Shown here one piece after another: positions 1 through 64,000 of a stretch of 64,000 nt of DNA (position 1 is its first letter; the number at the start of each line of letters is the position of its first letter). The translations under genes were made by a program, and so were the position numbers. This DNA comes from Sabulicella rubraurantiaca (GTDB lineage Bacteria > Pseudomonadota > Alphaproteobacteria > Acetobacterales > Acetobacteraceae), in NCBI RefSeq assembly GCF_017355885.1, contig NZ_JAFEUU010000001.1, forward strand, positions 62,001 through 126,000, given 5' to 3'. Below the pieces are notes generated by a model, which was not told the DNA's origin, did no database searches, and worked only from the letters and a program-made list of their open reading frames with translations.

Positions 1-1815
1 GAAGCAGGCGCCACGCGGCAGGCGCGCATCCCCCGCAAGGCGCAGCACCGCGCTTCCCCATTCGGATCGGACTTCCACGAGCCCGCCCGGCTCCAGCCCG
101 ATGACATCGTCGGGATGCGCGGTCAGCAACGGTTCGGGCGCATGGGCCATCAGCCGCGGCACCCTTCCGGTTCGGGTCATGGAGTGCCACTGGTCGCGCA
201 GCCGCCCGGTCAGAAGCACGAGGCTTCCCGCATGGGCCGGCGGGCGGAACTCCGGCTCCACCATCCGCTGCACCGGCGGCAGAAGACGCCCCCCGCTGGG
301 AGCAGCGGCCGGGACCGGCCATTGCACGGGCGTCATCGTTGCGTAAGCGGCGTCACTCACCGCCGCCAACCCGCCCAGGTCGAAGAGGCGCTGAGCGGGG
401 CGCGCCAGCGTCGTCACGGAGGCGTGCTCGCGGAAGATCGCCGCCGGCCCGTCCCAGGCGAAGGCGTCGCCCCAGCCCAGACGCTGCGCCACCTGCGCGA
501 CCGCCCACCAATCCGGCCGCGCCTCGCCCGGTGCAGGCCGGAAGGTTCGCTGGCGGGAGATCACGCGCTCGCTGTTGGTGACGGTGCCATCCTTCTCGCC
601 CCAGCCCAGGGCGGGCAGGAGCACATGCGCGAATCCTTGCGTGTCCGTGCCGGCGTGGCAGTCGCTGACCACCAGCGCCGGGATGCGCGACAGGCCACGC
701 CGCACCGATTGGCTGTCGGGCAGGGACATGGCGGGGTTGGTCGCCATCACCCACAGCGCGCCGATTGTCCCGTTCTCCGCGGCGCGGAACATCTCGATGG
801 CCTTCAGCCCAGGCCCGGCCGTCATGCGCGGCGCCCCCCAGAACTGGGCCAGCGCCGGAGAGTCCGTCCATTCCAGGTGCCCGGCCAGCATATTCGCCAG
901 CGCGCCTACCTCGCGCCCGCCCATCGCGTTGGGCTGGCCCGTGACGCTGAACGGCCCCATGCCCGGCCGCCCGATCCGCCCCGTCTCGATGTGCACATCG
1001 AGGATGGCATTGGCCTTGTCCGTGCCGGCGCTCGACTGGTTGACCCCTTGGCTCCACAGCGTCACCACCTTCTGGGTGGCCGTGAAATCGCTGAAGAATC
1101 GGGCGATGATGGGGCGTTCGAGCCCTGTTTCTGCCGCATCCCATTCCTGGGCACGCAAATGGCGGAGCAGGGCACGGAACAGCGCGACATCGCTGCCTGG
1201 CCGCAGCGGCAAGTGCAGGTCCGCCCCTTCGCAGGTCGCGGTGCGGCGCGGGTCCACCACGACGACGCGCATCCCAGGCCGCGCCGCCTTGGCCGCCATC
1301 AGCCGCTGGAACAGCACCGGGTGGCACCAGGCGAGGTTGCTGCCGACGAGCACCACGAGGTCCGCGAGTTCGAGATCTTCGTAGACCCCAGGTACGATAT
1401 CCTCGCCAAAGGAGCGGCGATGCGCCGCCACGGCGCTCGCCATGCAGAGACGCGAATTGCTGTCGATGTTTCCCGTGCCAAGGAAGCCTTTCGCCAGCTT
1501 GTTGGCGGCGTAGTAATCCTCAGTCAGCAACTGGCCGGAGACGTAGAGCGCCACGCCCTCCGGCCCCAGCCGATCGAGCGCGCGGCGAAATCCTTCCGCC
1601 ACCGCGTCCAGCGCCGCATCCCAGGAAGCGCGCTTGCCGCCCACCATCGGGTGCAGCAGCCGTCCCTCCAGCCCCAGTGTTTCGCCCAACGCCGTGCCCT
1701 TGGAGCAGAGGCGCCCGCGATTGGCCGGATGGTCCGGATCGCCACGCACCGTGCCGTCCGGCGCTGCCAGGACTCCGCATCCCACGCCGCAATAAGGGCA
1801 GGTGGTGCGGATCAA
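1..1815 (-). CDS. nasA: Assimilatory nitrate reductase catalytic subunit (C-terminus outside window)
   Basis: Molybdopterin oxidoreductase that reduces nitrate to nitrite in the cytoplasm. I translated the minus strand: about 605 N-terminal residues lie in the window, out of roughly 880-900 usual for NasA. The protein opens MIRTTCPYCGVGCGV, with the [4Fe-4S] cysteines at residues 6, 9, 13 and 37. Later come the Mo-bis-MGD segments GNIDSNSRLCMAS, WSQGVNQSSAGTDKANA and NPAMSLPDS. The start I chose is TTG (complement of 1813-1815), which overlaps the TGA stop of the upstream flavoprotein gene in the string TTGA and puts the first cysteine at the usual distance from the N-terminus. It is the last visible gene of the operon. 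The C-terminal Fe-S or [2Fe-2S] region, if any, is outside the window. Confidence 0.93.
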   Translation of the reverse strand, partial: MIRTTCPYCGVGCGVLAAPDGTVRGDPDHPANRGRLCSKGTALGETLGLEGRLLHPMVGGKRASWDAALDAVAEGFRRALDRLGPEGVALYVSGQLLTEDYYAANKLAKGFLGTGNIDSNSRLCMASAVAAHRRSFGEDIVPGVYEDLELADLVVLVGSNLAWCHPVLFQRLMAAKAARPGMRVVVVDPRRTATCEGADLHLPLRPGSDVALFRALLRHLRAQEWDAAETGLERPIIARFFSDFTATQKVVTLWSQGVNQSSAGTDKANAILDVHIETGRIGRPGMGPFSVTGQPNAMGGREVGALANMLAGHLEWTDSPALAQFWGAPRMTAGPGLKAIEMFRAAENGTIGALWVMATNPAMSLPDSQSVRRGLSRIPALVVSDCHAGTDTQGFAHVLLPALGWGEKDGTVTNSERVISRQRTFRPAPGEARPDWWAVAQVAQRLGWGDAFAWDGPAAIFREHASVTTLARPAQRLFDLGGLAAVSDAAYATMTPVQWPVPAAAPSGGRLLPPVQRMVEPEFRPPAHAGSLVLLTGRLRDQWHSMTRTGRVPRLMAHAPEPLLTAHPDDVIGLEPGGLVEVRSEWGSAVLRLAGDARLPRGACF

Positions 1816-3323
1816 TACACGTCCCTCTGGTAGCGGCTCTGCCGAGCCAAGGCGACGATCCATTGCCGCGCCGCCTCGGCGTCCATGGCTCCCTCGCGCA
1901 TCGCAACCCCGCGCAGTGCGGCGTCCACGTCCTTCGCCATGCGCGAGGCATCGCCGCAGACATAGACATGCGCCCCATCCTGCAGCCAGCGCCACAGATC
2001 GGCCGAGGCCTCCGCCATGCGATGCTGCACGTAGTCCTTCGCGGCACCGTCGCGCGACCAGGCGAGGGACAGACGTTCCAGCGTACCGTCACCCTGCCAG
2101 GCAGCGATCTCGTCGCGGAACAGGAAGTCGGTGGCGGCATGGCGGTCGCCGAAGAACAGCCAAGTGCGGCCCTTCATTCCCAGTGCGGCGCGGTGCTGCA
2201 GGAAGGCGCGGAAGGGCGCGATGCCGGTGCCGGGCCCGATCATGATGACGGGCGTTTCCGCACGTTCGGGCAGGCGGAAATGGCTTTCCTGCACATGGGC
2301 GGGCACGGCGTCGGCGCGGAAGGCGAGGTGGCAGGACGCCACGCCATCCCGCACCCGTCCGCGGCGCTCCTCCCGCACCACGCCGACGCAAAGCTCCACC
2401 CTTCCGGGAACGGCGAGGGGGGAGGAGGCGATGGAGTAGAGCCGCAGCTTCAACACAGGAAGCGAGGCGACGAGGTCTGCGACGGGCGGCCGCGCGGACG
2501 GATAGGTGCGCAAGAGGTCCAGCAGATCCGCCCCATCCAGGATGCCCTCCTCGCCATCGGCCAGGGCGCGGAGCGCCTTCGCCTCCCCCGCGTCGCGCGC
2601 CGCCCCGGCCAGGAGGTCCAGCGTGCGGTCGAGCGGCCGGGCGATGTCGCGTTCCGCCGACAGCGCCTCGCGCAGTGCCTCGTCCCCGCCACCCAGGGCT
2701 GCAAGGACGGCATCTACCAGGGCCGGATCGTTGCGCGCGGCGACGCCCAGGCTGTCTCCTGGCTCGTAGCGCAGGGACGTGCCGGACAGGTCCAGCACGA
2801 TGCGGCGCACGTCCTTGCCGCTGCCCTCACCAGTCAGGCGCTGCGACAGGATGACCGGCGCGTGCTCCGCCGCGGGCTTCGCGGGCGTGGCGGCAATGGC
2901 CGGGGCCGCGGCGGGCTTCGCCTCCGCGACCAGCGCCTTCAGCGCCTCGCGCGTCGGCTTTCCGCCGGGCTGGCAAAGGGAAAGCGACGTCTCGGAGCCG
3001 TTCGCCAGCGCCTCGGCGTAGGTCTTGCAGACATAGCCGCACTGGCCGCAATCCAGCTGGGCCATCGCCGCCATCATGCGCCGCGCCGGCGCTCGCCCCT
3101 CGGCCAGGGCGAGCCGTTCCGGGAGCTCAAGGGCTGGGTCGTGCCAAGGGAAATCCTCTGGCGGGGCAGGGGGCGCGGCTGGCGCGGGGGCACCCGAGGC
3201 GCCGCCATAGAGCCCTGCCAGGAACCCGTTCAGCCATGCGCGCTGTTCCGGCGTGAAGGGGGCGCTGTCGGGGATCAGCGGCACCGGGGCGGGGCCGCCA
3301 AAATGCTGCGTCAGCATGTCCAT
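1812..3323 (-). CDS. CysJ-like diflavin-type reductase with an N-terminal Fe-S module
   Basis: Probable electron-input subunit for nitrite and/or nitrate reduction (503 aa). The C-terminal part is a ferredoxin-NADP reductase/CysJ-type FAD and NAD(P)H domain: RYEPGDSLGV, RLYSIASSP for FAD, GPGTGIAPFRAFLQ for the nucleotide, and a C-terminal RDVY. There is no flavodoxin domain. Instead, residues 92-117 hold CGQCGYVC followed by a fourth cysteine (C92, C95, C99, C117), like the four-cysteine Fe-S module of RnfB (PF04060-like). A Pro/Ala-rich linker joins it to an N-terminal helix, FTPEQRAWLNGFLAGLYGG, that resembles the N-terminus of CysJ. Its ATG overlaps the nirA stop (TGATG). Such proteins are usually labelled sulfite reductase alpha subunit; the operon argues for nitrite or nitrate reduction. 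Confidence 0.85.
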   Translation of the reverse strand: MDMLTQHFGGPAPVPLIPDSAPFTPEQRAWLNGFLAGLYGGASGAPAPAAPPAPPEDFPWHDPALELPERLALAEGRAPARRMMAAMAQLDCGQCGYVCKTYAEALANGSETSLSLCQPGGKPTREALKALVAEAKPAAAPAIAATPAKPAAEHAPVILSQRLTGEGSGKDVRRIVLDLSGTSLRYEPGDSLGVAARNDPALVDAVLAALGGGDEALREALSAERDIARPLDRTLDLLAGAARDAGEAKALRALADGEEGILDGADLLDLLRTYPSARPPVADLVASLPVLKLRLYSIASSPLAVPGRVELCVGVVREERRGRVRDGVASCHLAFRADAVPAHVQESHFRLPERAETPVIMIGPGTGIAPFRAFLQHRAALGMKGRTWLFFGDRHAATDFLFRDEIAAWQGDGTLERLSLAWSRDGAAKDYVQHRMAEASADLWRWLQDGAHVYVCGDASRMAKDVDAALRGVAMREGAMDAEAARQWIVALARQSRYQRDVY

Positions 3324-5008
3324 CAGCCGAGCATCCCGTCGAGCGCCGCGTCGTCGTGTCGCGCGCAGAAGGCCTGGAAGGGCTCGCCCGGCTCGCGCTC
3401 CGCGAGGAAGCGGCGGAGCAGGTTCAGCAGCAGCGGCGCCACCTCCTCCGCCGCCACCTTCGGGCGGATCAACCGCCCGATCGCCGCATCCTGTGCCGTG
3501 CCGCCGCCCAAATGGATGTCATAGCCCGGCAAGGTGTCCTCGCCGCGCTCCACCTTCGCGCCCAGCAGGCCGATATCGGCAATGAAATGCTGCGCGCAGG
3601 AATTCGGGCAGCCGGTGAGGTGGATGTTGAGAGGCGCGTCCAGCGAGATGCGCTCCTCCAAGAAGGCGGCGATGCGCTGCCCGTCGCCCTTGGTGTCGGC
3701 AGCGGCGAACTTGCAACCGGCCGACCCCGTGCAGGCGACGAGGCCGGCGCGAAGAGCGTTCGCCTCGTCGGTCAGGTTCAGGGCGCGCAGGGCCCCGCGC
3801 GCCGTCGCCACATCCGCCACATGCGGCAGGATGACATTCTGCCACACGGTCAGCCGCAGCTCCGGCGCCAGTGCCGCAAGGCCGCGCAGCTGGTCGGCGG
3901 ATAACCGCCCGGCAGGGACGACGACGCCGAGCCAGTGAAGCCTCTCCTTCTGCGGATGAGCCCCTAGATGCGCCGAACGGTCCTTGGGCGGTGGCGTCTC
4001 AAACCGGTCGAAGCGGGGCAGGGGGCTGCCCAGCAGCGCCTCCACCTCGCTGAGGAAGCGATCATGGCCCCATTTGTCCAGCAGGTATTTCAGCCGCGCC
4101 TTCTTGCGGTCGGTCCGGTCGCCATGCGCCAGAAAGACGCGCAGGATGGCGTCGCACAGCCGCACCACCTCGCCGGGCAGCACGGCGATGTCGGAGGGCC
4201 GCGCCAGATCCTTGTGGCCGGTGATTCCGCCCAGCCCCAGCCGGAAGCGCAACTCGCCCGACGGGACGCGAACTACCGACAGGGCGATGTCGTTGGTTTC
4301 CTCCAGCACGGCCACGGCCCCGCCGCCATCGATCGAGATGTTGAACTTGCGCGGGAGGCCGAACAGGTCGCGGCTGCTGAGGATGTGGTGGTGCAGCGCC
4401 CGCACGACGGGGCGCGTGTCCACCCACTCCAGCGGGTCGATGCCCACGGTGGGGGAGGCGGTGATGTTGCGGATATTGTCCGCCCCGGTGCCGCGCGGCA
4501 GCAGCCCGATCTCGCCGAGGCGCATCACCACCTCGGCGGCCTTGTCCGCCGGGATCAGGCGGATCTGGAGGTTGGCGCGCGTGGTCACGTCCACGTAGCC
4601 GCCGCCGCATTCCTCCGCGATGGCGGCGACCTCCCGCGCTTGGTGCGCCGAGAGGATGCCGCCCGGGATGCGGAGGCGGCACATGAAGGCGTCCTGGGCC
4701 GGGCCGACGAAGAACAGCCCGTGATACCGGCCAGCGAAATCCTCCAGGGGCTTGGGGAAGCTGCCCTTCTCCGCCCGTGCGGCGATCTCGTCCCACCGGT
4801 CCAGCGGGTGGCGCTCGCGCTTCATCTCCTCCTGCGGCACCAGCGTCCTGCCTTCCGCCAGGGTGCGGTCCTGCGCGGCGCGCAGCGCATCGGGCGGGGC
4901 GGTGCCTTCGGGGGAAGGCGCCAGCGAGCCGCGCCTTGCCTCCACCCCCGCCATGAAGCCCTTGAGGTAGTTCTGCTGCTCGGTCGAGAAGCCCTGGCCG
5001 TCCATCAT
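3323..5008 (-). CDS. nirA: NirA-family siroheme nitrite/sulfite reductase
   Basis: Six-electron reduction of nitrite to ammonium by a siroheme-[4Fe-4S] enzyme in the cytoplasm (561 aa). The cluster ligands are visible as C426-x5-C432 and C467-x3-C471, the latter within TGCPNSCAQH. Two nitrite/sulfite reductase ferredoxin-like half domains lie around residues 100-165 and 350-410. The N-terminus (FSTEQQNYLKGFMAGV) resembles that of the flavoprotein encoded next. The start ATG at 5008 has GGGAGG 6 nt upstream; a second ATG follows at once. It overlaps both neighbours. Sulfite cannot be excluded as substrate from sequence alone; nitrite is inferred from nrt, nasA and nasST in the same operon. Confidence 0.9.
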   Translation of the reverse strand: MMDGQGFSTEQQNYLKGFMAGVEARRGSLAPSPEGTAPPDALRAAQDRTLAEGRTLVPQEEMKRERHPLDRWDEIAARAEKGSFPKPLEDFAGRYHGLFFVGPAQDAFMCRLRIPGGILSAHQAREVAAIAEECGGGYVDVTTRANLQIRLIPADKAAEVVMRLGEIGLLPRGTGADNIRNITASPTVGIDPLEWVDTRPVVRALHHHILSSRDLFGLPRKFNISIDGGGAVAVLEETNDIALSVVRVPSGELRFRLGLGGITGHKDLARPSDIAVLPGEVVRLCDAILRVFLAHGDRTDRKKARLKYLLDKWGHDRFLSEVEALLGSPLPRFDRFETPPPKDRSAHLGAHPQKERLHWLGVVVPAGRLSADQLRGLAALAPELRLTVWQNVILPHVADVATARGALRALNLTDEANALRAGLVACTGSAGCKFAAADTKGDGQRIAAFLEERISLDAPLNIHLTGCPNSCAQHFIADIGLLGAKVERGEDTLPGYDIHLGGGTAQDAAIGRLIRPKVAAEEVAPLLLNLLRRFLAEREPGEPFQAFCARHDDAALDGMLG

Positions 5009-6177
5009 CCTGCCCTCCCGAGGGCCAGCGCCGCGCGGGAGCCGACCTGCCGCCGTGACGCGATCATCTCCATCAGTTCGCGGCTGCCACTCACGTCGCC
5101 GAACAGCACGGCGCCGACGAGCCTGCCTTCGCGCAGGAACAGGCGCCGATAGTGCTCCTCCTCGCGGTCAAGCAGCACCACCTGCTCAGCTTCCGGAGCG
5201 ATCTCGCCGGCTGACCACACGGCCGTGCCCGAGACCTTCAGCGCCGCCGAGTCGGCGCGCGGAGTCCAGAGGGCCAGCTCCCCCGCCAGTCGCGCCGCCG
5301 CTGCCTCGGCCTGGTCCAGCGCCGGGGCGACGAGGCCGATGCAGCGCCCCTCCACCTCCGCGCATTCACCGATTGCCTTCACATCGGGCCGGCTGGTCCG
5401 CAGCGTCGCATCCGTCAGGATGCCGCGTCCGACCGCGATGCCGCTCGCTTCCGCCAAGGCGGTATCCGGCCGGATGCCGACCGCCATGACTACGAGGCGG
5501 CAGGGAATGCGCCGCCCATCGGTCAGCGTCACCGCCTCCACTTTATGCGTCCCTTCGATGGAGGCGAGCCCTGCCGGCATGGCGAAGCGGATGCCGCGCC
5601 GCCGAAGCCGCCCGGCGAGCAGCCCGCCCGCGCCCTCATCCAGTTGCCTCTCCATGGGCCAGCCAACGGGATGCACCACGGTGACTTCCATGCCGCGCCG
5701 CGCCAGCCCGTCCGCCGCTTCCAGCCCAAGCAGGCCCCCGCCGACCACCACCGCACCCCCTCCGTCGCGCGCGGTGCGCAGCATGGCGCGCACCTCGGCC
5801 TCGGTGCGGTAGGCGTGGACGCCGGGGAGGGAGGAGCCCGGGACGTCGAGTCGAATGGCGCGAGACCCGGTGGCAATCACCGCACGGTCGAAACCGATGC
5901 GTTCGCCGCGGTCGGTCACCGCCTCCTGACCCTCCAGCGCCGCGATGCGCGTAGCCGGGCGGTAGTGGATCCGGAGGCCGCGCAGCACCGCGAGCGGATG
6001 TGTCAGCAGCGCCTCCGCCTCGCACTCGCCGGAGAGCCAGCGCGACAGTGCGACGCGGTCATAGGGCAGGGCGGGCTCCGCCCCGCAGAGCGTGACTGTG
6101 GCACCCGGGAGCCTTTCCGCCACACGAACGGCGCAGCGCGTCCCCGCCGGACCCGCCCCGATGACGAGGACACGCAT
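5005..6177 (-). CDS. FAD/NAD(P)H-dependent oxidoreductase of the nitrate operon
   Basis: Pyridine-nucleotide-disulfide oxidoreductase fold (390 aa), like the N-terminal half of NirB or rubredoxin reductase. It starts MRVLVIGAGPAGTRC, the FAD-binding Rossmann motif. A second Rossmann motif, VVVGGGLLGLEAADGLARRG, is near residue 145, and AVGIRPDTALAEASGIAVG near residue 235. It lacks the BFD-like [2Fe-2S] and siroheme domains of full NirB, so it probably passes electrons from NAD(P)H to another component. The ATG at 6177 overlaps the nrtD stop by one base; a GTG one codon earlier is possible. The true electron partner is not shown by the sequence. Confidence 0.82.
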   Translation of the reverse strand: MRVLVIGAGPAGTRCAVRVAERLPGATVTLCGAEPALPYDRVALSRWLSGECEAEALLTHPLAVLRGLRIHYRPATRIAALEGQEAVTDRGERIGFDRAVIATGSRAIRLDVPGSSLPGVHAYRTEAEVRAMLRTARDGGGAVVVGGGLLGLEAADGLARRGMEVTVVHPVGWPMERQLDEGAGGLLAGRLRRRGIRFAMPAGLASIEGTHKVEAVTLTDGRRIPCRLVVMAVGIRPDTALAEASGIAVGRGILTDATLRTSRPDVKAIGECAEVEGRCIGLVAPALDQAEAAAARLAGELALWTPRADSAALKVSGTAVWSAGEIAPEAEQVVLLDREEEHYRRLFLREGRLVGAVLFGDVSGSRELMEMIASRRQVGSRAALALGRAG

Positions 6178-6965
6178 CACGGCACCGGCTGCGCGTGGCG
6201 CGCGTGCAGGAATTCCAGCACCGAAGCGCGGTATTCGACGAAGCGATGGTCATGCGCCAGCTTCAGCCGGTCACGCGGGCGCGGCAGGTCCACCTCCAGG
6301 ATCTCGCCGATGGTGGCGTTGGGACCATTGGTCATCATCACGATGCGGTCGGACAGCAGCACCGCCTCATCCACGTCATGGGTGATCATGATGACCGTGG
6401 TGCCGAGGCTCGCATGGATGCGCATCACCTCGTCCTGCAAATGGGCGCGCGTCAGCGCGTCCAGAGCGCCAAAGGGCTCGTCCAGCAGCAGAACCTTGGG
6501 CTTCATCGCCAGCGCACGGGCGATGCCCACGCGCTGCTTCATGCCGCCCGAGATCTCCGCGGGGCGCTTGTCCTTGGCGTGCCCCATCTTCACGAGGTCG
6601 AGGTTGCGCAGCGTCCACTCGTGCCGCTCCGCCTTGCCCATCATGCCGGCGAGGGTCCGGTCCACCGCGAGGCGCACATTTTCGTAGGCGGTGAGCCAGG
6701 GCAGCAGCGAATGGTTCTGGAACACCACCGCGCGGTCCGGGCCCGGATTCGTCACTTCCTGCCCCTCAAGCAGGACGCCGCCCAGCGTGGCGGGTAGCAA
6801 CCCCGCCACCACGTTCAGAAGCGTGGACTTGCCGCAGCCCGAATGGCCGATGACGGAGACGTACTCCCCAGCCGCGATGCGCAGCTCGACGTCATGCAGC
6901 ACCGGCAGCGGCGCGCGAGGGAATGCGACGGAGAGGCGGGAGATTTCCAGGAAGGGCGTGTTCAT
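6177..6965 (-). CDS. nrtD: Nitrate ABC transporter ATP-binding protein
   Basis: ATPase of the nitrate/nitrite importer (262 aa). It has Walker A GHSGCGKST near residue 39, the signature SGGMKQRVGIARAL near 140, Walker B VLLLDEPFGALD near 160, and a switch histidine in IMITHDVDEAV. This places it in the NrtD/SsuB/TauB group. It is a single-domain ATPase with no NrtC-type receptor fusion, so one ATPase probably forms the homodimer. The gene lies 4 bp after nrtB and overlaps the next gene. Confidence 0.92.
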   Translation of the reverse strand: MNTPFLEISRLSVAFPRAPLPVLHDVELRIAAGEYVSVIGHSGCGKSTLLNVVAGLLPATLGGVLLEGQEVTNPGPDRAVVFQNHSLLPWLTAYENVRLAVDRTLAGMMGKAERHEWTLRNLDLVKMGHAKDKRPAEISGGMKQRVGIARALAMKPKVLLLDEPFGALDALTRAHLQDEVMRIHASLGTTVIMITHDVDEAVLLSDRIVMMTNGPNATIGEILEVDLPRPRDRLKLAHDHRFVEYRASVLEFLHARHAQPVP

Positions 6966-6969
6966 CGCC

Positions 6970-7830
6970 TCAGCCCTCCGAGGTGCCGCGGGTGACGAGG
7001 CGCCCGACCAGCGCCACCGCGCGGTCCAGCACGAAGCCGGTCAGCCCCACATAGGCGAGGGCCACCATGATGTCGGACAGGTTGGAGGAGTTCCACGCAT
7101 CCCAGATGAAGAAGCCGATCCCCACCCCGCCGATCAGCATCTCCGCCGCAACGATGGCGAGCCAGGACAGTCCGATGCCAATGCGAAGCCCGGTGAAGAT
7201 GAAGGGCGCCGCCGCGGGCAGCAGGATGCGGAGGAAGTAGGAAACGCCGGTCAGGCGGATCACCGCGGCCACGTTGCGGTAATCCTGCGGCACGTTCCGC
7301 ACGCCCACCGCCGTGTTGATGATGACGGGCCAGACGCTGGTGATGAAGATCACGAAGATCGCGCTAGGCTGCGCCTCCTGGAAGGCGGCCAGCGATAGCG
7401 GCAGCCAAGCCAGCGGCGGGACGGTTCGCAGCACCTGGAAGACTGGGTCCAGCCCCCGCATCGCCAGCGGCGATGTGCCGATCAGGAGGCCCGTCAGCAC
7501 TCCCACCACGGCAGCGAGGGCGAAGCCCATTGCCACGCGGGAGAGCGAGGCGGCGAGGTGCCAGAACAACCCCTTGTCCAGCCCGCCATTGTCGAAGAAG
7601 GGATCGGTGATGAGCTCGCGCGCATCCGCCCAGATTTTGGAGGGCGGCGGCAGCGTCGCGCCCGGTGTGCTCATCACGAGTTCCCACAGGAGGCCGAGCA
7701 GCAGCACGACGAGAAGCGGCGGCACCACGTCGCGGGTGCGTCGTGCCCAGGCGCTCTCGCTCGTCACCAGGGTTCGCGGCAGGCTCAGCAGTGGCTTGGC
7801 CGGGGCGGCCTTGCGGATGGAGGCGTTCAT
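6970..7830 (-). CDS. nrtB: Nitrate ABC transporter permease
   Basis: Inner-membrane permease of the nitrate importer (286 aa), binding-protein-dependent transport family. A hydrophobic segment at about residues 35-52 (VVPPLLVVLLLGLLWELV) is followed by five more membrane spans. The cytoplasmic EAA-like loop reads NTAVGVRNVPQDYRNVAA, and the NrtB-type stretch FIWDAWNSSNLSDIMVAL follows. It sits between nrtA (3-bp gap) and nrtD (4-bp gap), so translation is probably coupled. Confidence 0.92.
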   Translation of the reverse strand: MNASIRKAAPAKPLLSLPRTLVTSESAWARRTRDVVPPLLVVLLLGLLWELVMSTPGATLPPPSKIWADARELITDPFFDNGGLDKGLFWHLAASLSRVAMGFALAAVVGVLTGLLIGTSPLAMRGLDPVFQVLRTVPPLAWLPLSLAAFQEAQPSAIFVIFITSVWPVIINTAVGVRNVPQDYRNVAAVIRLTGVSYFLRILLPAAAPFIFTGLRIGIGLSWLAIVAAEMLIGGVGIGFFIWDAWNSSNLSDIMVALAYVGLTGFVLDRAVALVGRLVTRGTSEG

Positions 7831-7833
7831 GGC

Positions 7834-9087
7834 TCAGGCGCCCCCGTTCTTGCGAATGGATTGCGCCTCGATCCAGGCGCGCGGGTTCTCCGGGTCGAAG
7901 ACCTTGCCGTCGAAGAATGTCTCGCGTCCGCGGCTGGTGCCGGTGGGTGTGTCGGCGGCATGGACACCCGCGCGTTCCGCCGCCTCGCGCCAGATGCCCT
8001 CGCGATTCACCTGGGCAATGGTGCCGGCGCTGTCGAAATCCATCGGGAGGATGCCCCAGCGCTGGTTCTCGGCGAGGAACCACAGGTCATGGGAGCGGAA
8101 GGGGTAGCTGGCGTGGTCGCGCCAGAACTTCATGGTGGTGTCGGTGTTGGTGACGCGGCGGCCATCGCCGTAATCCACCTCGCCACGCTGGCGGCCGAGG
8201 ATGTCGGCGGGCGGCACGTTGAACCACGCGCGGCGGCCCAGGATGGCGCACATCTCCTCCTTGTTTGCCATCGCGTCGCACCACTGCGCGGCCTCGATCA
8301 CGGCGGCCAGCAGGGCGCGGGTGGCGTTTGGGTGGCGCTCCACGAAGTCGGCGCGTAGGGCGAAGCACTTCTCCGGGTGGTCCTTCCAAAGCTCCCCGGT
8401 GGTGAGTGCCGTGTAGCCGAGGCGCTGGGTGACGAGCTGGGCGTTCCAGGGCTCGCCGACGCAGAAGGCGTCCATGGTTCCGACGCGCATGTTCGCCACC
8501 ATCTGCGGCGGCGGCACCACGATGGTGGACACATCACGCTCAGGGTCCACGCCGCCGGCGGCCAGCCAGTAGCGGATCCAGAGATCATGCGTGCCGCCCC
8601 GAAAGGTCATGGCCACCTTGCTGTCGCCGTTCACCGCGCGCTTCAGCGGCGCACTGTCCAGCTTCAGACCCAGCGCGGCGTGCTTTGCGGCGACGGAGAT
8701 GGCCTGGCCGTTGGTGTTCAGCCGCGCCAGCAGCGCCATCGGCACGGGTTGATTGTTCTGGACGATGCGGCCGGTGTGGATCAGGTAGGCCATCGGCGTC
8801 AGCAGATGCGCGCCGTCGATGCCGCCCGACCCGCCTCCCAGCACGAGGTTATCCCGCGTCGCGCCCCACGAGGCCTGCTTCGCGACCTCTACTTCCGGCA
8901 TGCCATGCTTGGCGAAGAAGCCCTTCTCCTTCGCGATGATCAGCGGCGCGGCGTCGGTCAGCGCGATGTAGCCGAGAGTGGCCTTGCGAACCTCCGGAGT
9001 GGTTTCGCCCTGTCCGAAGACGCCGCGCGGCGCGGCGGCGAGCAGGGCGGTCGTGGCGAGGATGGCCTGGCGTCGGGTGGCGTTCAT
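7834..9087 (-). CDS. nrtA: Nitrate-binding periplasmic protein NrtA, Tat-type signal
   Basis: Substrate-binding component of the NrtABD importer (417 aa). The N-terminus MNATRRQAILATTALLAAA looks like a Tat signal (RRQAIL) followed by a hydrophobic stretch ending at FGQG. NrtA/CmpA family segments include LGYIALTDAAPLIIAKEKGFF, GIDGAHLLTPMAYLI, CVGEPWNAQLV and a DHPEKCFALRADFVE segment. The reading frame stays open further upstream, but the ATG at 9087 is preferred: it gives the signal peptide and overlaps the stop of nasS as ATGA. Confidence 0.92.
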   Translation of the reverse strand: MNATRRQAILATTALLAAAPRGVFGQGETTPEVRKATLGYIALTDAAPLIIAKEKGFFAKHGMPEVEVAKQASWGATRDNLVLGGGSGGIDGAHLLTPMAYLIHTGRIVQNNQPVPMALLARLNTNGQAISVAAKHAALGLKLDSAPLKRAVNGDSKVAMTFRGGTHDLWIRYWLAAGGVDPERDVSTIVVPPPQMVANMRVGTMDAFCVGEPWNAQLVTQRLGYTALTTGELWKDHPEKCFALRADFVERHPNATRALLAAVIEAAQWCDAMANKEEMCAILGRRAWFNVPPADILGRQRGEVDYGDGRRVTNTDTTMKFWRDHASYPFRSHDLWFLAENQRWGILPMDFDSAGTIAQVNREGIWREAAERAGVHAADTPTGTSRGRETFFDGKVFDPENPRAWIEAQSIRKNGGA

Positions 9088-10058
9088 GAGGTCACTCCAT
9101 GATGGGAAGCGGGGGCAAGGCGGCGCGCCGCCTCGGGCTGGAGGGAGCGCGCCCAGGGGGCGAGCAGGGCGGCGTCGGCGATGTCGGGCGGGAGGTGACC
9201 GGCCTCGCGCATCTCGGCGATCCAGCGGGAGGCGCCTTCCGCGGTGGCTTCGGGCACGAAACCCATGCGGTGCGTCCCGTCGAAGGCGGAGGCGATGACG
9301 GCGTCGGGCAGGGCGGGGAAGGCGCGGCGGCGCAGGATCGCCACTGCTTCCTCCCGGTTCTCCGGCGCGTTCAGCCACGCTCCTGCCGCAAGGATCGCGG
9401 CGGTTGCGGCCAGCGCGGCCTCACGCCGCGCCTCCGCGACGTCACCGCGGAACGCCAGCAGCTTCTCCGGATGGTCCGGCCAGAGCGCGGCGGTGCCCGC
9501 CACAACTCGGCCCAGCCGGGAGGCCTCGGCGGCGGCCGGCCAGGGTGCGCCGGCGCAGAAGCCATCAATCACCCCCTGCGCGACCAGATCGGCCATGGCG
9601 GGCGGGGGCGCGGCGAGCGGCACGGCATCCTCCACACCCTGTGCGGCGAGCCAGCGGCGCAGCAGGTAATGATGCGCAGAGAAGGGGTGAACGATGCCAA
9701 GCCGCGCCCCGGGCCGCAGCCCGGTCTCGAGCGCGCGCCACGACAGGAAGATACCGTTGCCGTTGCGCGACAGCCCGCATCCGACCGCCAGATCGGCGCG
9801 GATCCCACCAGCGCCGGCTCCGAGCGCCAGGGCAAGCGGGGTCAGCAGATGCGCTCCGTCGAGCGCCCCGAAGGCAAGCCTATCCCGCAGGCCCGCCCAG
9901 GACGTCTCGGGGGCGAGCGCCGCGCGCAGCCCCACGGCCTGGAAGAAGCCAAGTGCCTCCGCCACCAGCAGGGGCGCCGCGTCCACCAGCGGCACGCATC
10001 CGAGGCGCAAGGCTGGCGCGTCGGGACGGAGATTGGGGAGTGACAGGTCGAGCGGCAC
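9084..10058 (-). CDS. nasS: NasS-type nitrate/nitrite sensor (NrtA-like, cytoplasmic)
   Basis: Homolog of NrtA/CmpA (324 aa) with no signal peptide: it starts MPLDLSLPNLRPDAPALRLG. It keeps the family motifs GALDGAHLLTPLALAL, GFCAGAPWPAAAEAS and WPDHPEKLLAFRGDVAE. In the well-studied NasS/NasT pair, NasS holds the ANTAR protein NasT until nitrate or nitrite binds. Missing export signal plus nasT next door makes that role likely. The start is GTG at 10058. The alternative, a second unexported receptor of unknown ligand, is less likely. Confidence 0.85.
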   Translation of the reverse strand: MPLDLSLPNLRPDAPALRLGCVPLVDAAPLLVAEALGFFQAVGLRAALAPETSWAGLRDRLAFGALDGAHLLTPLALALGAGAGGIRADLAVGCGLSRNGNGIFLSWRALETGLRPGARLGIVHPFSAHHYLLRRWLAAQGVEDAVPLAAPPPAMADLVAQGVIDGFCAGAPWPAAAEASRLGRVVAGTAALWPDHPEKLLAFRGDVAEARREAALAATAAILAAGAWLNAPENREEAVAILRRRAFPALPDAVIASAFDGTHRMGFVPEATAEGASRWIAEMREAGHLPPDIADAALLAPWARSLQPEAARRLAPASHHGVTS

Positions 10059-10100
10059 GCGGCGCCACCGGCTTCGGGCGGGCCGTCCTGGGCCGCCGGG

Positions 10101-10138
10101 AAAAGGGATGGGCCGCGTGGGGTGCGCCCTTGCATCCC
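10101..10138 (-). terminator. GC-rich terminator-like hairpin before nasS
   Basis: On the minus strand, GGGAT (10138-10134) and GGGC (10129-10126), separated by a 4-nt bulge, pair with GCCC (10113-10110) and ATCCC (10109-10105). TTTT follows directly (10104-10101). It lies about 43 nt upstream of nasS, where a NasT-controlled terminator would be expected. Confidence 0.5.
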
Positions 10139-10194
10139 GCCCATGCCCGAAGCCCTACCAGCGCTTCGGCGGTGCAGCAAAGCAAAAATGCACG

Positions 10195-10226
10195 AAAAAA
10201 AGTCCATCAGCTTGTTATATGCTGAT
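10195..10226 (-). terminator. Hairpin plus T run after nasT
   Basis: On the minus strand, ATCAGC (10226-10221) pairs with GCTGAT (10211-10206) across a 9-nt loop. GGAC and then seven T (10201-10195) follow. The stem begins 16 nt after the nasT stop. The stem is short and AT-rich, so it is a weak intrinsic terminator, or part of the leader's regulatory folding. Confidence 0.5.
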
Positions 10227-10241
10227 TCTTAGGCTAATTGC

Positions 10242-10802
10242 CTAAATATTGTTCAGATACTGTGCCGCAGCCTGCCCGAGCCCGACCCTCCGAGTCATCG
10301 CCAAGCGCTGCAATCGCCGATGTGCCTCGGGTTCCGAAAGACCTTCATCGCGCATCAGGCGCCGCTTCGCCTTGGCGATGCGGTCGCGTTCCTCGATCGT
10401 CGCGCGGGCCTGGGCGAGTTCGGCCCGCAACGCTTCATGAGCGCGGAAGCGCAGGATTGCGACCTCCAGCACCCTTCGCACCCGCGCCGGGGAAAGCCCC
10501 TCCACCACATAGGCCGCAACCCCTGCCTCCAGCGCTGCGCTGATCTGCTCCGGCGCACCACGCTCGGCGAAGAGCACCACCGGGCGGGGTTCGTCGCGAT
10601 TCAGGGCGCGCATCGCCTCCAGCGCATCGCGGGATGGGTCGTCCATGTCGCAGACGATGACATTCGCACCTGAGTCGCGGACGCGTGCCGTCAGGTTGGC
10701 GACATCAGGCGCGATGGCGACAACGGTGCATCCCGTCGCCTCCAGCCCCTCGCGCACCGCCTGGGCGCGCGCTGCCTCGGCATCCACAAGCAGAATCTTC
10801 AG
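10242..10802 (-). CDS. nasT: ANTAR-domain response regulator NasT
   Basis: Antiterminator of the nitrate operon (186 aa with the start used here). The receiver-like domain occupies about residues 1-115, with KILLVD as first strand, NVIVCDMDDPSRD, and AYVVEGLSPARV. A coiled-coil linker (ELAQARATIEERDRI) leads into the ANTAR domain with AKRRLMRDEGLSEPEAHRRL. No ATG, GTG or TTG gives an intact first beta strand. GTG at 10787 would remove KILLV. CTG at 10802, with GGGGG about 8-9 nt upstream, restores LKILLVDAEAAR and fits NasT proteins that begin MKILIVD. The CTG start is therefore my choice but unproven. Confidence 0.88.
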   Translation of the reverse strand: MKILLVDAEAARAQAVREGLEATGCTVVAIAPDVANLTARVRDSGANVIVCDMDDPSRDALEAMRALNRDEPRPVVLFAERGAPEQISAALEAGVAAYVVEGLSPARVRRVLEVAILRFRAHEALRAELAQARATIEERDRIAKAKRRLMRDEGLSEPEAHRRLQRLAMTRRVGLGQAAAQYLNNI

Positions 10803-10880
10803 CGTCCCAGACCCCCGGCATGGTGCCCGGCGCTGGCGTCATTCCCTGCTCCCCAGTCTGCCCGATGCGCAGCCCGCGCG

Positions 10881-11312
10881 CTACGGGGAAGGGGGCATCA
10901 GCACCACCCGGACGCCGGAGGCCCGCGCCACGCCCGCCGGGCCGCGCTGCAGGAAGCCACGCGTGCGGGCTTCCGCGCGGATGCGGTCGCGCTCCAGACC
11001 CGTCTTCGCCAGCTCCGCACTCACGAAGCGTGCCCGCCGCGCCGCGAGCCGGCTCGCCGTCTCTGCGCCGCCTTCGTCCGAAGCCGCAAAGCCCAGGACG
11101 CAGAGGTTGCGCGAGGGGGCTGCCTTGGCCTGTGCGATCAGCTCCTCCAGTGGGTCAAGCGCGGCTGCCTCCGCTCGGTCACGCCCGCGCCCGAAGGCGA
11201 CGATCGCGTAATCCTCCTCAAGCCGCTCCGCGCCGACGCAGGAGAACTCGCGGATCTGTGCATCCACCGGCGCAGCGGCGAGCAGGAGCAGGGCGGCGAG
11301 GGCGAGGCGCAT
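10881..11312 (-). CDS. Small exported protein, function unknown
   Basis: Protein of 143 aa. A hydrophobic N-terminus, MRLALAALLLLAAAPVDAQ, is a probable Sec signal peptide cleaved after DAQ. The mature part has cysteines in EFSCVGAE and NLCVLGFAASDEGG. The stretch ETASRLAARRARFVSAELAKTGL recalls the C-terminal helices of OmpA-like domains, but the rest of that domain is missing. The ATG overlaps the cupin gene stop by one base, so the two are probably cotranscribed. I do not recognise the family. Confidence 0.7.
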   Translation of the reverse strand: MRLALAALLLLAAAPVDAQIREFSCVGAERLEEDYAIVAFGRGRDRAEAAALDPLEELIAQAKAAPSRNLCVLGFAASDEGGAETASRLAARRARFVSAELAKTGLERDRIRAEARTRGFLQRGPAGVARASGVRVVLMPPSP

Positions 11313-12544
11313 CACGCTGGCACCACCAGCCCGGCCTCCTTCAGCTTGCCAAGCAGCCCCGCGGCATCGGCACCCGGATGCGCCTTCGCCAGCTCGGTTT
11401 CCGTCACATCAGGCCGCGCCAGCGCCCAGGCCGCGGCTTCGGCTTCGTGTGGCGAGAGGGGAAGGGCGCCGCTGGGCGCCTTCAGCACCCATTCCGCGCC
11501 ACGGCGGACCGGCTTCGCCCCGGTGGCGACGATGCGGAAGGCGGCGGCATCGGCGCCCTCCGACTCGCCGGCACCAGCGCCTTCCGGCACCATGCCGCGC
11601 CAGCCCAGCAGGTCGTTGCCGCCGCGGCGATAGCGGTAATCGGCGACAAAGCGCTCGAGCACCTCCATGACCTTCGGATCCCTGCAAAGTTCGGCGATGC
11701 GCTGGCCCAGCTGGCCTGCGCGCTGCGTCAGCGCGAACTTCGCGGCGGCGGAGCCGTCCTGGCGCGGCAAAGGCTGGCGGAAGGCGGCGTCGTAGAGGAC
11801 GCGTTCTCCGAGGATCGTCATCAGGTCCATACCCACCGGCGCATGGGCGCCATAGGCGACATGGACGGAAGCCGGAGCCTCGGCCAGCGCGTCGTGATAC
11901 CAGCCGCGCGGCAGGTAGAGCAGGTCGCCCGGCTTCATCAGGACCTTGGCGCGCAGCCTGCCCTTCGCCTGCTCGTGATGCTCCTGCGTCTGGGAGCGGA
12001 AGATGGGGTGGCTGATGGGCCACTCGGCGCGGCCTTCCCAGACATTCCAGGTCTTCTCGCCCTCGACCTGCACCGCCCAGACGTCATGTGTGTCGTAATG
12101 CGCCGGGAATGCCTTGTGGGACTGCCAGGAAATATAGACATTCGCCTGCGCCTTCCCGAGCCCCGCGGACTCGATGGCGTGGGAAACGGAAGCGAGGCCC
12201 GGCGTCAGGCTGTCCACGTCGTTCATGACGACGCTCGCGCCGCGCTTCACCCATTCGCGCACCTTGTCCACCACGGGCTGCATCAGCGTGCCGCCGTCGT
12301 CGCGCCCCGTGCTGCTGGCGCAGTATTCGTGCGGCGGCACCGGCTTGCCATCCAGCACCAGCTTGAGCGAGTGCGACGTCCAGGCATGGGTCATGTCCAG
12401 CAGCCGGTTGATCTGCCGCCAGGACAGGACGGAAGCGAACTTCGCCGGGTCGCCTTTGAGGTGCAGCGGCTGCTTGTCGTGGTATTCTGCGAAAAACTGC
12501 TCCGGCGTCATGGGCGCCAGAAGCTGGGCGAGGGTCATGGTCAT
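11312..12544 (-). CDS. Cupin-4 / JmjC-type 2-oxoglutarate oxygenase (ROXA-like)
   Basis: Fe(II)/2-oxoglutarate-dependent oxygenase of the cupin-4 (PF08007) group (410 aa), related to the YcfD/ROX ribosomal-protein hydroxylases. The HxD facial-triad motif is H149-Y-D151 in PAHYDTHDVWAVQVEGEKTW. The distal histidine is H217 in LYLPRGWYHDAL. The C-terminal 150 residues form a winged-helix-like tail. The start ATG at 12544 has a near-perfect AAGGAGGTGG ribosome binding site. It is divergent from the glutamate dehydrogenase gene with 137 bp between. The substrate (ribosomal protein or other) cannot be read from the sequence. Confidence 0.82.
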   Translation of the reverse strand: MTMTLAQLLAPMTPEQFFAEYHDKQPLHLKGDPAKFASVLSWRQINRLLDMTHAWTSHSLKLVLDGKPVPPHEYCASSTGRDDGGTLMQPVVDKVREWVKRGASVVMNDVDSLTPGLASVSHAIESAGLGKAQANVYISWQSHKAFPAHYDTHDVWAVQVEGEKTWNVWEGRAEWPISHPIFRSQTQEHHEQAKGRLRAKVLMKPGDLLYLPRGWYHDALAEAPASVHVAYGAHAPVGMDLMTILGERVLYDAAFRQPLPRQDGSAAAKFALTQRAGQLGQRIAELCRDPKVMEVLERFVADYRYRRGGNDLLGWRGMVPEGAGAGESEGADAAAFRIVATGAKPVRRGAEWVLKAPSGALPLSPHEAEAAAWALARPDVTETELAKAHPGADAAGLLGKLKEAGLVVPA

Positions 12545-12681
12545 GGCCACCTCCTTAGCGAATGCGCGACGGAACTTCACGCGTGGCCGGCAATCCCGGC
12601 CGTTTCCACGACCTTGCCCCAGCCGACCCTGGACGGGGAAGGCCCCCCTGGCCCATGGTCGGCCCCAATCGGAGGATACGG

Positions 12682-15600
12682 ATGCCTGAAGCCCCCAACC
12701 CCACGCGCGACCCGTTGCGGCAGGAGATTCTCGCCGCGGCCTCCCGCCGCGTGCCTGAAGGCTTCGCGCAACGCCTGCTGCCCGCCCTCTACCATGACGT
12801 TCCGACCCCCGAACTGGCTACCCGCCCGCCCGAGGCCTTGGCCGCCGCCGCCGCATCGCTGGCCGACCTCGCCGCGACGCGCCGCAAGGACGAGGCAGCG
12901 GTCCGCCTTACCCCGCCGGGCGCCGGCAGCGGCCCCCATGCCGTGGCGGAACTCGTGACCGACGACATGCCCTTCCTGGTGGACAGCGTCCTCGCGGCGC
13001 TGACGCAGCACGGGCGCGTCGTGAAGGAGTTGCTGCACCCGATCCTGGACGGGCAGAGCCTGATGCGCGTCAGCATTGCCGCCGCACCGGGGCAGCTCCT
13101 TTCGACCGCGCGGCCCGGCGACTGGCCGACCGTGGAGGCGGCGCTGCGCCGCGCCATGGCCGATGTGCGCGCTGCGGTGTCGGATTTCCCGCGCATGGCG
13201 GAATTGCTGCAGGGCGCCGAGGAGGAGGTGGGCGGCGGCGAGGCGGCCGAGTTCCTGCGCTGGATGCGCGAGGATAATTTCGTGCTGCTGGGCCATCGTA
13301 GGCTTGTCCTGAGCGGAGAGGGTGCGGCGCCGGTGCCGGAGGAGAATCTCGGCCTGCTGCGCTCGCCCGAAGTGCCGGTCTTCGATGCACTGGCGCATCT
13401 GCCGGAAATCGCGCCCTCGATCCGTGCGGCGCTGGTGGAAGGGCCACCGGTCACCGTGGCGAAGGCAAATATGCGTGCGACCGTCCACCGGCCGCAGCAT
13501 GCCGACGTGGTGGCGACGCGCGGTCCCGATGGGACGCGACTGTTCCTGGGCCTCTTCGCCGCGGCCGCTTACAACCGCAACCCGCGTTCCATCCCTCTGC
13601 TGCGCGGCAAGGTGGAACGCATCCTCGACGCGGCCGGCGTCTCGCCTGCCACCCATGACGGGCGCGCCCTGCGCAACATCCTCGACACCTGGCCGCGCGA
13701 CGAATTGTTCCAGGCAAGTGAGGCGGAGATCCTGGAAGGCGCGCGGCGCGCCCTGGATCTGACCATCCGTCCGCGCCCCGCGCTCTACCTCCGGCGCGAT
13801 CCGTTCGGCCGCTTCACCAGCGCCATCGCCTGGCTCCCACGTGAGAGCTTCGACACGCGGTTGCGCCACCAAGTCGGGGGCATGCTGGCCTGTGCGCTCG
13901 GCGGGCGGCTTTCCGCCTTCTATATCGCGCTGGGCGACGCGCCGCTGGCGCGCGTCCACTACATCATCGGCACCGATCCGAGCTCCGCGCGCGAGGTGGA
14001 CCAGGTGGCGCTGGAAGCGGCGGTCATCCAGGCCGCCCGTTCCTTCCCCGAGCGGCTCTCCGAGGCCCTGTCCGCCGAGCGCGGCGAGGCGGCGGCGGGA
14101 GAGGCGCTGTCGGTCTGGCGCGACGCCTTCCCCGCTTCGTACCGCGAGGGCGAGGATGCGGGCTCCGCCGCGCAAGACCTTGCCTTGGCCGAAAGGGCCG
14201 TGAGCACCAACCGTCCCGCCGCGCTGCTGGCCCGTGTTCCGGGTGCGCCCGCCGACCGCGTGACGTTACGCCTCGCCATGCCGGGTGCTCCGCTGGCCCT
14301 GGCGGATGGGCTGCCCATCTTCGAGAGCCTGGACCTTCGCGCCATCGAGGAGGTGCCGCATCGCCTGTCGCCGCAGGGGCGCGAGCCGATGACGCTGCAC
14401 GTCTTCCAGTTTGACGCCCGTGCCAAATGGGAGGAGGGGCGCGCCCCGCTGCTGCTCGATGCGCTGGACGCCCTGCTTTCCGGCCAGGCCGAGGCGGACG
14501 GCTTCAACCGGCTGATCCTGCGCGCAGGCCTGTCCTGGCGCGAATGCTGGCTGCTCCGCGCCATCTTCCGCTGGTGCAAGCAGGTGGGCTTCACCTTCGC
14601 GCAGGAAAGCGTCACCGCGGCCCTGGCCCAGGAGGCCAAGGCCGCTGGCCTGCTGGTACGTCTGTTCCACGCCCGCTTCGCCGAGGGGGCGGAGGCGGAC
14701 GAGAAGGAAGCCGAGGCCGAGTTCGACCGCGCCCTCGACGAAGTCGCCGATCCGGATGCCGACCGCATCCTGCGCCGCATGAAGCGCGTGCTGGACGCGA
14801 TGCTCCGCACCAATTTCTTCCAGGAGAAGCCCTACCTCGCCTTCAAGCTGGACAGCGCGCGGGCAGGCGACATGCCGGCGCCACGCCCCTGGCGGGAGAT
14901 CTTCATCCATTCGCCGACGATGGAAGGATGCCACCTCCGCGCCGGCCCGGTCGCGCGCGGCGGCATTCGCTGGTCCGACCGGCGCGAGGATTTCCGCACC
15001 GAGATCCTGGGCCTGATGAAGGCGCAGCGCCTCAAGAACGTCGTGATTGTCCCGACCGGCGCCAAGGGCGGCTTCGTCCTGAAGGGCGAGGTTCCGACGG
15101 AGCGCGAGGCGCTGCAGCAGACGGGCATCGCTGCCTACCAGTCCCTCGTGCGCGGGATGCTGGACCTGACGGATAATTATCGCGGCACGGAGGTGATGAC
15201 GCCACCCGGCATCCGCCGCCGCGACGGCGACGACCCCTACATCGTCGCCGCGGCCGACAAGGGCACCGCTACGTTCAGCGACATCGCCAATGCGCTCTCG
15301 GCCGAGTACGGGTTCTGGCTGGGTGATGCCTTCGCCAGCGGCGGCTCTGCCGGCTATGATCACAAGGGAATGGGGATCACGGCGCGTGGTGCCTGGGTGA
15401 TGGTCGAGCGCCATTTCACCGAGACGCTGGGCCGATCCATCCACGACGCGCCCTTTACCGTCGCAGGGGTGGGCGACATGTCGGGCGACGTGTTCGGAAA
15501 TGGCCTGCTGATCTCGAAGCAGGCGAAGCTGCTCGCGGCCTTCGATCACCGCCACATCTTCCTCGACCCCGATCCGGATCCGGCGCAAAGCTACGCGGAG

Positions 15601-17202
15601 CGGGAGCGCCTGTTTCGCCTCCCGCGTTCCTCTTGGGCGGATTACGACGCCGCACGCATCAGCAAGGGCGGCGGCGTCTTCCCTCGCCAGCAGAAATCCA
15701 TCCCGCTCTCGCCCGAGGCGCGCGCGATGTTGGGCATCGAAGCGGAAAGCGCGGAGCCGGCCGAGGTCATGCGCGCCATCCTGCGCATGAAGGTGGACCT
15801 GCTGTATTTCGGCGGCATCGGCACCTACGTGAAATCCTCCGCCGAGAGCCAAGCCGATGCGGGCGACCGCGCGAATGACGCGATCCGCGTGGATGGGCGG
15901 AACCTGCGCGCGCGCGTGGTGGGGGAGGGGGCCAACCTCGCCGTCACCCAGGCCGGGCGCGTGGAGGCGGCGCGGTCCGGCGTGCGGCTCAATACGGACG
16001 CGATGGACAACTCCGCCGGCGTCTCCACCTCGGACCATGAGGTCAATATCAAGATCCTGCTGGCCGACGCGGAGGCGGAGGGCGTGTTGACCCGCCGTGG
16101 CCGCGACGACCTCCTCGCCGCGATGACAGATGAGGTCGCGGCGCTGGTGCTGCGCGACAATCACCTGCAATCCGTTGCCCTGTCGCTGGAGGGCATGGCC
16201 GGCGCCTCCGCCCTGCCGGCGCATGCCGCGCTGATGGCGCGGCTGGAGGCCGAGGGCATCCTGGACCGCGAAGTGGCGGGCCTGCCCGACGCTGCCGCGA
16301 TGACGGAACGCATCGCCGCCGGTGACGCGCTCACACGGCCTGCGATCGCGGCCCTGATGCCTTTCGCGAAGCTTTGGCTGGCCGACGAGCTGGGCGAGAG
16401 CGCACTGCCGGAGGATCCCGAGTTCGCGGAGCTCCTGCATGACTATTTCCCCACGCCACTGCACGAGGAACCCTATGCCGGCTTCATCGCCCGCCATCGC
16501 CTGCGCCGGGAACTGGTGGCGACGGCGCTTTCCAACCGGGTGGTGAACCGGCTCGGCCTCGCTGGGCTGTCGCGCCTGACCGCCGAGGCGGGACCGACGG
16601 ATCTCGTCGCCGCTGCCTTCATGGCGGATGCGCTGTTCGGGCTGGAAGCGCGCTTCGAGGAAGCGGAGGCGCTGCCGCCCGAGGAACGCCTAGCCGCACA
16701 ATGTGCCCTGCGCGATTTGATGGAGGCCGCAACGGCGGAGCTGCTGCCCTTCCTGCGCCAGGGCATCGGCCCCGCCCTGACCGAGCTGCGCCCCGGCCTT
16801 GCCGCCCTTGCCGAAGGGCAGGAGGCAGCAGGGCTGCGCGACTTCATCCGGAGCGTGCCGCGTCTTGCGGTCGCGCCACCCATCCTGCGCCTCGCCGCGC
16901 GACAGGGCGCCGCCCCGCCGGAGGCCGCGAAGGCGTGGGAGGAGGTGGGACGGCGCTTCATGCTGGATGCGCTGCGCGACGCAATCCGCCGCGCCCCGTT
17001 GCGCGGCCCCTTCGCCGACCGCGCCCGCGCTGCCCTGCTGGGCGAGTTGCGCGACATGCAGTCGCGCCTCGCCGCCTCGCTCTTGCAAGGCCGCGCCCCA
17101 GAACCAGGTGCTGCCCTGCCGCTTCTGCGCGAGGCAACGCGCACTCCGGATTTCGCCGCTGCCAGCGTCGCCCTGCGCGCCCTGGCGCTGGTGGAGGCAT
17201 GA
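12682..17202 (+). CDS. gdhB: NAD-specific glutamate dehydrogenase, large (180-kDa) class
   Basis: Oxidative deamination of glutamate to 2-oxoglutarate and ammonium (1506 aa, a little short of the usual ~1580-1620). The N-terminal ACT-like and regulatory half runs to about residue 700. The catalytic half follows, with MEGCHLRAGPVARGGIRWSD, PTGAKGGFVLKG, VAAADKGTATFSDIAN, VGDMSGDVFGNG, FLDPDPDP and the NAD-domain segment VVGEGANLAVTQAGRVE. The ATG at 12682 has GGAGG 6 nt upstream, so longer in-frame starts are not needed. It overlaps the MFS gene. It links amino-acid breakdown, such as glutamate from the hut pathway, to carbon metabolism. Confidence 0.95.
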   Translation: MPEAPNPTRDPLRQEILAAASRRVPEGFAQRLLPALYHDVPTPELATRPPEALAAAAASLADLAATRRKDEAAVRLTPPGAGSGPHAVAELVTDDMPFLVDSVLAALTQHGRVVKELLHPILDGQSLMRVSIAAAPGQLLSTARPGDWPTVEAALRRAMADVRAAVSDFPRMAELLQGAEEEVGGGEAAEFLRWMREDNFVLLGHRRLVLSGEGAAPVPEENLGLLRSPEVPVFDALAHLPEIAPSIRAALVEGPPVTVAKANMRATVHRPQHADVVATRGPDGTRLFLGLFAAAAYNRNPRSIPLLRGKVERILDAAGVSPATHDGRALRNILDTWPRDELFQASEAEILEGARRALDLTIRPRPALYLRRDPFGRFTSAIAWLPRESFDTRLRHQVGGMLACALGGRLSAFYIALGDAPLARVHYIIGTDPSSAREVDQVALEAAVIQAARSFPERLSEALSAERGEAAAGEALSVWRDAFPASYREGEDAGSAAQDLALAERAVSTNRPAALLARVPGAPADRVTLRLAMPGAPLALADGLPIFESLDLRAIEEVPHRLSPQGREPMTLHVFQFDARAKWEEGRAPLLLDALDALLSGQAEADGFNRLILRAGLSWRECWLLRAIFRWCKQVGFTFAQESVTAALAQEAKAAGLLVRLFHARFAEGAEADEKEAEAEFDRALDEVADPDADRILRRMKRVLDAMLRTNFFQEKPYLAFKLDSARAGDMPAPRPWREIFIHSPTMEGCHLRAGPVARGGIRWSDRREDFRTEILGLMKAQRLKNVVIVPTGAKGGFVLKGEVPTEREALQQTGIAAYQSLVRGMLDLTDNYRGTEVMTPPGIRRRDGDDPYIVAAADKGTATFSDIANALSAEYGFWLGDAFASGGSAGYDHKGMGITARGAWVMVERHFTETLGRSIHDAPFTVAGVGDMSGDVFGNGLLISKQAKLLAAFDHRHIFLDPDPDPAQSYAERERLFRLPRSSWADYDAARISKGGGVFPRQQKSIPLSPEARAMLGIEAESAEPAEVMRAILRMKVDLLYFGGIGTYVKSSAESQADAGDRANDAIRVDGRNLRARVVGEGANLAVTQAGRVEAARSGVRLNTDAMDNSAGVSTSDHEVNIKILLADAEAEGVLTRRGRDDLLAAMTDEVAALVLRDNHLQSVALSLEGMAGASALPAHAALMARLEAEGILDREVAGLPDAAAMTERIAAGDALTRPAIAALMPFAKLWLADELGESALPEDPEFAELLHDYFPTPLHEEPYAGFIARHRLRRELVATALSNRVVNRLGLAGLSRLTAEAGPTDLVAAAFMADALFGLEARFEEAEALPPEERLAAQCALRDLMEAATAELLPFLRQGIGPALTELRPGLAALAEGQEAAGLRDFIRSVPRLAVAPPILRLAARQGAAPPEAAKAWEEVGRRFMLDALRDAIRRAPLRGPFADRARAALLGELRDMQSRLAASLLQGRAPEPGAALPLLREATRTPDFAAASVALRALALVEA

Positions 17203-18443
17203 CGCGCCGCGAATGGGCCTGGGCCTCCTATGACTGGGCCAACAGCGCATTCCCGACCGTCGTCTCCACCTTCGTCATAGCCGCCTACTTCACCCGCGGC
17301 ATCGCGCCGGACCCGGTGACGGGGCAGGCCTGGTGGGGCTGGATGCAGGCCCTGACCGGCCTCGCCATCGGTTTGGCCTCGCCTGTGCTGGGAGCGATGG
17401 CGGATGCGGGCGGAAGGCGGCGCTTCTTCCTGGCGGTCTTCACGGCGCTGATGGCAGCCTGCACCGCCTCCATCTGGTTCGCCCAGCCCAGCCCGTCCTG
17501 GGCGATCTGGGCGCTGGCCTCCGTGGCGCTCGCGACCTTCTGCTTTGAGCTTGGCACGGTGTTCTACAACGCCATGCTGCCCGAGGTGACGGCGCCCTCG
17601 CGCATCGGCCGCGTCTCGGGCATCGGCTGGGCGCTGGGCTATGCGGGCGGCCTGGCGTGCCTGCTGGTCTGCCTCGTCCTGCTCGTGCGGCCCGATCCGT
17701 CGCCGCTTGGCCTCGAGCGCGATGCCGCCGAGCATGTACGGGCAACCGCGCCCTTCGTCGCGATATGGCTCCTGCTCTTCGCCTGGCCGCTGCTGATCTG
17801 GGCGCCGCCCGAGCGGCGTGGCGGTGACTGGCGCAGCGGGTTTAGCGAGGTGCTCGGAACGATCCGCCGGCTGCCGCGGCGCCCGGCGCTGCTGCGCTTC
17901 CTCCTGGCGCGGCTGCTCTACACGGATGGGCTGAACGTCCTCTTCGCCTTCGGCGCGGTCTTCGCCGCCGGGGTCTTCGGGATGGGATTCGAGGAGATCC
18001 TGCTCTTCGGCATCGCGCTGAACGTGACGGGCGGGCTAGGCGCGCTGGCCGGTGGCTTCGCGGAGGAGCGGCTGGGAGCGCGCAACGCCGTGCTGTTTTC
18101 GCTGCTCGCCCTCATGGCGGTGGGTTCGGCCATGTTGCTGGTGGAAAGCAAGGCGGCCTTCTGGGTGCTGGGCGTCGCGCTTGGCCTGTTCTTCGGCCCG
18201 GCCCAAGCGGCCAGCCGATCCCTCATGGCGCAGATGGCACCACCTGGCGAAGTCGCGGCGCATTTCGGCCTCTTCGCCCTCAGCGGACGCGCGACGAGCT
18301 TTCTCGGCCCAGCGCTGCTGGCGCTGGTCACCGAGGCCACGCGCTCCCAGAGATGGGGGATGGCCGTGGTGCTGGTGCTGCTGGGGGGCGGCGCGGCGAT
18401 CCTGGCTACCCTGCCGCGCCGTGCCGCGCCGGCGGAGCCGTGA
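17199..18443 (+). CDS. UMF1-family MFS transporter
   Basis: Major facilitator of the UMF1/Atg22-like group (414 aa). It starts with the family signature WASYDWANSAFPTVVSTFVIAAYF and has about 12 predicted membrane spans. The loop after span 2 reads MADAGGRRRFF. ATG overlaps the glutamate dehydrogenase stop in GCATGA, implying translational coupling. Members are often labelled amino-acid or vacuolar exporters, but the substrate is unknown. Its stop codon directly abuts that of the convergent Bug receptor gene. Confidence 0.88.
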   Translation: MTRREWAWASYDWANSAFPTVVSTFVIAAYFTRGIAPDPVTGQAWWGWMQALTGLAIGLASPVLGAMADAGGRRRFFLAVFTALMAACTASIWFAQPSPSWAIWALASVALATFCFELGTVFYNAMLPEVTAPSRIGRVSGIGWALGYAGGLACLLVCLVLLVRPDPSPLGLERDAAEHVRATAPFVAIWLLLFAWPLLIWAPPERRGGDWRSGFSEVLGTIRRLPRRPALLRFLLARLLYTDGLNVLFAFGAVFAAGVFGMGFEEILLFGIALNVTGGLGALAGGFAEERLGARNAVLFSLLALMAVGSAMLLVESKAAFWVLGVALGLFFGPAQAASRSLMAQMAPPGEVAAHFGLFALSGRATSFLGPALLALVTEATRSQRWGMAVVLVLLGGGAAILATLPRRAAPAEP

Positions 18444-19415
18444 TCACCCCTCTGCCGTGATGCCTGACTCGCGGATCACGCGCGTCCAGCGTTCGCGCTC
18501 GGCGCCCAGGAAGGCGGCGGCATCGCGCTGACCACGGAAGCGCGCGGCCACGCCCTGCTGCGCCATCGCCGCCACCAACTCAGGATCCCGCAAGGCGCTA
18601 TCCAACGCGGATTCCAGCCGGTCCAGCACCAGTTGCGGCGTGCCGCGCAGCGCCATCAGCATGTGCCATGACCCGGCTGTAAAGCCGGGCGCACCGGCTT
18701 CGCCAGTGGTGGGCACATCGGGCAGCAGGGACTCGCGCCGCGCCGATGCGACGGCCAGGACGCGCACGCGGCCGCTCTCCACCGCTCCGCGCATCAGCGA
18801 GTAGCCGTCAATGATAACCTGCACCCGGCCGCCCGCAAGGTCCTGAATCGCCGGGGCGCTGCCGCGATAGGGCACGTGGACGATGTTCAGGCCGAACTCG
18901 CGCTTGAACAGCTCGAGCGCGAGATGGGACGGTCCTCCAGACCCGGCCGATGCGCCGTTGAGCCGCCCCGGGTTGGTGCGGGCATATTCCATCAGCTCCG
19001 CCAGGTTGCGCGCTGGCGTGTCGTTGCTCACGGCAACGACCAGGAAGCTTTCCATCGTCTGCCCCGCGGGCACGAAGTCCCGCGTCGTGTCGAAGGAGAG
19101 GTCGCGATAAAGGGCGTTGGTGACCGCCAGATTGCCGACATTGCCGTAGAACAGCGTGTAGCCATCCGCACCTGACTTGGCGAAGGCATCCATGGCGATG
19201 TTGCCGTTCGCGCCGGCGCGGTTCTCGATGACGAAGCTCTGCCCCAACCGGTCTGCGACGCGCGGCATGACGAGACGTGCGACGATGTCCACACCGCCGC
19301 CAGGCGGGAAGCCGATCAGGACGCGAACGGGCCGTGCCGGCCAGTTGCCCTGCGCGCGCGCAGCGAAGGGAAGCAGGAATGGCGCAGTCAGCGCCACCCG
19401 GCGGGGCAATGTCAT
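18444..19415 (-). CDS. TTT-system substrate-binding protein (Bug family), copy 1
   Basis: Periplasmic receptor of the tripartite tricarboxylate transporter type (323 aa). A signal peptide MTLPRRVALTAPFLLPFAARA precedes the Bug motif RPVRVLIGFPPGGGVDIVARL. Other family segments are VIENRAGANGNIA, HVPYRGSAPAIQDLAGGRVQV and PDVPTTGEAGAPGF. There are no tctA/tctB permease genes nearby. It lies 88 bp downstream of the cyclase-family gene, across two hairpins. Ligand unknown; Bug proteins usually bind organic acids. Confidence 0.92.
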   Translation of the reverse strand: MTLPRRVALTAPFLLPFAARAQGNWPARPVRVLIGFPPGGGVDIVARLVMPRVADRLGQSFVIENRAGANGNIAMDAFAKSGADGYTLFYGNVGNLAVTNALYRDLSFDTTRDFVPAGQTMESFLVVAVSNDTPARNLAELMEYARTNPGRLNGASAGSGGPSHLALELFKREFGLNIVHVPYRGSAPAIQDLAGGRVQVIIDGYSLMRGAVESGRVRVLAVASARRESLLPDVPTTGEAGAPGFTAGSWHMLMALRGTPQLVLDRLESALDSALRDPELVAAMAQQGVAARFRGQRDAAAFLGAERERWTRVIRESGITAEG

Positions 19416-19427
19416 GGCGATCCTCCC

Positions 19428-19500
19428 TCGGGGCGTCTTCGCGCCCCGAAGGAAGGCTGGCCCGGCCCCGTCACACGACGCAAGCGAAACCGGGCCAGCC
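19428..19500 (-). terminator. Two strong tandem hairpins between cyclase and Bug receptor genes
   Basis: TCGGGGCG (19428-19435) pairs perfectly with CGCCCCGA (19442-19449) over a TCTTCG loop. GGCTGGCCCGG (19455-19465) pairs perfectly with CCGGGCCAGCC (19490-19500) over a 24-nt loop. Neither is followed by a T run on the minus strand, so they are not classical intrinsic terminators. They may protect an mRNA end or attenuate transcription. The first lies just upstream of the GGGAGG ribosome binding site of the receptor gene. Confidence 0.5.
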
Positions 19501-19503
19501 GGC

Positions 19504-20490
19504 TCAGAACATCGCGGCGGGCGCCACGGTGCTGCCGGTGAATCCGCGCATCCGGAGCGGCTGCATCATGAAGCAGAACTCGGAGCGCCCGGTGGAGACC
19601 ATCTCCGCGAGGTTCATGTTCTCCAGCAGGTGAACGCCATTCACCACCAGTGCGATCTGGTGCACGGGCAGGGAGGCGTTCGGCATGGTCTTGGACGGCG
19701 CGCATTCCACCGGCCAGTTGTCGGAGCCGAGCAGCAGCGGATTGCGCTGGATGAGCCACTCCGCCGCCGCCACGCCGATGCCGGGACAGCCGCGCACATA
19801 GCGCGCATTGTCGCGGCCCCAGAGGTGACCCCATCCGGTGTTGATGATCATCGCGTCGCCTTCGCGCAGCTCCACGCGTTGGCGGCGCAGGGCCTCCTCC
19901 AGATCCTGGACCGTGATCTCGTAATCATCGGGCAGGGTCTGCACGCCCTTCAGCCCCGCCACATCCATCAGCACGCCGCGCGTCATGATGGTGCCGACCG
20001 TCTCGATCCCCATCTCGGTGAAGCCGCCGCGGGTGGAGATGGAGGGGACGTTCACGCAATTATACGTCTCGTCGCCGATGGTTTGGTGCGGGAAGCCGTC
20101 GAACTGTGTCCCCACCTGCGCGATCTCGCCGACCACCAGCTCCTCGTTCGAGCCGCGCCGGTTCGCTTGCGGGTTCATGAACAACTGCTTCAGGTGCACG
20201 TCGAAGCGCCGCGTCCCGAAGAAGGGCATTTCCTGCGACAGCATGTGGCCCAGCTCGACCTTGCGCCCCTCACGGATCATTCCCGCGGCGTCGCGCATCC
20301 GCTCCGGCGTCAGCAGGTTCATGGAGCCGCGCCGGTCATTCGGTCCCCATCGGGACGGGCAGCGCTGTGCCGAGGCAGGAGGCGACCAGCCCGATCCCTG
20401 CGCCTGGATGGGGGTGGCGGTCAGACCGAGATGAGCCGAACCGCAGGCAAGGCAGGCGCCGAAAAGCGACCTGCGCGACAATCCCTTCAT
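19504..20490 (-). CDS. Cyclase-family metal-dependent hydrolase, Tat-exported
   Basis: Member of the cyclase/kynurenine formamidase-like family (PF04199), 328 aa. MKGLSRRSLFGACLACGSA is a twin-arginine signal. The family metal-binding region reads VGTQFDGFPHQTIGDETYN: the usual HxGTHxD is altered to QVGTQFD, a variant I believe is common in one subgroup. INTGWGHLWGRDN and the C-terminal EFCFMMQPLRMRG fit the same subgroup. The chosen ATG at 20490 gives the Tat signal and ignores a longer upstream frame. Its substrate is unknown. The Bug receptor downstream on the same strand may supply it. Confidence 0.82.
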   Translation of the reverse strand: MKGLSRRSLFGACLACGSAHLGLTATPIQAQGSGWSPPASAQRCPSRWGPNDRRGSMNLLTPERMRDAAGMIREGRKVELGHMLSQEMPFFGTRRFDVHLKQLFMNPQANRRGSNEELVVGEIAQVGTQFDGFPHQTIGDETYNCVNVPSISTRGGFTEMGIETVGTIMTRGVLMDVAGLKGVQTLPDDYEITVQDLEEALRRQRVELREGDAMIINTGWGHLWGRDNARYVRGCPGIGVAAAEWLIQRNPLLLGSDNWPVECAPSKTMPNASLPVHQIALVVNGVHLLENMNLAEMVSTGRSEFCFMMQPLRMRGFTGSTVAPAAMF

Positions 20491-20579
20491 TTCGTTCCCT
20501 CCGCGGCGGGTCCTCTGCTGGAACCGCGCCGCCTTGGGAAGCTTATCACTGCGCCGGAAGAAAGTTCCAGCGCATTGAA

Positions 20580-21278
20580 TCAGGTGCCAGACATCATCAC
20601 TGAAGGCATCGGAATGGTCTCGTCGCGCACGCCACGCACGCCGGGGACGGATTCGGCCAGCACGCGCAGGCCCCGCCGCACGGAATCGTCGCGCATGAAG
20701 CCGTGAAACTCCACGATGCCATCCTTCACCTCGACGATGGTGTGGAAGCCGTCCACCCAAGGCTGGCGGCGCATCAATACCAGCATTGCGCGCCGGATGC
20801 GCTCATCCGAGCAATCGGCGGGTTCAGGCGAAGGCGCGACCAGGGCGCGCAGGAGGTCGGCGCGGCTGACAATGCCGCGTAGCCGCCCATCCTCGATCAC
20901 CAGCACGCGGCGGATGCCCCGCTCCTCCATGAGCGCCGCCACCTGGCCGGCACGCATGTCGCTGGTGACAGAGACGACGTCCTCCGTCATCACGTCAGCG
21001 GCGCGCAGCCCGTGGGTGCGGGCGAAGCGGTCGGCCATGGCGCCCGCGTCGCTGAAAAGCGTGCGGAACCAGGAGGCGGGGCGATCCTCCTCGCCGGCCA
21101 AGCGGCGGATCAGATCGGCCTCGGTCACGATGCCCATGACGTCGCCCTTCTCGCCCAGCACGGGCACGGCGCTGATGCCGCGCTCGGCCAGGAGGCGCGC
21201 GATGGCGAAGACGGGGGTGGCGAGGGGGACCGTGACCACCACGGCGGTCATCAGGTCCCTGGCGGTGAGGCGGTTCAT
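20580..21278 (-). CDS. CBS-pair and BON domain protein
   Basis: Probable cytoplasmic regulatory protein of 232 aa. Two CBS repeats cover about residues 1-60 (TARDLMT, GISAVPVLGEKGDVMGIVTEADLIRRL) and 90-145 (DVMTEDVVSVTSD, GIRRVLVIEDGRLRGIVSRADLL). A BON domain follows at about 155-225 (TIVEVKDGIVEFHGFMRDD). CBS pairs often bind adenosyl ligands. It is divergent from the TAXI receptor gene, and no functional link is evident. Confidence 0.88.
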   Translation of the reverse strand: MNRLTARDLMTAVVVTVPLATPVFAIARLLAERGISAVPVLGEKGDVMGIVTEADLIRRLAGEEDRPASWFRTLFSDAGAMADRFARTHGLRAADVMTEDVVSVTSDMRAGQVAALMEERGIRRVLVIEDGRLRGIVSRADLLRALVAPSPEPADCSDERIRRAMLVLMRRQPWVDGFHTIVEVKDGIVEFHGFMRDDSVRRGLRVLAESVPGVRGVRDETIPMPSVMMSGT

Positions 21279-21416
21279 GGCAGGCTCTCCAGCAACTTGT
21301 CCCTGTCTTGCGACACTCCTGGGCGCGCCGCCTTGATCCTGCGCAAGGGCTTTGCTTTTGCGAGGCGCCTCGCCTAATGGAGAAAAAACGACTCAATTCG
21401 CCCGGAGGAATGAGCC

Positions 21417-22388
21417 TTGCACCGCATCAGCCGTCGTACCGCCCTTGCCTTGCCCGCGATCATCGGGGCATCCACGGGCGCCCTGGCCCAGGGCCGGCAA
21501 CTCGTGATTGCGACCGGAACGACTGGCGGCGTGTACTATCCGCTGGGCGGCGCGCTCGGGAACTATCTCAGCCGCGCCCTGCCCAACACCTCCGCCACGG
21601 CCGAAGTGACGGCGGGCTCCACCGCGAATTTCCAGCTCCTCGGCGCGAACCGTGCGCAGATCGTGTTCGGGCAGGTGGACGCGGCGGTGGATTCCGTGCG
21701 CGGCGCCGGGCAGTTCCGCGGCCGGCAGGTGCCAACGCGTGCCATCGCGGTGCTCTACACCAACCGCATGCAGGTCGTGACCACGGCGGACCGCAACATC
21801 CGCTCCATGGCGGATCTGAAGGGCAAGCGCATCTCGACCGGCGCGCCGCAGAGCGCGACGGAGCTGTTCGCCACCCGCCTCATCACGGCGGCCGGGCTGA
21901 ATCTCAACAGCGACTTCCGTGGCCGTGAGCGCCTGTCGCCTGCCGAGAGCACCAACGCGATCCGCGACAACAAGATCGACGCCTACTTCTTCGTTTCCGG
22001 CGTGCCGACCAGCGCCATCACCGACCTCGCCGCTACGCCGGGCACGCAGATCGTGCTGGTGGACCACGCCGAATTCCTGGAGCCAATCGTGCGCGAGAGC
22101 GGCCCGGTCTACTTCGCCGAGGAGATCCCGGCGAACACCTATCCGGGCCAGACGCAGCCCAACAAGCAGCTTTCCGTCGCCAACATCCTGGCGATGCGCG
22201 AGGATGCCTCGCCCGACCTCGTCCGCTCCGTGCTGACGACGGTGTGGGAGAATCGTGAGGACTGGGCGCGCGTCCATGCCGAGGCACGGAACTTCACGCT
22301 TCAGCAGCAGAAGACGGCAGCGGCGGGCGTGCCCTGGCACCCGGCGGCCGAAGCGTTCTGGCGTGGCCTGGGCGCCAATCTGGGCTGA
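21417..22388 (+). CDS. TAXI-family TRAP transporter receptor
   Basis: Periplasmic solute-binding protein of the TRAP-TAXI type (323 aa). It has a signal peptide (MHRISRRTALALPAIIGASTG) and the TAXI opening VIATGTTGGVYYPLGGALGNYLS. Later segments are GSTANFQLLGANRAQIVFGQVDAA and GKRISTGAPQSATELFA. The start is TTG at 21417, with GGAGGA 7 nt upstream. The nearby ATG at 21410 is out of frame. It pairs with the fused permease downstream, separated by an intrinsic terminator. Ligand unknown; TAXI receptors often bind glutamate-like or other dicarboxylates. Confidence 0.92.
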   Translation: MHRISRRTALALPAIIGASTGALAQGRQLVIATGTTGGVYYPLGGALGNYLSRALPNTSATAEVTAGSTANFQLLGANRAQIVFGQVDAAVDSVRGAGQFRGRQVPTRAIAVLYTNRMQVVTTADRNIRSMADLKGKRISTGAPQSATELFATRLITAAGLNLNSDFRGRERLSPAESTNAIRDNKIDAYFFVSGVPTSAITDLAATPGTQIVLVDHAEFLEPIVRESGPVYFAEEIPANTYPGQTQPNKQLSVANILAMREDASPDLVRSVLTTVWENREDWARVHAEARNFTLQQQKTAAAGVPWHPAAEAFWRGLGANLG

Positions 22389-22414
22389 CGTCTACCGAGT
22401 TACACTGCCATCAC

Positions 22415-22450
22415 GGGGCGCGGCGACCCGGCCGCGCCCCCGCTTTTTTC
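22415..22450 (+). terminator. Intrinsic terminator between TAXI receptor and permease
   Basis: A perfect 10-bp stem, GGGGCGCGGC (22415-22424) with GCCGCGCCCC (22431-22440), has a 6-nt loop. CGC and then TTTTTT follow. It lies 26 bp after the receptor stop and 17 bp before the permease ATG. It probably makes most transcripts end after the receptor, giving receptor excess over permease. Confidence 0.85.
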
Positions 22451-22466
22451 AGGGTGACCCTGCCGC

Positions 22467-24485
22467 ATGACCCAGCCCGCCAGCCCCCTCCCTGAGATCG
22501 CGCCCAACGCGATGGACGCCGAGACGGCCGCCAAGGTCGAGAAACTGATTGAGGCGGAAGAGGGGGTGATGAACCGCTTCCAGGGGGCGCTCGGCGTGGT
22601 GGCGGTGGGCATCGCCCTCGCCATGTCGCTGTTCCATCTCTGGGCAGCCTGGAGCATCGTCCCTACCACGACGTTGCGCTTCGCCCATGTGGGCTTCACC
22701 CTGGTCCTGGGCTTCATGCTCTTCCCGGTCGTGCGCCGGTTCCGCGACCGCTTCCCACCGTGGGACTGGGCACTGATCGCGGCCGGGATCTACGTCACCT
22801 GGTACCTGATTTCCGGCGGCGACGACCTTCAGGACCGCATCATCTTCCCCGAGCCCATGGACATCGTGGTGGGCTGGCTGCTCATCGCCCTAGTGCTGGA
22901 GGCGACGCGGCGCTGCACCGGCTGGATCATGCCCTTCGTGGCGATCTGCTTCCTGCTCTACGCCTTCTTCGGCAACCACCTCCCGGCGCCCTGGACCCAT
23001 CGCGGCTATGATGAGGAGCGGCTGATCCCGCACATCTCCATCACATTGGAGGGCATCTTCGGCACGGCGGTGGACGTTTCGGCCACGCTCATCATTCTCT
23101 TCACCATCTATGGCGCCATCCTGAGCGCGACGGGCGCCGGCAAGTATTTCGTGGATTTCTCCTTCGCCGCCACGGGCGGGCGCCCATCCTCGGCGGGACG
23201 GACCGTGGTGCTATCGGCCTTCCTGCTCGGCGGGCCTTCGGGCTCGGGCGTCGCGACTACGGTGACGATCGGCACGGTGGCTTGGCCGATGATGCGCAAG
23301 GTCGGCTACACCTCGCACGACGCGGGCGGGCTTCTCGCAGCAGGCGGGCTGGGAGCGATCATCTCCCCACCCATCATGGGCGCCGCCGCCTTCCTGATCG
23401 CGGAGTACCTGAAGATCAGCTACCTCGATGTGCTGATCATGGCGATCATCCCGACGGTGCTCTACTACGCCGCGCTGCTCTTCATGGTGGAGCTCGACCA
23501 GCGCCGCATCCGCACCTCGGGCGTCAAGGTGGACGATGCTCCCGCGACGACCGAGCGCGTCTGGCCGATGTTCAAGCGCGGCTGGTACCACTTCACCTCG
23601 CTGGTCGCGATCATCGCCTTCATGTCGGTCGGCTACTCCGCCACGCTTTCCGTCCTCTACGCGATGCTGCTGGCGGTCGCGCTGTCCTTCCTGTCGCGGG
23701 AGAGCGCCCTCTACCCGCTGAAGCTGGCGCGCACCCTCGCCGCGGGGTCAGAGCAGGCGATCGGCATCGCCGCCACCTGCGCCTGCGCCGGCATCATCGT
23801 CGGCTGCATCACCCTGACCGGGCTGGGGCTGAAATTCTCCGACATCGCCATCCAGGCGGCGGGCGGGTCGCTGATCATCACGGCGATCTACACTGGGCTG
23901 ATCGTCTGGGTGGTCGGCCTCGCCGTGCCGGTCACCGCCTCCTACATCATCTGCGCGGTGGTGGCTGCCCCGGCGCTGATCAAGCTGGGCGTGCCGGACT
24001 ACGCGGCGCATATGTTCGTCTTCTACTACGCCGTGCTCAGCGAGGTCTCGCCCCCGACGGCCCTTTCGCCCTTCGCCGCAGCGGCGATCACGGGCGCCGG
24101 TCCCTACCGCACCACGCTGATGGCCTGGAAATACACGCTGCCGGCCTTCGTCCTGCCCTTCGTCTTCGTCACCGACCCACACGGGGTGGGGCTGCTCCTG
24201 AACCTCGTCGAAGGCATGAGCTGGATCGACGTGTTCTGGCAGGTCTTTTTCGCCACGCTTGGCCTCGCGGGGCTGGCCTCGGCCTGCCAGGGCTTCGCCA
24301 TCACGGCCATGGGTACGCTGGAGCGCTGGGCCATGGCCCTTGCTGGGCTGCTGATGGTCTTCCCGGCCATCCTGGAGGCGGTGGCGCGGGATATCATTCC
24401 GGCACCGCACTGGGTCGGGCTCGGCCTGGGCGTCCTGCTTCTGGCCGGGCAGCTCATGCGGCGGCGCCGCATCGCGCCGGCCTGA
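22467..24485 (+). CDS. TRAP transporter fused permease (small and large subunits)
   Basis: Inner-membrane TRAP permease with the 4TM and 12TM subunits fused (672 aa), the usual partner of TAXI receptors. Residues 1-50 are cytoplasmic, followed by about four spans, then a DctM-like portion from about residue 170 with ILFTIYGAILSATGAGKYFVDFS, AFLLGGPSGSGVATT and GAIISPPIMGAAAFLIAEYL. It acts as a Na+- or H+-coupled symporter with the preceding receptor. Only 78 bp separate the two genes, most of it terminator. Confidence 0.93.
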   Translation: MTQPASPLPEIAPNAMDAETAAKVEKLIEAEEGVMNRFQGALGVVAVGIALAMSLFHLWAAWSIVPTTTLRFAHVGFTLVLGFMLFPVVRRFRDRFPPWDWALIAAGIYVTWYLISGGDDLQDRIIFPEPMDIVVGWLLIALVLEATRRCTGWIMPFVAICFLLYAFFGNHLPAPWTHRGYDEERLIPHISITLEGIFGTAVDVSATLIILFTIYGAILSATGAGKYFVDFSFAATGGRPSSAGRTVVLSAFLLGGPSGSGVATTVTIGTVAWPMMRKVGYTSHDAGGLLAAGGLGAIISPPIMGAAAFLIAEYLKISYLDVLIMAIIPTVLYYAALLFMVELDQRRIRTSGVKVDDAPATTERVWPMFKRGWYHFTSLVAIIAFMSVGYSATLSVLYAMLLAVALSFLSRESALYPLKLARTLAAGSEQAIGIAATCACAGIIVGCITLTGLGLKFSDIAIQAAGGSLIITAIYTGLIVWVVGLAVPVTASYIICAVVAAPALIKLGVPDYAAHMFVFYYAVLSEVSPPTALSPFAAAAITGAGPYRTTLMAWKYTLPAFVLPFVFVTDPHGVGLLLNLVEGMSWIDVFWQVFFATLGLAGLASACQGFAITAMGTLERWAMALAGLLMVFPAILEAVARDIIPAPHWVGLGLGVLLLAGQLMRRRRIAPA

Positions 24486-24491
24486 CCGCCT

Positions 24492-24671
24492 TCAGATCCG
24501 CCCGTCGGGCCGGTGGAGCGCGAGCATGACCTCGGGCTGCTCAACCCAGGAAGGGGCGCGGGGCAGCGTCCGGGGTCGGTCGGTCTCGGCACTCGGCGGA
24601 GGGGGTCGTCCGGCGCAAGCGGCCAGGGCGGTGGCGATTGCCAGCGCGGCCATGAGGCGTCCTGCCTTCAT
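24492..24671 (-). CDS. Small lipoprotein
   Basis: Predicted 59-aa lipoprotein. MKAGRLMAALAIATALAAC is a lipoprotein signal with lipobox LAAC, and the mature part begins CAGRPPPPSAETDRP. The ATG at 24671 is preferred over longer upstream starts because it places the lipobox near residue 19. It ends 6 bp from the convergent TRAP permease gene. I do not recognise it. Confidence 0.62.
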   Translation of the reverse strand: MKAGRLMAALAIATALAACAGRPPPPSAETDRPRTLPRAPSWVEQPEVMLALHRPDGRI

Positions 24672-24786
24672 CCCTTGCTTCTCCTCGGTCGTTTCCGAGA
24701 GTGCGCAAGTGCTGAGGATATCGCAATCCGTGATCGCCCGCACCATCTATGGGACACTTGGTCCCGAACCTAGGAGACGCCGAATC

Positions 24787-25722
24787 ATGCGCCGTCCTGC
24801 CCAATTCCTCGCCATCGCCGCCGCGGCGCTGATCGCCCTGGCGCCGGCCCTGGCGGATGCCCGCCCTGGCGGCGGGTTTTCCTCCGGCAGCCGGGGCGCG
24901 CGCACCTACTCGCCGCCGCCCTCCACCAACACGGCCCCGGCCCCCAGCCGGCAGATGGACCGCACCATGGCCCAGCCCACGCGCCCCGGCTCCCCGGCCG
25001 CGACGCCGGGCGCGATGCGGCCGCAAACCGCCCAGCCGGGCGGGTTTTTCCGTAACCCCTTCATGGCGGGGCTGATCGGCGGCGGGCTGCTCGGCCTGAT
25101 GCTGGGCGGCGGCTTCTTCGCGGGTGGCTTTGCTGGGATGCTCGGCGTGCTGCTCCAGGTCATCCTGATCGCCGCCCTGGTCATGCTGGTGGTATCGCTG
25201 CTGCGCCGCCGTTCCCAGCCCGCCCCGGCCGGGATGGCGCGCCAGGCCCATGGCGGCGGCATGTCCGGCATGCTGCCCGGCCTCGCGGGCGGGGGCGCCG
25301 CCTCTTCGCCCCCGGTATCCATTGGCCCAGCTGACTACCAGGCCTTCGAGACCCTGCTGAAGCAGGTGAACGAGGCTTGGTCGCGCGAGGATCTCGCCAC
25401 GCTGTCCCGCATTTCGACCCCTGAGATGACGGGCTACTTCCGCGATGACTTCGCCGCCCTCAGGGCGCGCGGTTGGAAGAATGAGACGCGCGACGTCAGG
25501 CTGGAGCAGGGCGACCTTGCCGAGGCCTGGAGCGAGGGGGCGCGCGACTACGCCACCGTCGCGATGCGCTTCTCCGCCGTGGACGTGACGCGGGAGGTGG
25601 CGACCGGCCGTGTTACCGAGGGTGACCCGGAGACGCGGACGGTGGCCACCGAATACTGGACCTTTGTCCGCAGCCAGAGCGGCCCCTGGCAGCTTTCCGC
25701 GATCCAGCAGGCCGGCGCCTGA
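24787..25722 (+). CDS. Tim44-like domain membrane protein
   Basis: Protein of 311 aa with an N-terminal signal or anchor (MRRPAQFLAIAAAALIALA). A Gly/Ser/Pro-rich region follows, then a glycine-rich membrane segment (GLIGGGLLGLMLGGGFFAGGFAGML) and a second hydrophobic span to about residue 140. The C-terminal 130 residues are a Tim44-like domain (DYQAFETLLKQVNEAWSREDLATLSRISTPEM and a final EYWTFVRSQSGPWQLSAIQQAG). Bacterial Tim44-like proteins are membrane-associated, and their role is largely undefined. ATG at 24787 is preceded by AGGAG. Confidence 0.83.
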   Translation: MRRPAQFLAIAAAALIALAPALADARPGGGFSSGSRGARTYSPPPSTNTAPAPSRQMDRTMAQPTRPGSPAATPGAMRPQTAQPGGFFRNPFMAGLIGGGLLGLMLGGGFFAGGFAGMLGVLLQVILIAALVMLVVSLLRRRSQPAPAGMARQAHGGGMSGMLPGLAGGGAASSPPVSIGPADYQAFETLLKQVNEAWSREDLATLSRISTPEMTGYFRDDFAALRARGWKNETRDVRLEQGDLAEAWSEGARDYATVAMRFSAVDVTREVATGRVTEGDPETRTVATEYWTFVRSQSGPWQLSAIQQAGA

Positions 25723-25749
25723 GCGCCGGACCAGGGCAGGTGAGGGGGC

Positions 25750-26424
25750 TCAGCCCCCCTCGCACCCCTTTTCCTTCAGGCTGGCCGGGACCCAGTCGCG
25801 CGGCCAGCGCCCGTTGCGGATGTCTTCCTCCGCCTTGATCTCTTTGGCCTGGTGCTGCTCCGCCGCCGCGATCACCGATTCGGCCTCGTCCAGCGGCACC
25901 ACCACCACCCCATCCTCATCGCAGCAGATCAGGTCGCCTGGCATCACCACCTGACCGCCGCAGGAGATCGGGGTGCCGATCTCGCCAGGGCCTTCCTTCC
26001 AGGGGCCCGCCGGGGTGTGGCCCCTGGCCCAGACCCCTAGGTCCATCTTCGCGAGCGAGGCCACGTCCCGCACCGCACCGTCGATGACGACGCCAGCGAT
26101 GCCGCGCACCACGGCATGGCCCAGCATCAGGTCGCCCATCAGCGCCACGGACAGGTCGCCATTGCCGTCGCAGACGATGATGTCGCCGGGCCGGGCCATG
26201 TCCACGGCGCGGTGCAGCATGAGGTTGTCGCCTGAGCGCGCCTTCACGGTGAAGGCCGGGCCCACCAGGCGCTTGCGCCCACCATAGGCGTGGAACGTGC
26301 CGGAAAGCGACTGCATGCGGTTCATCACGTCGCCGATATTGGCGACAGGCACCTTGGCGGCGCGCTGCGCCAGGGCCTGATCCACCCGGCGCTCCACCTC
26401 GCGCACGCGGAATCCGATCGTCAT
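25750..26424 (-). CDS. RraA-family protein (aldolase or RNase-regulator fold)
   Basis: Member of the RraA/HMG-CHA aldolase family (224 aa). Characteristic segments are NIGDVMNRMQSLSG, GDNLMLHRAVDMARPGDIIVCDGNGDLSVALMGDLM and GVVIDGAVRDVASL. The last carries the Arg and Asp residues that bind the divalent metal and 2-oxo acid in the aldolases. It could be an oxaloacetate decarboxylase or HMG aldolase; the sequence does not decide. The start ATG at 26424 follows GGAGGAG. A longer frame upstream is not used. Confidence 0.85.
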   Translation of the reverse strand: MTIGFRVREVERRVDQALAQRAAKVPVANIGDVMNRMQSLSGTFHAYGGRKRLVGPAFTVKARSGDNLMLHRAVDMARPGDIIVCDGNGDLSVALMGDLMLGHAVVRGIAGVVIDGAVRDVASLAKMDLGVWARGHTPAGPWKEGPGEIGTPISCGGQVVMPGDLICCDEDGVVVVPLDEAESVIAAAEQHQAKEIKAEEDIRNGRWPRDWVPASLKEKGCEGG

Positions 26425-26549
26425 TCTGTCTCCTCCTCGGATGGGCTTGAATCGGCGGAGCGCACCACGGATCGAGCCGTCCCGCCAGGGGTGGACAGCG
26501 CACGAGTCCGAGTCGCGCGGAAGCGGCATGTGCGCGGTGCAGGGTTCAT

Positions 26550-26575
26550 GCAAGCTTCACGTGCAACGCAAGCTT
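26550..26575. repeat. Direct repeat GCAAGCTT upstream of the lpxH-like gene
   Basis: GCAAGCTT occurs at 26550-26557 and again at 26568-26575, an 18-bp period, in the 192-bp divergent region between the RraA-like gene and the lipid gene cluster. It could be a tandem operator or chance. Confidence 0.35.
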
Positions 26576-26616
26576 TCTCGCCGCATTGCCGCAGCAGGCA
26601 GAACGGAATCCGGCGC

Positions 26617-27393
26617 ATGTTGCAGGCCCGCAGCGTCTTCGTCTCGGACATCCATCTCGGGACGCGTGGTGCCCGCGCCGACATGCTCCTCGACCTCCTG
26701 CGCGAGGTGAAGTGCGAGCATCTCTACCTCGTCGGTGACGTGGTGGATGGTTGGCGCCTCCGCAAATCCTGGTACTGGCAGCCCGAGTTCAGCGAGGTGA
26801 TCCGCGCCGTCATCGCCCTGTCGCAATCCGGCGTGAACGTCACCTACATCCCCGGCAATCACGACGAGATTTTCCGGGATTGGCTCCATCTCGACGTCGC
26901 GGGTGTGCGCATCCGCCGCGAGGCCGTGCATATCGGCGCGGATGGCCGCCGTTTCCTTGTCATGCATGGCGACGAGTTCGACGGTGTGATCCGCTACGCC
27001 AAGTTTCTCGCTTATCTGGGCGACTGGGCCTACGACACGGCCCTCGTGCTGAACCGATGGTTCAACGTGGCCCGGCGCAAGCTCGGCTATCCCTACTGGT
27101 CGCTTTCCGCTTGGCTGAAACGGCAGGTGAAGGAGGCGGTGAAGGCCATTGACCGCTTCGAGGTCGCGCTGGCCAACGAGGCGAAGCGGCGCGGGCTGGA
27201 CGGGGTGATCTGCGGCCATATCCACCACGCGGAGATGCGCCACGTGCATGGCGTGCTCTACATGAATGATGGCGACTGGGTGGAAAGCTGCACAGCCCTG
27301 GTCGAGCACGCGGATGGCCGCTTCGAGTTGGTGGACTGGCCGGCCCGCATGCGCGCCCGCGAGGCGGCGGAGACGGTGGACGCGCTGGCGTGA
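26617..27393 (+). CDS. LpxH-like UDP-2,3-diacylglucosamine diphosphatase / metallophosphatase
   Basis: Calcineurin-like phosphoesterase (258 aa) of the COG2908 group, predicted to release UMP from UDP-2,3-diacylglucosamine in lipid A synthesis. The five metal motifs are clear: SDIHLG, GDVVDGW, GNHDE, MHGDEFD and GHIHHAE. An amphipathic insertion (AYDTALVLNRWFNVARRKLGYPYW) is typical of this subgroup. An upstream ATG at 26548 would add 23 residues, but ATG 26617 fits the family N-terminus. It starts a plus-strand lipid cluster. Many alphaproteobacteria use LpxI for this step, so the substrate could differ. Confidence 0.82.
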   Translation: MLQARSVFVSDIHLGTRGARADMLLDLLREVKCEHLYLVGDVVDGWRLRKSWYWQPEFSEVIRAVIALSQSGVNVTYIPGNHDEIFRDWLHLDVAGVRIRREAVHIGADGRRFLVMHGDEFDGVIRYAKFLAYLGDWAYDTALVLNRWFNVARRKLGYPYWSLSAWLKRQVKEAVKAIDRFEVALANEAKRRGLDGVICGHIHHAEMRHVHGVLYMNDGDWVESCTALVEHADGRFELVDWPARMRAREAAETVDALA

Positions 27394-28418
27394 CGGCACC
27401 AGCAGAGGGGGCGCCGATCCGGCTTCTCCTCATATCCGATGCTTGGCGCCCGCAGGTGAACGGCGTCGTGCGGACGCTCGAGGCGGTCGCCGAAGTGCTT
27501 CGCAAGGAGGGCGACACGGTGGAGGTGATCGGTCCTGATCGCTTTCGCTCCGTCCCGATGCCCTTCTATCCGGAGATCCGCCTCGCCCTGCTGCCGGGCC
27601 GCTTCCTTCCGCGCATGGTCGAGGAGTTGGACCCGACCCATCTGCACATCGCCACGGAGGGGCCGCTCGGACTCGCTGCGCGGCGGCTTTGCCTCCGCCG
27701 AGGTTGGCACTTCACCACGAGCTTCCACACGCGCTTCGCGGAATACGTGGAGGCGCGCACGCGAATCCCGGCCTCGCTCACCTGGGCGTGGCTTCGCCGC
27801 TTCCATGCTTCGGCCAGTGCGACCTTCGCCGCCACCGCCACGTTGCGCGAGGAACTCGCGGCGCGCGGCTTCGGCCGCATCCTGAACTGGACCCGTGGCG
27901 TGAACCTCGCGCTCTTCCGCCCCGAGGGGGCGCGCGATGCCTGGGACGGGCTGGAGCGGCCGATCTGGCTCCATGCCGGGCGCGTCGCGGTGGAGAAGAA
28001 CATCGAGGCTTTCCTGCGCCTCGACCTGCCGGGCACCAAGGTCATTGTCGGGGACGGGCCCCGCCGTCCCGCATTGCAGGCCGCCTTCCCGGATGCGCAT
28101 TTCGCTGGCTGGCGCCATGGCGCGGCCCTGGCCGACGCCTATCGCTCCGCAGACGTGCTCGTCTTCCCGTCCCGCACGGACACGTTCGGCCTCGTAATGC
28201 TGGAGGCAATGGCCTGCGGCACCCCAGTCGCCGCCTTCCCCGTCATGGGGCCGCGCGACGTGGTGGCGGAGGGGGGCGCCCTCGACGAGAATCTGTCTCG
28301 CGCCTGCCGCCTCGCGCTCGAGGTCCCGCGGGAGGCCGCCCTGGCCGTCGCGCGGCGCCATTCCTGGGAGGCGGCGGCCCGGATGCTGCGCGACGGGCTG
28401 GTTCCCATGCGGGTCTAG
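27390..28418 (+). CDS. Family 4 glycosyltransferase (mannosyltransferase-like)
   Basis: GT-B fold glycosyltransferase (342 aa). The N-terminal donor-independent domain starts LLLISDAWRPQVNGVVRTLE. The C-terminal nucleotide-sugar domain carries WLHAGRVAVEKNIEAFL and the EX7E-type motif FPSRTDTFGLVMLEAMACGTPV. It resembles glycolipid mannosyltransferases that act on diacylglycerol glycolipids. GTG overlaps the stop of the preceding phosphatase gene (GTGA). That pairing suggests an envelope glycolipid role. The acceptor is not known. Confidence 0.86.
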   Translation: MTAPAEGAPIRLLLISDAWRPQVNGVVRTLEAVAEVLRKEGDTVEVIGPDRFRSVPMPFYPEIRLALLPGRFLPRMVEELDPTHLHIATEGPLGLAARRLCLRRGWHFTTSFHTRFAEYVEARTRIPASLTWAWLRRFHASASATFAATATLREELAARGFGRILNWTRGVNLALFRPEGARDAWDGLERPIWLHAGRVAVEKNIEAFLRLDLPGTKVIVGDGPRRPALQAAFPDAHFAGWRHGAALADAYRSADVLVFPSRTDTFGLVMLEAMACGTPVAAFPVMGPRDVVAEGGALDENLSRACRLALEVPREAALAVARRHSWEAAARMLRDGLVPMRV

Positions 28419-28460
28419 GCTTGCGCCGTCGGGCGCGCCGTGCCACGGCCCGGGGTGACG

Positions 28461-29117
28461 ATGCTGCGCCGGATCACGCGACACCCTGCCTTCCAGACCG
28501 GCGCCGCCCGGCTCCTGGGCCTATACCTCGCCTTCGTGTACCGCACGACGCGCTGGCGCATCCTGGGCTGGGAGCATGTCGAGGCGACGGGCGGGCGCTT
28601 CGTCCTGGCTTTCTGGCATGAAATGCTGCCTCTCATGCCGCAGCTGATGCTGGAGGCGCGGAACCGGGACTTCGCCTCCAGGGCGCATGTGCTGGTCTCG
28701 CGCCACCGGGATGGGCGCCTCATCGGCCACGTGGTGGATCGCTTCGGGATTCGCCTCGTCCATGCTTCCTCTTCGCGCGGCGGGGCGGCGGGGTTGTTGT
28801 CCCTCCTGCGACTGACCCGGGCCGGGGAGGTGGTGGCGATCACCCCAGACGGGCCGCGTGGCCCACGCCGCGTTGCCGCACCCGGCATCGCGCAACTGGC
28901 CACCATGGCGCGCTTGCCCGTGGTGGCAGCGGCCGCCTTCACCTCGCGCGGCATCCGCCTGCGCTCCTGGGACCGCATGGTGGTGCCGCTGCCTTTTGGC
29001 CGGGCCGCACTGGCGCTGGAACCGCCCGTCCCGCACGAAGCCGGGCTGCCCGCCATCGAGGCGGCGCTGAACGCCGCCGCCGCCCGCGCCGAGGCCGAGG
29101 CGCGACCGCCCGCATGA
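28461..29117 (+). CDS. DUF374-type lysophospholipid acyltransferase family protein
   Basis: Membrane-associated acyltransferase (218 aa) of the DUF374 LPLAT branch. It has FWHEMLPLMPQLM (the acyltransferase histidine), VSRHRDGRLIGHVVDRFG, and PDGPRGPRRVAAPGIAQLA. Members sit beside waaA and lpxK in many alphaproteobacteria and probably act on lipid A or a related lipid. ATG at 28461 has GGGG upstream; GTG at 28440 would add seven residues. It overlaps waaA by 4 bp. Confidence 0.85.
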   Translation: MLRRITRHPAFQTGAARLLGLYLAFVYRTTRWRILGWEHVEATGGRFVLAFWHEMLPLMPQLMLEARNRDFASRAHVLVSRHRDGRLIGHVVDRFGIRLVHASSSRGGAAGLLSLLRLTRAGEVVAITPDGPRGPRRVAAPGIAQLATMARLPVVAAAAFTSRGIRLRSWDRMVVPLPFGRAALALEPPVPHEAGLPAIEAALNAAAARAEAEARPPA

Positions 29118-30361
29118 GCACGCTCTGGCACGGGCTGGCCGCGATCGCCGCGCCGGCGCTCCGGTTGCACCTGCGCCGCCGTGCCCGGCGCGGCAAGGAG
29201 GATCCGTCCCGCCTCGCCGAGCGCGAAGGCTATGGCGCTGCCCGCCCGGAGGGGCGCGTCTTCTGGCTTCATGCCGCCAGCGTCGGCGAGAGCCTGTCCG
29301 TCCTGCCGTTGCTCGAGGCGCTTCTGACGCGCGACCCGTGCCTCTCCGTCCTGCTCACCACCGGCACCGTCACCTCCGCGACGCTGCTGCCGAAGCGCCT
29401 GCCAGAAGCGCTGGCGCACCGCGTACACCATCGCTACGCGCCGCTCGACGTGCCGGGCTGGGTGGAGCGCTTCCTCGATGGCTGGCGCCCCGATGCTGCC
29501 GGCTTCGTCGAGAGCGAGTTGTGGCCCAACACCCTCTCAGAGCTCGTCCGGCGCGGCATCCCGGTGGCGCTGATCAATGCTCGGCTCTCCGCCCGCTCCT
29601 TCGAGCGCTGGCGTCGCTGGGCGCCGGGCCTCGCCGGGCGGCTACTCGGTGGATTGTCGCTGGTCTTGCCGCGATCTGCCGAGGATGCCGAGCGTGTCTC
29701 GGCACTCGGTGCAAGGCGCGTCGCCGCCCCAGCCGATCTCAAGCAATCCGCCGCACCCCTTCCGGCGGATCCGGACGCCCTGGCGGAATTGCGAGCGGCC
29801 ATCGGTGCGCGACCGATGCTGCTGGCTGCCTCCACCCATCCGGGCGAGGAGGAGCAGGTGGCCGCTGCTCACCGGGCGAGCGGGGTGCCGGGCCTCCTGA
29901 CGATCCTCGCCCCTCGCCATCCCGAGCGCGGCGCGGAGTTGGCCGGTCTCACCGGTGCGAGAAAGCGCTCCGAGGGAGCGTTGCCGGATGGCGGCCCCTT
30001 CTACGTCGCGGACACGATCGGCGAGCTTGGGGTATTCTACCGGCTCGCCGGGGTTTCCTTCATCGGCGGCAGCCTGATTCCGCATGGCGGACAGAATCCG
30101 CTGGAGGCGGTGCGGCTCAGCTGCCCCGTGTTGATGGGGCCGCACCGGCAGAATTTCACCGAGCAGACGGAGGCCCTGATCGCCGCGGGGGCCCTGCGTC
30201 CGGTCGCCGATGCCGCCGCGCTGGCGGAGGCAGTACATGACGTGCTAACGAATCCCGCCTCGGCGGACGCGATGCGTCGCGCGGCCGGGGGCTTCGCCGA
30301 TGCGGCCGCACATGTGCCGGCCCGCATGGCGGAGGAGTTGCTGGGCCTGATGCCGGGCTGA
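29114..30361 (+). CDS. waaA: Kdo transferase (3-deoxy-D-manno-octulosonic acid transferase)
   Basis: Transfers Kdo from CMP-Kdo to lipid IVA at the inner membrane (415 aa). Family motifs are HAASVGESLSVLPLL, LTTGTVTSATLLPKRLPE, FVESELWPNTLSEL, NARLSARSFERW and GGSLIPHGGQNPLEAVRL. An N-terminal hydrophobic segment anchors it. It starts ATGA over the acyltransferase stop and is followed 17 bp later by lpxK. Whether one or two Kdo units are added cannot be told. Confidence 0.94.
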   Translation: MSTLWHGLAAIAAPALRLHLRRRARRGKEDPSRLAEREGYGAARPEGRVFWLHAASVGESLSVLPLLEALLTRDPCLSVLLTTGTVTSATLLPKRLPEALAHRVHHRYAPLDVPGWVERFLDGWRPDAAGFVESELWPNTLSELVRRGIPVALINARLSARSFERWRRWAPGLAGRLLGGLSLVLPRSAEDAERVSALGARRVAAPADLKQSAAPLPADPDALAELRAAIGARPMLLAASTHPGEEEQVAAAHRASGVPGLLTILAPRHPERGAELAGLTGARKRSEGALPDGGPFYVADTIGELGVFYRLAGVSFIGGSLIPHGGQNPLEAVRLSCPVLMGPHRQNFTEQTEALIAAGALRPVADAAALAEAVHDVLTNPASADAMRRAAGGFADAAAHVPARMAEELLGLMPG

Positions 30362-30378
30362 ACCCCGCCGGGCCGCTA

Positions 30379-31389
30379 GTGAAGGAGACGAAGGCCATCG
30401 GCATCCGTGCCCCCGAATTCTGGGGACGCGGCGGGGGAATCTGGCCCCTGCTGCTCCGCCCTGCCGCAGCAGCCTATGCCCGCGCCACCGCGCGCCGCGT
30501 GGCCAAGCCCGGCTGGAAGGCGCCCGTGCCGGTGATCTGCTGCGGCGGCGCCACGGCTGGCGGCGCGGGCAAGACCACCCTGGCGCTGGAGGTGGGAAGT
30601 CGCCTCGCCGCGCGCGGACTCTCGCCGCACTTCCTCCTGCGCGGCTATGGCGGATCGCTGAAGGGCCCGGTCCGGGTGGACCCGGCGGAGCATGACAGCA
30701 GCAAGGTGGGGGACGAGGCCCTGCTTCTCGCTGCGCTGGCACCCACCTGGGTCAGCGCCGACCGCGCAGAGGGTGCGCGGCGCGCCGTGGCGGCGGGGGC
30801 GGGCGTCGTCATCATGGATGACGGGCTGCAGAACCCGACGCTCGAGAAATCCCTCGCCCTGCTGACCATCGACGGGTCGTACGGCTTCGGCAACCGCCAC
30901 GTCATCCCGGCCGGGCCGCTGCGCGAACCCGTCGCGATGGTCGCCGCGCGCTGCCAGGCGGCCGTGCTGGTCGGCGAGGACGAGACCGGCGCGCTGGCCG
31001 CCCTGCCGCCGAGCTTGCCGGTGCTGCGCGCCTCGCTGGTTCCGGGGCCCGAGATGGAGGAGCTGCGCGGCGGAAGCGTCTTCGCCTTCTGCGGCATCGG
31101 CAATCCGCGCAAGTTCTTCAACACGCTGCGGACCGGCGGTGCCGTGGTGGCTGGCAGCGAGGCCTTCGCGGACCACTACCCCTTCGATGCGAGCGACCTG
31201 ACCCGCCTTCTCGCCGAGGCAGAGAAGCTGTCTGCCACTCCGGTCACCACGCGCAAGGATTGGGTCCGCATTCCGGTCGAGTTCCGGTCGCGGGTGAAGG
31301 TGGTCAGCGTCTCCCTCCAATGGGAAGACGAGGCTGCCTTCGAGGCGCTGCTGCGCGGCTGCGGCGCGACTCAGCCCGCCGCTACTTGA
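30379..31389 (+). CDS. lpxK: Tetraacyldisaccharide 4'-kinase
   Basis: Phosphorylates the 4' position of the lipid A disaccharide precursor at the inner-membrane face (336 aa). The P-loop reads GGATAGGAGKTTLAL, a slight variant of the family GGxxxGGTGKTP. Other motifs are LLRGYGGSLKGPVRVDP, SKVGDEALLLA, IMDDGLQNPTLEKSL and FCGIGNPRKFFNTLR. The start is GTG at 30379. Its end overlaps the convergent dctM gene by 8 bp. It closes the lipid A cluster. Confidence 0.94.
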   Translation: MKETKAIGIRAPEFWGRGGGIWPLLLRPAAAAYARATARRVAKPGWKAPVPVICCGGATAGGAGKTTLALEVGSRLAARGLSPHFLLRGYGGSLKGPVRVDPAEHDSSKVGDEALLLAALAPTWVSADRAEGARRAVAAGAGVVIMDDGLQNPTLEKSLALLTIDGSYGFGNRHVIPAGPLREPVAMVAARCQAAVLVGEDETGALAALPPSLPVLRASLVPGPEMEELRGGSVFAFCGIGNPRKFFNTLRTGGAVVAGSEAFADHYPFDASDLTRLLAEAEKLSATPVTTRKDWVRIPVEFRSRVKVVSVSLQWEDEAAFEALLRGCGATQPAAT

Positions 31390-32950
31390 ACAGCACCGAG
31401 GGCAGCCAGGTCGCAAGCGCCGGAAAGGCCACCACCAGCCCAAGCCCGACAAGCTGGAGGCCGACGAAGGGCAGGATGCCGCGATAGACATCCTGCGAGG
31501 TGACGCCCGGCGGCAGCACGCCCTGAATGTAAAACAGGGTCGGCCCAAGCGGCGGAGTCAGAAACGATGTCTGCAGGTTGACGGCAATCAGCACGCCAAG
31601 CCAGATCGGGTCCACGCCCATCTGAAGCAGCACCGGCCCGACAATGGGGATCACGATGATCGCGATCTCCACGAAGTCGAGCGGGAAGCCGAGCACGAAG
31701 ACGATCAGCATCACCACCAGCAGGGCGCCGTACTTCCCGCCCGGGATCATCTCCAGGAACCCGCGGATCAGGTCGTCCCCGCCGAGGCCGCGAAACACCA
31801 GCGAGAACAAGGTCGCGCCGATGAGCGTGGCGAAGATCATCGCCGTCACGCTCATGGTGGCGTGAGAAACGGAGCCGAGCACGCCCCCGCGGAACGCCCG
31901 CCGCAGCGCTTCCAGCATGCCGTAGGCGAGGCCCAGCGCCAAAACGAGCGCGACCCAGGTCGCGGCCAAATCGGCATCCGACACCTCTTGCCGCCCCAGG
32001 CGCATGTCGAAGATGGACCCCAGCGCGACCAGCGATATGGCGCAGATCGCGCCGATATAGATGGGCCATGGCTTGCCGCGCTCGACCCGCAGCCCGGCCA
32101 GCAGCGTCGCGCCCACCGCCCCGACGGAAGCGGCCTCGGTCGGCGTGGCAATGCCGGCGAGGATGGAGCCAAGCACGGCAACGATCAGCGCGATGGGCGG
32201 CACCAGCGCATGTGCGAGCTGCCAGCCGGTGACATGCTCCGCCTCGCCGCGCGGCATGGCTGGCCCCACCTCCGGTCGCAGCCAGGAGAGGGTGAGCTGG
32301 TAGAGGATGTACAGGCCGGCGAGCATCAGCCCCGGGATCATCGAGCCGGCGAAGAGCTGCCCGACCGAGATGGTCTCGACGCTGAACAGGCCCTGCGCCA
32401 GCTGCGCCTGCTGATAGGCGGCGGCTAGCACCTCGCCCAAGATGACCATGACGGTGGAGGGCGGGATGATCTGCCCAAGCGTCCCGGCTGCGCAGATGGA
32501 GCCGGTGGCGAAGCCGGGCTCGTAGCCGCGCTTCATCATGGCGGGGAGGGCGATCAGCCCCATGGTCACGACGGTGGCGCCGACGATGCCGGTCGAGGCT
32601 GCCAGCAGCGCGCCCACCACCGATACGGAGACCGCCAGACCGCCGCGCACGGTGCCGAAGAGCCGGCCCATCGCCTCCAGGAGTTCAGGCGCGATGCGGG
32701 ACCTTTCCAGCATCATGCCCATGAAGATGAAGAGCGGGATGGCGATCAGCACCTCGCTCGTCATCGTGCCGAAGAGGCGCTGCGCCAAGGCGCCCAGCAT
32801 GAACGGGTCGAAGGCGCCGAACAGGATGCCCAGGCCGGCGAAGATGATGGAGCATCCGGTCAGGATGAACACCACTGGGATGCCCGTCATGATGAGGGTG
32901 CACAGCGCCACCATCATCAGGAGGTCGAGGATGGAGCCGATGCTCGTCAT
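31382..32950 (-). CDS. dctM: TRAP transporter large permease (DctM)
   Basis: Large membrane subunit of a DctPQM TRAP transporter (522 aa, longer than the usual ~430, as in the DctM subgroup with extra spans). Family segments include AIPLFIFMGMMLERS, ALLAASTGIVGATVVTMGLIALPAMMKRGY, GTLGQIIPPSTVMVILG and VNLQTSFLTPPLGPTLFYIQG. The ATG at 32950 overlaps the dctQ stop (ATGA). The open frame upstream of it is not used. It is the last gene of the minus-strand hut-TRAP run. Confidence 0.92.
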   Translation of the reverse strand: MTSIGSILDLLMMVALCTLIMTGIPVVFILTGCSIIFAGLGILFGAFDPFMLGALAQRLFGTMTSEVLIAIPLFIFMGMMLERSRIAPELLEAMGRLFGTVRGGLAVSVSVVGALLAASTGIVGATVVTMGLIALPAMMKRGYEPGFATGSICAAGTLGQIIPPSTVMVILGEVLAAAYQQAQLAQGLFSVETISVGQLFAGSMIPGLMLAGLYILYQLTLSWLRPEVGPAMPRGEAEHVTGWQLAHALVPPIALIVAVLGSILAGIATPTEAASVGAVGATLLAGLRVERGKPWPIYIGAICAISLVALGSIFDMRLGRQEVSDADLAATWVALVLALGLAYGMLEALRRAFRGGVLGSVSHATMSVTAMIFATLIGATLFSLVFRGLGGDDLIRGFLEMIPGGKYGALLVVMLIVFVLGFPLDFVEIAIIVIPIVGPVLLQMGVDPIWLGVLIAVNLQTSFLTPPLGPTLFYIQGVLPPGVTSQDVYRGILPFVGLQLVGLGLVVAFPALATWLPSVLFK

Positions 32951-33495
32951 GCCTCGCCCACCGTACGGCGCGAGGGGAAGAGCACGTCGGCCGTGCCGGT
33001 GATCACCGCCAGCGACCGGAGCAGCAGCGACAGGCCCTGGATGGCGAGCAGCCCCGCCATCACTAGGATCAGCGCCTTCAGATAGGGCTGGAAGGGCAGG
33101 CCCCCGTATTGCATCGGCCCTTCGCCCATGCGGAAGGACATCGAGACGTAGCCCCAGGACGACCAGACCAGAAGCCAGCAGAATGGCAGGATCGTCACCA
33201 GCACGCCGACGAGGTCCATCCACGCCTTGCCGCGTTCGGACCAGCGTCCGTAGAAGAAATCCACGCGCACATGTGCATCGATCAGCAGCGCGTAGCCGAT
33301 CGCCAGCATGAACAGCATGGCGTGGACATAGATGACCCCTTCCTGCATTCCGATGAAGGAAGTGCCGAAGGCGTAGCGCAGCACCACCACCGAGAATTGC
33401 AGCAGCACCAGCAGCACCGCGAGCCAGCGTACCGCCATGCCGATGGCCCGCGATACGGCGTCGATGCCGTTCGCGAGGGTGACGAGTGCGCGCAA
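32947..33495 (-). CDS. dctQ: TRAP transporter small permease (DctQ)
   Basis: Four-span membrane subunit (182 aa) with WLAVLLVLLQFSVVVLRYAFG, the DctQ-type GVIYVHAMLFMLAIGYALLIDAHVRVDFF and a short charged tail. It lies 4 bp downstream of dctP and overlaps dctM. Length and topology are normal for the family. Confidence 0.92.
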   Translation of the reverse strand: MRALVTLANGIDAVSRAIGMAVRWLAVLLVLLQFSVVVLRYAFGTSFIGMQEGVIYVHAMLFMLAIGYALLIDAHVRVDFFYGRWSERGKAWMDLVGVLVTILPFCWLLVWSSWGYVSMSFRMGEGPMQYGGLPFQPYLKALILVMAGLLAIQGLSLLLRSLAVITGTADVLFPSRRTVGEA

Positions 33496-33499
33496 GAAC

Positions 33500-34585
33500 T
33501 CAGCCCCGACGGATCGCAGCGCCGCGCGCGTTGAAGATCGCGCCGTAGCTCTGCATCATGTAGGTCTGTGTCCGCTCGCGATACGTCGCATAGCTGTCCG
33601 CGATCTGCTTCACCTGCGCGTCCGAATGGCTGCGATACTCGGCCATCATGTCGGCTGCCGTGTTAGCGAAGACCTGCAGCAGCTCGCGCGGCACCTCTCG
33701 CACCGTCACGCCGTGGCGCGACACCAGCTCCTGCAGTGCGATCGGATGGCGCGTGTCGTATTCCGTCGTCGTCTCCTCATGCAGGGACATGGCAGCGATG
33801 CGAACGATGGCCTTCAGCTCGTCGGAGAGGGCGTTCCAGCGCGCCATGTTGATGCCGATCTCCTCGGCCGAGGAGGGCTCCTGCACGCCGGGGTAGTAGT
33901 AATTCTTCGCCACTTGGTGCAGGCCGAGCGGAAGGTCGGAGAAGGGACCGACGAATTCGGCGGCATCGATGGTGCCGGATTGCAGCGCAGAGAAGATCTC
34001 GCCCGCCGGCAGGGTCACGACGGAGGCGCCGGCGCGGCGGAACATCTCGCCGCCCAGCCCGGCGGTGCGGAAGCGCAGGCCCCGGAAATCGTCGGCGGAG
34101 CGGATCTCGCGCCGGAAGAAGCCCATCCATTGCGGGCCACTGTCGCCGACGATGAAGGGCTTGATGCCGAAGCGGCCATACATCTGGTCGTAGAGTGCCT
34201 GCCCGCCGCCATGCATCATCCAGCCCTGGCGCTCGTAGGCCGTGAGGCCGAACGGGAAGGAGCCGAAGAAGCCAATGCCAGGGCTTTTCGAAATCCAGAA
34301 GGAGGGCACGCCATGGTAGAGATCCGCCGTGCCTGCCGCCACCGCGTCGAAGGCGCCCGGTGCCGGCACCACCTCGCCCGCCGCGAAGAGGCGAACCGTC
34401 AGGCGGCCGCCGGATAGCTGGCCGATGCGGTCCGCGCAGCGCTGCGCCGCCACGCCGGGACCGGGCAGGTTGCGCGGCCAGATCGTGACCATGCGCCACT
34501 CGATCCGCCCTTGGGACAGGGCAGGGGTGGCGAGGGCCGCCGCGCCGGCGGCGGCCGAGGCGGCGAGGACGTTGCGGCGCTGCAT
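33500..34585 (-). CDS. dctP: TRAP transporter solute receptor (DctP, TakP-like)
   Basis: Periplasmic receptor (361 aa) with signal peptide MQRRNVLAASAAAGAAALA cleaved near LSQG. The ligand-binding arginine of the family lies in FRGLRFRTAG. AEFVGPFSDLPLGLHQVAKNYYYPGVQEP resembles TakP-type receptors for 2-oxo acids, which often bind with a cation. It is 44 bp downstream of the dioxygenase-like gene. The ligand is unknown; its position downstream of hut genes suggests a histidine-pathway or related carboxylate, which is inference. Confidence 0.9.
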   Translation of the reverse strand: MQRRNVLAASAAAGAAALATPALSQGRIEWRMVTIWPRNLPGPGVAAQRCADRIGQLSGGRLTVRLFAAGEVVPAPGAFDAVAAGTADLYHGVPSFWISKSPGIGFFGSFPFGLTAYERQGWMMHGGGQALYDQMYGRFGIKPFIVGDSGPQWMGFFRREIRSADDFRGLRFRTAGLGGEMFRRAGASVVTLPAGEIFSALQSGTIDAAEFVGPFSDLPLGLHQVAKNYYYPGVQEPSSAEEIGINMARWNALSDELKAIVRIAAMSLHEETTTEYDTRHPIALQELVSRHGVTVREVPRELLQVFANTAADMMAEYRSHSDAQVKQIADSYATYRERTQTYMMQSYGAIFNARGAAIRRG

Positions 34586-34629
34586 GGTTGTCTCTCCGGA
34601 TGCGCGGGGAAGTTGGCAGAGGCGGAGCC

Positions 34630-35418
34630 TCAGGTGAAGCGCGGAAACTCCGGCCCCGACAGCTTATCGCCGGTCTTGAGGGTCAAGTGCCGCAGCGGCG
34701 GCGAGCCGCGCCCCTGCCGGTCGATGAAGAAGGCATCATCCCCGACCCAGCGCGCCGAGAAGACCCGGCGGCGCTGGTGCCTGTTTGTGTTGGCCGGCGC
34801 GCCATGGATGGTGCGGAAGTCGAAGGCCACGGCGTCGCCCGGCTGCATCTCCCAGCCCAGGATGCGGAATTCGCCACGCCGGGCGTCGATATCCGGCATG
34901 TCCTCGGCCGTGTCGCCCTCGTAAAGATCGGTGCCGTCGAAGCGCTTGGGCTTGTGGTTCTTGCCCCAGCGTTGGCTGCCCGCGACGCATTCCAGCGTCA
35001 CCTCACGCGCTACGGGGTCGAGCGGGATCCAGAAGGACACGCTCTGCTGACCGCCCACGCAGTAATAGGGACTGTCCTGGTGCCAGGGGGTGACGATGCT
35101 CGTCCCCGGTTCCTTCACAAGCACGTGGTCATGGAAGAATTGCGCGCCTTCGCTGCCCATCAGGGCACGGGCGATGGAAGCGCCCGGCCCGCGTTCGACG
35201 AAGTCGCGGAACTCGGGAATGCGCTGCCAATTGCAGAGGTCCTGGAAGAAGCGGGCCGATCCGTCCTTGGGCGTGTAGGAGCGCTCATAGGGCCCCGGGG
35301 CCGCCATCAGCGCCTCGGTCCCCACGCGCAGGGCTTCCACCCAGTCGGCGAAGGCACCGCGCAGAAGGATGACGCCATCCTGCTGATAGGCCCGGAAATC
35401 GGCACTTGTCACCGCCAT
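34630..35418 (-). CDS. Phytanoyl-CoA dioxygenase-family oxygenase
   Basis: Fe(II)/2-oxoglutarate oxygenase of the PhyH family (262 aa). The metal triad is H113-x-D115 in TPWHQDSPYY and H205 in FRTIHGAPAN. A downstream arginine cluster (RHQRRRVFSARW) should bind 2-oxoglutarate. Of two in-frame ATGs, 35418 has GGAGG at the better distance (7 nt); 35424 is almost on top of it. It sits between hutD (61-bp gap) and dctP on the same strand. The substrate is unknown: PhyH proteins act on fatty acyls, amino acids and many small molecules. Confidence 0.84.
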   Translation of the reverse strand: MAVTSADFRAYQQDGVILLRGAFADWVEALRVGTEALMAAPGPYERSYTPKDGSARFFQDLCNWQRIPEFRDFVERGPGASIARALMGSEGAQFFHDHVLVKEPGTSIVTPWHQDSPYYCVGGQQSVSFWIPLDPVAREVTLECVAGSQRWGKNHKPKRFDGTDLYEGDTAEDMPDIDARRGEFRILGWEMQPGDAVAFDFRTIHGAPANTNRHQRRRVFSARWVGDDAFFIDRQGRGSPPLRHLTLKTGDKLSGPEFPRFT

Positions 35419-35479
35419 GTCCATGCCTCCTCTGGGGATTCGGATCATGCGTGGCCGACTTCGCACATGCAAACACATG

Positions 35480-35986
35480 TCACGCGGGGCGGAGCGTCAC
35501 TTCCACCAGTTCCGCTGCGGCTTCAGGCACGGCCCGGACCGGAACGCCTCCCGTTTCGGCGACATCGAGCGGGTGCAGCCGCTCGCCCCCCAACGCCACG
35601 GGTCCGCCCAGCACCAGCACGAAATCCGCCGCCACCTCGCGGGGGACAGTGAGCGCGGTCCGCTGCACCGAATGGGTGACGGCGCCGCGGCGCGTGATGA
35701 CGTTGAAGGCGAGGACCTGCCCGGCCTCCAGCACGGCCTCCACCTTCTCCTCCCCGGCGAAGGAGAAAGGTGCCGGCCCGACCAGCCTGCCGTTCAGCCG
35801 GAGACCCTCGCCAATGGCGGTCAGCGTCCGGTCGAAACCGGAATAGTCGGAGAAGGGGCCGCCCCGTGCGATCTCGGCCAGGGAAAGACGCCAGTCATCA
35901 TCCGGATGCCAGGCGATCTCGTGGCTGATGCCGCCGCCATTGCGCCAGGGCCGCGTCTCGAAGGCAGCTCGCCGGATCACCCGCAT
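35480..35986 (-). CDS. hutD: HutD-family protein
   Basis: Small cupin-fold HutD protein (168 aa) found only with histidine-utilisation genes. It contains RPWRNGGGISHEIAWHPDDDWRLSLAEI and FSDYSGFDRTLTAIGEG. In Pseudomonas HutD is thought to limit hut expression, possibly by binding formylglutamate. ATG overlaps the hutU stop as ATGA, so it belongs to the same operon. Confidence 0.9.
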   Translation of the reverse strand: MRVIRRAAFETRPWRNGGGISHEIAWHPDDDWRLSLAEIARGGPFSDYSGFDRTLTAIGEGLRLNGRLVGPAPFSFAGEEKVEAVLEAGQVLAFNVITRRGAVTHSVQRTALTVPREVAADFVLVLGGPVALGGERLHPLDVAETGGVPVRAVPEAAAELVEVTLRPA

Positions 35987-37647
35987 CACAGGATGGCCGG
36001 CAGGTCGAGGCCCATCTTGCGGGCGTGGTCCTTGGCGATGTCGTAGCCCGCATCGGCATGGCGCATCACGCCCGTGGCTGGGTCGTTCCACAAGACGCGC
36101 GACAGGCGGCGCGACGCGGCTTCCGTTCCGTCGCATAGCACGACCATTCCCGAATGCTGCGAATACCCCATGCCCACGCCGCCGCCATGGTGCAGCGATA
36201 CCCAGGTCGCGCCCGAGGCGCAGTTGAGCAGCGCGTTCAGCAGGGGCCAGTCGGACACCGCGTCCGATCCATCCATCATTGCCTCCGTCTCGCGGTTGGG
36301 CGAGGCGACGGAGCCGGAATCGAGGTGGTCGCGCCCAATCACGACCGGGCCGATCTCGCCGCGCGCCACCATCTCGTTGAAGGCGAGGCCGATGCGGTCG
36401 CGGTCGCCCAGCCCGACCCAGCAGATGCGTGCCGGAAGGCCTTGGAAGGCGATGCGTTCCCGCGCCATGTCGAGCCAGCGATGCAGATGCGTGTCGTGCG
36501 GCATCAGCTCCCGCACCTTGTCGTCGGTCTTGCGGATATCCTCAGGGTTGCCGGAGAGCGCGGCCCACCGGAACGGCCCGACCCCACGGCAGAAGAGCGG
36601 ACGGATATAGGCCGGCACGAAGCCCGGGAAGTCGAAGGCATTTGCCAGGCCTTCGTCTTTCGCCATCTGACGGATGTTGTTGCCGTAATCGAGCACGGCC
36701 GCGCCCATCTTCTGGAAATCCAGCATGGCCTGGACATGCGCCACCATGGACTTCTTGGCTGCCGCCGCCACCGCCTTGGGGTCGGTCTCGCGCTTGCGCT
36801 CCCATTCCTCCAGCGTCCAGCCTGCGGGCAGGTAGCCATTGGCCGGATCATGCGCGCTGGTTTGGTCGGTCACGATGTCCGGCACCACGCCGCGCCGCAC
36901 CAGCTCCGGAAACACCTCCGCCGCATTGCCAAGCAGCCCGACGGAGATGGCGCGCTTCTCGTCGCAGGCGCGGCGGATCATCGCCAGCGCCTCGTCCAGC
37001 GTGTCGGCCTTGTGGTCGAGGTAGCGCGTCTCCAAACGCTTCTCGATGCGCGAGGGCTGGCATTCCACTGCCAGCACGGACGCGCCCGCGAAGACGCCCG
37101 CGAGGGGCTGCGCGCCGCCCATCCCGCCGAGCCCGCCCGTTAGGATCCAGCGCCCTTCGAGCGAGCCGCCGAAATGCTTTCGCCCGGCCTCGGCGAAGGT
37201 CTCGTAGGTGCCCTGAACGATGCCCTGCGAGCCGATATAGATCCAGGAGCCGGCCGTCATCTGGCCGTACATCATCAGTCCCTTGCGATCGAGCTCGTTG
37301 AAATGCTCCCAGTTCGCCCAGGCCGGAACGAGGTTGCTGTTGGCGATGAGCACGCGCGGTGCGTCCGAATGGGTGCGAAACACGCCGACCGGCTTGCCGG
37401 ACTGCACCAGCAGCGTTTGGTCTTCCTCTAGCCGCCGCAAGACCGTGCAGATGCGGTCGAAGCTGTCCCAATCACGTGCGGCGCGCCCGATGCCGCCATA
37501 GACCACGAGTTCGCCGGGCTTCTCCGCCACCTCGGGGTCAAGGTTGTTCATCAGCATCCGCAGCGGTGCCTCGGCCTGCCAGGATTTCGCGGAGATCTGC
37601 ATCCCGCGCGGAGCCTGGATCACGCGGTCATTGCGGCTTGTGGTCAC
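35986..37647 (-). CDS. hutU: Urocanate hydratase
   Basis: Second step of histidine breakdown: urocanate to imidazolonepropionate with bound NAD+ (553 aa, full length). The N-terminal [25 protein letters not shown] is highly conserved. [23 protein letters not shown] and the NAD-contact [13 protein letters not shown] are present, and [15 protein letters not shown] occurs near residue 360. It overlaps hutH upstream and hutD downstream by 3-4 bp. Confidence 0.97.
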
Positions 37648-39143
37648 AGCGAAACCTCCGTCAGTTCGGCGAGGGCGCCAGTGGCGATCAGGTCCGTGGC
37701 GGCCTGCATGTCGGGTGCCATGTGGCGGTCTTCCTCCAGCATCGGCACGCAGGCGCGCAGCAGGGCTCGCGCCTGCTCCAGCTTCGGCGAGGACCGCAGG
37801 GGCGCGTGGAAGTCGCAGCCCTGGGCCGCCGCCAGATACTCGATGCCCAAAATCGCGCGGAGGTTCTCTGCCATGGGCAGGAGGCGCCGCGCGCCATGCG
37901 TGGCCATGCTCACATGGTCCTCCTGATTGGCGGAGGTCGGGATGGAATCCACGCTCGCCGGCATGGCGCGCTGCCGGTTTTCGGCCACGAGCGCTGCCGC
38001 CGTCACCTGCGGGATCATGAAGCCGGAGTTCAAACCTGGGCGCGGCGTCAGGAAGGCGGGCAGGCCGGATAGGACCGGGTCGGTCAGCAGGGTGATGCGC
38101 CGCTCGGCAAGGGAGCCGATCTCGCAGATTGCCATGGCGATGGTGTCCGCCGCAAAGGCCACCGGCTCGGCATGAAAGTTTCCGCCCGAGATCACCTCGC
38201 CTTCCGCGCTGAACACCAGCGGATTGTCGGAGACGCCATTCGCCTCGATCTCAAGGGTCGTGGCTGCCTGACGCAGGATGTCCAGGCATGCGCCCATGAC
38301 CTGTGGCTGGCAGCGCAGGCAGTATGGATCCTGGACGCGTGGGTCGTCCACGCGGTGGCTGGCGCGGATCTCGCTGCCCTCCATCAGGGCGCGCAGCGAA
38401 GCGGCTGCCTCCGCCTGTCCGCGATGGCCGCGCAGCGCGTGGATGCGTGGATCGAAGGGCCCGTCGCTGCCCTTGGCCGCGTCGGTCGAGAGCGCGCCGG
38501 TGACGAGGGCAGAGGCGTAGGCGCGCTCCGTCTCGAACAGTCCTGCGAGGGCGAGCGCCGTGCTGACCTGCGTGCCGTTCAGAAGCGCCAGGCCTTCCTT
38601 CGGCCCCAGAACCAGGGGCTCCAAGCCATGTCGCGCCAGTGCCGCCGAGGCCTCGCCCTCACCCAGGAACTCGCCAACCCCCATCAGCGCCGCCGTCATG
38701 TGGGCGAGCGGCGCGAGGTCTCCCGATGCGCCGACCGAGCCCTGCGCCGGGATGGCGGGCAGGAGGCCGCGTTCCAGGCAGGTGGCCAGCATCTCGATCA
38801 CCGCCCAGCGCACGCCAGAGGCGCCGCGCGCCAGGCTGCCAAGCTTCAGCGCCAGGATCAGCCGCACCACGTCGGCGGGAAGGTTCTCGCCGACGCCGGC
38901 CGCGTGGGACAGCACGATGTTGCGCTGGAGCATGGCGAGGTCCGTATCGGCGATCCGCACCTGCGCCAGCTTCCCGAAGCCGGTGTTGATGCCATAGACC
39001 GCCTCGCCCTTGCGCAGGATGGCCGCGACGGTGGCCGCGCCCGCCTCCACCGCGCCGCGGCAGGACTCGTCGAGCGTTGGCACGGCACCGCGATACGCTT
39101 TGCGCCAGAGGGCGAGGGGGGCATTGCCGGGGGTGATTATCAT
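37644..39143 (-). CDS. hutH: Histidine ammonia-lyase
   Basis: Deaminates histidine to urocanate (499 aa). The self-forming MIO cofactor tripeptide is A139-S140-G141 in [15 protein letters not shown]. The N-terminal [11 protein letters not shown] carries the conserved catalytic tyrosine, and [12 protein letters not shown] lies near the C-terminus. It overlaps hutI and hutU. Confidence 0.97.
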
Positions 39144-40336
39144 TGGCCCCTCCAGATGCGGGCGTGCAGCGGGTTAAACCCGATGCGGTAGACGAGCTCC
39201 GCCGGGCTCTCGACGTTCCAGATCGCCATGTCGCAGGATTTTCCGGGCTCCAGCGTGCCGGCCTCCTCCAGCATCCCCAGCGCCCGCGCCGCCTCCCGCG
39301 TCACCCCCGATAGGCACTCGGCGACGGTCAGGCGGAACAGCGTCGCACCCATGTTCATAGTCAGCAGCAGCGAGGTGAGAGGCGAGGTGCCCGGATTGCT
39401 GTCGGTCGCCAGGGCAATGCGCGCGCCGGCCCGGCGCAGCGCATCCACCGGCGGGTGCTGAGTTTCGCGCAGCGTGTAGAAGGCACCGGGAAGCAGCACT
39501 GCCACCGTGCCGGCGCGAGCCAGCGCCGCCGCACCTTCCTCATCCGTATACTCCAGGTGGTCGGCGGAAAGCGCGCCATGCTCTGCCGCCAGCGTGGCGC
39601 CGTGCAGGTTGGAGAGCTGGTCGGCGTGCAGCTTCACCGGAAGCCCATGCGCCTTCGCGGCGGCGAAGACACGCCGCGTCTGCTCCGGCGAGAAGGCGAT
39701 GCCCTCGCAGAACGCGTCCACCGCATCGGCCAAGCCTTCGGCGGCCAGCGCCGGCAGCATCTCCTCGCAGACGCGGGCGATGTAGCTGTCCTTGTCGCCG
39801 GCCGCTTCCGGCGGAAGGGCGTGCGCGCCAAGGAAGGTGGTGCGGACGGTCACGGGCCGCTCGTGAGCGAGGCGCCGCGCCGCACGCAGGCAGCGTCGTT
39901 CGGTGCCGAGGTCCAACCCGTAGCCCGACTTCACCTCCACCGTGGTCGCGCCCTCGGCGAGCAGATGGTCGAGCCGCCGCAGCGCCGAGGCGACCAGCGA
40001 ATCCTCGTCCGCCGCCCGCGTCGCGCGCACGGAGGAGGCGATGCCGCCGCCCGCCCGCGCGATCTCCTCATAGGACGCGCCGGTGAGGCGCATCTCGAAC
40101 TCCCGTGCGCGGTCGCCACCGAAGACGAGGTGCGTGTGGCAGTCCACGAGGCCCGGTGTGGCCCAGCGCCCGGCGCCGTCCACGACGCGCTTCGCGTCGT
40201 GCGCGGGCAACTCCGCCTCGGGACCCGCGAAGGCGATGCGCCCGTCTTTCGCGGCGATGGCGCCGCGCTCCACCGGGCCCGCGCCTTCGGCCATCGTGAG
40301 GAGGCGCAAATTGCGCCAGACCGTGTCGAAGAGCAT
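39140..40336 (-). CDS. hutI: Imidazolonepropionase
   Basis: Hydrolyses imidazolonepropionate to N-formimidoylglutamate (398 aa). It has the metal-binding [17 protein letters not shown], and the DSNPGTSPL motif that carries a metal aspartate. The start chosen is ATG 40336 with GGGAAGG upstream. An ATG at 40369 would add 11 residues but lies inside the HutC operator. It is the first gene of the hutI-H-U-D unit. Confidence 0.95.
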
Positions 40337-40357
40337 GGTGCCTTCCCGAGCGGCTTC

Positions 40358-40369
40358 ATGTATAGACAT
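40358..40369. promoter_or_regulatory. HutC operator in the hutI/hutF divergent promoter
   Basis: ATGTATAGACAT lies midway in the 84-bp hutI-hutF gap. Its core TGTATAGACA matches the known HutC pattern TGTA-N2-TACA except for one base. A divergent position lets one repressor site control both arms. Binding is inference from motif and context. Confidence 0.7.
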
Positions 40370-40420
40370 AACCGCGTCGCGCGGTGGCGTCCAGCGCCGC
40401 GTGAAGGGAAGGGTCACGCC

Positions 40421-41743
40421 ATGCCGAACCGCATCCTGCTCGATGAAGCCCTGCTGGAAGGCGGCTGGGCGCGTTCCGTCGGCTTGGCGGTCGAGCACGG
40501 CGTGATTGCCGAGGTGAGGCCGGATGCGCCGCTGAATTACGGCCCACGCATGAGCGGCCGTGCCATTCCCGGCATGCCCAACCTCCACTCCCACCTGTTC
40601 CAGCGCGCGATGGCCGGCCTTGCTGAGACACGCGGACCCGCCTCCGACTCCTTCTGGACCTGGCGCGAGGTGATGTACGGCTTCCTGACCCGGCTTTCCC
40701 CGGAGGATGTCGAGGCCATCGCCGCCCAGGCCATGATGGAAATGCTGGAGGGTGGCTTCACTGCCCTCTGCGAGTTCCATTACCTGCACCACGCACCCGA
40801 TGGCTCCGCCTACGCGAATCCTGCGGAAATGGCGGAGCGAATCGCTGCGGCAGCCGACGAAACGGGGATGGGCCTCACGCTGCTGCCGGTCTTCTACGCC
40901 CATGGCGGTTTCGGCCCGGTGCCGGCCGCAGAGGGCCAGCGCCGCTTCCTCTCCAGCCTCGACTCCTACGAACGATTGCTGGAAGCCAGCGCCTGTGCGG
41001 TTCAAGCCTTGCCCGATTCACGGCTCGGCGTGGCGCCGCATTCCCTTCGCGCGGCGACGGGCGCGGAGATTAGCCATCTCCTCTCCCTTCGCCCGAAGGA
41101 CCCCGTTCACATCCACGTCGCCGAGCAGGTGGCAGAGGTGGACGCCTGCCTGGCTTGGTGCGGTGCGCGGCCCGTCCAGCACCTTCTCGACACGCAACCT
41201 GTGGACGGGCGCTGGTGCCTGATCCACGCGACCCAAATGGAGGCTTCGGAGACGGAGGCCCTGTCCCGCAGCGGCGCCGTTGCCGGGCTTTGCCCGATCA
41301 CCGAAGCCAATCTGGGCGACGGCTTCTTCGACGCCACGCACTTCACCGGTCCTTGGGGGGTCGGCAGCGATTCCAACGTGGAGATCACCGCGCCCGGCGA
41401 ACTGCGCCTGCTCGAATACGGGCAGCGCCTGCTCCATCGCGCCCGCAACGTGCTGGCGCGCGGGGAGGGGAGTTCCACCGGTGCAAGTCTCTACAAGGCG
41501 GCGCTGGCCGGCGGCGCCCAGGCTTCCGGCCGGGCCCTGGGCCGCATCGCGCCGGGTGCGCGGGCCGATCTGGTCTGGCTGGAGCCGGGGTCGGAAGTCG
41601 ACGACTACGTCTTTGTCAGCGGTGCGCGCGCCATCCGGCGCGTCATGGTGGGTGGGCGCGTCGTGGTGGAGGAAAGCAGGCACCACGCCCGTGACCGCAC
41701 CGCCAAGCGATTCCGCGCCGTGATGGAGCGTCTGCGTGGCTGA
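40421..41743 (+). CDS. hutF: Formimidoylglutamate deiminase
   Basis: Deaminates N-formimidoylglutamate to N-formylglutamate (440 aa), the branch used in Pseudomonas. It is an amidohydrolase with [34 protein letters not shown], and the metal aspartate in [13 protein letters not shown] follows GAAGGGAAGGG. It is divergent from hutI and overlaps hutC by 8 bp. The next enzyme, HutG deformylase, is not in the window. Confidence 0.94.
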
Positions 41744-42446
41744 GACCATCGCCTCGCGCATCCGCGCTGAGATCGAGGGCCCGATCCTTTCCGGCGAGTG
41801 GCCGCCTGGCACGCGCATTCCCTTCGAGCACGAGCTCACCGCGCGCTTCGGCTGCTCGCGTATGACGGTGAACAAGGTGCTGTCGGCCCTGGCGGCAGAG
41901 GGGCTGATCACGCGCCGCCGCCGAACCGGCTCCGTCGTCGCCAGCCCGCCTGGCGAAAGGGCGCTGCTGGAAATTCATGATCTGGCGCTGGAGGCCCGGC
42001 GCGCCGGTCGGCAATACCGACACGAGGTGCTGGAGCGCGTGATACGCCGCGCCAAGCCGCCCGAGGCGCAGGCGCTTGGCCTTTCCGCCGGGGCGCGACT
42101 CCTTTGCCTCACAACGCTCCATCACACCGATGGCGTGCCCGATGCCTACGAGACGCGCCTGATCTGCCTCGACACCGTGCCCGAGGCGGAAGCGGAATCC
42201 TTCCGGGACATGCCGCCGGGCACTTGGCTCCTGGCCCGTGTCGCCTGGACCGAAGCCGAACATGCCGTCGCGGCCATTCCAGCCGATGCTGCGCTGGCGC
42301 AGCGCCTGCAGGTCGAGCGCGGGGCCGCCTGCCTGCTGCTGGAGAGACGGACCTGGCAATCCGGCCGTCTCGTCACCGAGGCGCGCATTGCCTATCCTGG
42401 CAACCGTCACCGCCTCGTTGGACGCTTCGGCCCTGGGGGCCGGTAG
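41736..42446 (+). CDS. hutC: Histidine utilisation repressor HutC
   Basis: GntR-family repressor (236 aa). The N-terminal winged helix (IASRIRAEIEGPILSGEW through FGCSRMTVNKVLSALAAEGLITRRRRTGSVVA) is followed by a UTRA effector domain from about residue 85. HutC responds to urocanate in characterised systems. The start is GTG at 41736, inside the end of hutF, so they form one operon, probably autoregulated through the operator at 40358. Confidence 0.94.
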   Translation: MAETIASRIRAEIEGPILSGEWPPGTRIPFEHELTARFGCSRMTVNKVLSALAAEGLITRRRRTGSVVASPPGERALLEIHDLALEARRAGRQYRHEVLERVIRRAKPPEAQALGLSAGARLLCLTTLHHTDGVPDAYETRLICLDTVPEAEAESFRDMPPGTWLLARVAWTEAEHAVAAIPADAALAQRLQVERGAACLLLERRTWQSGRLVTEARIAYPGNRHRLVGRFGPGGR

Positions 42447-42460
42447 GGAGGCTCAGGCCT

Positions 42461-42718
42461 TCAGCCAGTGATCGGCGGTCCGTTCCAGCTTCGCGCCTCC
42501 CGCGCGCCGCTGCGCGCGTCCTGCGACAACCGCGCGAGATTGCCCTGGTAGGCGACCACACTGCCCTGCAGCCCCATGACGCTTTGCCGCAGCGAACCCA
42601 ACTCGGCGCGGAACTGCGCCAGGGCGGCCTGCTGGTCTGCGAGGGCGGCGTCGAGGCTGCGTAGCGCAGTACGGAGACGGTGATCGGGACGGGCGGGGAA
42701 ACGCAGGATCTCGGCCAT
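42461..42718 (-). CDS. Small coiled-coil protein, function unknown
   Basis: Predicted 85-aa soluble protein. MAEILRFPARPDHRL is followed by a heptad-rich helix (LRSLDAALADQQAALAQFRAEL and onward to VVAYQGNLARL). The ATG at 42718 has a GGAG ribosome binding site 6 nt upstream, but that GGAG sits in a perfect hairpin (42724-42744). ATG 42730 is an alternative that would place four more residues in the hairpin. I do not recognise the family. Confidence 0.6.
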   Translation of the reverse strand: MAEILRFPARPDHRLRTALRSLDAALADQQAALAQFRAELGSLRQSVMGLQGSVVAYQGNLARLSQDARSGAREARSWNGPPITG

Positions 42719-42723
42719 GCGGC

Positions 42724-42744
42724 GCTCCATCAGGGCGATGGAGC
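42724..42744 (-). promoter_or_regulatory. Perfect hairpin covering the ribosome binding site
   Basis: On the minus strand GCTCCATC (42744-42737) pairs with GATGGAGC (42731-42724) over the 5-nt loop GCCCT. The 3' arm contains the GGAG ribosome binding site of the gene starting at 42718. The hairpin could lower or regulate translation. The upstream 45 bp are AT-rich and may hold the promoter. Confidence 0.55.
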
Positions 42745-42790
42745 TATCCTTAACACTCCGCTAAATTTGTCACCAAGTCTCATAAAATAT

Positions 42791-43231
42791 TCAGGCAAGC
42801 GCCGCCGCGAGAAGGCAAGCGCCAGCGCTGAGCGAGAGGACCCAGCGCAGCACCACATACGGACCGGACACGAATCCACGCAGCGAGGCCCATTGCTCCA
42901 CGGCGGCGACCGCCACCAGCGCGGCAGCCAGGAGCCAGAGTCCAGATTTGATGGGCAGCAGCAGCGCGGCCCAGCCAACGAGCGCAGGTAGGACGCCCAT
43001 GCTCAGCCGCTGCCGGTTGGTCGGCGCTTCCGCCTCCGGCGCCCGAAGTGCGACACCCCAATGCACCGCGCCCAGGAAGGACAGGATCACCGCACCGTAC
43101 GCGCGCAGCGCCATCAGCGCCCAGTCATGCCAGCCGGTCACTGCCAGCGCCACCAGCGCCAGCCCCGCGAAGGGGAGGAGGCCCAGCAGGCCAAGGGTCC
43201 ATGCGAGGCGCATCGTCGCGGCTTCCATCAT
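42791..43231 (-). CDS. DUF3429 membrane protein
   Basis: Five-span membrane protein (146 aa, or 140 from ATG 43213, which has GGAAG upstream). The family signature RAYGAVILSFLGAVHWGVAL is near residue 45. Function is unknown throughout the family. It is co-directional with the small coiled-coil gene and divergent from the CNNM gene. Confidence 0.82.
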   Translation of the reverse strand: MMEAATMRLAWTLGLLGLLPFAGLALVALAVTGWHDWALMALRAYGAVILSFLGAVHWGVALRAPEAEAPTNRQRLSMGVLPALVGWAALLLPIKSGLWLLAAALVAVAAVEQWASLRGFVSGPYVVLRWVLSLSAGACLLAAALA

Positions 43232-43284
43232 TCAACGTCAGCCCATCCTCGTCCTGCTGTCCAGCATGCCCTACATAGCGCGGC

Positions 43285-44604
43285 ATGGGTGTCACCTTCG
43301 AGATTGCGATCGTTCTCCTGCTCACCGTGCTCAACGGCATCTTCGCCATGAGCGAACTGGCCGTGGTGTCTTCGCGAAAAGCGCGCCTCATCGCCATGGA
43401 GCGCAAGGGTAGCCGCGGCGCTGCCGCTGCCCTGCGCCTGCAGGAGAACCCCTCCCGCTTCCTGCCGACCGTGCAGGTGGGCATCTCGCTGGTCGGCATC
43501 CTTGCTGGCGTGTTCGGCGGTGCGGCCATTGCCGGACCGCTCGGCGACTGGCTGGTGCAGGTTCCTGCTCTCGCCGTGTGGGGACGCAGCCTCGCCTTTT
43601 TCCTCGTGGTGGTGGGCATCACCTATCTCAACCTGATCCTCGGCGAGCTGGTGCCGAAACAGATTGCCCTGCGCGACCCGGAGCGCGTGGCCACCATGCT
43701 TGCCTTGCCGCTGGAGACGCTGGCGAGGCTGAGCGCGCCGGTGGTCTGGCTGCTGTCGCGCTCGTCCAACCTCATCCTACGCCTGGTCGGCGCGCACCGC
43801 CCCATGGAGCAGGGCGTTACGGAAGAGGAGGTGAAGGCGCTGGTCGCGGAAGGAGCGGAGGCCGGTGCGCTGGAGCACACGGAACGCCAGATGATCGAGC
43901 GCGTCCTTCGCCTCGCCGACCGTCCGGTGCGTGCGCTGATGACGCCCCGCACCGAGGTTGCCTGGATCGATCGCAATGCCACGCCCGAGCAGGTCGCGGA
44001 GGCGCTGCGGACGGAGAGCCTGACCCGCTTCGTCGTCGCCGATGGCCGCGTGGACAACGTGGTGGGGGTGGTAGCGGTGAAGGATCTTCTGGATCAGTGC
44101 TTGGCCGGGGGGAAGATGAGCCTCGCCACCGTGCTGCGCCAGCCCACCGTCTTCCCCGACAACCTCTCCGCCATGGACGCGCTGGAGCGGCTGCGCGCCG
44201 ATGCGCTCGGCATCGCGCTGGTGCTGGACGAGTACGGCTCCTTCGAAGGGGTGGTCACCGCCTCCGACCTTTTGGAAGCCATCGTGGGCGAGTTGGGCCC
44301 CGCGCCGGAATCCGGGAAGCCCTCGGCCGTGACGCGCCACGATGGCTCGATGCTGCTGGATGGAATGATGGCGTTGGACGAGCTGCGCGAGCGTCTGGGC
44401 GAATTCGAGCCGCCGCCGCAATCAGCCGCCTACCACACCGTCGCCGGCCTGATGCTGGCGCTGCTGCAGCGCGTCCCGCGCGAAGGCGACCGCATCGCCC
44501 ATGGCGGCTGGCGCTTCGAGATCCTGGACATGGATGGGCGCCGCGTGGACAAGGTCCTCGCGGCGCGGGAGGAAGCGGTCCCGCCGCCTCCTGTGGCGGG
44601 CTAG
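43285..44604 (+). CDS. CNNM/CorC-type transporter-associated protein (DUF21-CBS-CorC)
   Basis: Membrane protein of 439 aa. A DUF21/CNNM transmembrane domain covers residues 1-190 (LNGIFAMSELAVVSSRKARL, FLPTVQVGISLVGILAGVFGG). A CBS pair covers about 205-330 (RALMTPRTEVAWID, LVLDEYGSFEGVVTASDLLEAIVGE), and a C-terminal CorC/HlyC domain ends with FEILDMDGRRVDKVLA. Such proteins are linked to Mg2+ or Co2+ efflux or regulation. The hemolysin label often given is historical. Confidence 0.9.
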   Translation: MGVTFEIAIVLLLTVLNGIFAMSELAVVSSRKARLIAMERKGSRGAAAALRLQENPSRFLPTVQVGISLVGILAGVFGGAAIAGPLGDWLVQVPALAVWGRSLAFFLVVVGITYLNLILGELVPKQIALRDPERVATMLALPLETLARLSAPVVWLLSRSSNLILRLVGAHRPMEQGVTEEEVKALVAEGAEAGALEHTERQMIERVLRLADRPVRALMTPRTEVAWIDRNATPEQVAEALRTESLTRFVVADGRVDNVVGVVAVKDLLDQCLAGGKMSLATVLRQPTVFPDNLSAMDALERLRADALGIALVLDEYGSFEGVVTASDLLEAIVGELGPAPESGKPSAVTRHDGSMLLDGMMALDELRERLGEFEPPPQSAAYHTVAGLMLALLQRVPREGDRIAHGGWRFEILDMDGRRVDKVLAAREEAVPPPPVAG

Positions 44605-44614
44605 AGGCGGGGCC

Positions 44615-45112
44615 TCAGCCGCGCTGCTGCGACAGCAGCATCTCGATCGTCGCGATATGCGACTTGATCGCCGGCACCGCCATGGTGCCGATGATGCGCT
44701 CCTCGGTCGAGTTGCCGCTCTGCGCGATGGAGCTGTGGATCCGCAGCAGCTCCTGATGCCCTTCGAGTTGCGACTGAAGGAAGGCGCGGTCGAACTCCGT
44801 GCCGCTCATTGCCTCCATGCGCTGCATGGCCTGCATCTTGTCGGCGGGGAGGGAGACTGTCTGCGGAATGGTCACGCCCGCCATCCGCATCGCCTCCATG
44901 GTGGCCATCTGCTCCTCTGCCTCGAGCTGCGCGAACTGACGCACGGCGGGATTGCTGGCGCGCCGCATGCCCGACTGGGCGGATTGCAGCGCGGCAGTGC
45001 CGGCGGTCAGCGCAGCGGTGCGCATTTCCATGGCACCCTGCGCACGTGCGATGGTGGGGAGGAGGAGCGCGCTGCCCATCAGGGCAAGGCCGGCATTGCG
45101 ACGCTGAAGCAT
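44615..45112 (-). CDS. DUF4142 exported protein
   Basis: Exported helical protein (165 aa) with signal peptide MLQRRNAGLALMGSALLLPTIARA. The DUF4142 region includes SNPAVRQFAQLEAEEQMATMEAM and SGTEFDRAFLQSQLEGHQELLRIH, a ferritin-like four-helix pattern. Function unknown. It lies downstream of gpt on the same strand. Confidence 0.85.
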   Translation of the reverse strand: MLQRRNAGLALMGSALLLPTIARAQGAMEMRTAALTAGTAALQSAQSGMRRASNPAVRQFAQLEAEEQMATMEAMRMAGVTIPQTVSLPADKMQAMQRMEAMSGTEFDRAFLQSQLEGHQELLRIHSSIAQSGNSTEERIIGTMAVPAIKSHIATIEMLLSQQRG

Positions 45113-45140
45113 GGGAAAGCTCCGTCTGGAGGTGGTGCCA

Positions 45141-45172
45141 CGCCGGAACGGCGAGCTGAAACCCGCGGTTTC
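45141..45172 (-). terminator. Two small hairpins between gpt and DUF4142 genes
   Basis: GAAACC-CGC-GGTTTC is a perfect 15-bp palindrome (45158-45172), and CGCCG-GAA-CGGCG lies at 45141-45153. Both loops are 3 nt. No T run follows on either strand, so termination is uncertain. Confidence 0.3.
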
Positions 45173-45193
45173 CCTTGCCCCAATGGGTTCCTG

Positions 45194-45676
45194 CTACTTC
45201 CCCCCGGCCGATCGGGCGATGGGCGGGACGAATTGCTGCTCTGTATCCCAGGGGAACAGGATCCAGGTGTCCTGGCTCACCTCGGTCACGAAGGTGTCCA
45301 CCAGGGGCTTGCCCGCCGGCTTCGCGTAGACGGTCGCGAAATGCGCCTTGGGCAGCATGGCGCGCACCACGCGGGCCGTCGTGCCCGTGTCCACCAGATC
45401 GTCCAGCAACAGCCAGCCCTCGCCATCCCCTGCGGCGGCGGCCGCCTTCACGATGCGGGGCTCCCCCTTCACCTCTTCGTCATAGGTGACGACGCTCACC
45501 GTCTCGATGATGCGGCAATCCAGCTCGCGGGCCACGATGGCGGCGGGGATTAGCCCCCCACGGGTAATGGCGATGACGCCCTTCCAGGGACCGGCCCCCA
45601 CCAGCCGCCACGCCAGGGCCTTGCCGTCGCGGTGAAGCTGGTCCCAGGACACGGTGTAGTAGCGCTGCGCCATCAT
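45194..45676 (-). CDS. gpt: Xanthine-guanine phosphoribosyltransferase
   Basis: Purine salvage enzyme converting guanine or xanthine plus PRPP to nucleotides (160 aa). It aligns along its length with E. coli Gpt: [23 protein letters not shown], the PRPP motif [37 protein letters not shown] and [10 protein letters not shown]. Two adjacent ATGs (45676, 45673) follow GAGAAGG; either could be used. It is divergent from the gamma-glutamyltransferase gene. Confidence 0.94.
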
Positions 45677-45798
45677 GCTGCCTTCTCGAATCGTTCTTTT
45701 GGCGCCTAGCCGATCCCTGGCCCCCCTGGAAAGGGGGCTTCCGGGCGGCTGAATTTGCGCCATACAGGGCAGGACGTCCTGCTGAGAAAGGTCCCACC

Positions 45799-47400
45799 AT
45801 GCGCGATTTTCATGCCCCTGGCCGCAGCCCGGTCCTTGCCGGGCGCGGAATGGCCGCGACCTCCATGCCCGCCGCGACCCTCGCGGCCATCGAGGTGCTG
45901 AAGGGGGGTGGCAACGCGCTGGACGCCGCCATCGCCGCGGTTGCCCTGCTGGGCGTCATCGAGCCGCAATCCACGGGCATCGGCGGCGACTGCTTCTGCC
46001 TCTACGCCCCGGCCGGGACCGGGCAGGTGATTGCCATGAACGGCTCCGGCCGGGCCCCTGCGGGCGCGACGCCCGAGGCGCTGCGAGCCGCCGGGCTGAC
46101 CGCGATGGTCAACACCTCGGCCCATTCGGTCACCATCCCCGGCGCGGTCGCGGCCTGGGAGAAGCTGAATGCCGCCTATGGGAGGCGCGGCCTCGACGTG
46201 CTGCTCCAGCCCGCGATTCGCGCGGCGGAGAAGGGGTTCCACGTCCATGCGCGCGTTGCCCATGACTGGTCCGAGGCCGAGGGCAAGCTGCGTTTGCATG
46301 CCGTCACCGCCCGCCACTACCTGAAGGGCGGCGCAGCCCCGCGCATGGGCGACCGGATGCAATTCCCTGCCCTGGGCCGCACGCTGCGCGCCATCGCCAA
46401 GGACGGCGCCCGCGCCTTCTACGAGGGCGAGATCGCGGCCGACATGGTCCGCACCCTGCGCGCGGCCGGCGGAACGCACACCGAGGCGGATTTCGCCGCC
46501 GGGCTGAACGGGCCCGAGTTCGTGACGCCGATCCAGCGTCGCTTCAAGGGCCTGGACATCTTCGAGTGCCCGCCGAACGGCACCGGCATCATCGCACTGA
46601 TGATGCTGGGCCTGCTGGAAGGCTTCGGCCCAGCGCCGGACGGCCCGCTTGGCCTCACCCGCCTGCATCGCCACATCGAGGCTGGGCGCCTCGCCTATCG
46701 CGACCGCGACGCCTTCATCGCCGACCCGGCGCATGTGGAGGTGCCGGTGGAGAAGCTTCTCTCCGACGAGTACCTGCAGGCCCTGGCCCGCAACATCCGC
46801 GACGATGCCGCCTCGGAGTTGCCGCCCGCCGGGCAGGCGCTCATGCCGGTCCATGCCGACACCGTGTATCTCTGCGTGGTGGATGAGGACGGGAATGCCT
46901 GCTCCTTCATCAACTCGCTCTTCGAGAGCTTCGGCTCCGGCATCCTCGCCGAAGAGTCGGGAGTGATGCTCCATAATCGCGGCTTCGGATTCCGGCTCCA
47001 GGAGGGGCATCCGAACTGCATCGCGCCGGGCAAGCGGCCCATGCACACCATCATCCCCGGCATGGCGATGAAGGATGGTCAGGCCTACATGCCCTTCGGC
47101 GTGATGGGCGGGCATTTCCAGCCCATGGGCCAGTCGCTGCTGCTCACCAACATGCTGGATTACGGCTTCGACGTGCAGCAGGCCCTGGACCTGCCGCGCC
47201 TCTTCCCGCGCGAAGGCCGCATCCAGGTGGAACGCGGCATCCCCACCGAGGTGGTGCGCGGCCTCAACGCCATGGGCCATGACTGCCTCTCCATCGAGAA
47301 GCCGCATGGCGGCGGGCAGGCCATCGTCATCGACCGCGAGCGTGGCTGCCTGATTGGCGGAAGTGACCCTCGCAAGGATGGCTGCGCGCTGGGATACTGA
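45799..47400 (+). CDS. Gamma-glutamyltransferase family protein, no signal peptide
   Basis: Ntn-hydrolase of the GGT family (533 aa). N-terminal features are [26 protein letters not shown]-like [12 protein letters not shown] and NGSGRAP. The autoprocessing nucleophile is T355 in [24 protein letters not shown], and [14 protein letters not shown] fits the small subunit. There is no export signal, so it is probably cytoplasmic, like YwrD-type proteins rather than classical periplasmic GGT. It lies 3 bp before an amidase gene, suggesting joint breakdown of an amide or gamma-glutamyl compound. Confidence 0.88.
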
Positions 47401-47403
47401 GCC

Positions 47404-48900
47404 ATGACCGAACCCTGTGACCTTTCCGCCGTCGAGGCGCGCCGCCTGATCGGGCAGAAGCGCCTTTCCCCCACCGAGCTCCTCGAATCCTGCCTGCGGC
47501 GGATCGAGGAGGTGAACCCGGCCGTCAACGCCATGGTCGCCATGGACGAGGAGTCGGCCCGGCGCGAGGCCAAGTCTGTCGAGGAGGCCATCGCACGCGG
47601 CGATACGGTCGGGCCGCTCGCGGGCCTGCCGCTTGGCATCAAGGACCTGGAGCAAACCAAGGGACTCCGCACGACTTGGGGCAGCCCGATCTTCCGCGAC
47701 CACGTTCCCGACCGCGACGAGGGGATGGTCAAGAATCTCCGCGACGCGGGCGGCATCGTTTTGGGCAAGACCAACGTGCCGGAATTCGGCCTGGGCGCGA
47801 ATAGCCGCAACGCCGTCTATGGCGCCACGGGCAATGCCTTCGACAACACGCGCAACGCTGCCGGCTCCTCCGGTGGTTCCGCCGTGGCGCTGGCGACCGG
47901 CATGGTCCCGCTGGCCAGCGGCAGCGACACGGGCGGGTCACTGCGCAACCCCGCGGCTTTCAACGGTATCGTCGGCTACCGGCCCTCGCCGGGCCTCGTT
48001 CCCTCCGAGCGGCGCATCCATGGCTGGTCGGCGCTCTCCGTGCTCGGCCCCATGGCGCGCAACGTGCCCGATTTGTCGCTGATGCTCTCGGCAATGGCGA
48101 GCGACGACGCAGCAGACCCGCTTGCCTACACGCTACATGCCCGCACCGTGCGCGGGGAGGCGGCGCTGTTCTATCCGCCGCGCCGCATCGACCTCTCCAC
48201 CGTGCGCTTCGCCGCGACTGAGGATTTCGGGCACGCGCTGGTGGAGCAGGTGGTGCGCCGCAAGTTCCGCGAGGCAGTCTCCGCCATCGCGCCGCATGCG
48301 CGCGAAATGGAAGAGGCGACGCCCGACCTTTCGGGTGGGGACGAGGCCTTCGAGGTGTTGCGCGCCATCGGCGCCCTCGCCTCACATGGTGAGCGTGTGC
48401 GGAAGCGGCCCGAGGATTGCGGCCCCAACATGCACGCCAATGTCGAGGAGGCGCTGCGCTACAACGTCGAGGACGTGGCGCGGGCGCTCACGACGCAGAC
48501 GCGCATCTATCGCGACTTCCAGCGCTTCTTCGAAAACCATGACGTCCTGATCTCGCCGGCCATCACCACCAGCCCGCGCTCGTGGCGCGAGCTGTTCCCG
48601 GAAATGATCGACGGGAAGAAGGTCCGCACCTACTTCCACTGGCTGGCGCTGGCCTATTACGTAACCCTCACCGGTTACCCGGCGATCAGCCTGCCGGTCG
48701 GCCTCGATGAGAATGGCATGCCCTTCGGCCTGCAGATCGTCGGGCCGCGCGGCGGCGATGCCTTCCTGCTCGGCGTTGCGGCCGCGCTCGAGGAGGCGCT
48801 TTCCGGCAGCGCAGCGACGGCGCGGCCAGTGCCCGATCTCGGCAAGCTGCGTGCGGCGAAGCCGATCGCCCAAATGGAGGGCTTCCTGGGCTTCGGCTGA
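47404..48900 (+). CDS. Amidase-signature hydrolase
   Basis: Amidase-signature enzyme (498 aa). The Ser-cisSer-Lys triad is visible: K80 in LGIKDLEQTKG, the cis-Ser in GSSGGS (154-159), and the nucleophile S179 in SGSDTGGSLRNPA. There is no signal peptide. It is translationally linked to the preceding GGT-like gene. Substrate unknown; glutamyl-tRNA amidotransferase is unlikely because gatC/gatB are absent nearby. Confidence 0.9.
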   Translation: MTEPCDLSAVEARRLIGQKRLSPTELLESCLRRIEEVNPAVNAMVAMDEESARREAKSVEEAIARGDTVGPLAGLPLGIKDLEQTKGLRTTWGSPIFRDHVPDRDEGMVKNLRDAGGIVLGKTNVPEFGLGANSRNAVYGATGNAFDNTRNAAGSSGGSAVALATGMVPLASGSDTGGSLRNPAAFNGIVGYRPSPGLVPSERRIHGWSALSVLGPMARNVPDLSLMLSAMASDDAADPLAYTLHARTVRGEAALFYPPRRIDLSTVRFAATEDFGHALVEQVVRRKFREAVSAIAPHAREMEEATPDLSGGDEAFEVLRAIGALASHGERVRKRPEDCGPNMHANVEEALRYNVEDVARALTTQTRIYRDFQRFFENHDVLISPAITTSPRSWRELFPEMIDGKKVRTYFHWLALAYYVTLTGYPAISLPVGLDENGMPFGLQIVGPRGGDAFLLGVAAALEEALSGSAATARPVPDLGKLRAAKPIAQMEGFLGFG

Positions 48901-48909
48901 CGCCGGGGC

Positions 48910-49152
48910 CTACCAGCCGTAGTAATGACGCGGGCGGCCGTAATAGCCGTAGGCGCGCGGCGGCGGGGCGTAGTAGCCGCGGTCGTAATAGGCGTATCGC
49001 GGCGGCTGGCTCGCTGCCGCGATGCCCAGTCCCGCCGCGGCGCCAATGCCCGCACCCAGCAGGCCCGTGGCCAGCGGATCAGGGTAGCCGTAGGGGTCGG
49101 TGCAGGCGCCGAGCGCCAGGAGAGCCGCGGGCAGAATCAGGAGCTTGCGCAT
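48910..49152 (-). CDS. Small Tyr/Gly-rich lipoprotein
   Basis: Predicted 80-aa lipoprotein. MRKLLILPAALLALGAC is a lipoprotein signal with lipobox LGAC. A glycine-zipper-like segment (GLLGAGIGAAAGLGIAAA) precedes a tyrosine-rich tail (YAYYDRGYYAPPP and more Tyr-Gly pairs to YYGW). Probable envelope protein of unknown function. It converges on the amidase gene. Confidence 0.72.
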   Translation of the reverse strand: MRKLLILPAALLALGACTDPYGYPDPLATGLLGAGIGAAAGLGIAAASQPPRYAYYDRGYYAPPPRAYGYYGRPRHYYGW

Positions 49153-49269
49153 GGGAAAACCTCCGATGCGCCCAGAAATGGGCGTGCATCGTGTCCAACG
49201 CGCGGCGGGGCGGAGGTGTTTTCGGGCCGATTGCGGCGATGCGAAGGCAGGGAGGCCCCAGCCGGGACC

Positions 49270-49515
49270 TCAGCGCGAGAAGGCGTTGAAGGTCTGTAGA
49301 GTATAGGTGTCTTTCACGCCCGGCACGGTCTGCACCTTCTCTACCACGAACAGGCCGATATCCTGCTCGGCGGAGAGGTAGAACTTCCCCAGCAGGTCGT
49401 ATTGTCCGGAGATGGAATGCATCTCCGACATCTCCTCGATGCCGTCGGCCATTTCGCGCGCCACGCGGTAGGCCTGTCCCATCTCGCATTTGACCATGAC
49501 GAAAATGGCGCGCAT
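49270..49515 (-). CDS. Stand-alone Lrp/AsnC ligand-binding (RAM) domain protein
   Basis: Protein of 81 aa that is only the C-terminal ligand-binding domain of Lrp/AsnC regulators, without the helix-turn-helix. It begins MRAIFVMVKCEMGQAYRVAREM and contains the typical SISGQYDLLGKFYLS and KVQTVPGVKDTYTLQTF. ATG 49515 follows GGAGGG. Such small proteins assemble as rings that bind amino acids; no partner gene is adjacent. Confidence 0.85.
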   Translation of the reverse strand: MRAIFVMVKCEMGQAYRVAREMADGIEEMSEMHSISGQYDLLGKFYLSAEQDIGLFVVEKVQTVPGVKDTYTLQTFNAFSR

Positions 49516-49620
49516 CGGACCCTCCGCTTCGGTGCGGACAGGATATGCCGCGCCGCCGGGCGCGCGTCCACCGCGCTGCCCAGGGCGCGGGCAGCGGCGG
49601 CTCCATTCCGGCGCCAGGGC

Positions 49621-50721
49621 ATGACGGAACCGGTTGCGCCCGGCGCGCGCCTGCCGCCAAATCGGCGCATGGACGCGCTGCCCCCTTCCGCCGACCGCGG
49701 CGGCCCCGCCCAGCCGCTGCTCCGCCTGGACGGGCTGGTGAAGCATTTCCCCCTCAAGGGCGGCCTGCTGGGCCGCACCCAAGCCGTGGTGCGCGCCGTG
49801 GACGGGGTGGGCTTCGAGGTCCGCAAGGGCGAGACGCTCGGCATCGTGGGGGAGAGCGGCTGCGGCAAGTCCACCACCGCGCGCCTCCTGATGCGGCTCC
49901 TCGACCCCGATTCCGGCACGATGGTCTTCGATGGCGAGGCGGTGGGCGGCAGCGCCCAGGTCGGCGGCCTGCCGCTGCGCGAATATCGGCGCCAGGTGCA
50001 GATGGTGTTCCAGGACAGCTACGCCTCGCTCAACCCGCGCCTACCGATCGAGGACAGCATCGCCTTCGCGCCCAAGGTCCACGGGCTGGGCAATGCGGAG
50101 GCGGTGCGCCGCGCCCGCGACATGCTGGCCGCGGTCGGGCTGGCCCCGGCCAACTTCGCGCGCCGCTATCCGCACGAGCTCTCCGGCGGTCAGCGCCAGC
50201 GCGTGAACATCGCGCGCGCTCTGGCGCTCCGTCCGCGCCTCGTCATCCTCGATGAGCCGGTGAGCGCCCTCGACAAGTCGGTCGAGGCGCAGGTGCTGAA
50301 CCTCCTGGTGGACCTGAAGGAGGAGTTCGGCCTCACCTATGTCTTCATCTCGCATGACCTGAACGTGGTGCAGTACATCAGCGACCGCGTGTTGGTGATG
50401 TATTTGGGCGAGGTGGCGGAGATCGGCCCGGTGGAGCGCATCTATGAGCACCCGGCCCATCCCTATACGGCTGCGCTGCTCGCCTCCCGCCCCTCCATGG
50501 ACCCGTCGAGGCGCCGTACCGCGCCGCCTTTGACGGGTGACCCACCCAACCCGGTGAATCCGCCCTCCGGGTGCCGGTTCCGCACGCGCTGCCCGCATGC
50601 CGAGGCGGTCTGCGCCGAAAGGAAACCCATCATGGCCGATCTGGGCGGCGGTCACGCCGCTTCGTGCCACATCGCGAATCCCGGCAGCGGCCACTCCCTG
50701 GCCGAGAAGGTGGCGGCATGA
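49621..50721 (+). CDS. oppF: Oligopeptide/dipeptide-type ABC ATPase, OppF/DppF-like
   Basis: ABC ATPase (366 aa from ATG 49621, 350 from ATG 49669; neither has a strong ribosome binding site). It has Walker A GESGCGKSTTARLL, the Q-loop MVFQDSYASLNPR, signature LSGGQRQRVNIARAL, Walker B LVILDEPVSALD, and the C-terminal oligopeptide extension with cysteines (GCRFRTRCPHAEAVC). It overlaps the OppD-like gene. No permease or receptor for it lies in the window. Confidence 0.88.
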   Translation: MTEPVAPGARLPPNRRMDALPPSADRGGPAQPLLRLDGLVKHFPLKGGLLGRTQAVVRAVDGVGFEVRKGETLGIVGESGCGKSTTARLLMRLLDPDSGTMVFDGEAVGGSAQVGGLPLREYRRQVQMVFQDSYASLNPRLPIEDSIAFAPKVHGLGNAEAVRRARDMLAAVGLAPANFARRYPHELSGGQRQRVNIARALALRPRLVILDEPVSALDKSVEAQVLNLLVDLKEEFGLTYVFISHDLNVVQYISDRVLVMYLGEVAEIGPVERIYEHPAHPYTAALLASRPSMDPSRRRTAPPLTGDPPNPVNPPSGCRFRTRCPHAEAVCAERKPIMADLGGGHAASCHIANPGSGHSLAEKVAA

Positions 50722-51716
50722 GCTTGGTCACGCTGCGCGACTTGCGCGTCACCTTCCGCACCCGCGACCGCACGGTGCATGCGGTGAACGGCGTGGACCT
50801 CGACCTCGCCGCCGGCGAGACGCTCTGCATCCTCGGCGAATCAGGCTCGGGCAAGTCGGTCACGCTGCGCGCCCTCATGCGCCTCCTTCCGCGCTTCGCC
50901 GAGGTGCAGGGCAGGGTGGAGGTGGCCGGGCAGGACGTGACGCGGATGAGCGAAGGAGAGCTCACCGATTTCCGCGGCCGCGACGTGGCGATGATCTTCC
51001 AGGAGCCGATGACGGCCATGGACCCGGTCTTCACCATCGGCCAGCAGATCGCGGAGACGGTGCGTCGGCACGAGCGCGTCTCGCGCGCGGCCGCCGAGGC
51101 GCGGGCCCTGGAATTGCTGGAGCTTGTGCAGATCCCCTCGGCCAAGCGCCGCCTTGCCGCCTATCCGCACGAATTGTCGGGCGGCCTGCGCCAGCGCGCG
51201 ATGATCGCCGTGGCGCTGGCCTGCCGCCCCAAGCTGCTGCTGGCCGACGAGCCGACGACGGCGCTGGACGCCACGGTGCAGATCCAGGTGCTGCTGCTGC
51301 TGCGCGACCTGCAGAAGCGCTTCAACATGGGCGTGATCTTCGTCACCCACGACCTCGGCGTCGCCGGCGAGATCGCGGATCGCGTGGCGGTGATGTATGC
51401 AGGGCGCGTGGTGGAGGAGGGGCCTGTCTCCGGCCTCATGTCGGGGCCGCTGCATCCCTACGCTCAGGGGCTGCTCGGTGCCACGGTGCATCCGGGAATG
51501 CGCGGCAAGCGCCTCACCACCATTCCCGGCGCGCCGCCTGCGCTGGACCGGGAGCCCACCGCCTGCGCCTTCGCGCCCCGATGCGACCGGGCGCATGACG
51601 CCTGCCTTGCCGAAGTGCCAAGTCTGCGTGAGCCGGTGCCGGGCCGCCGCGCCCGCTGCGTACTGGTGCCCGACGCGCGAGCCGAAAGCCCCGGCCTGGT
51701 TCCGGCCGGGGTCTAG
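50718..51716 (+). CDS. oppD: Oligopeptide/dipeptide-type ABC ATPase, OppD/DppD-like
   Basis: Partner ATPase (332 aa). It has Walker A GESGSGKSVTLRAL, Q-loop MIFQEPMTAMDPVFTIG, signature LSGGLRQRAMIAVAL, Walker B LLLADEPTTALD, and a C-terminal oligopeptide domain with a three-cysteine cluster (ACAFAPRCDRAHDACL). ATG overlaps the stop of the OppF-like gene as ATGA. The order F then D, with no permeases on either side, is unusual; the rest of the transporter must be elsewhere or lost. Confidence 0.9.
   Translation: MSLVTLRDLRVTFRTRDRTVHAVNGVDLDLAAGETLCILGESGSGKSVTLRALMRLLPRFAEVQGRVEVAGQDVTRMSEGELTDFRGRDVAMIFQEPMTAMDPVFTIGQQIAETVRRHERVSRAAAEARALELLELVQIPSAKRRLAAYPHELSGGLRQRAMIAVALACRPKLLLADEPTTALDATVQIQVLLLLRDLQKRFNMGVIFVTHDLGVAGEIADRVAVMYAGRVVEEGPVSGLMSGPLHPYAQGLLGATVHPGMRGKRLTTIPGAPPALDREPTACAFAPRCDRAHDACLAEVPSLREPVPGRRARCVLVPDARAESPGLVPAGV
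51689..51711. terminator. GC hairpin at the convergent end of oppD and a Bug receptor gene
   Basis: CCCCGGCC (51689-51696) pairs perfectly with GGCCGGGG (51704-51711) over a 7-nt loop, inside the last codons of oppD. No long T run follows on either strand. It may act in both directions between the convergent genes. Confidence 0.4.
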
Positions 51717-51726
51717 AAAAGGCGTC

Positions 51727-52686
51727 TTAGCTTTCGAACATGATGTTGCGCTCGCGGATGATGCGGCCCCATTTCGCCGCCTCCGCCTGCACATGGGCCC
51801 GCGCCACGGCTTCGTCCGACCCCCGCAGGAGGAAGCCTGCGCCAGATGCGCGTGCCTGCACGTCGGGCTGTGCGACCGCATGGGCTGCGACCTCGGTGAG
51901 CCGCGCGGCCACCGCGTCGGGCGTGCCGGCCGGTGCCCACCACATCACCCAGGAATAAGCCTCGAAGCCAGGCACGACGCTTTCACTGATGGTCGGCAGT
52001 TCGGGGAGGGTGGGGATCCGCTCCGCGGTCCCGACCGCCAGGGCCGGGATGGCGCGTTGCGCGATCAGGGCCTGGGCGGCCGGCAGGTCCAGGATCGTGA
52101 AATCCACGCGCCCCGCCTGAAGCTCCGTGAGCGAGGGTGCGGAGCCGCGGAAGGGAACGTGGGTGATCTCGGCCCCCGTCATGGCGCGATACAACTCGCC
52201 GGCGAGGTGCGCCGGGTTCCCAACCCCACCGGAAGCGAAGGTGAAGCGCCCCGGATTGGCCTGCACGACGCGATGCCATTCCTGCACCGTCTGCGCTGGG
52301 AAGCCCGGGCGCGTCACCAGCACGGTCGGCGTGATGGCGAGCATGGAAAGCGGCCGGAAATCCCGCACCGGGTCGTAGGGCGCCGGGTTCATCATGAAGG
52401 GTGCGGTGAGAGAGGAGATGACCGCAACCAGGATGGTGTGGCCGTCCGGTGCCTCGCGCGCCGCGATGGATGAGCCGACCGCGGCGCCCGCGCCAGTCCG
52501 GTTCTCCACCGTGACGGGCTGGCCAAGCGCCGCCTGGGCATGGGGCGCCATCAGCCGCGCCAGCAGGTCCGGGCTGCCCCCGGCCGGAAACGGGACGATG
52601 AGGCGGATGGGCCGGCTTGGCGCCCAGCGCCCTTGGGCAAGAGCAGGCGTGGCGAGCGGGGCGAGCAAAAGCGCGCGGCGATGCAT
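51727..52686 (-). CDS. TTT-system substrate-binding protein (Bug family), copy 2
   Basis: Periplasmic receptor (319 aa) with signal peptide MHRRALLLAPLATPALA. The Bug motif reads RPIRLIVPFPAGGSPDLLARL. VTVENRTGAGAAVGSSIAA and HVPFRGSAPSLTELQAGRVDF fit the family. ATG 52686 is chosen to start at the signal peptide; the open frame extends further. No tctA/tctB nearby. It ends 10 bp from oppD on the other strand and is divergent from the sulfite-oxidase-like gene. Confidence 0.91.
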   Translation of the reverse strand: MHRRALLLAPLATPALAQGRWAPSRPIRLIVPFPAGGSPDLLARLMAPHAQAALGQPVTVENRTGAGAAVGSSIAAREAPDGHTILVAVISSLTAPFMMNPAPYDPVRDFRPLSMLAITPTVLVTRPGFPAQTVQEWHRVVQANPGRFTFASGGVGNPAHLAGELYRAMTGAEITHVPFRGSAPSLTELQAGRVDFTILDLPAAQALIAQRAIPALAVGTAERIPTLPELPTISESVVPGFEAYSWVMWWAPAGTPDAVAARLTEVAAHAVAQPDVQARASGAGFLLRGSDEAVARAHVQAEAAKWGRIIRERNIMFES

Positions 52687-52775
52687 GGTCCGGTCTCCGG
52701 GAAAGGCGACTGGCCGGTTGGCGTTCCCCGGCCCATATGTGCCATCGGAACCGAAGCCTGCAAGGATTGAATGCC

Positions 52776-53438
52776 ATGGCGGAAGAGGACGGCGTGCGGC
52801 TCGAGGGCGAGGTGCGCGAGAAGCTGCTGCGCTCCAAGGAGCAATGGGCGAGGGAAGGGCGGTTGCTGACCGGCACCACCGGGGCTGACCGCCTGCCGCC
52901 CGGCCAGCGCCTGGTGACCGACTTCCCCGTACTCGACCTCGGCGTGCAGCCGGACGTGAAGCCGGAGCGCTGGCGCCTGCGGCTCGAGGGGCTGGTGGAG
53001 AACCGCCTGGCCCTGGCATGGGACGCCTTCATGGCGCTGCCGCAGCGCGACTTCGTAAACGACATCCATTGCGTCACGGCCTGGTCGCGCTACGACAACA
53101 CGTGGCGCGGCGTGGCCAGCCGCGACCTGCTGGAGCTGGCGAAGCCGAAGCCCGAGGCGCGCTTCGTCGTCTTCCACTCCTATGACGGCTACACCACCAA
53201 CGTCTCGCTCGACACCTTCGCGGCGGAGGATGTGCTGGTGGCGCATAGCTGGGCCGGAAAGCCCTTGGACCGCGTGCATGGTGGCCCGGCGCGCATCGTC
53301 ATTCCGCGCTATTACTTCTGGAAGTCGGCCAAGTGGGTGACGCGCATCGAGTTCCTCGCCGAGGATCGCCCCGGCTTCTGGGAGGTGCGCGGCTACCACA
53401 ACAGTGCCGACCCCTGGCTGGAGGAACGCTATGGTTGA
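52776..53438 (+). CDS. Sulfite-oxidase-like molybdopterin oxidoreductase, cytoplasmic
   Basis: Single-domain molybdopterin protein (220 aa) of the sulfite oxidase fold. The Mo-ligand cysteine is C99 in NDIHCVTAWSRYDN. Other family segments are VFHSYDGYTTNVSL, AHSWAGKPLDRVHGGPARIVIP and YYFWKSAKWVTRIEF. It has no signal peptide, heme or dimerisation domain, so it is not a classical SorA/SorT. ATG at 52776 follows AAGGA. It overlaps the glutathione peroxidase gene by 8 bp. Its substrate is unknown. Confidence 0.88.
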   Translation: MAEEDGVRLEGEVREKLLRSKEQWAREGRLLTGTTGADRLPPGQRLVTDFPVLDLGVQPDVKPERWRLRLEGLVENRLALAWDAFMALPQRDFVNDIHCVTAWSRYDNTWRGVASRDLLELAKPKPEARFVVFHSYDGYTTNVSLDTFAAEDVLVAHSWAGKPLDRVHGGPARIVIPRYYFWKSAKWVTRIEFLAEDRPGFWEVRGYHNSADPWLEERYG

Positions 53439-53988
53439 CCTGCTCCGCCGCACCGCCCTGCTCGTGTCGAGCTTCGTGGTGCCTGCCGTGAAGCAGGGGC
53501 AGGCTACGACCAGCGAGGAAGCCTGGGGCTTCTCCTTCGACGCGCTGGAAGGCGGGTCCCTCCCGCTGGAGCAGTTTCGCGGCCGTGTGCTGCTGGTGGT
53601 CAACACCGCCAGCTTTTGCGGCTTCACCCCGCAATACGCCGCCCTGCAACACCTGCACGAGCAGCACGAGGCGCGGGGCCTCACGGTGATCGGCGTGCCC
53701 TCCACCGATTTCGGCCAGGAAAGCACCGAGACCGCGAAGGTGCGCGAGTTCTGCGAGGCCCAGTTCAACATTTCCTTGCCGATGGCGGGGCTCACCCACG
53801 TTCGGGGCGCGGGCGCACATCCATTCTTTCGCTGGGCCGCTGCCCAGGCGGGGCCGGTGCGGTGGAACTTCCACAAATACCTCGTCGCAAGGGACGGGCG
53901 GCGCGTGACCGGCTTCACCACCCGCGTCGCGCCGGATTCTGCCGCGCTCACGCGCGCGCTCGACGAGGCTTTGGCAGCCTCCGCGTGA
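53431..53988 (+). CDS. Glutathione peroxidase family protein
   Basis: Thioredoxin-fold peroxidase (185 aa). The catalytic residues are C63 in VNTASFCGFTPQY, Q95 in DFGQES and W144-N145 in VRWNFHKYL, so it is a cysteine (not selenocysteine) enzyme. A weakly hydrophobic N-terminus (LLRRTALLVSSFVVPAV) might be an export signal or anchor. ATG 53431 has GGAGG upstream and overlaps the preceding stop; folK overlaps its end. Confidence 0.9.
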   Translation: MVDLLRRTALLVSSFVVPAVKQGQATTSEEAWGFSFDALEGGSLPLEQFRGRVLLVVNTASFCGFTPQYAALQHLHEQHEARGLTVIGVPSTDFGQESTETAKVREFCEAQFNISLPMAGLTHVRGAGAHPFFRWAAAQAGPVRWNFHKYLVARDGRRVTGFTTRVAPDSAALTRALDEALAASA

Positions 53989-54476
53989 TTTTGATCGGCA
54001 TCGGCGCGAACCTTCCCGGCCCCGACGGAAGCCTGCCGCGTGCGACCTGCGAGGCCGCGACGGCGACGCTGCAGGCCTTGCCGGGGCTTCGTCTCGCCTG
54101 CCTTTCCGGGTGGTGGGAAAGCGCGCCGGTGCCGCCCATGGCGGGCGCACCCTGGTACGTGAACGGGGTGGCGCGTCTGGAAGGCAGGGTCGATCCGGCC
54201 GTCTTGCTGGCCACGCTGCATGGGATCGAGGCAGCGCATCACCGCCAGCGCCCCTATCCCAACGCCCCGCGCACGCTCGACCTTGACCTGCTGGACTGCA
54301 ACGGCACCGTGTCTGACATCCCCGCGCTGCGCCTGCCGCATCCGCGCATGGCCGCTCGCGCCTTCGTGCTGCGCCCCCTGGCTGAGGTCGCGCCGGAATG
54401 GCGCCACCCCATTACCGGCGCCGGCTTGCCAGAATTGCTGGCGGCGCTGCCCCCACAGGAGATCCGGCGCCTCTAG
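53985..54476 (+). CDS. folK: 6-hydroxymethyl-7,8-dihydropterin pyrophosphokinase
   Basis: Folate synthesis enzyme (163 aa) that transfers pyrophosphate from ATP to hydroxymethyldihydropterin. It has LIGIGANLPGP at the N-terminus and the signature RPYPNAPRTLDLDLLDCNG. LPHPRMAARAFVLRPLAEVAPEW completes the family pattern. The start is GTG at 53985, overlapping the peroxidase stop (GTGA). It is unusual to find folK here rather than with folB/folP. Confidence 0.93.
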   Translation: MILIGIGANLPGPDGSLPRATCEAATATLQALPGLRLACLSGWWESAPVPPMAGAPWYVNGVARLEGRVDPAVLLATLHGIEAAHHRQRPYPNAPRTLDLDLLDCNGTVSDIPALRLPHPRMAARAFVLRPLAEVAPEWRHPITGAGLPELLAALPPQEIRRL

Positions 54477-55420
54477 CGCCGCCGGAACCGCTCCACCGCC
54501 GCCACCAGCGCCGTCCGGACTCCTGGCTCCAGCGCCGAATGCCCCGCATCGGGCACGATGGTCAGCCGGGCCCGCGGCCAGGCGGCGGCCAGGTCGAAGG
54601 CCGTCTCCGCTGGGCAGACCATGTCGTAGCGGCCCTGGATGATTTCCGCCGGGATCTCGGCGAGGGAATTCATCCCGGCGAGGAGGCCGCCTTCGCGCAG
54701 GAACAGCCCATGGGCGAAATAATGCGCCTCGATCCGCGCGAGGCCGAGGGCCGAGCGGTCCTGCGCGAAGCTGGCCACCGTCTCGGGCGAGGGGAGGAGG
54801 GTGGAACAGGACCCTTCGTAATGGCTCCAGGCCCGGGCGGCGGGCAGGTGGACCAGCGGGTCGGGGTCGGTCAGGCGCCGGAGGTATGAGCCGAGGATGT
54901 CGCCTCGCTCATGGGGCGGTAGGTGCTCGGCGAAGGCGGCCCAGGCATCTGGGAAGAAGCGCCGGAGCCCATGGAGGAACCAGTCCACCTCGGCAGGCCG
55001 CCCCAGGAACACGCCGCGCAGGACACAGCCCGTGACGCGCGAGGGATGCGCCTGGGCATAGGCGAGGGCGAGGGTGGACCCCCAGGAGCCGCCGAAAAGC
55101 AGCCACTTCTCCAGCCCGAGGAAGCGCCGCAACGTCTCGATATCCTCGACGAGGTGCGGGGTGGTGTTGGTCCGGAGCTCGCCCAGCGGGCGGGATCGGC
55201 CGGCACCGCGCTGATCGAAGATCACGAGGCGCCAGTGGGTCGGGTCGAAGAAACGGCGATGCACCGCCCCGGCCCCGGCCCCCGGCCCGCCATGCAGGAA
55301 CAGCACCGGCTGGCCGCGCGGATTTCCCACCTGCTCCCAATACATGACATGCCCATCGCCGAGCGGCAGCAGCCCTGTCTCGAAGGGCGCGATGTCCGGA
55401 AAGAGGTCGCCGCGGGGCAT
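54473..55420 (-). CDS. pip: Proline iminopeptidase
   Basis: Alpha/beta hydrolase (315 aa) that removes N-terminal proline. The oxyanion motif FLHGGPGAG is near residue 42. The nucleophile is S112 in FGGSWGSTLALAYAQAHP, with CVLRGVFLG following, and a histidine in the C-terminal PDAGHSALEPG. It overlaps the end of folK by 4 bp on the opposite strand. Confidence 0.94.
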   Translation of the reverse strand: MPRGDLFPDIAPFETGLLPLGDGHVMYWEQVGNPRGQPVLFLHGGPGAGAGAVHRRFFDPTHWRLVIFDQRGAGRSRPLGELRTNTTPHLVEDIETLRRFLGLEKWLLFGGSWGSTLALAYAQAHPSRVTGCVLRGVFLGRPAEVDWFLHGLRRFFPDAWAAFAEHLPPHERGDILGSYLRRLTDPDPLVHLPAARAWSHYEGSCSTLLPSPETVASFAQDRSALGLARIEAHYFAHGLFLREGGLLAGMNSLAEIPAEIIQGRYDMVCPAETAFDLAAAWPRARLTIVPDAGHSALEPGVRTALVAAVERFRRR

Positions 55421-55507
55421 GATTCCTTATCCCCTTCCAGCGCGCGGCATTCAATCCTTTGCCGACGCCTCTTCGCCTCGGCGGCAAGCGCGCCTAACTT
55501 GGGGAGG

Positions 55508-56266
55508 ATGGCCCAGCAGCCCAATTCCGCACCGTCCCATGCCAGCCCGCCCCCGGGATCGGTGGCCTGCGGCGTGTGCGGCACAGAAAGCCGCCAGCCG
55601 GGCTTCAAGCCGGCCATGCCCGAGCAGGCTCCCGACCTTGACCTGCGCCCTGGCCAGCCGTTGCGCAGTTCGATGGCGCGGTGGCTCCAGCAATGCCCGC
55701 ACTGCGGCTATTCCGCGCCCGAGATTGCCCAGGCTCACCCCGCCGCCGCCCAGGCCGTGGCGGCCGCGCATTTCCGGGCGCTGCTGAACGACCAGTCCAT
55801 CCCGCCCCTGGCGCGGCGCTTCTTGGCCTGGGCTCTCATCCTGGAGGAGACGGGCGCGCTGCATGCCGCGGCCGAGGCGACGCTGCAGGCGGCCTGGGTG
55901 GCGGATGATCTTGCCAAGGCCGATTTCTCGCGCGCGTGGCGGCGGGAGGCGGTCGCGCTGTGGCGCTCGGGTCCGCCCCTCGATGCCGAGCAGACGGTGC
56001 GTGTGGTGGATAGCCTGCGCCGCGCCGGCATGCACGAGGACGCGGAGCAGACGGCGCGCCGCCTGCTGGAAACCGGCCCGGCCGAGGCGGTGGCCCAGGT
56101 GCTGACCCTGGAATTGCGGCTGATCGAGGCGCGGGACGAAAGGCGGCACAGCGCCGCCACCGCCCTGCCGCCACCTGCGCGCCGCCCGCATGTCTCGCAT
56201 CAGCCCAGCGTCAAGCGGGGCGAGGGGATCCGGGCCTGGCTGCGTCGCCTGTTCGGGCGCGACTGA
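55508..56266 (+). CDS. Zinc-ribbon protein with helical repeat body, function unknown
   Basis: Soluble protein of 252 aa. Two CxxC pairs, C21-C24 (CGVCGTES) and C63-C66 (CPHCGYSAP), should form one zinc site, as in the DUF2225 family. The remaining body is a string of alpha helices with TPR-like spacing (AARRFLAWALILEE is preceded by LLNDQSIPP; then AAEATLQAAWVADDLAKADF and AGMHEDAEQTARRLLET). A basic C-terminus ends in RAWLRRLFGRD. ATG 55508 is preceded by GGGGAGG almost without spacing. No function is assigned. Confidence 0.72.
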   Translation: MAQQPNSAPSHASPPPGSVACGVCGTESRQPGFKPAMPEQAPDLDLRPGQPLRSSMARWLQQCPHCGYSAPEIAQAHPAAAQAVAAAHFRALLNDQSIPPLARRFLAWALILEETGALHAAAEATLQAAWVADDLAKADFSRAWRREAVALWRSGPPLDAEQTVRVVDSLRRAGMHEDAEQTARRLLETGPAEAVAQVLTLELRLIEARDERRHSAATALPPPARRPHVSHQPSVKRGEGIRAWLRRLFGRD

Positions 56267-56941
56267 TTACTCCTGCCCGGCGCCGGGTACGCCCAGGGTC
56301 CGCAACAGCCAAGCGAGGCGGTGCCGCTGCGCGGCACGCGCATGGGCCCGCGCCGCTTCCTCCGCCTGCGCCCCGTCGCGGGTCACCAGCGCCGCCAGGA
56401 TGGCGCGATGCTCGGCATGGGCCGCTTCCGCCCGGCCGCCGAGGGTGAGGATGGAGGGCAGCAGCGCCAGATGCGCCGAAAGCTGCTCCAAGGTCCGCAG
56501 GAGGTAGCGGTTATGGGTGGCGAGGTAGATCATGCCGTGGAACCGCAGGTTCAGTTCTGCCAGCGCCTGCGCGTCGTTGAAGCTGCCCGGCTCGGTGTCC
56601 AGCAACTCCGTCATCGCGGCGAGTTCCGTGTCGCTTGCATGCTGCGCGGCGAGCCGTGCTGCGGCGCCTTCCATGATCTCGCGCATCACGTAGAGCTCTA
56701 CAACCTGGGCATGGTCAGGCCGCGTCACGGACAGGCCGCGCCGGGTCTCATGCGTCAGCAGCCCCTCCGACTCAAGCCGGGCGATGGCCTGCCGCACCGG
56801 AGTGCGTGACACGCCGAATCGTGTGGCGAGGTCTGTCTCGGTGACCCGCATCCCAGGCGGCAGGGAGCCGTCGCGCAGCGCGGCGCGAATGGCGGAATAG
56901 GCGACCTCGCCCAGGTCGCGCGCGGGGGTCGTGCCGTCCAT
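56267..56941 (-). CDS. GntR/FCD-family transcriptional regulator
   Basis: Regulator (224 aa) with an N-terminal winged helix (LGEVAYSAIRAALRDGSLPPGM, RFGVSRTPVRQAIARLESEGLL) and a C-terminal FCD ligand-binding domain (YVMREIMEGAAARLAA, LNLRFHGMIYLATHNRYL, EHRAILAALVTRDG). The FCD histidines that bind metal and carboxylate ligands are present. It is divergent from tcuA and probably controls it. ATG 56941 has TAGGG close upstream; ATG 56962 is an alternative. Confidence 0.88.
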   Translation of the reverse strand: MDGTTPARDLGEVAYSAIRAALRDGSLPPGMRVTETDLATRFGVSRTPVRQAIARLESEGLLTHETRRGLSVTRPDHAQVVELYVMREIMEGAAARLAAQHASDTELAAMTELLDTEPGSFNDAQALAELNLRFHGMIYLATHNRYLLRTLEQLSAHLALLPSILTLGGRAEAAHAEHRAILAALVTRDGAQAEEAARAHARAAQRHRLAWLLRTLGVPGAGQE

Positions 56942-56988
56942 CGCCCTACCATAGGCAAGCATGGAGAAACTGCCCATCTGGACGCGCT

Positions 56989-57005
56989 GGATACAGCCGG
57001 ATACA
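56989..57005. promoter_or_regulatory. Tandem GGATACA repeat, candidate regulator site before tcuA
   Basis: GGATACA occurs at 56989-56995 and 56999-57005, exactly one helical turn apart, in the 89-bp gap between the GntR gene and tcuA. It ends 13 bp before the tcuA ribosome binding site (GGGGGAGG). A repressor bound here would block both arms. Assignment is inference. Confidence 0.45.
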
Positions 57006-57030
57006 AAAGCGCGCATCGGGGGAGGCTGGA

Positions 57031-58425
57031 GTGGACTTCACCAAGGTTTGGGATGTTCTGGTAGTGGGCGGCGGCAATGCCGCGCTCTGCGCCGCCATCA
57101 CCGCGCGCCGCATGGGCGCCAGCGTCGTCGTCGCGGAACACGCACCGAAGCCCATGCGGGGCGGCAACTCCCGCCACACCCGCAATGTCCGCGCCCTGCA
57201 TCCGGCGCCCACCAATGTCCTGACCGAATCCTATCTAGAGGAGGAATACTGGGACGATCTGCTGCGCGTGACCGGCGGTCGCACGGATGAGGCGCTGGCC
57301 CGCATGACCATCCGCGCAAGCCAGCACGCCCCCGGCTTCCTGGAGGAGTGCGGCGTCGTCTTCCAGCCGAGCCTCTCGGGCACGCTGTCCCTGTCCCGCA
57401 CCAATGCCTTCTTCCTGGGTGGTGGCAAGGCGCTGGTGAACGCCCTCTACCGCACCGCCGAGGCGATGGGCATTGAGATCCTCTACGATACCGAGGTGCA
57501 GCACATCGCGGTGGAGGAGGGCTTCGCGAAGGAGGCCATTGTCTCGTGGCGCGGCTTTCCGGAGCGCATCCGCTTCCGCACGGTGGTCGCCAGCAGCGGC
57601 GGCTTCCAGGCCAACCGCGAGTGGCTGCGCCGCTACTGGGGCGATGCCGCCGACAATTTCCAGATCCGCGGCACGCCCTTCGCCCAGGGCCGTGTCCTGA
57701 AGGACCTGCTGGGCCAGGGCGTGCAGGAGGTGGGCGATCCCACCCAGTTCCACGCCGTCGCCAACGATGCCCGCGCGCCGATGGAGGATGGCGGCCTCGC
57801 CATGCGCCTCGACTGCGTTCCTTTCTCCATCGTGGTGAACGAGGAGGTGGATCGCTTCTACGACGAGGGCGAGGATGTCTGGCCGAAGCGCTATGCCATC
57901 TGGGGTCGCCTGATCGCGCAGCAGCCCAACCAGCGCGCCTTCGCCATCACCGACTCCCAGGCGCTGATGGACTACCTGCCCAGCGTCTTCCCGCCCATCT
58001 TCGCCGGCACGATCCGCGAGCTGGCCGGCAAGCTGGGCCTGGACTCGGACAAGCTGGAACGCGTGGTGACCGAGTACAACGACGCCGTGCGCCCCGGGAC
58101 CTTCAACGGCAAGGCGCTGGACGATTGCCGCACCGAGGGGCTGACGCCGCCGAAGTCCCACTGGGCGCGGCGTATCGAGAAGCCCCCCTTCCACGCCCAT
58201 CCACTGCGGCCCGGCATCACCTTCACCTTCCTCGGCGTGAAGGTGAACGACCGCGCGCGGGTGATGATGGCCGACGGCAAGCCCTCGGCGAACATGTTCG
58301 CGAGCGGCGAGATCATGGCGGGCAACATCCTGGGCCAGGGTTACCTGGCTGGTTTCGGCATGGCGATCGGCACGGTGTTCGGCCGCATCGCAGGGGAAGA
58401 GGCGGCCCGTGCGGCGAGGAATTAG
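57031..58425 (+). CDS. tcuA: FAD-dependent tricarballylate dehydrogenase
   Basis: Flavoprotein of the fumarate reductase/succinate dehydrogenase flavin family (464 aa) that oxidises tricarballylate to cis-aconitate in characterised cases. The FAD motif is VLVVGGGNAALCAAITARRMGASVVV. GGNSRHTRNVRALH, DYLPSVFPPIFAGTIRELAGKLG and the C-terminal FASGEIMAGNILGQGYLAGFGMAIGT follow the family. The start is GTG 57031 with GGGGGAGG. It is 35 bp before tcuB. A related tricarboxylate or similar acid could be the true substrate. Confidence 0.9.
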   Translation: MDFTKVWDVLVVGGGNAALCAAITARRMGASVVVAEHAPKPMRGGNSRHTRNVRALHPAPTNVLTESYLEEEYWDDLLRVTGGRTDEALARMTIRASQHAPGFLEECGVVFQPSLSGTLSLSRTNAFFLGGGKALVNALYRTAEAMGIEILYDTEVQHIAVEEGFAKEAIVSWRGFPERIRFRTVVASSGGFQANREWLRRYWGDAADNFQIRGTPFAQGRVLKDLLGQGVQEVGDPTQFHAVANDARAPMEDGGLAMRLDCVPFSIVVNEEVDRFYDEGEDVWPKRYAIWGRLIAQQPNQRAFAITDSQALMDYLPSVFPPIFAGTIRELAGKLGLDSDKLERVVTEYNDAVRPGTFNGKALDDCRTEGLTPPKSHWARRIEKPPFHAHPLRPGITFTFLGVKVNDRARVMMADGKPSANMFASGEIMAGNILGQGYLAGFGMAIGTVFGRIAGEEAARAARN

Positions 58426-58460
58426 CCCCGCGCGGATGGCCGGATACTCGGAGGGCGAGA

Positions 58461-59624
58461 ATGTCCCAAGCAACTGACGGCATCAACCTGACGGCCTATG
58501 CCGCGGGCGCCGATTCCGATGCCCCACCGCGCGTGGACTCCACGACGGTGGCCGAGGCACGGCGCCAGATGGAGATATGCAATGCCTGTCGCTACTGCGA
58601 GGGCTATTGCGCCGTCTTCCCGGCCATGGCGATGCGACGCGCCTTCTCCGAAGGCGACCTGACGCACCTCGCCAATCTCTGCCACAACTGCAAGGGCTGC
58701 TTCCACTCCTGCCAGTACGCGCCGCCGCACCCCTTCGGCGTGAACATCCCCGCGACCTTCGCGACGATCCGGCAGGAAAGCTACGCCGAGTACGCCGTGC
58801 CGCGCGCCATGGGTCGCCTCTTCGAGCGCAACGGCACGGTGGTGGCAGGCGTCTCGGCGCTGGCGCTGACCCTCGTGCTGGTTCTGGTCGTGGCGCTGCA
58901 GGACCCTGCCGTGCTGTGGTCGGCGCAGACGGGAACGGGCGCCTTCTTCCGCGTCATTCCCTATCCGGTGATGGTGAACCTGGCCTCGCTCACCTTCGGC
59001 TGGGCGATCGTGGCGATGATCCTATCCTCCTGGCGCTACTGGCGGGGCACCGCGCCGCGCAGCCGCCTGCCGCTTTCGGGCCCCGCAGTGGCGGAGGCGA
59101 CGATGGATGTAGTGCTGCTCCGCAACCTCGGCGGCGGGGGGCATGGATGCAACGACCTGGATGACGGCTTCTCCCACACGCGCCGTTGGCTGCACCAGGC
59201 GATGGCGGGCGGCTTCATGCTTTGCTTTGCCGCCACCTGCGTCGGCACGGTGTATCACCACATGCTCGGCTGGTATTCGCCGCATTCCTTCTGGAGCCTG
59301 CCGGTGCAGCTGGGCACCTGGGGCGGCGTGCTGCTCTGCATCGGTTCGGCTGGGCTTCTCTACATCAAGGCGGTGACGGACCCGGCGCCGGTGGCGCGGC
59401 GGCTGTTGGGCGGCGAGGTGGCGATGCTCGCGCTTCTGTTCCTCATCGGCGCGACGGGGCTGCTGCTGCTGGTGGTGCGCCATACGGGCGCCATGGGGTT
59501 CACCCTTGCCCTGCATCTGGGGCTGGTCTTGGCTTTCTTCCTAGTGCTTCCTTATTCGAAGATGATGCACGCGCCGTTCCGGGCGCTGGCCCTGCTGCGC
59601 AACGCCATGGAGAAGCGCCGATGA
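58461..59624 (+). CDS. tcuB: TcuB: Fe-S and membrane protein reoxidising TcuA
   Basis: Electron-transfer partner of TcuA (387 aa). The N-terminal half has two 4Fe-4S clusters, in EICNACRYCEGYCAVFP and LCHNCKGCFHSCQYAPP. The C-terminal half has six membrane spans with histidines (CFAATCVGTVYHHMLGWYSPH, VVRHTGAMGF) that may hold heme. It likely passes electrons to the quinone pool. ATG 58461 has GGAGGG. It overlaps the receptor gene downstream. Confidence 0.91.
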   Translation: MSQATDGINLTAYAAGADSDAPPRVDSTTVAEARRQMEICNACRYCEGYCAVFPAMAMRRAFSEGDLTHLANLCHNCKGCFHSCQYAPPHPFGVNIPATFATIRQESYAEYAVPRAMGRLFERNGTVVAGVSALALTLVLVLVVALQDPAVLWSAQTGTGAFFRVIPYPVMVNLASLTFGWAIVAMILSSWRYWRGTAPRSRLPLSGPAVAEATMDVVLLRNLGGGGHGCNDLDDGFSHTRRWLHQAMAGGFMLCFAATCVGTVYHHMLGWYSPHSFWSLPVQLGTWGGVLLCIGSAGLLYIKAVTDPAPVARRLLGGEVAMLALLFLIGATGLLLLVVRHTGAMGFTLALHLGLVLAFFLVLPYSKMMHAPFRALALLRNAMEKRR

Positions 59625-60580
59625 TCACGCGACGCCTGCTCGGGGCCTCCGCCCTCGCCGTTCCCGCCATCGCCAGCGCCCAGGCGCGCGCCCTGACCCT
59701 GGTGGTGCCCTATGCCGCCGGCGGCGGCACCGATATCGCGGCGCGGGAGTTTGCCGGCCTGTTCTCGCAGGAGCTGGGTGGGCAGAGCGTGATCGTGGAG
59801 AACCGCGCCGGTGGCGCCGGGCATGTCGGAGCGCTCGCGGTGCATCGCGCGCGGCCCGATGGCCAGACGCTGCTCTTCGCGGTTTCGACCAACGTGGTCA
59901 TCAACCCGCACCTCCAGCGTGGCGACCGCGTGGATCTCGCGAATTCCCTGGAAGCGGTGGCGCAGACTTCCGCCTATCAGTACGTGCTGGTGGTTCATCC
60001 CTCGAACCCGGCCCGCACCCTTCAGGAATACGTAGACTGGGTGAAGCGGCAGCCGCGCGGCAGCGTCACTTTCTCCTCCTCCGGGGTGGGCGGAAACAAC
60101 CACCTTGCTGGCGTGCTCTTCGCCGAGGCGGCGGGGATCGAGATGGAGCACGTCCCATATCGCGGTACGGCACCCGCGCTGATGGACGTGGTGGCGCGCA
60201 ACATCACGCTGAACGTCTCCTCGCCGCCCCCCGCCATCACCCTGGTGCGCGAAGGCAGGCTGCGGGCGCTGGCCGTGACCGGCAACTCGCGCATGGCCGC
60301 CCTGCCGGACGTCCCAACCCTGCGCGAGATCATCCCGAACCTCGTCATCGAGGGGTGGCACGGCATCTTCGCTCCCGGAGGCACTCCGGCCCCGGCGCTC
60401 GACCGGCTGGAACAGGCGGCACGGCGCGCCATTGCCAGCCCGAGCTACGTTCAGCGCCTTGCGAATGAGGGGCTTGAGCCGCCGCCGGAGCGCCCCCGCG
60501 CCGCCTTTGCGGCCGCGGTGAAGGAGGAAAGTGCCTATTGGGCACGCAAGGTTCCGGAACTGGGAATCTCGCTGGACTGA
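59621..60580 (+). CDS. TTT-system substrate-binding protein (Bug family), copy 3, in the tcu operon
   Basis: Periplasmic receptor (319 aa) with signal peptide MITRRLLGASALAVPAIASA. The Bug motif reads LTLVVPYAAGGGTDIAARE. VIVENRAGGAGHVG, HVPYRGTAPALMDVVARNITL and LPDVPTLREIIPNL fit the family. ATG overlaps the tcuB stop (ATGA), so it is probably the receptor that captures the TcuA substrate. The classical tcuC MFS permease and tctA/tctB are absent. Confidence 0.92.
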   Translation: MITRRLLGASALAVPAIASAQARALTLVVPYAAGGGTDIAAREFAGLFSQELGGQSVIVENRAGGAGHVGALAVHRARPDGQTLLFAVSTNVVINPHLQRGDRVDLANSLEAVAQTSAYQYVLVVHPSNPARTLQEYVDWVKRQPRGSVTFSSSGVGGNNHLAGVLFAEAAGIEMEHVPYRGTAPALMDVVARNITLNVSSPPPAITLVREGRLRALAVTGNSRMAALPDVPTLREIIPNLVIEGWHGIFAPGGTPAPALDRLEQAARRAIASPSYVQRLANEGLEPPPERPRAAFAAAVKEESAYWARKVPELGISLD

Positions 60581-60605
60581 TACGTGGGGCCAATTTGCGC
60601 GTTTG

Positions 60606-60630
60606 CTTCGCCGGAATCATTCCGACGAAG
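60606..60630. repeat. 25-bp near-perfect palindrome upstream of the RlpA-like gene
   Basis: CTTCG-C-CGGAAT (60606-60617) mirrors ATTCCG-A-CGAAG (60619-60630) around C60618, with one mismatched pair out of twelve. It lies 26 bp after the Bug receptor stop and 10 bp before the RlpA-like ATG. It could be an operator or a terminator stem; no T run follows. Confidence 0.5.
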
Positions 60631-60640
60631 GGATTGACCC

Positions 60641-61060
60641 ATGCTGAAACCACCCCATTCGGCCCTGGCGGGTCTTTTGGTCCTGGGTCTTGCGGCTTGC
60701 CAGTCTGGAGAGCGACAGCGGGCTGACCAGCCCGCAGCCACTGGCCCGGTGCAACGCGGCCAAGGCTCCTACTATAGTCCGTTCCTGGCGGGGCGCCTGA
60801 CTGCGAGCGGCGAGCCCTTCAACCCCAATTCCGACACGGCCGCCCATCCCACCTTGCCGCTCGGCACGGTGGCAGAGGTGCGGAACCTTCGCACCGGACG
60901 CGCGGAGCGCGTGACCATCCGCGACCGCGGTCCGTTCCGGCGCGGCCGCATCATCGATGTCAGCCCGCGCACGGCGGAACGTCTGGGCATGAAGGAGGAT
61001 GGGACGGCCCCGGTCGAGGTTCGTCCCATTTCCATATCGGGGAGCGGCGCGCGTCAGTAG
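60641..61060 (+). CDS. RlpA-like septal lipoprotein (double-psi beta-barrel)
   Basis: Lipoprotein of 139 aa. MLKPPHSALAGLLVLGLAAC is a lipoprotein signal with lipobox LAAC. The RlpA double-psi barrel runs from about residue 42: GSYYSPFLAGRLTASGEPFNP, HPTLPLGTVAEVRNLRTGR, VTIRDRGPFRRGRIIDVSPRTAERLGM. The catalytic-type aspartate in RDRGPF is kept. There is no C-terminal SPOR domain, so it is a short member. It probably cleaves glycan strands lacking stem peptides. Confidence 0.9.
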   Translation: MLKPPHSALAGLLVLGLAACQSGERQRADQPAATGPVQRGQGSYYSPFLAGRLTASGEPFNPNSDTAAHPTLPLGTVAEVRNLRTGRAERVTIRDRGPFRRGRIIDVSPRTAERLGMKEDGTAPVEVRPISISGSGARQ

Positions 61061-62163
61061 AGGACGACGGTGCGGATGCTTTCGCCGCGCTCCATCATGT
61101 CGAAGCCCTCGTTGATGCGCTCGAGCGGCAGGGTATGGGTGATGAGCGGGTCGATCTCGATCTTCCCGTCCATGTACCAGTCCACGATCTTCGGCACGTC
61201 GGTCCGACCCCTGGCGCCGCCGAAGGCCGAGCCCTGCCAGCGCCGGCCGGTCACGAGCTGGAAGGGGCGGGTGGCAATTTCGGCCCCTGCGGGGGCGACG
61301 CCAATGATGGTCGAAACGCCCCAGCCCTTATGCGCGCATTCCAGCGCCTGACGCATGAGGTTCACGTTGCCCACGCACTCGAAGGAATAGTCGGCCCCAC
61401 CGCCCGTCAGCTCGACGATATGCGCGACGAGGTCGCCGCCGATCTCCTTCGGGTTCACGAAATGCGTCATGCCGAACTCGCGGCCCATCTGCTCGCGCTC
61501 GGGGTTCACGTCCACGCCGACGATCATGTTCGCGCCGACCATGCGCGCGCCCTGGATCACGTTCAGCCCGATGCCGCCCAGGCCGAAGACGACGACATTC
61601 GCGCCCGGCTCCACCTTCGCGGTGTAGATCACCGCGCCTACGCCGGTGGTGACGCCGCAGCCGATGTAGCAGATCTTGTCGAAGGGCGCGTCGGACCGGA
61701 CCTTGGCCAGCGCGATCTCCGGCAGCACGGTGAAGTTCGAGAAGGTCGAGCAGCCCATGTAGTGCAGGATGGGCTGGCCCTTGTAGGAGAAGCGGCTCGT
61801 CCCGTCCGGCATCAGCCCGCGGCCTTGCGTGGTGCGGATGCGCTGGCAGAGGTTCGTCTTGGGGTTAAGGCAGTATTCGCACTCCCGGCATTCGGGAGTG
61901 TAGAGCGGGATGACATGGTCGCCCGGCTTCAGCGAGGAGACGCCCGGCCCGACTTCCCTCACCACGCCCGCGCCCTCATGACCGAGGATGGCGGGGAAGA
62001 GCCCCTCCGGGTCGGCGCCGGAGAGAGTGTACTTGTCGGTGTGGCACAGACCGGTAGCCATGATCTCCACCAGGACCTCGCCCGCGCGCGGGCCTTCCAG
62101 CTCCACTTCGACGATCTCAAGCGGCTTCTTCGCCTCGAAGGCGACGGCAGCACGTGTCTTCAT
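61054..62163 (-). CDS. frmA: S-(hydroxymethyl)glutathione dehydrogenase / class III alcohol dehydrogenase
   Basis: Glutathione-dependent formaldehyde oxidation (369 aa). Catalytic zinc ligands lie in GLCHTDKYTLSG and LGHEGAGVV, and the structural zinc cysteines in CRECEYCLNPKTNLC. VFGLGGIGLNVIQGARMVGA is the NAD motif. It ends within 7 bp of the RlpA-like gene on the other strand and follows a Bug receptor gene. No formaldehyde-producing pathway is visible nearby. Confidence 0.95.
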   Translation of the reverse strand: MKTRAAVAFEAKKPLEIVEVELEGPRAGEVLVEIMATGLCHTDKYTLSGADPEGLFPAILGHEGAGVVREVGPGVSSLKPGDHVIPLYTPECRECEYCLNPKTNLCQRIRTTQGRGLMPDGTSRFSYKGQPILHYMGCSTFSNFTVLPEIALAKVRSDAPFDKICYIGCGVTTGVGAVIYTAKVEPGANVVVFGLGGIGLNVIQGARMVGANMIVGVDVNPEREQMGREFGMTHFVNPKEIGGDLVAHIVELTGGGADYSFECVGNVNLMRQALECAHKGWGVSTIIGVAPAGAEIATRPFQLVTGRRWQGSAFGGARGRTDVPKIVDWYMDGKIEIDPLITHTLPLERINEGFDMMERGESIRTVVLY

Positions 62164-62174
62164 GGAATTCCTCC

Positions 62175-63131
62175 TCAGCCGACGGTCAGGTTGCGACGCC
62201 GGATGAACTCACCCCAGAGCGCGCTTTCCCGGTCCAGCCGCGCCTGCATCTCTGCCGCCGATCCCTGGAGCGGGATCAGAAACTGGTCGCGCAGGCGGCG
62301 CTGCACCGTTTCGTCCCCCAACGCGCCGCGAATGGCGGCGTTCAGCGTCTCCACCGCCGGTGCGGGCATTCCGGCAACGCCCACCATAGCGAACCAGCCC
62401 GGCATGACCGGTGCGTCCAGCCCGGCCTCGGCCTGGGTCGGGAGATCGGGCATCTGCGGCACGCGCTCCGTCCCCACCACGGCCAGCGCATTCACCGCGC
62501 CGGACTGGATCTGCGGATAGGCCACGCCGAAGGTCGGGATCATCGCATCCACCTCGCCGGTGATGACAGCGGTCACGCCCTGCGCCGTGCCGGGGTAGGG
62601 CACATGCGTCATTCGCACGCCCGCGCGGTCGCACAGCATCTCCATCGCCAGATGCGTGGAATTGCCGTTGCCGGCGGAGGAAAAGGACAGGTCGCGCTGC
62701 TTCGCCGCCTCGATCAGCGCGGGCAGGGACGTGATGCTGCTGCGCTTGCTGGTGATCAGCACAAAGGGCGTGTCGGTGCAGGGTGCGATCATGGTGAAGT
62801 CGCGCGCCACGTCATAGGGCAGGGTGCGATAGAGATGCGGATTGAAGGCCAGTTGCGACACGCCGGTCAGAAGGATGGTCTGCCCGTCGTTGCGCGCCTG
62901 CTTCAGCGCATTGATCGCCACCGCGCCATTCGCGCCGGGCCGGTTCTCGACCACCACGGGCTGGCGCAGGGCGGAGGACATCGGATCCTGGATGATGCGC
63001 GCGACCATGTCGTTGGAGGAACCGGGAGCCTGCGGCAGCAACATCCGCACCGGGCCGGATGGGAAACCCTGCGCCCGCGTGACGGAAGGGGCGGCCAGGA
63101 GAGGCAGGGCGAGGAGAGTGCGTCGGTTCAT
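62175..63131 (-). CDS. TTT-system substrate-binding protein (Bug family), copy 4
   Basis: Periplasmic receptor (318 aa) with signal peptide MNRRTLLALPLLAAPSVTRA. The Bug motif is GPVRMLLPQAPGSSNDMVARI, a little divergent (PQAPGSSND in place of FPPGGxxD). VVVENRPGANGAVAINALKQ and HVPYPGTAQGVTAVITGEVDAMI follow. It is 3 bp downstream of the hydrolase gene, so the two are probably cotranscribed. Ligand unknown. Confidence 0.92.
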   Translation of the reverse strand: MNRRTLLALPLLAAPSVTRAQGFPSGPVRMLLPQAPGSSNDMVARIIQDPMSSALRQPVVVENRPGANGAVAINALKQARNDGQTILLTGVSQLAFNPHLYRTLPYDVARDFTMIAPCTDTPFVLITSKRSSITSLPALIEAAKQRDLSFSSAGNGNSTHLAMEMLCDRAGVRMTHVPYPGTAQGVTAVITGEVDAMIPTFGVAYPQIQSGAVNALAVVGTERVPQMPDLPTQAEAGLDAPVMPGWFAMVGVAGMPAPAVETLNAAIRGALGDETVQRRLRDQFLIPLQGSAAEMQARLDRESALWGEFIRRRNLTVG

Positions 63132-63134
63132 GAC

Positions 63135-64000
63135 TCATGCTCCGGAGCGGAGAGGTAGGTCCAGCGTGCTGCCCGCATGCAGCACGAAGCGCGGCGGTCG
63201 GCCATGCGGGGTCTGGATCATGTGATCCGCGTCGTGCCCCGCGACGGAGAGGCGCAGCTTGCTGCCCGCCTCGAAGCGCCAAGCGACCGGCAGCAAGGCT
63301 ATGCGCACGCGCTCGACCTTTCCCGGCTCCATCGGCGCCGCGTCCTCGCGCCGGTAGCTGCGCCAGGGCCAGGCGCAGCGATAGGTCGGCGGCGGCTCGG
63401 CCTCCTTGCGATGCAGGAGGCGCAGCAGGCCTTCCGTGACGTAGCGCACCGTGCCGTCCGCCTGGACCTCCGACAGGTAGAGCAGCAGCGCCCCGTCCCG
63501 CTCGGAGCATTCCAGCTGGATATCGGCGATCACGTGCCCAGCGAGGTCCAGCGCCGCCTCGAGGGGCGCGGTGGTGAAGCCGGAGAGGGCTCCCTGCCGT
63601 CCGGTCCAATCGGCGTGATAGGTGGTGCTGTTGATGCCGGCGATGCGCTCGTAGCGCGTGCCGTCGCCGCTGCCCCACGCGAAATCCGCCTGGATTTCCG
63701 CGCGCAATGCACCCGGTTCGCGCTCCAGCACGGCCCCGTCACGCAGGTTCAGGCGCAGGGAGTTCGGCGCGGGCGGCCACGAATCCGATGCATGCCACGC
63801 CTCCTCGTGCATGGCGAAGTAATGGATCGGCGCTTCGTTCCGCAGCCCGGTGTCGCGCCCCATCAGATACTCGTCGAAGAAGCGCGTCACCTCATGGACC
63901 AGGACGAAGTCCGGCTCGACCGCATTGCGCCACGGCGAGACGTTGCATCGCGCCCCATGATCCCATGGGCCGAGAAGCAGATGGCGCGGGTTCCGCGACA
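63135..64000 (-). CDS. CocE/NonD-family hydrolase, C-terminal part (5' end outside window)
   Basis: About 287 C-terminal residues of an X-Pro dipeptidyl-peptidase/cocaine-esterase-type hydrolase. The frame is open to the window edge. RHLLLGPWDHGARCNVSPWRN contains the likely catalytic histidine of the alpha/beta hydrolase domain. The jelly-roll C-terminal domain follows (APIHYFAMHEEAWHASDSWPP, GHVIADIQLECSERDGALLLYLSEV, GSKLRLSVAGHDADHMIQTP). The internal GTG near 63890 is not the true start. Its operon partner is a Bug receptor. Confidence 0.87.
   Translation of the reverse strand, partial: SRNPRHLLLGPWDHGARCNVSPWRNAVEPDFVLVHEVTRFFDEYLMGRDTGLRNEAPIHYFAMHEEAWHASDSWPPAPNSLRLNLRDGAVLEREPGALRAEIQADFAWGSGDGTRYERIAGINSTTYHADWTGRQGALSGFTTAPLEAALDLAGHVIADIQLECSERDGALLLYLSEVQADGTVRYVTEGLLRLLHRKEAEPPPTYRCAWPWRSYRREDAAPMEPGKVERVRIALLPVAWRFEAGSKLRLSVAGHDADHMIQTPHGRPPRFVLHAGSTLDLPLRSGA

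Follow-up and report, generated by a model that had tools for sequence, protein, structure and literature searches.

What signal lies in the 183 nt that separate nasT from nasS (10059-10241, minus strand) in the window, the 64,000-nt stretch of Sabulicella rubraurantiaca DNA that we analyzed, and what does it control? An initial annotation had read this gap as a NasT-controlled antitermination leader. A NasT-type leader does lie between the two genes, but the hairpins that had been named, the intrinsic terminator, and antitermination in its usual sense did not hold up. The features of the locus are collected in Table 1.

TABLE 1 Features of the nasT-nasS gap and the flanking operon (window coordinates)
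Feature	Coordinates	Strand	Description
nasT	10242..10811	-	Receiver plus ANTAR RNA-binding regulator; Pfam PF03861 (46.5 bits) and PF00072
T-rich GCATTTTT plus CTTGC/CTTGAC-like -35 candidate	10175..10191	-	Lies about 43 nt before P1; reads CTTTGC in the window; genus-conserved
P1 hairpin	10119..10138	-	GGGAUGC-AAGGGC-GCACCCC; A1 and G4 in an ANTAR hexaloop; window stem has a single A-C mismatch
P1-P2 linker	10098..10118	-	C-rich; contains TTTT
P2 hairpin	10077..10097	-	GGCGGCC-CAGGAC-GGCC(C)GCC; hexaloop with G4, C1 instead of A1
P2-to-nasS stretch	10059..10076	-	18 nt; GGTGG (10069-10065) is SD-like and complementary to the P2 3' strand
nasS	9084..10058	-	Cytoplasmic nitrate sensor; NMT1_2, 195 bits (Pfam); GTG start; first gene after the leader
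nrtA	7834..9087	-	4-nt overlap with nasS
nrtB	6970-7830	-	Part of the packed block 3323..7830
nrtC	6177-6965	-	Part of the packed block 3323..7830
NirB-N-like FAD reductase	5005-6180	-	Part of the packed block 3323..7830
NirA-type nitrite reductase	3323-5008	-	Part of the packed block 3323..7830

The gene identities fit a NasS/NasT pair: a receiver-ANTAR protein is encoded beside an NrtA-like protein that, in contrast to NrtA itself, has no signal peptide. The position of the TTG/GTG start codon of nasS is conserved. NasT is the sole ANTAR protein of the genome (a single match in a genome-wide search). By our own mapping onto EutV, NasT appears to retain most of the RNA-contacting residues, including the Met plug (equivalents of R142, K147, K149, E160, M172, and R175), and has H in place of Y164, the Tyr that stacks on G4. 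The genes from nasS through nrtA, nrtB, nrtC, and the NirB-N-like reductase to nirA abut or overlap, the close packing that the initial annotation had noted, and the leader precedes a nasS-nrtABC-nir operon for nitrate assimilation in a genome that encodes NasT. The suggestion that the gap is the only place within the operon where NasT could act is consistent with our covariance model, R2, whose one match in the genome with E <0.2 was at window 10077-10139 (50.3 bits, E 2.9e-6; its training set included the window and some congeners). Nitrite reduction is apparently carried out by the NirB-N-terminal-like FAD reductase and the adjoining NirA-type sirohaem protein (3323-6180), whose genes overlap by 4 nt.

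The three inverted repeats named earlier are present as strings (10245-10229, 10226-10206, and 10145-10101) but are not conserved in nine congeners. We rejected them as functional hairpins; none was kept in an alignment of the ten nasT-nasS gaps of the genus. The gap as a whole folded barely better than its shuffles (z -1.8). The TTTT (10104-10101) that was taken, with a GC-rich stem, for an intrinsic terminator recurred in one of the nine congeners (L008), and the others are C-rich there; in the window it lies upstream of P2, in the linker. A terminator scan of the window gave no terminator-like site on the transcribed (minus) strand. The repeat at 10229-10245 is small and A/T-rich, spans the nasT stop codon, and is terminator-like on the plus strand only.

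The conserved signal in the gap is a different one, a pair of hexaloop hairpins, P1 and P2, that was absent from the earlier list. In the alignment of the ten genus gaps it formed a nearly invariant block consisting of a hairpin GGGAUGC-AAUGGC-GCAUCCC, a C-rich linker, and a hairpin GGYGGCC-CAKGAC-GGYCCGCC. The divergent genus member L011 carries the form seen in the rest of the family, and in most of the Acetobacteraceae the second loop is AANGRC. ANTAR-target RNAs are recognized by two hexaloop hairpins with A at loop position 1 and G at position 4 (PMC3369931, PMC8934654). G4 is present in both loops of the window and was invariant in 42 distinct elements. A1 is present in P1, while P2 has C1 in nine of the ten genus leaders, including the window, and A1 elsewhere in the family; in the EutV structure, A1 is not specifically contacted (PMC8934654). 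Rfam searches returned nothing relevant at the locus. We are highly confident that P1/P2 is an ANTAR RNA recognized by NasT.

The element was found in nearly every nasT-nasS gap of the Acetobacteraceae that we examined. Tandem AANG hexaloop hairpins occurred in 53 of 77 gap loci (drawn from two partially overlapping collections), versus 0.1 expected from dinucleotide shuffles and 0 in a nasT coding control; the exceptions were mostly from the window's own genus, in which the P2 loop is CAKGAY. Both adjacent stem-loops kept their 6-nt loops across the family and showed compensatory changes, in P1 at seven of eight pairs. Over both stems of the 42 distinct elements, the covariation score was 0.443, compared with 0.138 ± 0.014 for shuffles (0 of 500 as high) and 0.06 to 0.12 for slid controls. 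The same elements had 84.4% paired cells versus 67.2% in shuffles and 109 double-change cells versus 40. Alignment with related Acetobacteraceae, which the initial annotation had put forward as a check, thus bore out a conserved, strongly covarying NasT (ANTAR)-type leader, though with other hairpins than those named. Sequence comparison establishes the element together with its structure and location, and also the lack of an intrinsic terminator (described below). A reading of P2 as coding sequence (CCC-ATG-ACG...) was rejected because one-base indels between congeners break the frame and the ATG is missing in three of them.

The element also tracked NasT. R2 matched at the nasT-nasS place in all 10 genus genomes with NasT (E from 2e-8 to 3e-6) and in none of the 11 that lack a full NasT (where the best E was about 0.1), one of which, G010, has a 44-residue NasT-like fragment. 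Because several genus sequences were in the R2 training set, the negative half of this co-occurrence is the informative half. Across the order, 64 of 397 genomes matched R2. Further copies stand before nirB, a formate/nitrite transporter gene, the siroheme synthase gene cysG/cobA, nrtA, narK-type MFS genes, and displaced nasS genes; together they look like a NasT regulon. In Roseomonas pecuniae (L088, 5561-5846) and in L059, a P1-P2 leader stands immediately before nrtB, and nasS and nrtA are missing there; in a related genome (L153), nasS is elsewhere with its own P1-P2 leader. Within the window's genus, a second, weaker R2 match (L152, 2997-3058, minus strand, 36.5 bits) has no nitrate gene directly downstream and is probably a chance or decayed copy.

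Upstream of P1 is a position-locked element resembling a -35 box. CTTG[AC] occurred in 30 of 49 family leaders, versus 29% expected, and was clustered at positions -41 to -48 relative to P1; the family leaders showed no conserved -10. Scores for a full sigma-70 promoter equaled those of shuffles, the -35-like part alone being position-locked, and inspection by eye ruled against the CTTGC box as a sigma-54 site, since it lacks a correctly spaced GG/GC pair. This element is what would favor taking the palindromes as operator DNA for a transcription factor, or as plain nasS promoter sequence, and not as RNA. We consider that reading very improbable: stem sequences vary while pairing is kept, G-U pairs are many, the loops are invariant, and the R2 matches follow NasT.

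In outgroup leaders, the loop and 3' strand of P2 double as the 5' arm of a U-tailed terminator (e.g., AACGGCGUUCC...GGAACGCCGUUUUU), which is the textbook arrangement; examples of terminator-type leaders outside the family are L098, L099, L101, L103, L201, L203, and L205 to L207. Eleven of 13 inspected outgroup leaders, selected partly by eye, had a T-run. Among 53 Acetobacteraceae leaders, 51 had no T-run after P2 and the other two had one within a hairpin loop; the window had none. Neither the Acetobacteraceae leaders nor the window thus showed a terminator with a U tail that overlaps P2 ahead of the first gene. From the end of P2 to the start codon is 13 to 47 nt in the family (18 in the window), which leaves little or no room for one. 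The textbook form in relatives favors the view that NasT antiterminates classically at an intrinsic terminator, as first proposed. Given the missing T-runs, a TTTT that is upstream of P2 and shared by one of nine congeners, and the empty minus-strand scan, we regard this as improbable; antitermination in the usual sense is not supported because its terminator is not.

The family form differs from the EutV/eut, NasR/nasF, and AmiR/amiE antiterminator systems in having no U-tailed terminator over P2 and a loop-to-loop distance of 38 to 72 nt. It resembles them in its two hexaloop hairpins, in G4 in both, in A1 in P1 (and in P2, except in the window's genus, with C1), and in the adjoining ANTAR gene.

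With no usual stop signal, and with the element just before the nasS start, P1/P2 probably controls either translation or Rho-dependent termination. We propose that the nasS-nrtABC-nir operon has its 5' leader in this gap and that P1 plus P2 form a dual-hexaloop ANTAR target for NasT. Without nitrate, NasS would hold NasT, and P2 would be mostly unformed in the leader fold. The loop and 3' strand of P2 in the unbound leader would pair with the nasS ribosome-binding region, giving low expression of nasS and, through coupling or polarity, of the operon. Nitrate would release NasT, which would capture P1 and P2 and free the nasS start. NasS would then rise and could recapture NasT, and this negative feedback would set the NasS:NasT ratio. 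For the whole chain, from NasT-bound P1/P2 leader through release of the ribosome-binding site (RBS) to feedback, we judge the chances to be slightly short of even; we infer NasT binding, activation, and the RBS mechanism.

RNAalifold, run on the genus alignment, paired the 3' strand of P2 with the nasS SD region and not with the P2 5' strand, and 92% of the cells in this helix were paired. In 28 sequence clusters, which are not fully independent, pairing of P2 with its own downstream sequence exceeded that with swapped partners (p = 0.011). The best duplex abutted the start codon in 79% of cases, versus 41% when shuffled and 36% at other genes. The mean probability in the free ensemble was 0.24 for P2 and 0.80 for P1. 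Clamping P1 and P2 raised RBS accessibility from 0.27 to 0.38 (Wilcoxon p = 0.013 versus shuffled tails); here too the clusters are partly dependent, and the effects are moderate. In the window alone, P2 formed at 0.69 unaided, and clamping changed RBS accessibility by 0.00 (0.20 to 0.20). Leader by leader, P2-RBS complementarity reached p < 0.05 in 13% only, and several clusters had none. Modeled folding thus offers the RBS switch moderate support across the family and nil in the window alone. The missing A1 in the window's P2 and the mismatch in its P1 also count against the proposed chain.

NasT might instead antiterminate Rho-dependent termination, with Rho loading on the C-rich linker and the poorly translated start of nasS unless NasT on P1/P2 prevents it. 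Such a mechanism would let NasT act on transcription, as has been proposed for Paracoccus (PMC5424462), and agrees with the lack of intrinsic terminators in the family leaders. C-minus-G was 0.25 in the P1-P2 linker (49 leaders) and 0.157 in the first 75 nt of nasS, versus 0.003 at other ORF starts, a control set that includes spurious ORFs. However, the interior of nasS is also C-rich (0.108), and leaders such as L158 have only 6 nt from P2 to the SD. We consider Rho control possible but rather unlikely.

NasT binding could also repress nasS, P2 ending as close to the start codon as it does. RBS-proximal ANTAR RNAs of Mycobacteria repress translation, and the documented translational ANTAR control is of this repressive kind (PMC8164766). 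Those actinobacterial RNAs resemble the present element in being near the start codon and in mostly lacking a terminator; they bury the RBS in the bound hairpins and repress where tested, whereas here the RBS follows P2 and binding is expected to activate. Moreover, the element also precedes nirB, nrtA, and narK, which have to be expressed when nitrate is present, and NasT acts positively in Paracoccus and on Bradyrhizobium nos (PMC3795266, PMC6759348). Repression is, in our view, quite improbable. 

To return to RBS release, a broader reading is that the whole NasT regulon of the Acetobacteraceae, the inhibitor NasS included, lost its intrinsic terminators and became a translation-activating, RBS-release ANTAR switch. 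We hold this tentatively, with the balance somewhat against it.

The initial annotation had further placed nasS inside the NasT-controlled unit, with nitrate raising its own sensor. The arrangement was supported and is family-wide, but the circuit is better described as negative feedback: NasS inhibits NasT (PMC3795266), and if a NasT-activated leader controls nasS, free NasT would raise its own inhibitor. Such a feedback is likely, though not by way of intrinsic antitermination. Since the leader is conserved in the Acetobacteraceae with strong covariation and tracks NasT, the autoregulatory arrangement appears real and old. In Paracoccus denitrificans (nasT-nasS-[leader]-nasABGHC), a NasS/NasT pair likewise accompanies a hairpin leader upstream of the nitrate assimilation genes; the nasA leader is bound by NasT (PMC3795266), and mutation of hairpin HI abolishes induction (PMC5424462). 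There, however, nasT and nasS both precede the leader, outside the controlled unit, whereas in the window the leader comes before nasS and lacks an intrinsic terminator. In the literature searched, most of it outside subscription journals, we found no description of NasT leaders in the Acetobacteraceae or before nasS.

These results give a defined, covariation-supported RNA element, unreported by Rfam at this locus, and place the sensor NasS under the control of its own partner NasT. They predict a nitrate-assimilation regulon across some 20 to 30 genera. Related lineages use the same ANTAR hairpins, some with an intrinsic terminator and some lacking one, and a shift of ANTAR control from terminators to ribosome-binding sites or Rho becomes directly testable.

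By sequence, the leader-before-nasS arrangement is common to the Acetobacteraceae but not unique to them. Some other Alphaproteobacteria (L201, L207, and L101) carry a classical terminator leader in the nasT-nasS gap, nasS being assigned there by its higher identity to NasS than to NrtA. These leaders and those of L098 and L099 share with the window form the position after nasT, the hexaloops, and nasS in the controlled unit, and differ from it in their own P2-overlapping, U-tailed intrinsic terminator. Roughly half of the outgroup loci have nasT directly adjoining nasS or overlapping it. In L098, L099, L203, L205, and L206, the order is nasT-[terminator leader]-nrtA...-nasS, with nasS in the controlled unit several genes downstream.
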